Positions 1 through 32,952 of a stretch of 32,952 bases of DNA are shown here, piece by piece; positions within the stretch are counted from its first letter, which is position 1, and each line of letters opens with the position of its first letter. The DNA is taken from the IMG/VR virus record IMGVR_UViG_3300032117_000101, positions 1 to 32,952 of that record; one strand, given 5' to 3'. The notes under the pieces are model-generated. The model was not told where the DNA came from, made no database searches, and saw only the letters and a program-made list of their open reading frames with translations. The DNA is from a virus. The position numbers were made by a program, and so were the translations under genes.

Positions 1-1036
1 TGCAACAACAAGTTTAGCTTTAGGCACTACAAACTATGTATTAACTGCTGGTGCTTCAGCCCCTCAATATGTAGCTCAAAGCACTTTATCAGTAGGATCA
101 GCGAGCACAGCAACAACATCAACAAATCTAGCTGGTGGCGTAGCTGGGGCAATTCCTTGGCAATCGGCTGCAAATACAACAAGTTTCACAGCAGCAGGAA
201 CAACAGGGCAAGTTTTAACTTCAGCAGGCACAGGAACTCCTACTTGGACTACTCCTACATCGTATGCGACTGTTACCGATGACACCACTACAAATGCAAC
301 TCGTTATCCTTTGTTCGCTAATCAAACAAGCGGAAATCTGTCAACAGAATATACAAGCTCTACAAAACTGCAATACAACCCTTCTACTGGCGTATTTACG
401 GCTACAGGGTTTAGCGGTTCAGGAGCAAGTTTAACTAGCCTTACTGCTGGTAATTTGTCAGGAACTATTCCTAGTGGTGTTTTAGGTAATTCTTCGCTTT
501 ATATTGGCACTACCGCAGTTCCGTTGAACTCGGCAAGCGGATCAATTACTTCTTTAGCGGTCAATATTAGCGGTTCAGCAAGCTCGGCTACAACTGCGAC
601 TACAGCGACAAACGCTACCAATATTGCTATTACAGACAATACAAGTTCTGCATCAACTTATTACCCTGTTTTATCGTTAAATTCTAGTGGCAACAACGCA
701 GCGACAACTAGCTCTACTAAACTCAGTTTTGTGCCAAATACAGGTGTTTTAAGTGCCACTAGCTTTACTGGTGCAGGTACAGGATTAACAGGAACTGCTT
801 CAAGTTTGTCTATTGGTGGAAATGCTGCAACTGCAACAACAGCAACTTCTGCAACTACAGCGACTAATGCCAATAACGTAGCTGTAGCCGATGCCAGCAC
901 AAACGCTAATTACTACCCTACTTTTGTAGCTGCTACAGGTAGCAATCAGGCTTTAAAAACAGCGTCATCTACGCTAAAATACAATCCATCAACAGGAGCT
1001 TTAAGCACAGGCTCTGTAATTTACATAGCACCATAA
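1..1036 (+). CDS. Tail fibre protein, C-terminal part (continues from the right end of the window)
   Basis: The frame is open from base 2 and stops at 1036. It is in phase with the unfinished gene starting at 32612, and the joined protein would be 458 residues. The sequence is rich in Ser, Thr, Gly and Ala. It carries three copies of a repeat with core Y-P-x-(F/L), then T-S-S-(T/x)-K-L and a (Y/F)-N-P-S/N-T-G turn, starting near 272, 629 and 884 and separated by Ala/Thr-rich linkers. Such beta-structured repeats are common in phage fibre shafts. The role in host recognition is inferred from composition and from the following fibre gene; no catalytic motif is visible. Confidence 0.75.
   Translation, partial: ATTSLALGTTNYVLTAGASAPQYVAQSTLSVGSASTATTSTNLAGGVAGAIPWQSAANTTSFTAAGTTGQVLTSAGTGTPTWTTPTSYATVTDDTTTNATRYPLFANQTSGNLSTEYTSSTKLQYNPSTGVFTATGFSGSGASLTSLTAGNLSGTIPSGVLGNSSLYIGTTAVPLNSASGSITSLAVNISGSASSATTATTATNATNIAITDNTSSASTYYPVLSLNSSGNNAATTSSTKLSFVPNTGVLSATSFTGAGTGLTGTASSLSIGGNAATATTATSATTATNANNVAVADASTNANYYPTFVAATGSNQALKTASSTLKYNPSTGALSTGSVIYIAP
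272..1036 (+). repeat. Three degenerate fibre-shaft protein repeats
   Basis: Repeat units begin with V-T-D-D-T (272), I-T-D-N-T (629) and V-A-D-A-S (884). Each continues through R/Y-Y-P and ends at an N-P-S-T-G or N-T-G turn followed by a short Thr/Ala-rich linker. Spacing is 357 and 255 bases, so the units are not strictly tandem. They are protein-level repeats; the DNA has diverged. Confidence 0.65.
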
Positions 1037-1045
1037 GGAAAAATC

Positions 1046-2323
1046 ATGGGTCAATTAGTCTTTCAAGCAACAGCAGGCGGTCAGGTAGCCCTAGTTGGCC
1101 CTAATCCCTCTACAAACTTTTCTTTAAATGTACCGGCTGTAAACGGCAATCTTGTAACCACAGGCGATACAGGCACAGTTACAAGCACTATGCTTGCGTC
1201 AAGCGTTTATACAACACCTGGCACTATCGGTTCAGGAACACCTAATTCTGGTGCTTTTACTTCGCTTTCTGCAAGCTCAACAGTATCAGGCACAGGATTT
1301 AGCACCTATTTAGCTTCTCCTCCTGCTATTGGTGGAACTACTGCTGCTGCTGGAACATTTACAACTTTAACTCTTGGTGGAAATACTAAAAACCAGCAAA
1401 TTGGTCAAGGTGATGCTTCTATGTTAAAGAACCGCATTATTAATGGTGCTTTTAAAATAGCGCAAAGAGCAACATCTAGTTCTGCTACTGGATATTGTTG
1501 TGTTGATAGATGGCAGTTTAATTCTTTAGGCACATCTTTAACTTGGTCACAACAATCTGCAACAGTAAATGGAATACCAGCTACCGTTCTTCAAATAGCT
1601 GGCGCATCGGGCAATACTGCTCAAAATATGCAACAAAAAATTGAATCATTTAATTCTTATGATTTAGTTGGTCAATCTGTAACATTAAGTTTTTGGGTTT
1701 ATCAAAATACTGGTTCAACGTATAGCCAACAAATAAGTTTGCAATATCCAACAGCAACAGATAATTACACGTCCACAACAACTATTGCAACAAATACAGT
1801 ATCTATACCAAATAATTCATGGACATACATCAACACAACTTTTAATTCTTTGCCATCTGGTGTTTCTAATGGATTATTGGTTCAATTTTTTGCAAATAGC
1901 CCAGCATTAACAAGCGGAATATTTCAATTTGCTTTTGTTCAATTAGAAGTAGGAAGCTATGCTACTGGATATGAATATCGTATGTATCAACAAGAATTAG
2001 CTTTGTGCCAAAGATATTATGAACAAATAAATCCAGGTCAAGCTACTGCTGGTGCAGCTTCAACTACTGTAGCTTTTTTAAATGGTTCTTTTCAAGTCCC
2101 AAAAAGAGCAGCACCAACAATGGCTGGTGGTTCAGGTATTCAAGTAAGAATTTACAATGGAGGAGGTGTTCAATACCAATATACAGGTGGCGGAGTTGTT
2201 GCTACAAACTTTTCAAATACGACTGGATATGAAGTTCAAGTGAGTGGATTTACTGGCATGACAGGTTCTTTTGGAATTTTGTATTCTGCTTCATCACCAT
2301 ATTCAGCTTCTGCGGAGTTATAA
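1046..2323 (+). CDS. Tail fibre / receptor-binding protein
   Basis: 425 residues, starting after a strong AAGGAAAAATC-ATG site 9 bases past the previous stop. Residues 1-50 resemble the beta-rich leader of phage fibre proteins (N-G-x-L-V-T-T-G-D-T-G-T-V). Residues 50-115 hold short T-P-x-S-G-A-F-T-S-L type repeats. From residue 126 the K-N-R-I-I-N-G-A-F and D-R-W motifs mark a globular domain widespread at the C-terminus of fibres in aquatic phages, closing with a motif like Y-Q-Q-E-L-A-L-C-Q-R-Y-Y near residue 310-330. Host-surface binding is inferred from the family. The gene is probably cotranscribed with the upstream fibre. Confidence 0.75.
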   Translation: MGQLVFQATAGGQVALVGPNPSTNFSLNVPAVNGNLVTTGDTGTVTSTMLASSVYTTPGTIGSGTPNSGAFTSLSASSTVSGTGFSTYLASPPAIGGTTAAAGTFTTLTLGGNTKNQQIGQGDASMLKNRIINGAFKIAQRATSSSATGYCCVDRWQFNSLGTSLTWSQQSATVNGIPATVLQIAGASGNTAQNMQQKIESFNSYDLVGQSVTLSFWVYQNTGSTYSQQISLQYPTATDNYTSTTTIATNTVSIPNNSWTYINTTFNSLPSGVSNGLLVQFFANSPALTSGIFQFAFVQLEVGSYATGYEYRMYQQELALCQRYYEQINPGQATAGAASTTVAFLNGSFQVPKRAAPTMAGGSGIQVRIYNGGGVQYQYTGGGVVATNFSNTTGYEVQVSGFTGMTGSFGILYSASSPYSASAEL

Positions 2324-2326
2324 AAA

Positions 2327-2491
2327 ATGTATAAATTAGTTAATTCATTGGTAGATGGAACACCTTTAAATTGCATTGAAAGAATTGCAGATAAAGCATT
2401 TATTCCTACTACAGACCCATCTAACACAGACTACCAAGCCTACCTTGCATGGGTTTCAGAAGGTAATACACCATTACCAGCGAACGAATAA
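2327..2491 (+). CDS. Small fibre-associated protein, possible tail-fibre assembly factor
   Basis: 54 residues, M-Y-K-L-V-N to P-A-N-E, starting 3 bases after the fibre stop and ending in a TAATG overlap with the next gene. The C-terminal part D-Y-Q-A-Y-L-A-W-V-S-E-G-N-T-P matches the pattern of short phage proteins encoded directly after tail fibres, often regarded as assembly chaperones or unknowns. The tight coupling on both sides supports it being real. The function is inferred from position and the motif only. Confidence 0.75.
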   Translation: MYKLVNSLVDGTPLNCIERIADKAFIPTTDPSNTDYQAYLAWVSEGNTPLPANE

Positions 2492-2796
2492 TGTTTACTT
2501 GGAAAATCTTAGAAATTTCTGCTAAAGATGGTGTTATAACCCATGCTCGTTATCATGTCACCGCTTCAAGCGAAGATAAATCAGTAGAAACTGAAGGTAA
2601 TTGGTATTTTGACTGCCCAACAGCTAAAATTCCTTTTGAACAAGTTACAGAAGAAATGGTATCTAACTGGATACAAACAGAAGCCGTAAAAAATGGCAAA
2701 TGTCACATTACTGCTCGCCTTGAAGAACAATTAGAAACATTAGAAAACAAAGTTATCCCACCTTGGCAGCCTCAAATATTCAAAGTAGGAATGTAA
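2491..2796 (+). CDS. Conserved phage hypothetical protein
   Basis: 101 residues, M-F-T-W-K-I to F-K-V-G-M. It looks like a compact alpha/beta protein, with W-x-I-L-E at the start and a P-W-Q-P-Q-I-F end. Proteins of this appearance are common beside tail-fibre genes in podoviruses, but I know no function for them. It is translationally coupled upstream (TAATG) and ends 1 base before the gp4-like gene. No signal peptide, membrane segment or catalytic motif is visible. Confidence 0.75.
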
Positions 2797-2797
2797 A

Positions 2798-3769
2798 ATG
2801 ACCGCACCGATTGACATTATTTCAAGAGCATTAAAAGATATTGGCGCATTAGAAGCGGGTGAAACTCCTACTCCTGAAGCTGCTCAAGATGCATTTGATA
2901 TGCTTAATGACCTAGTAGACCAATGGTCAAATGAAGAAATGATGGTGTTTTACAAGAATGAGATTGTTTTTCCTATTGTTCCAGGGCAGACACAATACAC
3001 GATTGGCCCAAGCGGGCAAATTGGCGCAAGCGTAACAGGCTTTATTCAAGGTAATGTATTAACAATTACTGGCATTAATTCAGGCGCAGTAAACGTAGGC
3101 CAAACTATTACTGGTACAGGCGTAACAGCAGGGACTAAAATTGTAGGAATGTTGACTGGCGCAGGAAACAACGTAAACGAAGCTGGTACATACACTGTAA
3201 ATATTTATCAAAACGTATCATCTACAACTTTAAATTTGTACTATCAAAGACCGCTTTCTATTAATTCTGCATTTGTTCGCATCAATACAAATTCAAATGG
3301 CGTACCGATTGTCAATGGTGGTTTAGATTACCCAATCGCTGTTTTAGCCGTAGAAGAATACGAAATGATTGGTTTAAAGACTTTAAATGGCCCTTGGCCT
3401 AAAGCTCTTTACTATCAGCCGTCAGAAGCATTAGGTAACATCTATGTATGGCCTAATCCTTCACAGGGCGAAATGCACATATTTACAGACAATTTGTTTC
3501 AAGGCTACACAACTTTGCAAGATCCTATTGTTCTTCCGCAAGGTTACACAATGGCTCTTAGATGGTGTCTAGCAGAGCGTTTAATGCCTATGTATGGGAA
3601 AGCATCTCCTACACAAATAGCAATGATTACAGGCTTTGCAGCGCAAGCTAAAGCAACTGTAAAACGAATTAATATGAAACCTGTTCAATCTGCTCGATTT
3701 GCTGATGCAATGTTGGCTTCTCGCCAAAAAGATGCGGGCTGGATTCTTAGTGGTGGTTTCTTTAGATAA
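2798..3769 (+). CDS. P22 gp4-like head-completion / tail accessory protein with an inserted beta module
   Basis: 323 residues. The N-terminus ([13 protein letters not shown] near 6-18, N-D-L-V-D-Q-W near 37-43, P-G-Q-T-Q-Y near 62-67) is typical of the P22 gp4 family, which binds under the portal and seals packaged DNA. About 75 residues (77-150) look inserted between the Y-T-I-G-P segment and [11 protein letters not shown], which normally follow each other closely. The insert is a Gly/Thr/Val-rich beta module also found in the next gene. Start has an AGGA site. Operon position next to gp10-like supports the call. Confidence 0.85.
3026..3247 (+). repeat. Inserted Gly/Thr-rich beta module in the gp4-like protein
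   Basis: Encodes residues 77-150 of the gp4-like protein: G-N-V-L-T-I-T-G, then [10 protein letters not shown], then a G-T-Y-T-V-N strand and V-S-S-T-T-L. The same pattern occurs twice within the downstream gp10-like protein. Boundaries are estimated from where the family-typical flanking segments resume. Confidence 0.6.
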
Positions 3770-3778
3770 GGTTAAAAA

Positions 3779-6004
3779 ATGGCTGATTTTGGCTTTGTTG
3801 GAGCGTCATACGAAGCACCTTCTATTTATCAGGATGCACAAGAGTGCATTAACTGGAGGCCTGAAGTCGACATTACTAAACCGCAAGGATCTAGAGGTGT
3901 AGTAGCACTTTATCCTACCCCTGGCCTTACTTCTCAAGTTGTATTGTCTGCACAACAACAAGTGCGTGGAATGAGAACAGTAAGCGGTGGCAATTATATG
4001 GTTGCCGTTTGCGGTAATTATGTATATGTGTTGAATTCAACAATGACTCCTACAATCATTGGTCAATTAAACACATCAAGCGGTCAAGTTGGAATTACAG
4101 ACAATGGTGTAAACGTTTATATCGTAGATGGTCAATATCGCTATACATGGTTTATATCTAACCCTAATTTTGCTGTATTCCAAGGAACAATTTCAGGCAC
4201 AACATTAACTGTTACTAGGGTAATTAGCGGAACAATCGCTGCAAATCAAGCCTTATTTGGCATTAACATTCCACAAGAAACTGTCATTGTTTCAGGTTCA
4301 GGAAGCACATGGACATTAAATAACACAGCTTCTATTTCTACTGCTGAAGTAATGAACTCTGCTAATGTAGCAGCAACTATTACAGCATCAATGTCTGGAA
4401 CAACTTTAACTGTTAGCGCAATCGGCACAGGTCAAGTTTTGTATCCAGGGCAAACTATTACAGGCTCAACTGTAACTGCTAACACTATTATTACTGCTTT
4501 AGGTAGCGGAACAGTATTAAGCGATTCTATTGCTACAGCAGGAACAGGATACGCTGTAAACGACACAGTTACTGTTTTGGGCGGTGTTTATGGCAATAGC
4601 CCAGCAACTTACACTGTAAGCTCAATAGGAAGCGGCGGAACAGTAACAGGATTAACTGCTACTTACGCAGGAGCATATACATCCAATCCCACTAATCCAG
4701 CTTCTACATCTACAAATGGCGCAGGAACAGGATTAACCCTTAATTTAACATTTGGAACTGGCACAGGCGGTACAGGTAATTATGTAATTAATAATTCGCA
4801 ATCTGTAAGCTCTAAAACAATGTATGCTCTAAATTGGAGCGTAATGCCTACGTCAGATGGCGCATTTAATGGCGCAAATGTGGTAGATATTGTTGATAAC
4901 TACTTTGTATATAACAATCCAAATACCCAGCAATGGGCTGCTTCTAACATTCTTAGCCCAATTACTTATGGCTTGAGTTATGCAAGTAAATTTACTGGCC
5001 CTGACAATCTTGTTTCAATTATTTGCGATCATGGACAAGTTTATTTATTAGGCGAAACTACATCAGAAGTTTGGTATGATGCAGGAACTTTCCCATTTGC
5101 TTTTCAAAGAATTCCAGGAAGTTCAAGCCAGCACGGAATTGTGGCCCCATTTTCTTTAGCAAGACTTGGCAATTCTTTTGCTTATTTGTCAAAAAACAAT
5201 CGTGGGCAAGCTGAAATTGTGCAAATGAATGGATATTTGCCACAAAGAATATCCACCCATGCAGTAGAAAATACGCTTGTTAACCAATATGTAAATGATG
5301 CTGTTGCATATACATATCAGCTTGAAGGGCATGAGGTATTTGTTATTTCATTCCCAACCTTGGATTTAACTTGGGCTTATGATGCAACTACAGGTTTATG
5401 GCATAAATGGTTATATACAGACAATGTAAATCAATATCATCGTCATCGTTCTAATTGTTCTGCCGTATTTCAAGGTTTAGTTATGGTTGGAGACTGGCAA
5501 AATGGTCAAATTTACAGCCTTGATCCATCAAATTACACAGATAATGGTCAAAATATACGCAGATTGCGTAGAGCACCTCATTTAGTGACTGATTTGCAAC
5601 GTCAATATTTTGATGAATTACAAATTCAGTTTCAGCCAGGAGTCGGAACAACTGGGCTTTCAGGCACTGAAGGTTCTTTTGTTGGAAACCCTTTAACTAT
5701 TGGTGCATTGCAAAACTATTTAATTGGCCCATTTCAAGAAGTTATTATTGGCTTAAGCGATTCTGTTAGCCCTTTAACATCTACAACTAACCCGCAAGCA
5801 ATGTTACGTTGGTCAAATGATGGTGGCTCAACTTGGTCAAATGAATATTGGCAAAAAATAGGTCAACAAGGAAAATATAGAAATCGTGCCATTTGGCGTA
5901 GATTAGGAACAGCCAGAGATAGAGTTTTTGAAGTAGTAGTTACAGACCCCGTAAAAGCAGTTATAGTATCTGCTAACTTAAAAGCATCTGAAGGGGAAAA
6001 TTAA
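3779..6004 (+). CDS. P22 gp10-like packaged-DNA stabilisation protein, enlarged by nested beta modules
   Basis: 741 residues, far longer than P22 gp10 (about 470). The start, F-V-G-A-S-Y then Q-E-C-I-N-W-R-P-E and L-Y-P-T-P-G-L, is characteristic of the family that forms the hub between gp4 and the tail tip. Residues about 135-348 are extra: two S-G-T-T-L-T-V modules, the second interrupted by another beta module (246-326). After this the normal core resumes with V-D-N-Y-F-V-Y-N-N. An AAGG site precedes the start, and the stop overlaps the next ATG. The virion role is inferred from family and position. Confidence 0.85.
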   Translation: MADFGFVGASYEAPSIYQDAQECINWRPEVDITKPQGSRGVVALYPTPGLTSQVVLSAQQQVRGMRTVSGGNYMVAVCGNYVYVLNSTMTPTIIGQLNTSSGQVGITDNGVNVYIVDGQYRYTWFISNPNFAVFQGTISGTTLTVTRVISGTIAANQALFGINIPQETVIVSGSGSTWTLNNTASISTAEVMNSANVAATITASMSGTTLTVSAIGTGQVLYPGQTITGSTVTANTIITALGSGTVLSDSIATAGTGYAVNDTVTVLGGVYGNSPATYTVSSIGSGGTVTGLTATYAGAYTSNPTNPASTSTNGAGTGLTLNLTFGTGTGGTGNYVINNSQSVSSKTMYALNWSVMPTSDGAFNGANVVDIVDNYFVYNNPNTQQWAASNILSPITYGLSYASKFTGPDNLVSIICDHGQVYLLGETTSEVWYDAGTFPFAFQRIPGSSSQHGIVAPFSLARLGNSFAYLSKNNRGQAEIVQMNGYLPQRISTHAVENTLVNQYVNDAVAYTYQLEGHEVFVISFPTLDLTWAYDATTGLWHKWLYTDNVNQYHRHRSNCSAVFQGLVMVGDWQNGQIYSLDPSNYTDNGQNIRRLRRAPHLVTDLQRQYFDELQIQFQPGVGTTGLSGTEGSFVGNPLTIGALQNYLIGPFQEVIIGLSDSVSPLTSTTNPQAMLRWSNDGGSTWSNEYWQKIGQQGKYRNRAIWRRLGTARDRVFEVVVTDPVKAVIVSANLKASEGEN
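4181..4822 (+). repeat. Two beta modules inserted in the gp10-like protein
   Basis: Residues about 135-348. The first module runs from G-T-I-S-G-T-T-L-T-V to an N-N-T-A-S-I-S end. The second begins A-S-M-S-G-T-T-L-T-V and P-G-Q-T-I-T-G-S and ends with G-N-Y-V-I-N-N-S-Q-S-V-S-S. The pattern matches the insert in the gp4-like protein encoded just upstream. Confidence 0.6.
4514..4756 (+). repeat. Second-type beta module nested inside the second insertion
   Basis: Residues about 246-326 (G-T-G-Y-A-V-N-D-T-V-T-V through T-G-L-T-L-N-L-T-F-G). It separates the I-T-A-L-G-S-G-T half of the surrounding module from its G-T-G-G-T-G-N-Y-V-I half, which in the simpler module lie close together. Boundaries are approximate. 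Confidence 0.5.
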
Positions 6005-6243
6005 TGGCTACAAATCAGCTTTGGGGTTCAAGTCAGGGGAATCCATACCCTGTTACACCTTTATTAGATCAAAATACTCAAATGCCTACAAGAGCATGGC
6101 AACAGTGGTTTCTTAATTTATTAAACTTTAGCTCTGCGACTAATGCTACAAAAGGAACTGGAACTTTGCCTAGCAATCCTGTAGGTTTTATTAATGTCAC
6201 AGTTAACGGAAAACCTTTTAAAGTGCCTTATTACAATCTATGA
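6004..6243 (+). CDS. Small virion-operon protein of unknown function
   Basis: 79 residues, overlapping the gp10-like stop by one base (TAATG) and the next gene by four (ATGA). It has M-P-T-R-A-W-Q-Q-W-F-L-N-L in the middle and ends V-N-G-K-P-F-K-V-P-Y-Y. Short proteins with a R-x-W-x-x-W/F-L-x-L core and a final short beta hairpin are common beside gp10-like genes in podoviruses. I do not recognise a function. Coupling in the operon suggests a head-tail or tail role. Confidence 0.75.
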   Translation: MATNQLWGSSQGNPYPVTPLLDQNTQMPTRAWQQWFLNLLNFSSATNATKGTGTLPSNPVGFINVTVNGKPFKVPYYNL

Positions 6244-6686
6244 TTGAATATAAAGATGATGATTGGCTGGCTAATTTAGATGATCTTAAAGAAATTATTA
6301 AAGATCACTATGAAGAATTGTCTGTAAGCAAGCAGTTTCCGCTTGATCCTGCATGGGATTCTTATGAACAACTGCTTAAAAATGGCGGTCTAAAATTTAT
6401 TACTTGCAAAGATGACGGCAAATTAATTGGCTACATTATTTATTTTATAGCCCCTCATCTTCACTATAAGACTTGTTTGACTGCTTTTGAGGATATTTAT
6501 TATCTTAAAAAAGAATACAGAAAAGGCAGAACTGGCATCAGAATGTTTCAGTTTGCCGACAAATTATTGAAAAATCAGGGTATTCACAGGGTTATTTACA
6601 ATACTAAAGTCCATTCAGATAATTCAAGTCTTTTTGAATATTTGGGCTACAAATTTGTAGATAAAGTCTTTACGAAACTGTTGTAA
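6240..6686 (+). CDS. GNAT-family N-acetyltransferase
   Basis: 148 residues. The acyl-CoA loop is visible as Y-R-K-G-R-T-G (Q/R-x-x-G-x-G/A type), followed by a helix (I-R-M-F-Q-F-A-D-K-L-L) and a C-terminal Y-L-G-Y-K strand typical of GNAT enzymes. It would transfer an acetyl group from acetyl-CoA to an unknown amine. Translation is coupled to the upstream gene by ATGA. GNAT genes are seen among podoviral structural genes, so it may act during morphogenesis or on a host target; neither can be decided from the sequence. Confidence 0.8.
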   Translation: MIEYKDDDWLANLDDLKEIIKDHYEELSVSKQFPLDPAWDSYEQLLKNGGLKFITCKDDGKLIGYIIYFIAPHLHYKTCLTAFEDIYYLKKEYRKGRTGIRMFQFADKLLKNQGIHRVIYNTKVHSDNSSLFEYLGYKFVDKVFTKLL

Positions 6687-6709
6687 AAATGCGACAATTA
6701 GCATATTAG
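6679..6709 (+). promoter_or_regulatory. Degenerate TGTTGTA element with promoter-like spacing
   Basis: TGTTGTAAAAATGCGACA (6679-6696) overlaps the GNAT stop codon. TTGTAA (6681) and TATTAG (6704) are 17 bases apart. The right half of the palindrome is degenerate, and a start near 6716 would sit inside the ribosome binding site of the next gene. This is the weakest member of the element family. Confidence 0.35.
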
Positions 6710-6721
6710 ATTGGAGAAATT

Positions 6722-7717
6722 ATGGGCGTTGGTGCAGCGATAGGCGGAGTAGCAAGTTTAGGTTCGGCCTTAATTGGCGGAAACGCTGCTCAAAGCGCAG
6801 CTAATACAGAAGCAAATGCTGGAACTGCTGCTCAAAATCAGCTTTTGGGTATTGGTCAACAAGTATCTAGCCTTTACCAGCCGTATGAAAATTTAGGAAC
6901 AACCGCATTAAGCAGTTTGACTAATGCGTATCCTAGTTTGACTACTGCACAACAAACATATCAAAATCCAAGCAATTTACCAGGTACTTATACTGCCCCT
7001 AGTAATTTGCCCAACACTTATGGCGGTTTGTCATCACAATATAGTCCATATCAAACATTTACAAATGCTGATTTAAACAGTCAATTAGCTCCTAATTATG
7101 CCTTTCAATTAGGTCAAGGGCAATCAGCTACAAATGCAGCAAATAACGCTACAGGCGGTTTAGTAGGCGGTAATGCTCAACAAGCATTGCAAAACTATAC
7201 GCAAAACTATGCAAGTAATGCGTATCAAAATGCATTGTCGAATTACCAATCACAAGCATTACAAGGATTTAACCAATACACAGGCCAAAATACATTAAAT
7301 GCTGCCCAGCAAGCGCAACAATATAACCAAGGCGCACAGAATGTTGCATTGGGAGCGTCAACTCAGCAACAGCAATATAATCAGTTATTGGCAAATATTC
7401 AACAAGCTCAAGCTGGTCAATCACAAGGGTTTAATCAAGGTCTTGCTCAAAATACAAATATTTACAATATTCTTGCTGGTTTAACTGGTCAAGGTCAAAA
7501 TGCTGCAAGTAATGCTGCAAATGCACAGTTAGGCATTGGCACAAATATTTCAAACATTACTCAAGGTATTGCAAATGCTCAGGCTGCTGGAACTACAGGT
7601 GTAGCAAATGCATTGTCTAGTGGTGTTCAAGGTGCAACTAATAGTTATTTATTATCTAGCTTATTGCAAAATCAAAATCCAAATTCTTATAATGCCACTA
7701 ATGGCGTTATTCCTTAA
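6722..7717 (+). CDS. DNA ejection (internal virion) protein, gp7/gp14-like
   Basis: 331 residues, very rich in Ala, Gln, Asn and Gly. It begins with a Gly/Ala-rich hydrophobic stretch (G-V-G-A-A-I-G-G-V-A-S-L-G-S-A-L, residues 2-18), followed by long Q/N-rich helices, with Q-P-Y near residue 53. Composition, position before a second Q-rich protein and a lytic transglycosylase, and size match the three-protein ejection set of P22- and T7-type podoviruses, which enters the host envelope with DNA. A GGAG site precedes the ATG. Sequence motifs alone would not prove this; order is the main evidence. Confidence 0.7.
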   Translation: MGVGAAIGGVASLGSALIGGNAAQSAANTEANAGTAAQNQLLGIGQQVSSLYQPYENLGTTALSSLTNAYPSLTTAQQTYQNPSNLPGTYTAPSNLPNTYGGLSSQYSPYQTFTNADLNSQLAPNYAFQLGQGQSATNAANNATGGLVGGNAQQALQNYTQNYASNAYQNALSNYQSQALQGFNQYTGQNTLNAAQQAQQYNQGAQNVALGASTQQQQYNQLLANIQQAQAGQSQGFNQGLAQNTNIYNILAGLTGQGQNAASNAANAQLGIGTNISNITQGIANAQAAGTTGVANALSSGVQGATNSYLLSSLLQNQNPNSYNATNGVIP

Positions 7718-7726
7718 GGAAATATT

Positions 7727-8914
7727 ATGGCGGGATTAGATCCAAGCGTAATCGGAAATGTACAACAACCCCAACAAATGTCTTTGAGGGATATGGTTAA
7801 TTTGGCTCGTGGAACACAAGCATATCAACAAGCTCAACAAGTCAATCCTTTACAAGTTCAGCAACAACAATCTGCTACACAATCAGCGCAAACGGCTGCT
7901 CAAGCTGCACAACTTCAATTAGCTAATCAGCAAAATCAAATTGCTGGAGGAGCTATTACAGGTCTTGAAAATTCTCCAAGTTACAAAAAAAATGATGCAA
8001 AAGGAATTAAAAAAGAACTTGAAGCTACTGAAAAATGGTTAAAAACTGTTAATCCAGAACTTTTAAAAGAAGGCGGAGTTGTAGATCAAGCGCATAAATT
8101 AATTGATGCTGAAGATATAGATGGTTATAAAAATCATCTTGCAACATTAAGAAATGCTCTTGCAACCAATGAATCAAAATATTCTGCTGCATTGCCTTCT
8201 TTTGGCACTAATGCTCTTGGTCAGCAATTTATGGCTAATCGTGCTGCGGGCACAATTTCCGCCCCTCAACAACAAGGTCAAGGCAATATTACTCCTACTT
8301 CTGCTGGAGTTGAAAATTTCTCTGGTTATCAAAAAGATTTGCAAGCTAGAGTAAATGGCGCAACACAAAATGAAATGCGCTTAAATGAAGCAGAAGATTT
8401 AATGAAAAAAGTTAAAACTGGTGCTGGAACAAGAGCGTTTACTGATGTTGCTCAAAAATTACAAGCTATTGGCGCACCTCAATTATTAGTTGATAAAGCT
8501 GCTGGTGGCGACTTATCCGCAGTTCAATCATTGAATAAATTTATTGCTCAAACTGTCATACAGGCAGCTACTCAAAACCCTGGAACAGCAGAATCAATTA
8601 ATAGATATATTAGGGATAACCCCGATGTAACTACTGATCCAAGAGCTTTGGATAGATTCTTTGAATTTACCCATAAACAAAATTTAGTGCCTATTGAAGA
8701 ACAAAGATTTTTGCTTGATAAAGTTAAATCAGGTCAACTTAATCCAGACACTCATGTAGCAGAAGCTCAACAACATATTCTTGATAAATTTGCTCAAAAA
8801 CAAAATACTGTAACAAGCAAAGAAAGCCCTGCTGAAAAGAAAATTGTTAAAACTGGAACATTGAATGGCAAAAAAGTTGTTCAATATGAAGATGGCTCTA
8901 TTGGGTACAAATAA
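7727..8914 (+). CDS. DNA ejection protein, gp20-like
   Basis: 395 residues. The N-terminus (L-R-D-M-V-N-L-A-R-G-T-Q-A-Y-Q-Q-A) and a Gln/Ala-rich helical region (30-75) are followed by a more charged helical body and a short C-terminal K-V-V-Q-Y-E-D-G-S-I-G-Y. This pattern is typical of podoviral ejection proteins lying between a gp7-like protein and the injected transglycosylase. AAGGAAATATT-ATG supports the start, and the stop overlaps the next ATG (TAATG). Confidence 0.7.
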   Translation: MAGLDPSVIGNVQQPQQMSLRDMVNLARGTQAYQQAQQVNPLQVQQQQSATQSAQTAAQAAQLQLANQQNQIAGGAITGLENSPSYKKNDAKGIKKELEATEKWLKTVNPELLKEGGVVDQAHKLIDAEDIDGYKNHLATLRNALATNESKYSAALPSFGTNALGQQFMANRAAGTISAPQQQGQGNITPTSAGVENFSGYQKDLQARVNGATQNEMRLNEAEDLMKKVKTGAGTRAFTDVAQKLQAIGAPQLLVDKAAGGDLSAVQSLNKFIAQTVIQAATQNPGTAESINRYIRDNPDVTTDPRALDRFFEFTHKQNLVPIEEQRFLLDKVKSGQLNPDTHVAEAQQHILDKFAQKQNTVTSKESPAEKKIVKTGTLNGKKVVQYEDGSIGYK

Positions 8915-10953
8915 TGAATAACTTATATGCTTCTTTAGAAGATCAATATGGATTGCCTAATGGCGCATTATCCGCTATCGAAGAAGCAGAAAAAAGCGGA
9001 GATAATGAAACAAGTCCTAAAGGCGCAAAAGGTCGTTTTCAATTTATGCCAGAAACTGCAAAGGCATATGGAGTTGATACTTCTGATCCTGTAAGCTCGG
9101 CTCATGGAGCAGCTAAATATCTTTCCGATCTTCAAAATAGATATGGTAGTTTTAGGGCTGCTGTAGCTCATTACAATGGCGGCACAAAAGCTGCAAAAGC
9201 TGTTTTAGAAGGAAATCAACCTCCCGCTGAAGAAACAAAAAAATATTTAAAAAATGTAGATTCAAAATTGCCTATTGATTCTTCAAAAATTCAATGGGAT
9301 GATGAACCTATTGATGCTTCAAAGATTCAATGGGATTCAGAAGAAAAACCAGCAGACAAACAAAGCAATTTAGAAGCGTTTGGCAAAGGTATAAAAACCT
9401 CTTTGCAAAACACTATGACAGGAATAGGTCAAAAACTAGATCCATTAGCTCAACAATTAGAAAGTTCATTTCAAAAAATGGAAGCTGCGACTGGTGGCAC
9501 ACGCAGTGGTAGATTTATGAAGCAACTTGAGCAAACTTTGGGAACTCCATCTGCAAAAGATGTAGCAACAAATCGTGAGGCTGAAATTCTTGCTCAACGT
9601 GAAGCAAATAAAGAAACATTGTCAAATCCTTATGGCGCAGCAGGTAATATTGCTGGCGAATTAGGTCAAGCCGTTTTATTGCCAGGTGGAACTGTAGGAA
9701 AAGCAGCATTAGCAGGAGCTGCAATGGGAGCAACGCAACCAACTTTGCCAGAAGAAAGCACATTATTTAATATTGGATCAGGAGCAGCATTGGGTGCTGC
9801 TGGGCAAGGCGCAGTCAATGCTGTTGGTCGAATTGCTCAACCAATTACAAAAAATTTAAGCGGAATTGGAGAAAAATCCGTTCAAATTTTAAAAGATGCT
9901 GGCGTTCCATTAGATGCTGCACAAGCAACTGGTTCTAAAGTAATGCAATGGGCAAAAAGATTAACTTCTGACAATCCATTTACGGGAGCAGAAAATCAAG
10001 CGTTTTCTCATGTTCAAAATAGTGCATATACAAAAGCTGTTGCAAAAACAATGGGAGAAAATGCAGAACAAATTACTCCTGAAGTTATACAAAATGCAAA
10101 AACTCGTTTAGGGGATACATACGATCAACTTTTTGAACGTAATGGTGTTCGTGTAACTCGTAGTTTTCAAAATGATTTAAATGGCTTAAAAGACGAAGCT
10201 GAAAGAATTTTGCCTTCTAACGAAAAAGCCGTTGGAAACATTGTTAATGACATTATTGATAAATCTAAAGCCAATATGGGGCATTTAGATGGTCAACAAT
10301 ATCAAGCATTTAAACGTCAATTAGATGCTTTAGAAAAACAAGGCGGATTGTCAGCTCATTATGCTGGAGAAATAAAAGAAAAATTATTAGCTGGTCTTTC
10401 GGATACTGTTGATAAATTTGGTAAAAAAGGCGATATTGATTTGTTAAAAGCAACAAATAAACAATATGGCAATATGAAAAAAATTGAAGATGTTGCTTTA
10501 AAAGATCCTGAAGGCCATGTAAGCCCATCTTTGCTTTATAACTCTTTAACAACAAAAGCAAAAAGAAATGCTTTTTATCAAAACGATCCTGAGCTTGCTA
10601 AATTAGCTCAAGCTGGCAAAACCATCCTTCCTGAAAAAATGGGCAATAGCGGTACTGCTGCAAGATTGGCAACTCAAGCTGCAATTCCAACAACTTTGGC
10701 TGCTTATGATTATGCAAAAGAAGGCGATATTGGAAAAGCATTAGGAATTGGAACAAGCGCATATTTAGCTCCCAAAGCATTGCAAGCAGCATTACATAAT
10801 CCAGCTTTTGCTTCTTATCTTGAAAAAGGATTAGGAAATACAGCATTAAGAGATATGTTACAAGCTCCAAGTAAATATGGAGCAGGAAAAATTCCTCTTT
10901 CAGCTTTTGAATCTTATTTGCAACAAGCTCAACAAGAAAAAGGTACTAAATAA
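8914..10953 (+). CDS. Injected lytic transglycosylase / DNA ejection protein (gp16-like)
   Basis: 679 residues. The first 110 form an SLT-type lysozyme-fold domain: A-I-E-E-A-E-K-S-G with probable catalytic Glu26, S-P-K-G-A-K-G-R-F-Q-F-M-P-E-T-A (36-51) and A-V-A-H-Y-N-G-G (84-91). An extra residue lies between the catalytic Glu and the usual Ser-Gly. The remaining 560 residues include small repeats (S-K-I-Q-W-D) at 124-142, an Ala/Gly-rich hydrophobic stretch near 240-300 and a helical body. The enzyme would cleave peptidoglycan locally during DNA entry. It is the third protein of the ejection set. Confidence 0.8.
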   Translation: MNNLYASLEDQYGLPNGALSAIEEAEKSGDNETSPKGAKGRFQFMPETAKAYGVDTSDPVSSAHGAAKYLSDLQNRYGSFRAAVAHYNGGTKAAKAVLEGNQPPAEETKKYLKNVDSKLPIDSSKIQWDDEPIDASKIQWDSEEKPADKQSNLEAFGKGIKTSLQNTMTGIGQKLDPLAQQLESSFQKMEAATGGTRSGRFMKQLEQTLGTPSAKDVATNREAEILAQREANKETLSNPYGAAGNIAGELGQAVLLPGGTVGKAALAGAAMGATQPTLPEESTLFNIGSGAALGAAGQGAVNAVGRIAQPITKNLSGIGEKSVQILKDAGVPLDAAQATGSKVMQWAKRLTSDNPFTGAENQAFSHVQNSAYTKAVAKTMGENAEQITPEVIQNAKTRLGDTYDQLFERNGVRVTRSFQNDLNGLKDEAERILPSNEKAVGNIVNDIIDKSKANMGHLDGQQYQAFKRQLDALEKQGGLSAHYAGEIKEKLLAGLSDTVDKFGKKGDIDLLKATNKQYGNMKKIEDVALKDPEGHVSPSLLYNSLTTKAKRNAFYQNDPELAKLAQAGKTILPEKMGNSGTAARLATQAAIPTTLAAYDYAKEGDIGKALGIGTSAYLAPKALQAALHNPAFASYLEKGLGNTALRDMLQAPSKYGAGKIPLSAFESYLQQAQQEKGTK

Positions 10954-11885
10954 TGGCATCAGTAAACTTATCACCACTATTTAACGGAACAACGCAGTTT
11001 GGCCCTACTTATGTGCCTTTAGCTGGTGGTCAGTTATTTACTTATCAAGCTGGTAGCTCTACAGCATTAACTACTTATGCCGATAATGCAGGAACTATTC
11101 CTAATTCTAATCCTATTATTTTAGGAACAGACGGAAAACTTCCTAACGAATTATGGCTTCAATCAGGATATTCTTATAAATTTGTTTTAGAAGATGCTAG
11201 TAGCAACATTGTAGATACATACGACAATATTGCTGGAATTATTACTTCTATTCCATCTACAAGCCCAGCAGTCCCAAGTGGTTGTATTTTAATTTGGTCA
11301 GGTTCAGTAGGCTCTATTCCTAGCGGATTTGTATTGTGTAATGGTTCAAATGGAACTCCTGATTTACGCAATTCATTTGTTTTAGGTGCTGGAAATAGCT
11401 ATTCTGTTGGGCAAACAGGTGGATCAACAACTGCTACATTGACCCAAGGAAACCTGCCAAATGTAAATTTTAATGTTACCGATCCTGGACACGTTCACAC
11501 TGCTAGTACAACTGTAGCAATTAGCGATCCTGGTCATAATCATTCTGCTTCATCAACTTCTAGTTCAACATCTACTGTTACAGATCCAGGACACTTTCAT
11601 ACAGTGCCTTATGTAATTGGTTCAGGAACTGGTATTGCCGCTGGTTCAGGCGATAGTATTCAGCCTAATCAAGCAAATTCAGGAACAGCTTTTACTGGAA
11701 TTACAGTATCAACAGCTACAACAACATCTACATCTATTGCAACAAATTTAACTGGAATTACAGCAACAGCTTCTACGACTATTGCTTCTAATGTAACAGG
11801 AATTACAGTAGCATCAGGTGGATCAGGTTCTGCATTTGGTATTCTTCCTCCTTACTATGCGCTTGCATACATTATGAAAAGCTAA
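10953..11885 (+). CDS. Tail protein with collar domain
   Basis: 310 residues. Residues 1-95 have a fibre-like N-terminal domain seen in phage tail proteins (L-A-G-G-Q-L-F-T-Y, G-K-L-P-N-E-L-W-L). Residues 110-150 are a phage tail collar domain: G-C-I-L-I-W-S-G-S-V, S-G-F-V-L-C-N-G, T-P-D-L-R-N-S-F-V-L-G-A-G. Three D-P-G-H-x-H type motifs follow (177, 192, 211), possibly metal-binding positions in a fibre trimer, then Thr/Ser-rich repeats. TAATG couples it to the transglycosylase. It probably forms a short fibre or tip. Confidence 0.8.
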   Translation: MASVNLSPLFNGTTQFGPTYVPLAGGQLFTYQAGSSTALTTYADNAGTIPNSNPIILGTDGKLPNELWLQSGYSYKFVLEDASSNIVDTYDNIAGIITSIPSTSPAVPSGCILIWSGSVGSIPSGFVLCNGSNGTPDLRNSFVLGAGNSYSVGQTGGSTTATLTQGNLPNVNFNVTDPGHVHTASTTVAISDPGHNHSASSTSSSTSTVTDPGHFHTVPYVIGSGTGIAAGSGDSIQPNQANSGTAFTGITVSTATTTSTSIATNLTGITATASTTIASNVTGITVASGGSGSAFGILPPYYALAYIMKS

Positions 11886-11887
11886 TC

Positions 11888-12136
11888 ATGTCTGATATTG
11901 ATCCAATAACCACAGCTAGAGAACTTGCAACTCACGCTAACGATATAGAACATTTACAAAGTGATATGGATAAAATGATTTCAGAAATGAAAGAAATTAA
12001 AGAGGCTGTTCAATCTATCCAAGAAACTTTGGCTCATGCACATGGTGGTTGGAAAACAATGATGATAGTAGGCGGTGCTTTTGCTTTAATTGGCGGGATA
12101 TTAGCCAATTTATTTCAAGGCTTTTTAAACAAATGA
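11888..12136 (+). CDS. Holin-like membrane protein with N-terminal coiled coil
   Basis: 82 residues. Residues 10-55 form a probable charged coiled coil (heptads through H-L-Q-S-D-M-D-K-M-I). Residues 58-76 are one transmembrane segment (M-M-I-V-G-G-A-F-A-L-I-G-G-I-L-A-N-L). This resembles XhlA-type or single-span holin-associated proteins. It opens the lysis cassette and is coupled by ATGA to a second membrane protein. Which of the two makes the lethal lesion cannot be decided from sequence. Confidence 0.7.
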   Translation: MSDIDPITTARELATHANDIEHLQSDMDKMISEMKEIKEAVQSIQETLAHAHGGWKTMMIVGGAFALIGGILANLFQGFLNK

Positions 12137-12369
12137 AATTCTTTAAAGATTTGCTAACGCAAAATGACAATAAAACCTATTGCATTGGCAGATTTGGTGT
12201 ATTTGTAGGTATTCTTTCTTTTGCTTGTTTAGGATTTATTCATACCATCTATAATCATGCCATAGATTTTTCTGGTTTTGGCATGGGATTAGGTGGACTT
12301 TTGGGCGGTGCAGGAGTCTATATAGGCTCTCAAGCTGCCACAGACCGAGAAACTCATGCCGATACCTAA
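12133..12369 (+). CDS. Holin-like protein with two membrane segments
   Basis: 78 residues from the ATG at 12133, which overlaps the previous stop as ATGA; an upstream in-frame start at 12049 would lie inside the previous gene. Two hydrophobic segments, about 22-39 (F-G-V-F-V-G-I-L-S-F-A-C-L-G-F) and 47-67 (Gly-rich, G-M-G-L-G-G-L-L-G-G-A-G-V-Y-I-G), are separated by a short loop. The size, position before spanins and topology fit a class II holin or antiholin. Confidence 0.7.
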   Translation: MKFFKDLLTQNDNKTYCIGRFGVFVGILSFACLGFIHTIYNHAIDFSGFGMGLGGLLGGAGVYIGSQAATDRETHADT

Positions 12370-12751
12370 TGTTTACTTCAAAATTCTCATTGTGGCTTGT
12401 ATTTTACTGCTTTCTTTTTGTGGCGGTTATTATGTGGAACATTTACGATTTTTGGATTACAGACAATCGGTTGCAGCGCAAGGGAAAGTCCAAGAGCAAA
12501 AAAACAAAGACCTTTTAAAAGAAAGAGATTTAGAAAATGCTAAGATTAAATCAAATTACAATAATCAGCTTGCTATTATTAAACGCTTGTACAACACCAG
12601 TGGCAGTAACTTGTCCAGTCCCAGCGCAACCCTCGTCAGCGTTAATGGCTACACCACAGACCCTGTATTTGCTGAACAGTGCGCCTCTGCCACTGCCCAA
12701 CTCGTCAGCCTCCAGCAATGGATTAAAGATCAAGTAGGATTGCATGAATAG
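12356..12751 (+). CDS. i-spanin (Rz-like)
   Basis: 131 residues. An N-terminal membrane anchor (9-25, I-L-I-V-A-C-I-L-L-L-S-F-C-G-G) is followed by a charged coiled coil (35-80) and a C-terminal C-A-S-A-T-A-Q-L-V-S-L-Q-Q-W-I segment common in Rz proteins. It spans the periplasm and, with Rz1, fuses inner and outer membranes at the last step of lysis. It overlaps the holin-like gene by 14 bases and contains the complete Rz1-like gene in another frame. Confidence 0.85.
   Translation: MPIPNVYFKILIVACILLLSFCGGYYVEHLRFLDYRQSVAAQGKVQEQKNKDLLKERDLENAKIKSNYNNQLAIIKRLYNTSGSNLSSPSATLVSVNGYTTDPVFAEQCASATAQLVSLQQWIKDQVGLHE
12537..12737 (+). CDS. o-spanin lipoprotein (Rz1-like), nested in Rz
   Basis: 66 residues in the +1 frame, entirely inside the Rz-like gene. 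The signal sequence (I-T-I-I-S-L-L-L-L-N-A-C) ends in a lipobox L-N-A-C, with the lipidated Cys at residue 18. The mature part is rich in Pro and Ser (C-P-V-P-A-Q-P, A-P-L-P-L-P). The nested architecture, lipobox and proline content are the classic lambda-type Rz1 arrangement. It indicates a host with an outer membrane. Confidence 0.85.
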   Translation: MLRLNQITIISLLLLNACTTPVAVTCPVPAQPSSALMATPQTLYLLNSAPLPLPNSSASSNGLKIK

Positions 12752-13259
12752 TTCTTTTGACAAGTCATTAGCTTTAGTTTTAGAGCAAGAAGGCGGTTAC
12801 AGCGCAGATAGTCGTGATCCAGGCGGTGTTACCAATCTAGGTGTTACTCAAAATACTTTAGAAGAATGGCTTGGTCATCCTGTTACCGATAAAATCATGC
12901 GTGAACTGTCAATCGTTCAAGTCGCACCGCTATACAAATCTAAATATTGGATGGCTTGCTCTGCGCCTAAACTGCCTGTAGGCATAGATTACGCTGTATT
13001 TGACTGTGCAGTCAACAATGGCGTAGGGACGGCTGTAAAACTCTTTCAAGAGTCTCTAGGATGCGTTCCTGACGGGATGCTTGGCCCTAGAACATTACAA
13101 CTTATTGACCAAAAGAATAAAATTGAAATGGTAGAAAAGTTCTGCGAAAGACGCAGAGATTATTATTCTAAGCTTAAATTGTTCCCCATTTATGGTAACG
13201 GATGGCTAAACAGAGTAGAATTTGTATTAAAGAACGCAATAGAAATGATAGAGGAATAA
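12744..13259 (+). CDS. Endolysin, glycoside hydrolase family 108 muramidase
   Basis: 171 residues. E-Q-E-G-G-Y-S carries probable catalytic Glu16, followed by D-P-G-G-V-T-N-L-G-V-T, the hallmark of GH108. The C-terminal half (F-D-C-A-V-N-N-G-V-G-T-A, G-P-R-T-L-Q-L-I) is the associated peptidoglycan-binding region. There is no signal peptide, so release depends on the holin. The ATG overlaps the last codons of the Rz-like gene by 8 bases. Ends just before a small unknown gene. Confidence 0.9.
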   Translation: MNSSFDKSLALVLEQEGGYSADSRDPGGVTNLGVTQNTLEEWLGHPVTDKIMRELSIVQVAPLYKSKYWMACSAPKLPVGIDYAVFDCAVNNGVGTAVKLFQESLGCVPDGMLGPRTLQLIDQKNKIEMVEKFCERRRDYYSKLKLFPIYGNGWLNRVEFVLKNAIEMIEE

Positions 13260-13260
13260 C

Positions 13261-13461
13261 ATGACAAACTTTAAAATTACTGGCAAAACACATGAAAGCC
13301 CTAAAGGTCATTATGTGAAAGAATCGCCACATCGTATTGAAAAAGAAGTAGAGCGTTTAGAAAAAAAATTAGACAAGCATATTGCATTGCCTATGGAAAA
13401 AGCGCATCACGCTGAAAACAGCCAAAAAGAAGCACCATTACCGAATATGCGTAAATACTAA
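13261..13461 (+). CDS. Small basic protein of unknown function
   Basis: 66 residues, rich in Lys, His and Glu (K-E-V-E-R-L-E-K-K-L-D-K-H near 29-41), probably one amphipathic helix flanked by disordered ends. An AGAGGAATAAC-ATG site precedes the start, 1 base after the endolysin stop. It is the last gene of the rightward late block, and its stop overlaps the stop of the opposing leftward block by 4 bases. I do not recognise it. Confidence 0.65.
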   Translation: MTNFKITGKTHESPKGHYVKESPHRIEKEVERLEKKLDKHIALPMEKAHHAENSQKEAPLPNMRKY

Positions 13462-13892
13462 AATTTTTGAGTCAAATCAGCGATTTTAAATAAAGAGATG
13501 GGAATGTCGTAAAACATTTCCCCTTTGCCAACGTAGCGATTATGGACTTCTATTAATGGGCAATCTTTTATCAAGTCTGCTTTCAGGTAATAAGCACGTT
13601 GTAAGTCCTGAGTTAAGGCAAAAAATAGAACAGGCCGATCTTGCCGAAATAATTTCTCTTTGCGTAGGCTTGCGTGGATACTATGAAATGAGTCAAAACC
13701 TTCTTGACGAACTTCAACCTCAATATATCCAACTGGAAGATTTGATCGAAAACAGATTAAATCAACTCCATAGCGATCGGGGTTGTCTTTCACATCTAAG
13801 CCCCATTTCATACTAGCCCATGCTGCTACTGCTTTTCTAGCAGGTTCATCATAAACTTTATGAAGATACTCGCTAAATGGTTTAGTTGCCAA
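13458..13892 (-). CDS. Putative PD-(D/E)XK-like nuclease-fold protein, unknown function
   Basis: 144 residues if translation starts at the TTG at 13892, which has GGAG five bases upstream and overlaps the previous stop by 11 bases; a longer TTG start at 13916 lacks this site. D-R-Y-G-V-D-L-I-C followed about 12 residues later by Y-I-E-V-E-V resembles the D...E-x-(K/E) core of restriction-endonuclease-fold proteins, though the final Lys is replaced. It is the last gene of the leftward early block. The nuclease assignment is tentative. Confidence 0.55.
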   Translation of the reverse strand: MATKPFSEYLHKVYDEPARKAVAAWASMKWGLDVKDNPDRYGVDLICFRSNLPVGYIEVEVRQEGFDSFHSIHASLRKEKLFRQDRPVLFFALTQDLQRAYYLKADLIKDCPLIEVHNRYVGKGEMFYDIPISLFKIADLTQKF

Positions 13893-14085
13893 GTGTTCTC
13901 CAAAAACAATAAGCAAATATAGCTACAAACGCTAAACCCCCTAAAAACGCACCAAAACTATCGTATTCACGTTCTTTTGGTAAAGTAATAGCAGAGCAAT
14001 ACTCAGCCGTTTTAAACGCTTCTGATAGCGTTCTAGGGCTTTTTAAATAGCGTTGATAATTGTTTACAAAATGTTCGTATGACAT
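13882..14085 (-). CDS. Small single-span membrane protein
   Basis: 67 residues. Residues 1-43 are polar; residues about 44-62 (F-G-A-F-L-G-G-L-A-F-V-A-I-F-A-Y-C-F-W) form one transmembrane helix near the C-terminus. The ATG follows GGGAG-CTTTA and overlaps the upstream stop as TAATG. I do not recognise a family. It is part of the leftward early operon. Confidence 0.6.
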   Translation of the reverse strand: MSYEHFVNNYQRYLKSPRTLSEAFKTAEYCSAITLPKEREYDSFGAFLGGLAFVAIFAYCFWRTLGN

Positions 14086-14246
14086 TAAAGCTCCCAGGTT
14101 TTAGTAATTTTTATATGGTCGTTATCAGCTTCTATCTCTACTTCTATTTTTTCTTCTTTTTCTTTAATATTTTTGTCAAAAATTTCATCCCAGTTATTAC
14201 GATATTTGTCGTTTACGGGTTTTTGACTTTCATTTGTCCAGTTCAT
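14085..14246 (-). CDS. Small acidic/charged early protein, unknown function
   Basis: 53 residues from the ATG at 14246, chosen because it overlaps the previous stop as ATGA and has AAGGA seven bases upstream; the frame also extends to a TTG at 14273. It is dominated by Lys, Glu, Asp and Asn (K-N-I-K-E-K-E-E-K-I-E-V-E-I-E). No known motif is visible. Operon-coupled on both sides. Confidence 0.6.
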   Translation of the reverse strand: MNWTNESQKPVNDKYRNNWDEIFDKNIKEKEEKIEVEIEADNDHIKITKTWEL

Positions 14247-14482
14247 TCGCCATTCCTTGCTGGTGTTGACCAAAGTTGTTCCACTACAATCGTAGCGTTC
14301 ATGCGCTTTAATTCTTGTTCGTAAAAGTACCTGGCTGGGTAATTTGCTTTAATAAAGCCTGTTTCTACTCGTTTAGATGGCCCTACATACATTTTAGGTA
14401 TTGTGTAATGCGGTACAAACAATGTATTTCCTAGCTTATAACAGCGATATTGTCGTGTTTCAGGCACTTCGTATTCAGTCAT
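14243..14482 (-). CDS. Early protein of unknown function
   Basis: 79 residues, M-T-E-Y-E-V-P-E to A-R-N-G-E. It is rich in aromatic residues (Y-R-C-Y-K-L-G, V-P-H-Y-T-I-P-K-M-Y-V-G), suggesting a small beta-rich domain followed by a helix (Y-F-Y-E-Q-E-L-K-R-M). ATGA overlaps couple it to both neighbours. I do not recognise a family. Confidence 0.6.
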   Translation of the reverse strand: MTEYEVPETRQYRCYKLGNTLFVPHYTIPKMYVGPSKRVETGFIKANYPARYFYEQELKRMNATIVVEQLWSTPARNGE

Positions 14483-14703
14483 GCTAATTCTCCGTATTCT
14501 TTAAGATAATCTCTAGATGGTTTATAAGTGTAGCCAAAAGCATAGAATAATGGTGTATTGCCCATCATTACAATTTTTCTTTTAGCTTCTAAAGTTTTAC
14601 CCCTGCGCTGAAGTAATAAAGCTATACAAGCACGATTGCGAAACATTTGCTTGCCAGAGTAAGACTTCATAAATTCAATCTTAAACACAGATTTATCTAT
14701 CAT
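14479..14703 (-). CDS. Small basic early protein, unknown function
   Basis: 74 residues from the ATG at 14703, which forms ATGA with the upstream stop; a start further upstream (14775) would lie within the previous gene. It is basic (R-R-G-K-T-L-E-A-K-R-K-I) with a mid-protein hydrophobic patch (R-A-C-I-A-L-L-L-Q) and a C-terminal K-P-S-R-D-Y-L-K-E-Y. Nucleic-acid binding is possible from charge, but no motif supports it specifically. Confidence 0.6.
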   Translation of the reverse strand: MIDKSVFKIEFMKSYSGKQMFRNRACIALLLQRRGKTLEAKRKIVMMGNTPLFYAFGYTYKPSRDYLKEYGELA

Positions 14704-15002
14704 TTCTCTTGTGCCTTTCTTAGTATTGCATCGTGTATTTCTTTTGCCATTTCTTGCCAAGACTTTGAATACCAATCGTGCTTATTGATAATTGCTTCAC
14801 ATTCATCTTCAGTTAATGGTGTTAATGTTTTTTCCATAGCTGCTTGGTAACCCTTATCAAACCCAATAGCTTCAGCAATTCCTAAATCGTGTTTTGCTGG
14901 ATGGGTGTAAAGTGGAATATCAAATCCTTCTTTTTTTACCCAAGATACTTCTTTACGCCATTGTTTATTGGTTCGCATCCACGCTACTGGTTCATTGTTC
15001 AT
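14700..15002 (-). CDS. Early protein of the E-P-V-A-W-M / Y-T-H-P family, copy A
   Basis: 100 residues. It has an N-terminal N-N-E-P-V-A-W-M module, I-P-L-Y-T-H-P-A-K (29-37), and a C-terminal module T-E-D-E-C-E-A-I ... A-I-L-R-K-A-Q-E-K. The second and third paralogous genes upstream share these modules. Such proteins recur in phages of Burkholderiales-like hosts without assigned function. The ATGA overlap with the next gene supports the start and operon membership. Confidence 0.65.
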   Translation of the reverse strand: MNNEPVAWMRTNKQWRKEVSWVKKEGFDIPLYTHPAKHDLGIAEAIGFDKGYQAAMEKTLTPLTEDECEAIINKHDWYSKSWQEMAKEIHDAILRKAQEK

Positions 15003-15003
15003 T
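14975..15003. repeat. 29-base direct repeat, copy 2 (gene starts)
   Basis: Identical to 15510-15538; see that copy. The near-perfect DNA identity indicates recent duplication or gene conversion. Confidence 0.85.
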
Positions 15004-15310
15004 CCCCTTGTGCCTTTCTTAGTATTGCTCTAGCAAAATCTTCCATGTAAAGCTCACCAACACCATTCTTTTTCCAAGCATGGCAAACACTATCGGCACA
15101 TTCTTTTATTTCGTTTTCGGTTAATGTTTTATTTTTTAACGATTCTATTTCAGATTGTTGTTGATAATATTCCTCTGCAATCAATTCCCTTGCACAAAAC
15201 CCATTTGCAGTTGGCGAAAGTGTTGCGTAAAAATGGTATTTGTTTGATGGGAGCATTACTTCTTTAAGTTTTTGATTAAATAGTTTGTCCCACATTTTAT
15301 TTTCACTCAT
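14999..15310 (-). CDS. Early protein sharing the C-terminal module of its neighbours, copy B
   Basis: 103 residues. The N-terminal half (M-W-D-K-L-F-N-Q-K-L-K ... A-R-E-L-I-A-E-E-Y-Y-Q-Q-Q) differs from both neighbours. The C-terminal half, K-T-L-T-E-N-E-I-K-E ... F-A-R-A-I-L-R-K-A-Q-G-E, matches copies A and C. Starts and stops overlap as ATGA on both sides. The function is unknown; the shared tail suggests a common interaction partner. Confidence 0.65.
   Translation of the reverse strand: MSENKMWDKLFNQKLKEVMLPSNKYHFYATLSPTANGFCARELIAEEYYQQQSEIESLKNKTLTENEIKECADSVCHAWKKNGVGELYMEDFARAILRKAQGE
15012..15037. repeat. 26-base direct repeat (gene ends), copy 1
   Basis: Identical over 26 bases to 15320-15345, encoding F-A-R-A-I-L-R-K-A on the minus strand. 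A shorter part recurs at 14713-14729 in the third paralog. Confidence 0.8.
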
Positions 15311-15537
15311 TTCTCATTAGCCTTTCTTAGTATTGCTCTAGCAAATTCAATCAAATCCCATCCTGTCGGTATTGTTGGAACCATGCCAGCAATCAAATCT
15401 ATTTCCTCATCTGTTAGTGTCTTTGCTGGATGGGTGTAGAGTGGAATATCATCTTCCCATGTTTGTACTTTACTAAATTTTGTAGGTTTGCCATCTTCAT
15501 GGTGAACTTGCATCCACGCTACTGGTTCATTGTTCAT
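15307..15537 (-). CDS. Early protein of the E-P-V-A-W-M / Y-T-H-P family, copy C
   Basis: 76 residues from the ATG at 15537, matching the N-terminus of copy A (M-N-N-E-P-V-A-W-M). It has D-I-P-L-Y-T-H-P-A-K-T-L-T-D-E-E-I and F-A-R-A-I-L-R-K-A-N-E-K. The ATG overlaps the stop of a 25-residue membrane peptide as TAATG; the longer start at 15597 would lie inside that peptide gene. Function unknown. Confidence 0.65.
   Translation of the reverse strand: MNNEPVAWMQVHHEDGKPTKFSKVQTWEDDIPLYTHPAKTLTDEEIDLIAGMVPTIPTGWDLIEFARAILRKANEK
15320..15345. repeat. 26-base direct repeat (gene ends), copy 2
   Basis: Partner of 15012-15037. Together with the 29-base pair it marks the shared N- and C-terminal modules of the paralogous early genes. 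Confidence 0.8.
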
Positions 15538-15538
15538 T
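15510..15538. repeat. 29-base direct repeat, copy 1 (gene starts)
   Basis: Identical over 29 bases to 14975-15003. Both copies cover the start codon and the first codons of a paralog (encoding M-N-N-E-P-V-A-W-M on the minus strand). Confidence 0.85.
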
Positions 15539-15614
15539 AAAACCCCCATCCAAACATTAGGCCAAGAATGATCCCAAGAATAATTACGCCAATCCATTCA
15601 ATTATTTTTTTCAT
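15537..15614 (-). CDS. 25-residue membrane micropeptide
   Basis: M-K-K-I-I-E-W then an uninterrupted hydrophobic run of about 18 residues (I-G-V-I-I-L-G-I-I-L-G-L-M-F-G-W-G-F) to the stop. The ATG follows a strong AAGGGGG site with good spacing, directly after the upstream gene's stop, and the stop overlaps the next ATG as TAATG. The coupling on both sides argues that it is translated. One transmembrane helix with a positive N-terminus is predicted. Function unknown. Confidence 0.6.
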   Translation of the reverse strand: MKKIIEWIGVIILGIILGLMFGWGF

Positions 15615-15623
15615 ATATCCCCC

Positions 15624-15818
15624 TTAAATTGATGCGTAGTAAATTGCTTCGTCAGATTTTTTCTCAAATTCATCCCAATTTAATGAATGAATCATCTCGC
15701 TAATTTCAATGTCAGTATCTGCAATGTAAATTTCTTCAATTTGCTTACGACCATAACCATGTATATCAATAAGCGTATCGCCTAGGTATATTTGTGCTAA
15801 AAATGGTGCTTTTTTCAT
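15624..15818 (-). CDS. First gene of the leftward early operon, unknown function
   Basis: 64 residues, acidic, M-K-K-A-P-F-L-A-Q-I-Y-L-G to A-I-Y-Y-A-S-I. Predicted strands at the N-terminus (F-L-A-Q-I-Y-L-G-D-T-L-I-D-I) are followed by a helix with Glu and Asp. The ATG has GGGGGA four bases upstream, the same unusual site as several other early genes. It is the first gene after the 15879-15909 promoter candidate. No family is recognised. Confidence 0.6.
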   Translation of the reverse strand: MKKAPFLAQIYLGDTLIDIHGYGRKQIEEIYIADTDIEISEMIHSLNWDEFEKKSDEAIYYASI

Positions 15819-15878
15819 TTAATCCCCCGATCAAGTGTTGATGTAATAACTTTATTCTTGTTTTTTCAAAAAATCAAA

Positions 15879-15909
15879 ATTATTTTTGTTGTTTTGCATA
15901 AATACAACA
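15879..15909 (-). promoter_or_regulatory. Leftward early promoter candidate with overlapping dyad
   Basis: Reading leftward, TTGTAT (15907-15902) and AATAAT (15884-15879) are separated by 17 bases, upstream of the gene starting at 15818. TGTTGT (15887-15892) and ACAACA (15904-15909) form a perfect six-base inverted repeat over the spacer and -35, so a bound protein would block the promoter. It belongs to the recurring TGTTGTA element family. Confidence 0.55.
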
Positions 15910-15967
15910 TTTGTGCTTATAGGTAGCAATATCACTAAAAAATTAATACTTATAAGTATGAAAAAGT

Positions 15968-15981
15968 TTCCCGAACGGGAA
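15968..15981. promoter_or_regulatory. Operator-like dyad TTCCCG-AA-CGGGAA, copy 1
   Basis: A perfect six-base inverted repeat around a two-base centre, preceded by AAAAAG. A second copy lies 49 bases to the right. The spacing is not a multiple of three, so a protein-coding repeat is unlikely and a paired protein-binding site is more plausible. Confidence 0.55.
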
Positions 15982-16016
15982 GAATTGATGAAAAAATGTG
16001 CAAAAGTAGAAAAAAG

Positions 16017-16030
16017 TTACCGAACGGGAA
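16017..16030. promoter_or_regulatory. Operator-like dyad TTACCG-AA-CGGGAA, copy 2
   Basis: Differs from copy 1 at a single position. The upstream A-rich flank (AAAAAGTT) is also shared. Confidence 0.55.
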
Positions 16031-16120
16031 ATTTTGTAAAAAAAAGTATTAACACACACAATGTTAATCAGAAAAAAGTATGTTAAATGACTCATTAATA
16101 AGGCTTTAAGCTACTTAAGG

Positions 16121-16134
16121 ACTTATTAATAAGT
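16121..16134. promoter_or_regulatory. Perfect 14-base palindrome ACTTATTAATAAGT
   Basis: Fully self-complementary. A related ATTAATAAG occurs 32 bases to the left (CATTAATAAGG), and CTACTTA at 16111 pairs with TAAGTAG at 16130. It may be an operator; no promoter can be assigned confidently. Confidence 0.45.
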
Positions 16135-16138
16135 AGGT

Positions 16139-16193
16139 GGGGCAGGACACTCACGGAAGTGTAAATGGTCGGGGGAAACCTTAACCCTGCCCC
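16139..16193 (+). ncRNA. Candidate structured RNA, three-way junction
   Basis: GGGGCAGG (16139-16146) pairs with CCTGCCCC (16186-16193), an eight-base closing stem. Inside are a five-base hairpin ACACT/AGTGT (16047+100 to 16162, loop CACGGA at 16152-16157) and a short GGT/ACC hairpin (16167-16180) enclosing a run of five G. It lies 7 bases downstream of the exonuclease stop. The strand is not certain because stems form either way, and no T-tract follows. It matches no RNA class I recognise. Confidence 0.35.
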
Positions 16194-16199
16194 TTGAAT

Positions 16200-16964
16200 T
16201 CATAGACCAGATTTAATCTGATAATACCGCAATAGATGGAAGAAACATTTTAAACCTTTTTGCAAGTCTTGTTCTTCAATCTCACACAGTTTTACATCAT
16301 TTGTCAGGCCATTTACAAACACAATAGCGCATCTAGCATCTGCCATACCTAATAATTCACGATAAGCAGCCAACTGCATGATATGATCTTCGTATGGAAC
16401 AACTTTTTCCAAGGGGGTTTCTTTAGTCTTAAAATCTACAACTACTGGCGGTATGCCTTTAACTTTATCGCCATTAGCGCATAAATCAACTTTTCCACCA
16501 AATCCAAGCTCATGACTGCCTGATTTCTCTGGAATCCATAAGCGGTTACCAAAAGCTACCTTTAGTTCCTTTTCGGTATTACGGCAATATTCAGGCACAG
16601 CTTCTAGCAACATTCCATCAAAGAATGACTCAAGCACTCCATGAATGTATGTGCCACGATCCGCAGCTTCTCTGCCTTGGGCTTTTGAATCGTTTAAAAC
16701 TCTAGCTAAATAATCTTCTTCTGATTCGTTTTCTTTGCGTGGTAGTGTTAAGGCTGCCAATATAGCCTGCTGCTGAAGCCAGTTTTGGAGTCCAGGCTTT
16801 GCTGCCACCGAGATAATGGTAGTAACGCTCGGTACAAGTCCCAGCTTTTTCGCATCTCTAAGAGTTGTTCCTCGGATTCCTTTGCCGTCTGCTCGCTCAA
16901 CTGTGTAGCATGGGTTTCCATCTTTGTCATACCAATGGCCTGATTCACTTTTGTTTTCTTGCAT
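16200..16964 (-). CDS. PD-(D/E)XK exonuclease, RecB/Cas4-like
   Basis: 254 residues from ATG 16964; a longer start at 16991 has its AGGA too close to the ATG. Motifs in order: R-G-T-Y-I-H-G (His108), G-F-G-G-K-V-D-L (Asp160), V-V-D-F-K-T-K (Asp177, Lys179) and Q-L-A-A-Y (197-201). These form the RecB-type nuclease active site with its Q-x-x-x-Y motif. The N-terminus (W-Y-D-K-D-G-N, T-T-L-R-D-A-K, V-P-S-V-T-T-I) is typical of phage exonucleases paired with single-strand annealing proteins. With the upstream ERF protein it probably resects DNA ends for recombination. Confidence 0.85.
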   Translation of the reverse strand: MQENKSESGHWYDKDGNPCYTVERADGKGIRGTTLRDAKKLGLVPSVTTIISVAAKPGLQNWLQQQAILAALTLPRKENESEEDYLARVLNDSKAQGREAADRGTYIHGVLESFFDGMLLEAVPEYCRNTEKELKVAFGNRLWIPEKSGSHELGFGGKVDLCANGDKVKGIPPVVVDFKTKETPLEKVVPYEDHIMQLAAYRELLGMADARCAIVFVNGLTNDVKLCEIEEQDLQKGLKCFFHLLRYYQIKSGL

Positions 16965-17166
16965 ATTTTCTTTTCCCCGTTTTTTCTTCATTTTCCTGAT
17001 TTACAGGTAAATCCGCTGGTGGTATTACTTCAGCCTCAAACTCGCCTGGTATTTCTTGACCGCACCAATCTTGTGGCAACTTATTTACAACGACAGGATT
17101 TAGTTTACAAGCTCCCATCATATCGTTTTGATTAAAAACAAAAAACTTACAAGTGCGACAAGTCAT
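16945..17166 (-). CDS. Small four-cysteine, probable zinc-binding protein
   Basis: 73 residues. C3-x-x-C6 followed by C20 and C35 (C-R-T-C-K-F-F ... G-A-C-K-L-N-P ... D-W-C-G) suggests one metal site. The C-terminus is Glu- then Lys/Arg-rich (K-R-K-Y-A-R-K-Q-K), suggesting nucleic-acid or protein contacts. The ATG overlaps the upstream stop as TAATG, and its end overlaps the exonuclease start region by 20 bases. The function within the recombination cassette is unknown. Confidence 0.7.
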   Translation of the reverse strand: MTCRTCKFFVFNQNDMMGACKLNPVVVNKLPQDWCGQEIPGEFEAEVIPPADLPVNQENEEKTGKRKYARKQK

Positions 17167-17372
17167 TAGATGCCTTTTGAATAATTAAGAATACGCAAGC
17201 GGTCTACTTCGCTACTGCACATATCGGCAGCAACTTGCAAAACCGCTTTAATGACTGACGCTAAATCTTCAGGAGCAAAGCTAATCAAAGGGATTTCCTC
17301 ATCATAGCCAACTTCTTTAAAAGTTTTTTCTGTGTATTTAGTTTCAATAATGTCTTTAATTTGGTTTTGCAT
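17166..17372 (-). CDS. Recombination-cassette protein of unknown function
   Basis: 68 residues, acidic and helical (F-A-P-E-D-L-A-S-V-I-K-A-V-L-Q-V-A-A-D-M-C). AAAGGAG at ideal spacing precedes the ATG, indicating strong translation. It lies between the SSB-like gene and the Cys-rich gene and is coupled to the latter by TAATG. No motif is recognised. Confidence 0.65.
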   Translation of the reverse strand: MQNQIKDIIETKYTEKTFKEVGYDEEIPLISFAPEDLASVIKAVLQVAADMCSSEVDRLRILNYSKGI

Positions 17373-17383
17373 AGTGTTCTCCT

Positions 17384-17644
17384 TTAGAACGGCAAATCTG
17401 AATCGTCTTCTATTGTGTTGCGTGGTAATTCATCCGATCCTGCTGGTTTAAAACCTACTGGCAATTTTTCTTTGCCGATTGAAACGCTAAAAAACTTACC
17501 TTTTTTGCCTTCTTTAACCCAACCTGAAAGCCAATGCTCTTTACCATTAACCATAATTGTGCCTGTGTAATCAGGATGGTTATCTGTTGTTTTGCGGTCA
17601 TTTTTAAATAAGCTCCCAGAGCCTTCTTTTGGTTGATATGCCAT
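17384..17644 (-). CDS. Probable small single-stranded-DNA-binding-like protein
   Basis: 86 residues. The central region (Y-T-G-T-I-M-V-N-G-K-E-H-W-L-S-G-W-V, G-K-F-F-S-V-S-I-G) looks like alternating strands of a small OB-type barrel. The C-terminus D-D-S-D-L-P-F resembles the acidic tip with final Pro-Phe that SSB proteins use to recruit partners. AAGGAAAGAAA-ATG supports the start. Position between ERF and the exonuclease fits a role in recombination. It is much shorter than bacterial SSB, so identity is an inference. Confidence 0.65.
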   Translation of the reverse strand: MAYQPKEGSGSLFKNDRKTTDNHPDYTGTIMVNGKEHWLSGWVKEGKKGKFFSVSIGKEKLPVGFKPAGSDELPRNTIEDDSDLPF

Positions 17645-17654
17645 TTTCTTTCCT

Positions 17655-18128
17655 TTATAAAATATCTTTGGCGATTGACTTCATTGAACTACTAGATTTA
17701 CTTTGTACTGCTGCGTTTGCATCGTCATCAGCTTGTACTACTCCTACAACTGCTGCTAATGCGTATCTACGCATATAAGTCAAACAACTTCCTGCACCTT
17801 GAGCATCTATTTTTGACATAGGAACAGACATTTGTTGGCTTATCCATTCACCAGAGCTATGAGCAAGAATTGTTGTTAATGACATTTCACCAATAACAAT
17901 TTCTTTTTCATTTACAACTACTGTATTTACAATAGTTTCTCCAGGCAACTGCATAACAGCGAGGCCGTTTTCAGCCAAAAGACTACGACAAGCATCCCAA
18001 ACAGACTCCAAATCAGCGTATTTAGACTTGAAAAATGGGTTTGCTGAGTCTTTTTTTGCATGGCTTAATTTTCCCTGTACGATTGATAGCGCAGTAGCTA
18101 ACTTAGCGATTGATTCACTTTGATTCAT
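17655..18128 (-). CDS. erf: ERF-family single-strand annealing protein
   Basis: 157 residues. N-P-F-F-K-S-K-Y-A-D-L (31-41), E-N-G-L-A-V-M-Q and G-S-C-L-T-Y-M-R-R-Y-A-L-A-A-V-V-G-V are diagnostic of the ERF superfamily, to which P22 Erf belongs. It anneals complementary strands during phage recombination and genome circularisation or repair. The C-terminus is short and Ser-rich. ATGA couples it to the upstream gene; downstream SSB-like and exonuclease genes complete the module. Confidence 0.9.
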   Translation of the reverse strand: MNQSESIAKLATALSIVQGKLSHAKKDSANPFFKSKYADLESVWDACRSLLAENGLAVMQLPGETIVNTVVVNEKEIVIGEMSLTTILAHSSGEWISQQMSVPMSKIDAQGAGSCLTYMRRYALAAVVGVVQADDDANAAVQSKSSSSMKSIAKDIL

Positions 18129-18325
18129 GCTTGCCCCCTAAAAATTGTGCCAAAATCATTGAACAAATTTGTTAACATTTCGTTCTTGCGCTGCTTTGGT
18201 TTGCCGCAGGCTTGACGAATACACGCTACTTGGTCATCAGTTAACAATGCTCCAAACTCCATATCTTGAAGTGCGTTTTCTAAGTATTCTTCATGCTCTA
18301 ACATCAACTGGTGTAAATCACTCAT
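18125..18325 (-). CDS. First gene of the recombination operon, unknown function
   Basis: 66 residues from the ATG at 18325, chosen because GGGGGA lies five bases upstream; an upstream start at 18376 has no site and would precede the promoter. The sequence is acidic and helical at the N-terminus (H-Q-L-M-L-E-H-E-E-Y-L-E-N-A-L), with a C-terminal L-F-N-D-F-G-T-I-F. ATGA couples it to erf. No family is recognised. Confidence 0.65.
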   Translation of the reverse strand: MSDLHQLMLEHEEYLENALQDMEFGALLTDDQVACIRQACGKPKQRKNEMLTNLFNDFGTIFRGQA

Positions 18326-18344
18326 TTCGTTCCCCCGAAATTGC

Positions 18345-18360
18345 ATGGCGAAATTGCCAT
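18345..18360. promoter_or_regulatory. Inverted repeat in the leader of the recombination operon
   Basis: ATGGC (18345-18349) and GCCAT (18356-18360) enclose GAAATT. On the leftward transcript it falls at about the first transcribed bases, so it could be a 5' hairpin or an operator. Confidence 0.35.
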
Positions 18361-18366
18361 ATAAGA

Positions 18367-18396
18367 ATCTTAACATAACTTAAAACTAAAGTGCAA
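18367..18396 (-). promoter_or_regulatory. Leftward promoter of the erf operon
   Basis: Reading leftward, TTGCAC (18396-18391), 18 bases, TAAGAT (18372-18367). The predicted start near 18360 gives a leader of about 35 bases containing GGGGGA before the ATG at 18325. It is back to back with the rightward promoter at 18412, which shares the same -10 context GTTAAGAT. Confidence 0.5.
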
Positions 18397-18411
18397 ATCT
18401 TTTTTTGAGTG

Positions 18412-18441
18412 TTGTAAATAGGCAGTTTATCGTGTTAAGAT
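18412..18441 (+). promoter_or_regulatory. Rightward promoter of the Cro-like gene, probably giving a leaderless mRNA
   Basis: TTGTAA (18412-18417), 18 bases, TAAGAT (18436-18441). Transcription would begin near 18448, two or three bases before the ATG at 18451, which has no ribosome binding site. GTTA-AGA-TAAC (18434-18444) is a short dyad over the -10 and could be an operator. Confidence 0.5.
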
Positions 18442-18450
18442 AACTTTACT

Positions 18451-18717
18451 ATGAAATTAAAGCTATCCGATTCAGCCATTATTGACTTGCTTGGCGGTAC
18501 TACAAAAGTAGCAAAAATGTGCGATGTTCATCCAGCAGCAGTGTCAGCTTGGCGCATAAGAGGGATACCAGCAGATAAATTTATGTTTTTAGGCGCAAGA
18601 ATAGAAAAAGAATCGCATGGGCTTGTAAGCCGTCAAGATTTGTTTCCTAACAACTTTTGGCTACTATGGCCTGAACTGTTGCCAAAAAACAACACTTTTG
18701 GAATACAAAATGACTGA
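18451..18717 (+). CDS. Cro/YdaS-like DNA-binding regulator
   Basis: 88 residues. Residues about 11-35 form a helix-turn-helix (G-G-T-T-K-V-A-K-M-C-D-V-H-P-A-A-V-S-A-W-R) followed by G-I-P-A-D-K-F. The C-terminal motif S-R-Q-D-L-F-P-N-N-F-W-L-L-W-P-E-L is common in YdaS/Cro-type phage regulators. It stands at the divergent switch between the leftward recombination operon and the rightward replication operon, so it probably controls both. No larger CI-type repressor is visible. Confidence 0.85.
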   Translation: MKLKLSDSAIIDLLGGTTKVAKMCDVHPAAVSAWRIRGIPADKFMFLGARIEKESHGLVSRQDLFPNNFWLLWPELLPKNNTFGIQND

Positions 18718-18934
18718 AGATCAAAAAAAAGAATTTAACGAACTATTGATAGAGATAAATAACATATTTGTTAACAAAAAAGCATCGTTATTTGGCGCAA
18801 TCAACGCACTATCTTATTTTTCTACTGATTTGGCTGTCCGCAATGGTATGGATGAAAAAACATACATTAAAGACATTAAAATTATGCTTAAAGAACAAAA
18901 GGCAAAATATGAACAGAGAACAGATGCTAATTGA
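18710..18934 (+). CDS. Replication-operon protein of unknown function
   Basis: 74 residues from the ATG at 18710, which overlaps the regulator's end by 8 bases and has GGA seven bases upstream. It is helical and Lys-rich (E-D-Q-K-K-E-F-N-E-L-L-I-E-I-N, I-M-L-K-E-Q-K-A-K-Y). No motif is recognised. Confidence 0.6.
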   Translation: MTEDQKKEFNELLIEINNIFVNKKASLFGAINALSYFSTDLAVRNGMDEKTYIKDIKIMLKEQKAKYEQRTDAN

Positions 18935-19067
18935 TCTGCTGGCTAAAGCAGACGAGCAAATAAAATTATTAGAATTAAGGGCTGAGTTTCTTAACAAAGA
19001 AGTAAACGCTTTGAGAGAGCGTATAAACTACATAGAACCTCAAGTTTTTGGTGGTACAAGCAAGTAA
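18909..19067 (+). CDS. Small coiled-coil protein
   Basis: 52 residues from the ATG at 18909, with AAAAGG six bases upstream and a 26-base overlap with the previous gene. The frame is open much further upstream, but the earlier part reads as out-of-frame shadow. Leu heptads (L-L-A-K-A-D-E-Q-I-K-L-L-E-L-R-A-E-F-L) predict a coiled coil. Function unknown. Confidence 0.6.
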   Translation: MNREQMLIDLLAKADEQIKLLELRAEFLNKEVNALRERINYIEPQVFGGTSK

Positions 19068-19070
19068 TTT

Positions 19071-19101
19071 TGTTGTAAAATCTATGGGAAGGCTAGGGAT
19101 G
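19071..19101 (+). promoter_or_regulatory. Half-site TGTTGTA upstream of the replication gene
   Basis: TGTTGTAAAA at 19071-19080 matches the left half of the recurring palindrome. No right half and no good -10 at standard spacing (GGGATG at 17 bases) are present, so promoter activity is doubtful. Confidence 0.25.
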
Positions 19102-19158
19102 CAACCCGAAAAGCGATTAGTCACCGCCTGCCATGCCCACCTATTTGACTACCTTTGA
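19099..19158 (+). CDS. Possible 19-residue leader peptide
   Basis: M-Q-P-E-K-R-L-V-T-A-C-H-A-H-L-F-D-Y-L, starting after AAGG at 6-base spacing and ending 12 bases before the replication gene. It could be a leader peptide, a gene remnant or chance. Nothing else explains this 103-base gap. Confidence 0.25.
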   Translation: MQPEKRLVTACHAHLFDYL

Positions 19159-19170
19159 CATAGGAATCGT

Positions 19171-19914
19171 ATGAATTTTTACCCTTTTCATATTGGCGAT
19201 TACATAAGCCATACAAGCCATTTAAGCGATTTAGAAGATTTAGCTTATCGCAGAATGATGGATTTGTATTATCAGCTTGAAAAGCCTTTTCATCAAAGTT
19301 TAGACATTGCAAGAAAAATTAAATCAACTCAAGCTATTGTCGATCAGCTTTTGCCAGAGTTTTTTGAATGGAACGAAGAAGATAAATCTTGGCATAGCAA
19401 ACGTGCAGATGAGGAAATAGCCAAATATCATGCTATGCAAGCTGGGGGGCGCAAAGGGGCAGAAAAGAGGTGGGCAAAGGGTAGCGATAGCCCCCCTAAT
19501 GCTACCCCAATGCAAACCAAGAACCAAGAACCATTAACCAATAACCATAGTATTGAAGTCGCTAAAGCTCCCAAAGCACAAAGATTGAAAATTGAAGAAT
19601 TGCCCGATGAATGGCAAGTGTTTTGCAAGACAGAACGACCTGATTTAAACCCTCAAGCCATTTGGAATCAATTTAAAGATTATTGGATAGCTCAAGGCGG
19701 TCAAAAGGGCGCAAAATTGGATTGGTTTGCAACTTGGAGGAATTGGGTTAGAAATCAAAAAAGTGTAGTAAATTACACAACCGACAAGCCTGCTCAAAAA
19801 TGGGATGCTACATTTGCTGGCGTAATGAACAAAGGGAAAGAACTTGGAATATTGCCTAGACCAGGGGAAACAGAAGGTCAGTACAGAGAGCGAGTTAGAT
19901 CAGGCTACGCATAA
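19171..19914 (+). CDS. DUF1376 phage replication protein
   Basis: 247 residues. The N-terminus F-Y-P-F-H-I-G-D-Y-I-S-H-T-S-H-L-S-D-L-E-D-L-A-Y-R-R is the DUF1376 signature seen in phage and prophage replication proteins. Residues 85-135 are a low-complexity linker, and the C-terminus (F-K-D-Y-W-I-A-Q-G-G, D-W-F-A-T-W-R-N-W-V-R) resembles DnaT/O-type domains that help load a host helicase at the origin. No helicase or polymerase is encoded nearby, implying dependence on host enzymes. An AGGA site precedes the ATG. Confidence 0.8.
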   Translation: MNFYPFHIGDYISHTSHLSDLEDLAYRRMMDLYYQLEKPFHQSLDIARKIKSTQAIVDQLLPEFFEWNEEDKSWHSKRADEEIAKYHAMQAGGRKGAEKRWAKGSDSPPNATPMQTKNQEPLTNNHSIEVAKAPKAQRLKIEELPDEWQVFCKTERPDLNPQAIWNQFKDYWIAQGGQKGAKLDWFATWRNWVRNQKSVVNYTTDKPAQKWDATFAGVMNKGKELGILPRPGETEGQYRERVRSGYA

Positions 19915-20116
19915 ACATAGATGCGGTGTAAGGTTCTTGTTGCATTTGCGCCACAAAAAAGGATTAAGTTGGTTTAGGAACTACATAGCTGACAAAAACT
20001 TTAGTAAAGTTGTATGGGATGACTTTTATACGCAGTACAAACTAGGTAACAGAGGGGAATGGGGCAAATGGATATTGAAAAATACATTGTCGGAGCAACA
20101 GGGCTTGGATATTTGA
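19844..20116 (+). CDS. Small phage protein, TTG start
   Basis: 90 residues from the TTG at 19844, which has AAAGG eight bases upstream but overlaps the replication gene by 71 bases. There is no ATG or GTG between it and the conserved part, C-G-V-R-F-L-L-H-L-R-H-K-K-G-L ... Q-Y-K-L-G-N-R-G-E-W-G-K-W, which resembles short phage proteins of unknown function with a final R-G-E motif. The start is uncertain; the C-terminal two thirds are convincing. Confidence 0.55.
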   Translation: MEYCLDQGKQKVSTESELDQATHKHRCGVRFLLHLRHKKGLSWFRNYIADKNFSKVVWDDFYTQYKLGNRGEWGKWILKNTLSEQQGLDI

Positions 20117-20217
20117 TTACTGGAATATTGCAATACCAAAAAGGATCAATAGCTAACGCAACAATATGGATTGGTTATGCCATTGGTCAAACTGGTTTAT
20201 GGATGAATTTAAAATAG
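20068..20217 (+). CDS. 49-residue membrane protein
   Basis: M-D-I-E-K-Y then two hydrophobic segments, about 7-21 and 28-46 (I-A-N-A-T-I-W-I-G-Y-A-I-G-Q-T-G-L-W), giving a probable two-helix hairpin. GGGG lies upstream of the ATG, and the gene overlaps the previous one by 49 bases. It ends 7 bases before the methyltransferase start. The function is unknown. Confidence 0.6.
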   Translation: MDIEKYIVGATGLGYLITGILQYQKGSIANATIWIGYAIGQTGLWMNLK

Positions 20218-20224
20218 GGGATAT

Positions 20225-21154
20225 ATGAATGAGTTGGCTCTTTTCGCAGGTGCTGGTGGAGGAATACTTGGGGGACATTTGCTTGGATGGCGAACAGTCT
20301 GCGCAGTCGAATGGGAAGCCTATCCAGCAAGCATATTGTGCGCAAGACAAAATGATGGACTTTTGCCGAGTTTTCCAATTTGGGATGATGTTCAAACCTT
20401 TGATGGAAAACCTTGGAGAGGAATTGTTGATGTTGTATCTGGAGGATTTCCATGCCAAGACATCAGCGCAGCAGGAAAAGGGGGGGGCATCGAAGCCGAA
20501 AGAAGCGGAATGTGGAAAGAAATGGCGAGAATCATTGGCGAAGTTAGACCAAAATTTGTATTTGTGGAAAACTCCCCAATGCTCACTTCTAGAGGACTCG
20601 GAGTTGTTCTTGCAGACTTGGCCAAGATGGGGTTCGATGCGGAATGGGGAGTGCTTTCAGCAGCCCAAATTGGAGCAAATCATAAAAGGGAAAGAATATG
20701 GATTGTCGGAAAAAGTTCCGAACAATCAGGACTTTTTTCATACTCCAAATTGCACAGGATTGGATGGGGGCAGCAACAGCAGAAAAGCATTGAAAAAAAG
20801 ACTAGAGCAATGGCCGACACCAGATGCAAATTGCGGTCAAAGGGGAACTCAACCAAATTGGACTCCAAAGAGAAAATCAGGTCATCCAGCGCAATACACA
20901 ATAAATCAAGCAGTCAGGGACAGTTTTGCAACTCCTACAGCAAGGATGTGGAAGGACAATGGAAAAAGTCCATCGGAGTTGAACAGAAACTCGGAAACTT
21001 TGGCAGTTCAAGCTGGTGGGAAACTGAACCCAATGTGGGTAGAGTGGCTAATGGGGTGGCCGCTGGGATGGACAGACTTAAAGCCATTGGAAACGGACAA
21101 GTCCCTTTATGTGCAGCGGTTGCATGGGAATTATTAAATGAACAAAGAATATGA
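20225..21154 (+). CDS. C5 cytosine DNA methyltransferase
   Basis: 309 residues. Motif I F-A-G-A-G-G (7-12) binds S-adenosylmethionine; motif IV P-C-Q (76-78) has catalytic Cys77; motif VI E-N-S (115-117); motif VIII R-E-R-I-W-I-V (155-161); motif X A-I-G-N-G-Q-V-P (287-294). Residues 163-260, where the target-recognition region should be, are low-complexity Ser/Lys/Gln-rich. W-W-E-T-E-P-N-V-G-R-V-A-N-G-V precedes motif X as in phage Dcm-like enzymes. It probably protects phage DNA from host restriction. An AGGGGA site is only 3-4 bases from the ATG. A second long frame overlaps it. Confidence 0.9.
   Translation: MNELALFAGAGGGILGGHLLGWRTVCAVEWEAYPASILCARQNDGLLPSFPIWDDVQTFDGKPWRGIVDVVSGGFPCQDISAAGKGGGIEAERSGMWKEMARIIGEVRPKFVFVENSPMLTSRGLGVVLADLAKMGFDAEWGVLSAAQIGANHKRERIWIVGKSSEQSGLFSYSKLHRIGWGQQQQKSIEKKTRAMADTRCKLRSKGNSTKLDSKEKIRSSSAIHNKSSSQGQFCNSYSKDVEGQWKKSIGVEQKLGNFGSSSWWETEPNVGRVANGVAAGMDRLKAIGNGQVPLCAAVAWELLNEQRI
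20229..21137 (+). CDS. Overprinted protein in the +1 frame of the methyltransferase
   Basis: 302 residues open from ATG 20229 to TAA 21137, about 98% of the methyltransferase length. The ATG is 7 bases from AGGGGA, better spaced than the methyltransferase start. The stop is followed directly by the next gene's ATG (TAAATG). The protein is Trp/Pro-rich and has features I associate with phage proteins: E-T-W-P-R-W-G-S-M-like (Q-T-W-P-R-W-G-S-M-R-N-G-E-C), W-P-T-P-D, and near the end L-N-P-M-W-V-E-W-L-M-G-W-P-L-G-W-T-D-L. Function unknown. It could instead be an open shadow frame, so both readings should be kept. Confidence 0.55.
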   Translation: MSWLFSQVLVEEYLGDICLDGEQSAQSNGKPIQQAYCAQDKMMDFCRVFQFGMMFKPLMENLGEELLMLYLEDFHAKTSAQQEKGGASKPKEAECGKKWRESLAKLDQNLYLWKTPQCSLLEDSELFLQTWPRWGSMRNGECFQQPKLEQIIKGKEYGLSEKVPNNQDFFHTPNCTGLDGGSNSRKALKKRLEQWPTPDANCGQRGTQPNWTPKRKSGHPAQYTINQAVRDSFATPTARMWKDNGKSPSELNRNSETLAVQAGGKLNPMWVEWLMGWPLGWTDLKPLETDKSLYVQRLHGNY

Positions 21155-21470
21155 TCCAAACGATGCGATACAGTTTATCTATACTAAAGCACCTGAGTAT
21201 GCGAAAGCTAAAGGTGAATTGGCGCAACTCGAAACCTTTAAGTCTAGTCTTAAAGCAATCAAGATGGCGCAAGCGGATCAATCTACAATGGCAGCTAAAG
21301 AAATGGAGGCATACCGCAGCCCTGAATACCAGGAGTTATGTAAGGCCATTGGAGCAGCCACTGAAAAAGCAGAAAAGTTAAAATGGCAACTTGAAGCAGC
21401 CAAAATGCGTTTTGAGGCTTGGCGCACAGAACAAGCTACTAACAGATTTATTGAGAAAGCAACACAATGA
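21138..21470 (+). CDS. Helical phage protein of unknown function
   Basis: 110 residues, almost entirely helical and charged: Q-F-I-Y-T-K-A-P-E-Y-A-K-A-K-G-E-L near 12-28, then A-A-T-E-K-A-E-K-L-K-W-Q-L-E-A-A-K-M near 72-89, ending near a W-R-T-E-Q motif. Similar coiled-coil proteins occur beside phage recombination nucleases. It starts immediately after the overprinted frame's stop and overlaps the next gene by ATGA. No catalytic motif is visible. Confidence 0.75.
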   Translation: MNKEYDPNDAIQFIYTKAPEYAKAKGELAQLETFKSSLKAIKMAQADQSTMAAKEMEAYRSPEYQELCKAIGAATEKAEKLKWQLEAAKMRFEAWRTEQATNRFIEKATQ

Positions 21471-21634
21471 CATCAGATTATGCAGAAAACCTACTTAAAC
21501 TTAACAGACTTACAAAACACTTTCTCAATGCTGTTTTAAAGAATAAAAACTCTGAAGCCTATTTAATTGCTTGCATGATTACTGAAACAGCGCAAGAGTT
21601 AGAAGATTGGGCGAGTAAAAACAGTGTCCACTAA
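21467..21634 (+). CDS. Small acidic protein of unknown function
   Basis: 55 residues, M-T-S-D-Y-A-E-N-L-L-K to W-A-S-K-N-S-V-H, with a helical core (A-Y-L-I-A-C-M-I-T-E-T-A-Q-E-L-E). The start overlaps the previous stop as ATGA. The end overlaps the GTG start of the nuclease gene by 11 bases. Coupling on both sides is the main evidence for translation. Confidence 0.65.
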   Translation: MTSDYAENLLKLNRLTKHFLNAVLKNKNSEAYLIACMITETAQELEDWASKNSVH

Positions 21635-21899
21635 ACATGAAAAAGAACACTACAGAAAAGTTGCTGAATTGGGATGCTCATTATGTCGGCATCAAGGCAA
21701 CGAAGGAACAAGCGCAGAGCTCCATCACATTAGACGAGGTAATATCCCTCGCACTCAAGCACCCGTCATTCCGCTTTGCCCCTACCATCATCGAGGCTCA
21801 AATACCTCAATTCATGGAATGGGGCGTAAGCGATTTGAAAGGGAGTATGGGGTATCTGAAGAACAGCTACTTGAGCAAACCCTGGAACTAATTAGCTGA
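21624..21899 (+). CDS. Ref-like RecA-dependent HNH nuclease
   Basis: 91 residues from GTG 21624. Motifs: C-S-L-C (18-21), L-H-H-I-R-R-G (33-39), P-L-C-P-Y-H-H-R-G (50-58) and I-H-G-M-G-R-K-R-F. Paired Cys and His residues are the zinc/HNH core of the Ref family, represented in phage P1, which cuts DNA in RecA filaments during recombination. It lacks the basic N-terminal extension of P1 Ref. It ends the replication operon. Confidence 0.8.
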   Translation: MSTKHEKEHYRKVAELGCSLCRHQGNEGTSAELHHIRRGNIPRTQAPVIPLCPYHHRGSNTSIHGMGRKRFEREYGVSEEQLLEQTLELIS

Positions 21900-21937
21900 T
21901 AAAATAATGATGAGGGAAAGTGCATTTATTAACCCCG

Positions 21938-21959
21938 ATGCTTCACATACATCAAGCAT
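21938..21959. other. Hairpin between convergent operons
   Basis: ATGCTT (21938-21943) and AAGCAT (21954-21959) with a 10-base loop lie in the 71-base gap between two convergent genes. There is no T-tract, so it is only a possible terminator. Confidence 0.25.
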
Positions 21960-21970
21960 TAGTACCTCAA

Positions 21971-22318
21971 CTACAATTCCAATGGATCAAAACCTAATTC
22001 AAACGAAATTCGGTGCGCTCTATTGCGAAAGTCCTTATCGTGGTGTGTCCATTTTGAAGTTTTGTGCCTACTCATGTGGATGCACTCATGGCAAAGAACT
22101 CGAATTACTGTATCCAAATGACTACAACGAGCAGCCGAAATAGTAATTGTATGTTCGTATTTACCGCCATCATCGTATAAATAAGAACCCATTAAAGCTG
22201 GGTCTTTGTCCACAATAAAGCAAATTTCTTCGGGTAAAGGCATATTCCACCTATCAAAAGGTTTCATACAGTAAATAGCACTGTATAAATTTTTAAGAAT
22301 AGCTGGTGTTAGTTTCAT
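21971..22318 (-). CDS. SprT-like zinc metallopeptidase
   Basis: 115 residues. V-L-C-H-E-C-I-H (74-81) contains the H-E-x-x-H zinc site, and W-T-H-H-D-K-D-F (90-97) offers the third ligand, as in SprT-like phage proteins. The size is a minimal catalytic domain, without the usual C-terminal zinc ribbon. The substrate is unknown; SprT relatives can cleave DNA-bound proteins. A rightward frame on the other strand here lacks family features. It follows the metallophosphoesterase gene by 19 bases. Confidence 0.8.
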   Translation of the reverse strand: MKLTPAILKNLYSAIYCMKPFDRWNMPLPEEICFIVDKDPALMGSYLYDDGGKYEHTITISAARCSHLDTVIRVLCHECIHMSRHKTSKWTHHDKDFRNRAHRISFELGFDPLEL

Positions 22319-22335
22319 GCTTTCATGCCTTCATG
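22310..22335. repeat. Triple CATGAA repeat at a gene start
   Basis: On the minus strand, GCATGAAG, GCATGAAA and GCATGAAA follow each other before the peptidase coding region. Only the third ATG (22318) is in frame; the first two would end at once. Confidence 0.5.
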
Positions 22336-22337
22336 CG

Positions 22338-23291
22338 TTAAACACGATGAATTTTTCCTCTAAAGTCGACTTCATCTTCCCCATGCACTCTGATAATCTC
22401 AGGCTGAAGTAATTTGCTGCGGTCAAAAGTAAGCATTACAAACCCTGAATTCCAATCTTTAGGGGTATCTTCAGTATAAGCAAATTGCTGACCATTAGGA
22501 TCAGCTAAAGTGCCTGTTTGAACCCCCCAACGAGTGCCGTTGTAATCATTGTAAGGAATAGACGAAAGCACATGGGTATGGCCTGTAATCATATTCACAC
22601 CAGAATTGACTGCGTTATTCCTACCTCCTGTCCAGCCACCTTTCCAGCGATGTTTAATGCAAGTGTCTTCATTTACCCAAAACGACCAGCAAGGCTGCCA
22701 CATAGGGAAATAATCACGCAATGAAGTGCCACGCACACCTTCAAACGATGGAAGATTAGCAATAATGGTCATTTCCAGCCTTTGGTCATGGTTTCCCATA
22801 GGCCAAAACAATTTAGCACCTTTGGCTACAGCTTCAATTTCACCCAAATAATATTGGCAAGCATCTAATTCTTCTTTGACTGTTGGGACTTTATTCCAAT
22901 CTTGACGAGGAAAGCGGCTTAAATTTGCGCCATCCAGTGCATCCCCATTACAAACGATGGCAGTAGGTCTAAACTCCTTTATCATCTCCAAAAGGGCTTT
23001 AAACGCTGTTGTAGTCTCGTCAGGCCAAAAGTGAGCATCCGAAAATACAATTACTCTGCCTTTTTCTATATCCATTCCTCTACGGGTATGCCCTGTAGTT
23101 TGAACAATTTTTTTTAATGGATCAAACCTTTGGTCATCTAATGACGGCAATGAAATTTTATGTCTTTGTTCAATAGAACGTCTGCGGTTATATATTGCTC
23201 GTTCTGTTATGCCAGTTTTCTGTGACATTTTAATTGCTGAATTACATTCCCGCCAAATTGCAATCCATTCTTCATCAGTCAAGTGATACAT
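22338..23291 (-). CDS. Calcineurin-like metallophosphoesterase
   Basis: 317 residues. D-A-H (85-87), G-D (116-117), G-N-H-D (166-169) and G-H-T-H (237-240) form the two-metal active site of calcineurin-like phosphoesterases. Residues 1-40 resemble a helix-turn-helix (E-W-I-A-I-W-R-E-C ... T-G-I-T-E-R-A-I-Y-N-R-R). Phage members of this type may act on nucleic acids, but no partner nuclease subunit such as an SbcC-like ATPase is visible, so substrate is open. AAAGGG precedes the ATG. Confidence 0.85.
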   Translation of the reverse strand: MYHLTDEEWIAIWRECNSAIKMSQKTGITERAIYNRRRSIEQRHKISLPSLDDQRFDPLKKIVQTTGHTRRGMDIEKGRVIVFSDAHFWPDETTTAFKALLEMIKEFRPTAIVCNGDALDGANLSRFPRQDWNKVPTVKEELDACQYYLGEIEAVAKGAKLFWPMGNHDQRLEMTIIANLPSFEGVRGTSLRDYFPMWQPCWSFWVNEDTCIKHRWKGGWTGGRNNAVNSGVNMITGHTHVLSSIPYNDYNGTRWGVQTGTLADPNGQQFAYTEDTPKDWNSGFVMLTFDRSKLLQPEIIRVHGEDEVDFRGKIHRV

Positions 23292-23346
23292 AAATACCCT
23301 TTTGGTGTAAAGTTACTAAATACTAACTGATTATTGCTAAATATCA

Positions 23347-23631
23347 ATGACTTATGCAAAACGAGTGGATACTAATCACGCTGTTGTTGTTAAAACACTA
23401 CGGGATTTTGGTTGTTCAGTATTTGATACCAGTGCTGTTGGTCGTGGGTTTCCCGATATTGTTGTGGGAAAAAATCAAAAAACAGTTCTCGTAGAAATCA
23501 AAAAAGACAGCAAAGCAAAGTTTACTCCAGCCCAGCAAGCATTTATGTTAAATTGGCAAGGATCAACAGTAGTGCGAATACATGACATCGAGGGCGCAAT
23601 AAATCTCGTAAAAATACTTGATAATGTGTAA
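23347..23631 (+). CDS. VRR-NUC type PD-(D/E)XK nuclease
   Basis: 94 residues. R-G-F-P-D-I-V-V-G (33-41) and V-L-V-E-I-K-K-D (47-54) supply the Asp and Glu-x-Lys of the active site; F-T-P-A-Q-Q-A-F (60-67) contributes the usual Gln. Minimal VRR-NUC proteins act on branched or flapped DNA, possibly resolving recombination intermediates before packaging. No clear ribosome binding site precedes the ATG. It is transcribed divergently from the metallophosphoesterase. Confidence 0.85.
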   Translation: MTYAKRVDTNHAVVVKTLRDFGCSVFDTSAVGRGFPDIVVGKNQKTVLVEIKKDSKAKFTPAQQAFMLNWQGSTVVRIHDIEGAINLVKILDNV

Positions 23632-23645
23632 AATAGTATTATTAT
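23618..23645 (+). promoter_or_regulatory. Rightward promoter candidate
   Basis: TTGATA (23618-23623), 16 bases, TATTAT (23640-23645), overlapping the nuclease stop. It is upstream of the gene at 23681 and could drive the packaging block. Confidence 0.5.
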
Positions 23646-23680
23646 TCGTAGTGTATTAACCCCATCTTAAAGGAAAAATC

Positions 23681-23947
23681 ATGGGAATTATGGATTCAAG
23701 CAAAGGCGCAAAAGGCGCAACTGGCGAGAAGTTACCTAAAGGTGCTACTTCTTCTGATATGTCTGGCGAGCGCAAAATGAAACTCGTTGGCGGTGTAGCA
23801 ATGGGCAAAATGGATGCTTTAGGTTCACGCCCAATGAGCCATGCTGGAAACTTTGAAGGTCATTTAGGCGAATTGAACGATGGCAATATGGGTGAGCGTG
23901 AGTGCTACAGCCATAAACGTGTTCCACACGCACAAGACGAGAAGTAA
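23681..23947 (+). CDS. Small Gly/Lys-rich protein, unknown function
   Basis: 88 residues with strong AAAGGAAAAATC-ATG. Residues 8-25 are Lys/Gly/Ala-rich (K-G-A-K-G-A-T-G-E-K), and the rest is Met/Gly/Asn-rich with E-R-E-C-Y-S-H-K-R-V-P-H near the end. It is probably largely disordered. The strong site suggests abundant product. I do not recognise a family. Confidence 0.65.
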   Translation: MGIMDSSKGAKGATGEKLPKGATSSDMSGERKMKLVGGVAMGKMDALGSRPMSHAGNFEGHLGELNDGNMGERECYSHKRVPHAQDEK

Positions 23948-23955
23948 TTAAAACT

Positions 23956-23991
23956 AAGCCCCATAGTCCTCGGTAAAGGGCTACAGGGCTT
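23956..23991. other. Hairpin AAGCCC/GGGCTT in an intergenic gap
   Basis: AAGCCC (23956-23961) can pair with GGGCTT (23986-23991); an alternative pairing uses GGGCT at 23978. It lies between the Gly/Lys-rich gene and groES-like gene. No T-tract follows. Confidence 0.3.
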
Positions 23992-24019
23992 ATAACCACA
24001 ACAATAGGGTAATATTGAG

Positions 24020-24346
24020 ATGGCTGAAGAAATTGTAACATTTAAGCCGCTGGGGGATAAGATAATTGTCCGCCCAGATGTTCGTGTTTTAAGCGATGTT
24101 ATTTATGTGAATAACAAAGAAGCTGAGAACATGGGAACAGTAGTAGCAGTCGGCCCAGGAAAGAAGCTGTCTGCTGATAGACGTGAAGCAATGCCTATTA
24201 GCGTAGGTGCTCGTATCAGATTTGGTACGATGAACGATGATCCTAAAGAGGAGTATTTAAAGTTCACGCCAATTACACACAATGGCGAAAAATGCGTGTT
24301 GATGTCGTGGCAGGATGTTTGCTGGATAGATGGGGAAGAACAATGA
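24020..24346 (+). CDS. GroES-like co-chaperonin
   Basis: 108 residues. F-K-P-L-G-D-K-I-I-V-R-P-D (8-20) and G-T-V-V-A-V-G-P-G-K (39-48) followed by V-G-A-R-I-R-F-G are characteristic of Cpn10. The segment between, about residues 21-37, would be the mobile loop contacting GroEL. No GroEL is encoded, so it probably works with the host chaperonin to fold coat protein, as T4 gp31 does for its own. It stands a few genes upstream of terminase. Confidence 0.8.
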   Translation: MAEEIVTFKPLGDKIIVRPDVRVLSDVIYVNNKEAENMGTVVAVGPGKKLSADRREAMPISVGARIRFGTMNDDPKEEYLKFTPITHNGEKCVLMSWQDVCWIDGEEQ

Positions 24347-24684
24347 TTAAATGGCTTAAATCTTTATTTGTTAAGAAAATTATCATTAAATTAGATGATT
24401 TTCCATTAGACCCTGATAAATTAAGAAAACAGCGACTTGAGCAATTATTTGCTGAAGATCGCCCAAAGAAGCGACCAAGACTTTATAAACAAGCAACAAT
24501 AGTAACTACAGGCGAATTGCCCAAGGAGAAAAAAGTGCCACTTAAGAAATCAACAAGCAAAAAAGCGTTTGAATCTAATATCAAAACAGAAGTAAAAGCT
24601 GGTAAACCAGTTAAGCAAGCTGTTGCCATCGCCTACAGCGAAAAGCGTGAAGCAGCAAAGAAAACAACCAAAAAGGCTAAATAA
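24343..24684 (+). CDS. Basic two-part phage protein with a possible internal start
   Basis: 113 residues from the ATG at 24343, which overlaps the GroES-like stop as ATGA. The N-terminal part has M-I-K-W-L-K-S-L-F-V-K-K and a D-F-P-L-D-P segment. The C-terminal part, P-L-K-K-S-T-S-K-K-A-F ... A-G-K-P-V-K-Q-A-V-A-I-A-Y-S-E-K-R-E-A, resembles a small stand-alone protein in other phages. A strong AAGGAG and GTG precede exactly this part. Function unknown, possibly DNA-associated from its charge. Confidence 0.7.
   Translation: MIKWLKSLFVKKIIIKLDDFPLDPDKLRKQRLEQLFAEDRPKKRPRLYKQATIVTTGELPKEKKVPLKKSTSKKAFESNIKTEVKAGKPVKQAVAIAYSEKREAAKKTTKKAK
24535..24684 (+). CDS. Possible internally initiated 49-residue product
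   Basis: GTG at 24535, in frame with the 113-residue protein, lies six bases after AAGGAG (24523-24528). The product would begin M-P-L-K-K-S-T-S-K-K, the usual start of the stand-alone small basic family as I remember it. Both long and short forms may be made. Confidence 0.45.
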   Translation: MPLKKSTSKKAFESNIKTEVKAGKPVKQAVAIAYSEKREAAKKTTKKAK

Positions 24685-24875
24685 TGAACATAGAACAAAA
24701 AGTAGTCACTTTTACTATTGCTCAAATTAATGAATTATTGGCAGAATTGGGAAAAATCCCATTTATGCACTCAGCACATCTAATCGCTGGAATCAAGCAA
24801 ATTGCAGAGCCACAGCTTACTGCTACTATTCCATCTGAAAAACCAGTAGCTGAACCTGACATTTCTTTATCATGA
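24684..24875 (+). CDS. Small phage protein of unknown function
   Basis: 63 residues, starting in a TAATG overlap and ending in ATGA with the next gene. V-V-T-F-T-I-A-Q-I-N-E-L-L-A-E-L-G-K-I-P-F (7-27) is followed by an A-H-L-I-A-G-I-K-Q helix. Small proteins of this pattern are common near packaging genes, with no known function. Confidence 0.65.
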   Translation: MNIEQKVVTFTIAQINELLAELGKIPFMHSAHLIAGIKQIAEPQLTATIPSEKPVAEPDISLS

Positions 24876-25033
24876 ATCCAGTAGAAAGCCTTAATCTCGT
24901 AATTAAAGAGTTGCAAGAACTTGTTGTTTTTTTACAACAAAAGCCAGTAACTCCACAAGAGCATACGCACATGGAATCTCGTACAGATCATGGCAATACA
25001 TACACTGTACAAGTAGAAGATAATGTTGCGTAA
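24872..25033 (+). CDS. Small protein of unknown function
   Basis: 53 residues, M-N-P-V-E-S-L-N-L-V to V-E-D-N-V-A. ATGA couples it to the previous gene. A helix (L-V-I-K-E-L-Q-E-L-V-V-F-L-Q-Q) is followed by a polar tail. The coding sequence contains a TTGTTGT/ACAACAA inverted repeat, and its stop lies inside the next palindrome. Confidence 0.6.
   Translation: MNPVESLNLVIKELQELVVFLQQKPVTPQEHTHMESRTDHGNTYTVQVEDNVA
24921..24940. promoter_or_regulatory. TTGTTGT-N6-ACAACAA dyad inside a coding region
   Basis: Perfect seven-base arms around six T. It is related to the recurring TGTTGTA palindrome but has a wider centre. As RNA it would be a hairpin. Being within a gene, it may be a coincidence of the codons. 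Confidence 0.3.
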
Positions 25034-25041
25034 ATACAACA
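25024..25041. promoter_or_regulatory. TGTTGCG-TAAA-TACAACA palindrome upstream of the terminase genes
   Basis: Two mismatches from perfect symmetry, overlapping the stop of the 53-residue gene and 24 bases before the small terminase start. No good -10 is at 17 bases, so it may be an operator alone. Its reverse complement closely matches the site at 26647. Confidence 0.5.
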
Positions 25042-25064
25042 CTTTTTCTTTTTAAATCAAAAAT

Positions 25065-25364
25065 ATGGACACTGAGTTAGATAGAAACGCCAAGATTGCT
25101 GAAAGCATGAAAGGAAATAAGAACGCTACGAAGAATAAGCTGTTCTTAGATCAGATCAAGCGTCATTTAACTCAGAATCCACAAAAGCTAGAAAAGATCG
25201 TTGAAGGCTTAGTCGAAGCTGCAATGGATCAAGAATCTTGGGCTGTTAAAGAAATTATGGATCGTGTCGATGGCAAAGCGCATCAATCAACTAGCATAGA
25301 AGATGCAGAAGGCAATAACCTCTTGCAAGCTATTGAAGTCAGGTTTGTAAAGCCAAGTGAGTGA
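25065..25364 (+). CDS. Putative terminase small subunit
   Basis: 99 residues. M-K-G-N-K-N-A-T-K (15-23) is followed by helices with W-A-V-K-E-I-M-D-R-V-D-G-K-A (59-72), a pattern of small proteins directly upstream of large terminase in many phages. TerS recognises the packaging site and regulates the ATPase. There is no clear ribosome binding site. The end overlaps the GTG start of the large subunit by 8 bases. The function comes mostly from position. Confidence 0.6.
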   Translation: MDTELDRNAKIAESMKGNKNATKNKLFLDQIKRHLTQNPQKLEKIVEGLVEAAMDQESWAVKEIMDRVDGKAHQSTSIEDAEGNNLLQAIEVRFVKPSE

Positions 25365-26646
25365 AATCACCCAAGAACTTAGGGAAGCGATTGGACAAGT
25401 CGAGTTTCCTTATAAACTTCAGATGCTTTTCGAGCCTTGTCGCTATAAAGTTCTTTATGGAGGTAGGGGCGGTGCTAAGTCTTGGGGTGTTGCTCGTGCT
25501 TTGCTGGTTATTGGAGTTAAAAAACCTACTCGTGTCCTTTGCGCTCGGGAATTCCAAAACTCGATAGGCCAATCTGTTCATAAACTGCTATCAGATCAAA
25601 TCATTGCGCTAAAACTAGAATCATTCTATGAAATTACACAGAACTCCATTAGGGGGAAGAACGGGACAGAGTTTGCGTTCGTTGGGCTTAAGAACAATGT
25701 CACAAACATCAAGTCCTATGAGGGTGTGGATATATGCTGGGTCGAAGAAGCACAGAGCGTATCTAAAACATCGTGGAACATTCTTATACCTACGATCCGT
25801 AAAGAACAATCAGAAATATGGGTTACTTTCAACCCAGAACTCGAATCAGACGAAACCTATCAAAGATTTGTTCTCAACCCGCCTGAAAATTGCAAGGTTG
25901 AAAAGATTAATTGGTCAGACAATCCTTGGTTTCCTGATACGCTAAGACTTGAGAAAGATGCATTATTTAGCAGAGACAGAGAAGCCTACAACACAGTTTG
26001 GGAAGGTTTATGCCGTCAGACAGTAGATGGTGCTGTTTTCGCCAAAGAAATGACAATGGCAGACCTACAAGGAAGGATAACAAATGTACCTTACGATCCA
26101 ATTAAACCTGTTCACGCTGTATTTGATTTGGGCTGGGCAGATGCTACTGCTATTTGGTTTGTTCAGTTTATTGCTCAAGAAGTTCGATTGATCCGTTACT
26201 ACGAGAACAGCCAAGAGACAATAGCCCATTATCTTGCTAAAATGCAGTCCTATGGATATGTATACGACACTTTATGGCTACCTCATGACGCAGGGAATAA
26301 GACTTTATCCTCAAATGGCAAATCTATTGAAGAAATCGTCAGAGCTACAGGCTACAACACTAGAGTTATTGAGCGCACACCAATCGCTGATTCAATCAAT
26401 GCTGCAAGGCTGATGTTCAATAAGTGCTGGTTTGACCGCACAAATACACACGATGGTTTGCAGTGCCTAAGACATTACCGATATGACGTTGATCCCGATA
26501 CAAAACAATTCTCACAAAGACCATTGCACGATAACTACTCACATGGAGCAGATGCTTTCCGTTACATCGGCCTTATGGTTAACGAACCAAGAAAACCAGC
26601 AAAGCCAAAGGGAACATACCAACTGCCCTCAAGCTGGATGGGATAA
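25357..26646 (+). CDS. Terminase large subunit
   Basis: 429 residues from GTG 25357. Walker A G-G-R-G-G-A-K-S (35-42) and Walker B V-D-I-C-W-V-E-E-A-Q (124-133) give the packaging ATPase. The C-terminal nuclease has acidic residues at Asp257 (V-F-D-L-G-W), Asp311 (P-H-D-A-G-N-K) and Asp399 (H-G-A-D-A-F-R-Y). The type is PBSX/P22-like. It docks on the portal, pumps DNA and cuts it. Its GTG start lies within the small-subunit gene, so expression is coupled. Confidence 0.95.
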   Translation: MSEITQELREAIGQVEFPYKLQMLFEPCRYKVLYGGRGGAKSWGVARALLVIGVKKPTRVLCAREFQNSIGQSVHKLLSDQIIALKLESFYEITQNSIRGKNGTEFAFVGLKNNVTNIKSYEGVDICWVEEAQSVSKTSWNILIPTIRKEQSEIWVTFNPELESDETYQRFVLNPPENCKVEKINWSDNPWFPDTLRLEKDALFSRDREAYNTVWEGLCRQTVDGAVFAKEMTMADLQGRITNVPYDPIKPVHAVFDLGWADATAIWFVQFIAQEVRLIRYYENSQETIAHYLAKMQSYGYVYDTLWLPHDAGNKTLSSNGKSIEEIVRATGYNTRVIERTPIADSINAARLMFNKCWFDRTNTHDGLQCLRHYRYDVDPDTKQFSQRPLHDNYSHGADAFRYIGLMVNEPRKPAKPKGTYQLPSSWMG

Positions 26647-26677
26647 TGTTGTACAAACGCAACAAATGTCTTAAAAT
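26647..26677 (+). promoter_or_regulatory. Portal-gene promoter with overlapping palindrome
   Basis: TGTTGTA-CAAA-CGCAACA (26647-26664) contains the -35 TTGTAC (26649-26654). A -10 TAAAAT (26672-26677) is 17 bases downstream. The start near 26684 gives a 17-base leader with AAGGAAT before the portal ATG. This is one of the best supported members of the family. Confidence 0.55.
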
Positions 26678-26700
26678 CGGGCAATAAATAAGGAATATCT

Positions 26701-28776
26701 ATGGCATACGACAGCGTTGCAGACTCCCAATCAGACGGCAGAATTGAAGAAGCCAAGCAGTTCTTACGGCTTTGCAACGATTCTGACAGCAATAATCGTG
26801 CTGAAGCCCTAGATGATGTGAGATTTGCTGCTGGCGATCAATGGCCTGTAGATGTGCAAAATAGCCGTGTTTTAGAAGCTAGACCTTGCCTAACAATTAA
26901 TAAGATTGACGCTTATATTCGTCAAATCTGCAATTCTCAACGTCAGCAACGCCCACGCATCAAAGTGCATGGGATGAATAATGAATCAGACGCTAAAGTC
27001 GCTGAAATCATTACAGGAATCTGCCGTCACATTGAAAATCAATCCGATGCTGATAATGCCTATGACCATGCTTTTGAGTATTGCGTCAAGATGGGCTGGG
27101 GATATTGGCGTGTCACAACCGATTATGTAAGGGATGACAGCTTTGACCAAGAAATCTATATTAAGCGCATTGAAAATCCTTTTTCAGTATATTTTGATCC
27201 TAATAGCATTGAGCCTGATGGTTCTGATGCTACAAAATGCCTTATCACCACTGTTATTCCCAAGTCTGAATTCCGCAAAATGTATCCAGACTCTGAGTTT
27301 GACCAAGGATTTAGCTCCAGGGGAACAGGAGATACGGAAAGCGAATGGGTTACGAAAGAAGATATACGCATAGCCGAGTATTTCTATACCGAGCAAGAAA
27401 AAACCAAGATTTATATGCTTTCTGATGGCACAACTGCTTATGCAGATGAGTTGCCACCTAAAGATTTGATGGAAGCAGCAGGCATTACAGTCATTGATAA
27501 GCGTGATACTTGGCGTAAAAAGATCAAGTGGTGCAAGCTCACCGCAATGGAAATCCTTGAAGAAGGCGAATGGGCTGGTAAATATATTCCTATTATTCCT
27601 GTTTATGGTCAAGAAGTACGAGTAGATGACAAGCACAAAAAGTTTGGCTTGGTACGCATGGCAAAAGATCCACAGCGTATGTACAACTACTGGTCAACAG
27701 CATTAACTGAGACTGTTGCGCTTGCTCCTAAAGCTAAATGGTTGCTTGCTGAAGGTCAAGACGAAGGCCACGAAAACGAATGGGCAATGGCTAATATTAA
27801 AGCTAAGCCTGTTTTGCGCTACAAGCAAACAGACATTGAGGGCAGACCAGCTCCTGCTCCTACAAGACTTCAGCCTGAACCGCCTCCTGCTGGCGTAATG
27901 ACTGCATTACAAGGCATGAATCAAGACTTACAAGCGGTTGTAGGTATTTTTGATCCTGCACAGCTACCGCAAGGTCAACAATCAGGCAAAGCCCTGCAAG
28001 GTCAGCAAATGCAAGCTGACATGACTAACTATCATTACTATGACAATTTAACTCGTTCTATCCGTCAAACAGGTCGTGTAATTCTTGATTTGATCCCTAA
28101 AATCTACGATAGAGAGCGTGTAATGCGTATCATCGGTGATGACGGCAAACCTGAGATGGTAACAATCAATCAGATGGGTCAAGACGAAAATGGCGTATCT
28201 AAAGTATTAAACGATGTAACAGTCGGCGAATACGATGTAGTGATGGAAACAGGCCCAGGATACAACTCTAAGCGTCAAGAAGCTGTCGATTCGATGGTTC
28301 AAATGCTGTCTGTTGATCCACAGTTAATGCAACAGGCTGGCGATTTGATTTTCCGTAACATGGACTTCCCAGGCGCAGACATTATCGCTGATCGTCTTGC
28401 TGCTGCCAATCCTATGGCGCAAATTGATGAAAAATCCCCTGTTCCCCCACAAGTTCAGATGCAGCTTAAGAACGCACAAGCAACTATTCAACAGCTTCAG
28501 CAACAAATCCAAGCTGAACAAATGGATAAGAAATATCGTGCAACTGTTCAAGAGCAAGTACAACAAGCTGAAACAGAGCGTGAGAAAATGCGCCTTGCTG
28601 TTAAGCGTGAAGATACGATGTCTAGAGTTGATACACAAGCTCACGACACAGTAATTAAGACTCAGACTCAACTAGAGGTAGAGCAATTAAAAGCGCAGTT
28701 AGCTTTAGTATTGGCACATATCAATCGCACAGATTTAAAAGAAGCTAACGCTGAAGCAGTCGAACGAGCAATTTAA
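26701..28776 (+). CDS. P22-like portal protein
   Basis: 691 residues, close to the 725 of P22 gp1. The start D-S-V-A-D-S-Q-S-D-G, then A-R-P-C-L-T-I-N-K-I-D-A-Y-I-R-Q-I-C-N-S-Q-R-Q-Q-R-P-type motif (near 61-82) and G-Y-W-R-V-T-T-D-Y-V are characteristic of the family. Residues 380-430 are Pro/Gln-rich and the last 110 residues are a Gln/Glu-rich coiled coil. Twelve copies form the DNA channel at one vertex and bind terminase and the gp4-like protein. Own promoter upstream. Confidence 0.9.
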   Translation: MAYDSVADSQSDGRIEEAKQFLRLCNDSDSNNRAEALDDVRFAAGDQWPVDVQNSRVLEARPCLTINKIDAYIRQICNSQRQQRPRIKVHGMNNESDAKVAEIITGICRHIENQSDADNAYDHAFEYCVKMGWGYWRVTTDYVRDDSFDQEIYIKRIENPFSVYFDPNSIEPDGSDATKCLITTVIPKSEFRKMYPDSEFDQGFSSRGTGDTESEWVTKEDIRIAEYFYTEQEKTKIYMLSDGTTAYADELPPKDLMEAAGITVIDKRDTWRKKIKWCKLTAMEILEEGEWAGKYIPIIPVYGQEVRVDDKHKKFGLVRMAKDPQRMYNYWSTALTETVALAPKAKWLLAEGQDEGHENEWAMANIKAKPVLRYKQTDIEGRPAPAPTRLQPEPPPAGVMTALQGMNQDLQAVVGIFDPAQLPQGQQSGKALQGQQMQADMTNYHYYDNLTRSIRQTGRVILDLIPKIYDRERVMRIIGDDGKPEMVTINQMGQDENGVSKVLNDVTVGEYDVVMETGPGYNSKRQEAVDSMVQMLSVDPQLMQQAGDLIFRNMDFPGADIIADRLAAANPMAQIDEKSPVPPQVQMQLKNAQATIQQLQQQIQAEQMDKKYRATVQEQVQQAETEREKMRLAVKREDTMSRVDTQAHDTVIKTQTQLEVEQLKAQLALVLAHINRTDLKEANAEAVERAI

Positions 28777-28807
28777 TGTTGTAAAAATACAACAAAAGTG
28801 ATATAAG
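28777..28807 (+). promoter_or_regulatory. Scaffold/coat promoter with perfect TGTTGTA palindrome
   Basis: TGTTGTA-AAAA-TACAACA (28777-28794) has perfect seven-base arms. TTGTAA (28779-28784) and TATAAG (28802-28807) are separated by 17 bases. The start would be near 28814, giving a leader of about 40 bases. This is the clearest example of the promoter/operator family and sits before the most highly expressed virion genes. Confidence 0.6.
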
Positions 28808-28818
28808 TAGTAAACCTA

Positions 28819-28834
28819 CCGATGGGTTCATCGG
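28819..28834 (+). other. Hairpin in the scaffold mRNA leader
   Basis: CCGATG (28819-28824), loop GGTT, CATCGG (28829-28834). Located at about +5 to +20 of the predicted transcript. A 5' hairpin could stabilise the mRNA. Confidence 0.45.
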
Positions 28835-28854
28835 GTTAATTCTTGGAGTTTTCC

Positions 28855-29775
28855 ATGTCAGAAGCAGAAGTAGTAAGAAGTGCAGATAACGTAGTAACAA
28901 GTGAAAATTTAGCTGAATGGACTGCTAATAAACTTGGTTTAGCTAGTGAAGAAGCCCCTGTTGCGGCTGAAGCTGTCGAGGAAACTCCAGATTCAGAGCC
29001 AGCAGTGCAGGCTGAAGCTCAGAGTGAATCAGAAGCAGAAGAAGAAGCTGAAGTAACAGACAAGCCTAAACAAAATCCCAAACTTGAAAAACGATTTTCT
29101 GAGCTTACAAAACGAGCCAAACAAGCTGAGGCAGAAAAGCAAGCATTAGAAGCACGTTTAAGAGATCTTGAGAGCAAACAACAGCCTGCTCCGCAAATCC
29201 AACAAGCTGATCCAGTAAGCGAAAAACCACAAGCATCGCAGTTTAATGACGCTTTTGAATACGCTGAAGCACTGGCTGAATGGAGCGCAGAAAAGGCGCT
29301 AGAACAGCGTGATTTACAAGAACAGCAACGCAGAATTCAAGAAGAACAAGCCAAAGTAATTAAATCTTGGTCTGAAAAACTTGAAAAAGCTAAAGCTGAT
29401 CTTCCTGACTTTGACGATATGGTAGCTTCTAGCACTGTACAAGTAGGCGATAGCTTGCGTGATGCAATTCTAGAATCAGATGTAGGCCCACAAATCCTAT
29501 ATCACCTAGCATCAGATACGGATTATGCTCAAAAAGTGGCAAATATGCCTGTTCATAAAGCTCTTAAAGAATTAGGGAAATTGGAAGTTCAATTTGAGCG
29601 TAAAGAAGCTCCTATTGAGAAAAGCGAACCTGTTGCTCGTAGTAAAGCCCCTGCTCCCATAAAGCCTTTGTCAAGCGCAAAGTCGGGTACAGACGTTCTA
29701 ATAGATGGCAATGGTGCTTTTCATGGAACGTATGCCCAATGGAAAGCAGCAAGACAAGCGAAGCGTATTCGCTAA
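28855..29775 (+). CDS. Scaffolding protein
   Basis: 306 residues from ATG 28855 with GGAG six bases upstream; an upstream TTG at 28843 is less likely. Highly charged: an acidic Ala/Glu-rich region (about 35-75), then a coiled coil (76-110) and another helix (130-180), ending in a basic A-A-R-Q-A-K-R-I-R. Basic C-terminal helix and location between portal and coat match P22 gp8, which directs coat assembly and then exits. Assignment rests on position and composition. Confidence 0.8.
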   Translation: MSEAEVVRSADNVVTSENLAEWTANKLGLASEEAPVAAEAVEETPDSEPAVQAEAQSESEAEEEAEVTDKPKQNPKLEKRFSELTKRAKQAEAEKQALEARLRDLESKQQPAPQIQQADPVSEKPQASQFNDAFEYAEALAEWSAEKALEQRDLQEQQRRIQEEQAKVIKSWSEKLEKAKADLPDFDDMVASSTVQVGDSLRDAILESDVGPQILYHLASDTDYAQKVANMPVHKALKELGKLEVQFERKEAPIEKSEPVARSKAPAPIKPLSSAKSGTDVLIDGNGAFHGTYAQWKAARQAKRIR

Positions 29776-29802
29776 TTTAACTAATTTAAAGGAAATATAA
29801 TC

Positions 29803-31041
29803 ATGGCAAATAATTTGCTAACTATTTCCAAGATCACTAACGAAGCATTGATGGTCTTGGAAAACGAATTAACATTTACAAGCGAAGTCGATAGGAATTA
29901 TGACGACCAATTTGCAATCGTGGGTGGTAAGATCGGTAACACAGTAAACGTTCGTAAACCAGGTCGTTTCATCGGTACAACTGGCCCAGCTTTGAACGTA
30001 GAAGATTTCAATGAAACTTCAGTTCCTGTAACATTGAGCACCCAGTTCCACGTTGACACCCAGTTCACAACCCAAGACTTAGCATTGTCTTTGGATATGT
30101 TCTCTGATCGTGTATTGAAGCCTGCTGTTGCTGCTATCGCCAACAAGATTGATCGTGATGGTACTTTGCAAGCTGCTAACAACACAGCGAACATCGTTGG
30201 TGTTGCTGGTACTCCTCCAACTGGTTTGATTACTTACCTGACCGCTGCCGCTTACCTTGATTCTGAAGGCGCACCTCGTGATGGTCGTCGTTCTTGCATC
30301 GTTGAGCCATTCACATCTGCAACTATCGTTGACAGCTTGAAAGGTCTTTTCGTACCACAAGAAGCTATTGGCGAACAATATCGTAAAGGCTTGATGGGTC
30401 GTGACTCTGCTGGTATGAACTGGAAAATGGATCAAAACATCGTTTCACATACTTTTGGCTCATTCTCTGGCTCTGCAACTGTATCTACTACTGCTGCTTC
30501 TGGTTTCTTGACAAGCGGTTGGGCTTCTTCTAGCACAATCACTTTGACATTGACTAACGGCGTTAGCTTGAACCAAGGCGATACATTCACAATCGCTGGT
30601 GTTTATGCAGTTAACCCACAGAATCGTCAAGCATACGGCTCAAACAAGCTACGCAACTTCGTTGTAAATCAAGCTGTTTCAGGTTCAGGCGGTACTATTT
30701 CTGTAAACGTATCCCCAGCGATCATCACTGCTGGTCAGTTCCAGAACGTAAGTATTCCAACTGTATCTACAACTGCTGCTGTTAGCTTCTTTAACCAGTC
30801 TGGTACTGTTTCCCCACAAAACATCATCATGCACCGCAATGCGTTTACTCTTGCAGTAGCCGACCTTGAGTTGCCAGAGGGTGTTCACTTTGCAGGTCGT
30901 GCAAGCGACAAGGAAATCGGTCTGTCTATGCGTGTAGTTCGTCAATACACCATTAACAACGACTCGATTCCTACTCGTTTAGACGTTCTGTATGGTTGGG
31001 CTAACTTGTATCCTGAACTCGCTTGCCGTGTTGCAGCTTAA
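29803..31041 (+). CDS. Major capsid (coat) protein, P22 gp5-like
   Basis: 412 residues, near the 430 of P22 gp5. N-V-R-K-P-G-R-F (48-55 region), then I-A-G-V-Y-A-V-N-P-Q-N-R-Q-A and the C-terminal M-R-V-V-R-Q-Y-T-I-N-N-D-S-I-P-T-R-L-D region (with Y-P-E-L-A-C-R) are typical of the family. Beta-rich residues about 220-320 correspond to an insertion domain. AAAGGAAATATAATC precedes the ATG. Its richer use of C-ending codons (for example GTT/ATC mixtures) than its neighbours fits high expression. Confidence 0.9.
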   Translation: MANNLLTISKITNEALMVLENELTFTSEVDRNYDDQFAIVGGKIGNTVNVRKPGRFIGTTGPALNVEDFNETSVPVTLSTQFHVDTQFTTQDLALSLDMFSDRVLKPAVAAIANKIDRDGTLQAANNTANIVGVAGTPPTGLITYLTAAAYLDSEGAPRDGRRSCIVEPFTSATIVDSLKGLFVPQEAIGEQYRKGLMGRDSAGMNWKMDQNIVSHTFGSFSGSATVSTTAASGFLTSGWASSSTITLTLTNGVSLNQGDTFTIAGVYAVNPQNRQAYGSNKLRNFVVNQAVSGSGGTISVNVSPAIITAGQFQNVSIPTVSTTAAVSFFNQSGTVSPQNIIMHRNAFTLAVADLELPEGVHFAGRASDKEIGLSMRVVRQYTINNDSIPTRLDVLYGWANLYPELACRVAA

Positions 31042-31068
31042 TTAACCGACAACTGAAAGGAAAACATA

Positions 31069-31479
31069 ATGTCTAATCCAGGCCCAGCATCGGTACAAAC
31101 GATTCACCCAACTAACCTAGCAACAGATCAAGCGATCCGTTTATTGGCTTATTACAAGCAAGTTCCGCTAAGTGCAACAGGTGATACAGTTTTACCAATT
31201 TTGAATACTTCACAGTATTCTGTATCAAACGTAATCTTGACTAACGCATCAGGTGCTGTATCTACTGCTGCTGCTGGTTTATTCCCAGCTCCAGCAGCTC
31301 AAGGTACTGCAATCGTAGCTAATGCCACTTTGACAGTAGCAACAGGTGCAGTAGTTCAAGAAACTGTGGCATCAACAGCTTTACAAACAACCCAAAACTT
31401 GTATTTCAACGTAGCTACTGCCCAATCAGGCGTAGCGGTTGACGTATATGTATATGGTTACGATTTCCCACAGTTTTAA
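31069..31479 (+). CDS. Virion-associated protein, possible head decoration
   Basis: 136 residues, rich in Ala, Thr and Val, probably beta-structured. The N-terminal part has H-P-T-N-L-A-T-D-Q-A-I-R-L-L-A-Y-Y, and the C-terminus ends V-D-V-Y-V-Y-G-Y-D-F. AAAGGAAAACATA-ATG supports strong translation. It follows the coat gene in the same transcript, before a strong terminator, so stoichiometric virion use is likely. I do not recognise its family specifically. Confidence 0.65.
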   Translation: MSNPGPASVQTIHPTNLATDQAIRLLAYYKQVPLSATGDTVLPILNTSQYSVSNVILTNASGAVSTAAAGLFPAPAAQGTAIVANATLTVATGAVVQETVASTALQTTQNLYFNVATAQSGVAVDVYVYGYDFPQF

Positions 31480-31500
31480 TAGTATGTAGTTTTAAGAAAG

Positions 31501-31526
31501 GCCACCCCTAAAAAGGTGGCTTTTTT
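31501..31526 (+). terminator. Rho-independent terminator after the coat transcript
   Basis: GCCACC (31501-31506), loop, GGTGGC (31515-31520), then six T. An A-rich upstream flank allows extension of the stem into the T-tract. It ends the scaffold-coat unit 21 bases after the stop at 31479. Confidence 0.9.
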
Positions 31527-31540
31527 CTTTTAAAATCTCG

Positions 31541-31564
31541 TATAATCGTTGTAGAATTACAACA
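31541..31564 (+). promoter_or_regulatory. Promoter candidate followed by an operator palindrome
   Basis: A consensus -10 TATAAT (31541-31546) directly abuts CGTTGTA-GAAT-TACAACA (31547-31564). The -35 is poor. Unlike the other sites, the palindrome lies over the transcription start. It would serve the small virion proteins and the tail-fibre operon crossing the window junction. Confidence 0.5.
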
Positions 31565-31586
31565 TACCCCTTTGCAAAGGAAAATC

Positions 31587-31913
31587 ATGTCACAACAAAC
31601 TACTTGCGCACGTGGAAATATTCTTTATAACTTCCTCGTCTACCCATCTTTAACCCCTGCTGCTGTTACAGGCACACAAGCAACTCAAACTTTTAGCATC
31701 CCAGGTCTAGCAATTAATGATTCTGTAAGCATTTCATTGCTTGGCGCACAAACTACTGGTGTTGGCATCGCTAATGCTTGGGTTTCTGCTGCTGGTGTAC
31801 TTAGCGTTCAATTTACAAACTCTACAGGTTCTTCAGCTACTCCTGCTGCTGGTACTTATGTTATTGCTTGTGATCGCTTAGAAGGCACAATTTTGCCTAC
31901 AAACGCTGCTTAA
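31587..31913 (+). CDS. Small beta-rich virion protein
   Basis: 108 residues from ATG 31587, preceded by AAAGGAAAATC; the frame's earlier start at 31572 lies before this site. Ala/Thr/Val-rich with A-R-G-N-I-L-Y-N-F-L-V-Y near the N-terminus and a V-S-A-A-G-V-L-S-V-Q-F-T-N core resembling phage proteins predicted to be virion-associated. The role is inferred from location and composition. Confidence 0.65.
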   Translation: MSQQTTCARGNILYNFLVYPSLTPAAVTGTQATQTFSIPGLAINDSVSISLLGAQTTGVGIANAWVSAAGVLSVQFTNSTGSSATPAAGTYVIACDRLEGTILPTNAA

Positions 31914-31923
31914 AGATTAAAAA

Positions 31924-32271
31924 ATGGCAAATACATCGGCTTATCGTGTAGTAGGGCCTACCACAGCGATTGCAGTCAGTTCGACTTCATCGACTGCGGT
32001 AACAATTACTCCTGCTGGAAACGATCAGGTTAACTATATTGGTCTGTTAAATACCAATGGTTTTCCTGTTGCCGTAACTATTGCTCCTAGTTCTGCTCCT
32101 GCGGCAGTATTGCCTGCTGCTGGGAACAGTTCTAGTAGCGTTATTTTGGGCGTATCAATGAGTACCCCTTATGTAATAGCTGCGCCTGTCAATTCTTATT
32201 CCATAACATCCATCTGTGGAAGCGGAAATTCTGGCACTATTTATGTAACACCGATGGCTGACCAAAATTAG
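31924..32271 (+). CDS. Small Ser/Ala-rich virion protein
   Basis: 115 residues, beta-rich, with A-Y-R-V-V-G-P-T-T-A-I-A-V near the N-terminus and I-Y-V-T-P-M-A near the end. Probably a decoration or tail-associated protein. The pattern G-P-T-x near the start and repeated S-x-x-V strands loosely recall the next gene product, suggesting old duplication. The start has no clear ribosome binding site. Confidence 0.6.
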   Translation: MANTSAYRVVGPTTAIAVSSTSSTAVTITPAGNDQVNYIGLLNTNGFPVAVTIAPSSAPAAVLPAAGNSSSSVILGVSMSTPYVIAAPVNSYSITSICGSGNSGTIYVTPMADQN

Positions 32272-32279
32272 GAATTTTT

Positions 32280-32609
32280 ATGGCATATGATAGCACTTTT
32301 ACCGCATTTGGCCCTACTTACGTTGTAAGTAATTCTGCTGTTCAAGTAACAACAACTAATAACGAATATCCAACTTCTTATCGAATTCGTAACTTGTTGT
32401 CCACTCCAGCTTATTTTGCATGGGCTCCTGCTGCTCCAAAAAATGCAGCAGTTACTCCAGTAGTCAACACTCCTGTTGCAGGAACTCCTGGCACAAATAC
32501 TATTGGAATGATGGCAAGCTCAGTAGAAACTTTTGTATTGCCACCTAATTGCTGGTTTATTGCAAGCACATCTAACGCATTTGAAGTGACTCCTGGCGAA
32601 GGAATGTAA
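32280..32609 (+). CDS. Small beta-rich virion protein
   Basis: 109 residues, with T-F-T-A-F-G-P-T-Y-V-V and Y-R-I-R-N-L-L-S-T-P-A-Y-F-A-W-A-P segments. AGGAATTTTT-ATG supports the start. It lies two bases from the tail-fibre start. Family-type evidence is limited to its composition and its similarity of layout to the preceding gene. Confidence 0.6.
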   Translation: MAYDSTFTAFGPTYVVSNSAVQVTTTNNEYPTSYRIRNLLSTPAYFAWAPAAPKNAAVTPVVNTPVAGTPGTNTIGMMASSVETFVLPPNCWFIASTSNAFEVTPGEGM

Positions 32610-32611
32610 TC

Positions 32612-32952
32612 ATGTTAAGAGCCGCATCAAGCGTAGGCAATCTATCAGGATTGCAATATCAAGGTACTTGGAACGCATCCACTAATACGCCCACCTTAAC
32701 TTCAAGCGTTGGTACTGCTGGTTATTACTATATTGTTAGTACGGCTGGAGCTACAACACTTAATGGTATTTCTACATGGAACGTAGGCGATTGGGTAATC
32801 TTTAGCAATACTGGAGTATGGCAACGTATTGCTGGTGGTCTGACAGGTAGCGTTAATATTGCTAATGATACTTCTGGTAACGTTAATTACAACTTAGTAT
32901 TAACTAATGCTAATAGTGGAACTGTTTCAACTTTTGATGTTGATTCTCCAAA
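32612..32952 (+). CDS. Tail fibre protein, N-terminal part (runs off the right end)
   Basis: 113 complete codons from ATG 32612 with AAGGAA upstream, open to the end. Residues 8-62 (Y-Q-G-T-W-N-A-S-T-N-T-P near 16-27, then Y-Y-Y-I-V-S, W-N-V-G-D-W-V-I-F) form a small carbohydrate-binding-like domain very common at fibre N-termini. A split AA at the end joined to T at base 1 gives Asn and leads into the open frame ending at 1036. The complete protein would have 458 residues. Confidence 0.75.
   Translation, partial: MLRAASSVGNLSGLQYQGTWNASTNTPTLTSSVGTAGYYYIVSTAGATTLNGISTWNVGDWVIFSNTGVWQRIAGGLTGSVNIANDTSGNVNYNLVLTNANSGTVSTFDVDSP

Follow-up and report, generated by a model that had tools for sequence, protein, structure and literature searches.

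The viral DNA analysed here over its whole length, referred to as the window (32,952 nt; IMG/VR record IMGVR_UViG_3300032117_000101), is tailed-phage-like, with terminase, portal, tail and recombination genes. On its forward strand, two ORFs share the same stretch of DNA. P1 (20225-21154, + strand; ATG start, 309 aa) is assigned as a C5 cytosine methyltransferase subunit. P2 (20229-21137, + strand; ATG start, 302 aa), a proposed target-recognition subunit, is read in the +1 frame and nested within the span of P1. A previous reading of the sequence alone had described these two overlapping frames, and their positions were confirmed. The Shine-Dalgarno-like sequence AGGGGA (20216-20221, + strand) is common to both starts, and as claimed it serves two ATG codons 4 nt apart; the gap is 3 nt for P1 and 7 nt for P2, and the spacing is better for P2. 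A Shine-Dalgarno-like tetramer lies 6-9 nt upstream of the P2 ATG, the commonest spacing, in 122 of 152 loci. The gene ends are also as described: the last base of the P2 stop, at 21137, directly adjoins the ATG of the next ORF at 21138, and P1 ends 17 nt into that ORF.

Alignment of the window with two otherwise identical contigs (L001 and L002) drew attention to a G8 homopolymer (20480-20487, + strand) located inside both P1 and P2. The two contigs have G9 at this place, and both ORFs are shifted out of register in them, which could be either slipped-strand variation turning the enzyme off or an assembly error. This one-G difference between near-identical sequences is what could be invoked if the whole overlap were ascribed to faulty sequencing or assembly. 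We consider that explanation practically negligible; unrelated projects have recovered this architecture from viral contigs, isolated phages, plasmids and bacterial genomes, which refutes it.

Openness of the second frame and selection on both frames

Stops in the +1 frame were compared with a null model in which the synonymous codons of P1 are permuted while the protein and its codon usage are kept. In the window, no stop is present versus a mean of 8.1 predicted, and none of 20,000 permutations was stop-free. The second frame is thus open beyond chance, as the sequence-only reading had argued from a naive equal-base model, and this holds under a stricter null. The same analysis was applied to 94 distinct homologous loci from viral contigs and phage records, many of them found with P1 alone. 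These viral loci define the openness test; the set of genome contigs, in which P2 start codons were sought as ATG only, was retrieved with P2 and is not usable for this purpose. The second frame is not interrupted in relatives, with no stop at all in 92 of the 95 loci (window included). Altogether, 12 stops were observed versus 556 expected (5.9 per locus); these loci are related by descent and their counts are not independent events, and the shuffling test was applied within each gene. The +2 control frame is not depleted, with 1721 stops observed versus 1605 expected. Gene length ranges from ~245 to 350 codons across loci, with both frames open throughout.

The start of P2 is also conserved. 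It is an ATG in all 91 viral loci with usable starts, exactly 4 nt after the P1 start in 84 of them, while the P1 start codon can be ATG, GTG or TTG. Loci with a shifted P2 start do not have the N-E residues at positions 2-3 of P1; hence, this stretch of P1 seems to be dictated by the P2 ATG.

Reduced synonymous substitution, suggested earlier as a check, was assessed with the flanking genes at each locus as a control matched for amino-acid identity, and an excess of constraint was found. At 70-75% amino-acid identity, four-fold sites agree in 44% of cases in flanking genes, 55% in P1 motifs I-VIII and 84% over motif IX, and the ranking is the same in other identity bins. In the motif IX segment both readings are conserved, and P1 four-fold sites are 82-85% identical versus 40-56% in flanking genes. 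A comparison of +1 and null identities made without the flanking-gene control was superseded, since the +2 frame also exceeded the null.

Substitutions by codon position distinguish several parts of the locus. Over P1 residues 1-150, where P1 identity is 73-94% per 25-residue block, the third position of P1 codons changes fastest. Over P2 residues 176-275, it is the third position of P2 codons, and the last block is tight in both frames. The stronger constraint is on P1 over its motif I-VIII part (20225-20713, + strand) and on P2 over its target-recognition region (20703-21017, + strand), which contains repeated W/F-P-T-P modules. This regional switch of the constrained phase indicates that the two frames act as principal coding frame over different parts. 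Selection acts on both frames, and P2 adds conservation at the synonymous sites of P1.

A +1 ORF over motifs I-VIII also exists in a canonical single-chain enzyme (ORF14 of phage MM1), and one might therefore regard P2 as no product at all, its openness and similarity being side effects of codon choice and of an origin from a methyltransferase gene that had undergone a frameshift. The stop depletion, the fixed ATG, the synonymous-site constraint above that of flanking genes and the P2-phase selection over the recognition region make this very improbable.

Methyltransferase modules of P1 and P2

P1 matches PF00145 (4e-34) and phrog_363 (3e-66) and harbours the catalytic motifs I-VIII of C5 methyltransferases, including the PC motif (GGFPCQ) and an ENV-type motif. 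Motifs I-VIII occupy residues ~1-163 and motif X residues ~283-300, with a disordered linker at ~175-260. Conserved positions are found in motifs I-VIII and in DRLKAIGNGQVP (motif X), and the S/K/Q-rich stretch between them is unconserved. Motif X (DRLKAIGNGQVP...; 21071-21124, + strand) is invariant or nearly so in alignments of 55 and 99 sequences. In contrast with the earlier statement that P1 holds all key motifs, alignments of homologues revealed no recognisable target-recognition domain (TRD) or canonical motif IX in it; these are in P2 instead. AlphaFold2 gave pLDDT values mostly >90 over residues ~1-160 of P1, remaining confident to residue 170, values <50 over most of 181-256 and C-terminal helices with a block pLDDT of ~81. 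A Foldseek search with this model retrieved M.HhaI and M.HaeIII (~170 columns, E ~1e-15). P1 is thus predicted to be a confident catalytic core with C-terminal helices and without a recognition domain. The stretch of P1 previously taken for a low-complexity TRD seems instead to be a disordered linker that results from reading the P2 recognition region out of phase.

P2 matches phrog_1008, a family annotated as DNA methyltransferase (2.4e-26). This match and the homologous viral loci bear out the earlier suggestion that the second-frame protein is conserved in other phages. Its conserved positions include the W-P-T-P modules and GGxLNPxWVEWLMGWPxGWTDLKPLxxDK, which corresponds in position and pattern to motif IX (x-L-T-P-x-x-x-x-x-L-x-G-F-P). 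In the window, this motif IX reads KLNPMWVEWLMGWPLGWTDL (21018-21080, + strand), and the same bases read EPNVGRVANGVAAGMDRL in P1. The EPxVGRVAxGV stretch of P1, as read from the sequence, is the out-of-phase reading of the P2 motif IX bases. The modules missing from P1 are present in P2.

The P2 profile does not significantly match the canonical motif IX of MM1 ORF13 on its own; hence, the assignment of motif IX in P2 runs through the protein of Mycobacterium phage DillTech15 (L161). In this protein, the P2 recognition and motif IX profiles and the P1 profile all match in one frame (module-profile E-values for this match and for the architecture survey below refer to small search spaces), and its C-terminal half matches phrog_1008 (3e-76). 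The P2-like segments of this single-chain enzyme are, judging by these profile matches, its recognition region and motif IX.

Other searches with P2 gave no match to PF00145 in Pfam and nothing significant in a PDB profile search, and profile comparison of P1 with P2 showed no similarity, as expected. The N-terminal half of P2 (~160 residues) has no recognised function by Pfam, PHROGs or PDB profile matches. AlphaFold2 modelled P2 alone with a mean pLDDT of 55, residues 185-290 being better predicted (up to 83) than the N-terminal half, and Foldseek found no match for the model. As the model is of low confidence and unmatched, we claim no fold for P2. Its poor prediction in isolation would fit a domain that needs a partner, but is no proof thereof.

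In P2 (residues ~160-260) and its relatives, the recognition region is made of one to four P-T-P modules. The length of P2-family proteins grows with the number of modules (r = 0.64), which recalls multispecific phage methyltransferases.

The sequence-only reading had proposed an overprinted protein that constrains the low-complexity region of P1. Such a protein is indeed there, looks translated and constrains this region; however, it is not unrelated to the methyltransferase, as it carries the TRD region and motif IX. The conservation of P2, the lack of any match of known function for its N-terminal half and the fact that P1 could in principle act alone might still suggest a separate role, for instance in anti-restriction or host takeover. 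This is unlikely, given that the C-terminal half of P2 has its homologues in the recognition region and motif IX of single-chain methyltransferases, exactly the parts of which P1 is devoid. A hidden HNH endonuclease of the ShiLan type was rejected as a candidate: P2 spans the whole gene, has methyltransferase modules and gives no HNH match in Pfam or PHROGs.

A probable two-chain cytosine methyltransferase

We consider it highly probable that P1 and P2 together form one phage cytosine-5 DNA methyltransferase, made of two separately initiated polypeptides encoded by the same 0.9 kb. Motifs I-VIII, which make up the domain for SAM binding and catalysis, and the motif X helix would come from P1 in frame 0. 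P2 would be initiated separately in the +1 frame, at its own ATG 4 nt downstream with the better ribosome-binding spacing, and would contribute motif IX together with the target-recognition region. These chains would then associate to form the active enzyme, both being required, and this enzyme presumably shields phage DNA from host restriction. We infer the translation of P1 and P2, their association, their joint requirement, the activity of the enzyme and its protective role.

Programmed frameshifting would be another way to combine the modules: ribosomes that start in P1 would shift by +1 once past motif VIII and continue through the recognition region, yielding one fused enzyme. The +1 frame does hold the recognition region and motif IX further downstream, and one such shift would be enough to rebuild a canonical I-X enzyme in split relatives. 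Nevertheless, frameshifting needs neither an ATG for P2 nor a fully open N-terminal half, and both are kept; moreover, in the family of the window the fusion would have no motif X unless a second shift took place. No conserved slippery sequence after motif VIII was found over P1 codons 149-182 in the 91 loci. We thus regard frameshifting as quite unlikely.

The proposed two-chain enzyme of the window probably represents a widespread and largely mis-annotated type of heterodimeric cytosine methyltransferases of phages and prophages, with catalysis in one frame, modular DNA recognition in the other, twin starts and one ribosome-binding site. Target specificity would be free to diversify in the +1 frame, as a disordered linker is tolerated in the overlapping part of the other frame. 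Annotators call one frame, the other or both. We predict that many annotated phage and bacterial 'DNA cytosine methyltransferase' genes are inactive as annotated because the recognition half is in the uncalled frame.

Known systems and the series of architectures

Naturally split C5 enzymes are already known, as are overlapping methyltransferase ORFs and the 'internal gene' of phage Shelly. As far as the literature searched shows, what is new is the full-length twin-start form, a second frame that houses the recognition region, the phase switch of selection and the series of architectures. Long same-strand overlaps with both frames demonstrably selected are uncommon, and here the frames hold complementary enzyme parts.

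The smaller subunit of M.EcoHK31I (~176 aa) is reportedly encoded within the gene of the larger one in a different frame, both subunits being required in vitro. The window resembles the described module layout of M.EcoHK31I in that P1 has motifs I-VIII and X and P2 has motif IX. It differs in the size of P2, which at 302 aa spans almost the full length, in the P2 start, 4 nt behind that of P1, and in the Shine-Dalgarno sequence common to both. In M.EcoHK31I, which recognizes YGGCCR, the larger subunit comprises motifs I-VIII and X and the smaller polypeptide motif IX (PMC3404938). Its predicted TRD was placed in the larger subunit (PMC3404938), whereas we assign that of the window to P2, which speaks against the two-chain reading. 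M.AquI also has its recognition function and its catalytic core on separate polypeptides; its smaller subunit also holds motif X, and its variable region is divided between the subunits (PMC3404938). In the window, in contrast, motif X is in P1.

Methyltransferase ORFs that overlap were noted earlier in Streptococcus thermophilus phages of the 5093 group, S. pneumoniae phage MM1 and Tn5252 (PMC5601072). Like the window, these have two methyltransferase-annotated ORFs on the same DNA in different frames. In MM1 (L259), however, ORF13 (7480-8637) is a complete single-chain C5 enzyme with TRD, IX and X in frame, and the annotated +1 ORF14 (7631-8056; phrog_16143) covers only the motif I-VIII region. 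MM1 and Tn5252 were therefore rejected as direct homologues; the MM1 enzyme represents a related overlap with a different module split. The +1 ORF of MM1 matches the profile of the P2 N-terminal half. The examined stretch of phage 5093 contains no annotated methyltransferase.

Paenibacillus phage Shelly (gp55/gp56, 'g55 internal gene') has a +1 ORF in a C5 methyltransferase gene that carries the recognition region and motif IX, but its P2 starts internally, 184 nt after the P1 start, and has 234 aa. ShiLan also gives a phage methylase gene a second, out-of-frame protein, but as a mobile insertion coding for an HNH nuclease (PMC11855218), whereas P2 of the window spans the whole gene with methyltransferase modules.

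Among further viral loci, ~32 have all modules in one frame, and in ~92 P1 continues beyond motif IX, which is in the +1 frame. In a smaller viral group, P1 stops before motif IX, which is mostly in the +1 frame, as is motif X where placeable. Clear split pairs (L232, L242, L292-L300 and L408) have a P1 that ends after motif VIII and a P2 with TRD-IX-X in the +1 frame, with lengths of 170 and 389 aa in L232 (Spirochaetia bin) and 168 and 491 aa in L242 (Paraburkholderia). L232, L242, L294 and L408 show a module split like that of M.AquI, with X in the second chain, but in overlapping frames. The split pair L408 also has the twin ATGAATG start. The likely order of events would be a single chain, then a split pair by a frameshift after motif VIII, and then motif X read in the P1 frame. 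This series from single-chain to split to fully overlapped genes makes an evolutionary route to gene overlap testable.

Several bacterial phyla also have the overlapped arrangement, in genomes and on plasmids, and it turns out to be ancient and widespread. In four bacterial genomes (L188, L200, L231 and L255), P1 has one in-frame stop within motifs I-VIII, with P2 intact in the first three of them despite this stop; these look like decaying prophage copies. In L201 and L239, P1 has a stop just past motif VIII, motif X is still readable in the P1 frame and P2 is intact. In these cases, the P1 linker may be dispensable or the copies may be inactive.
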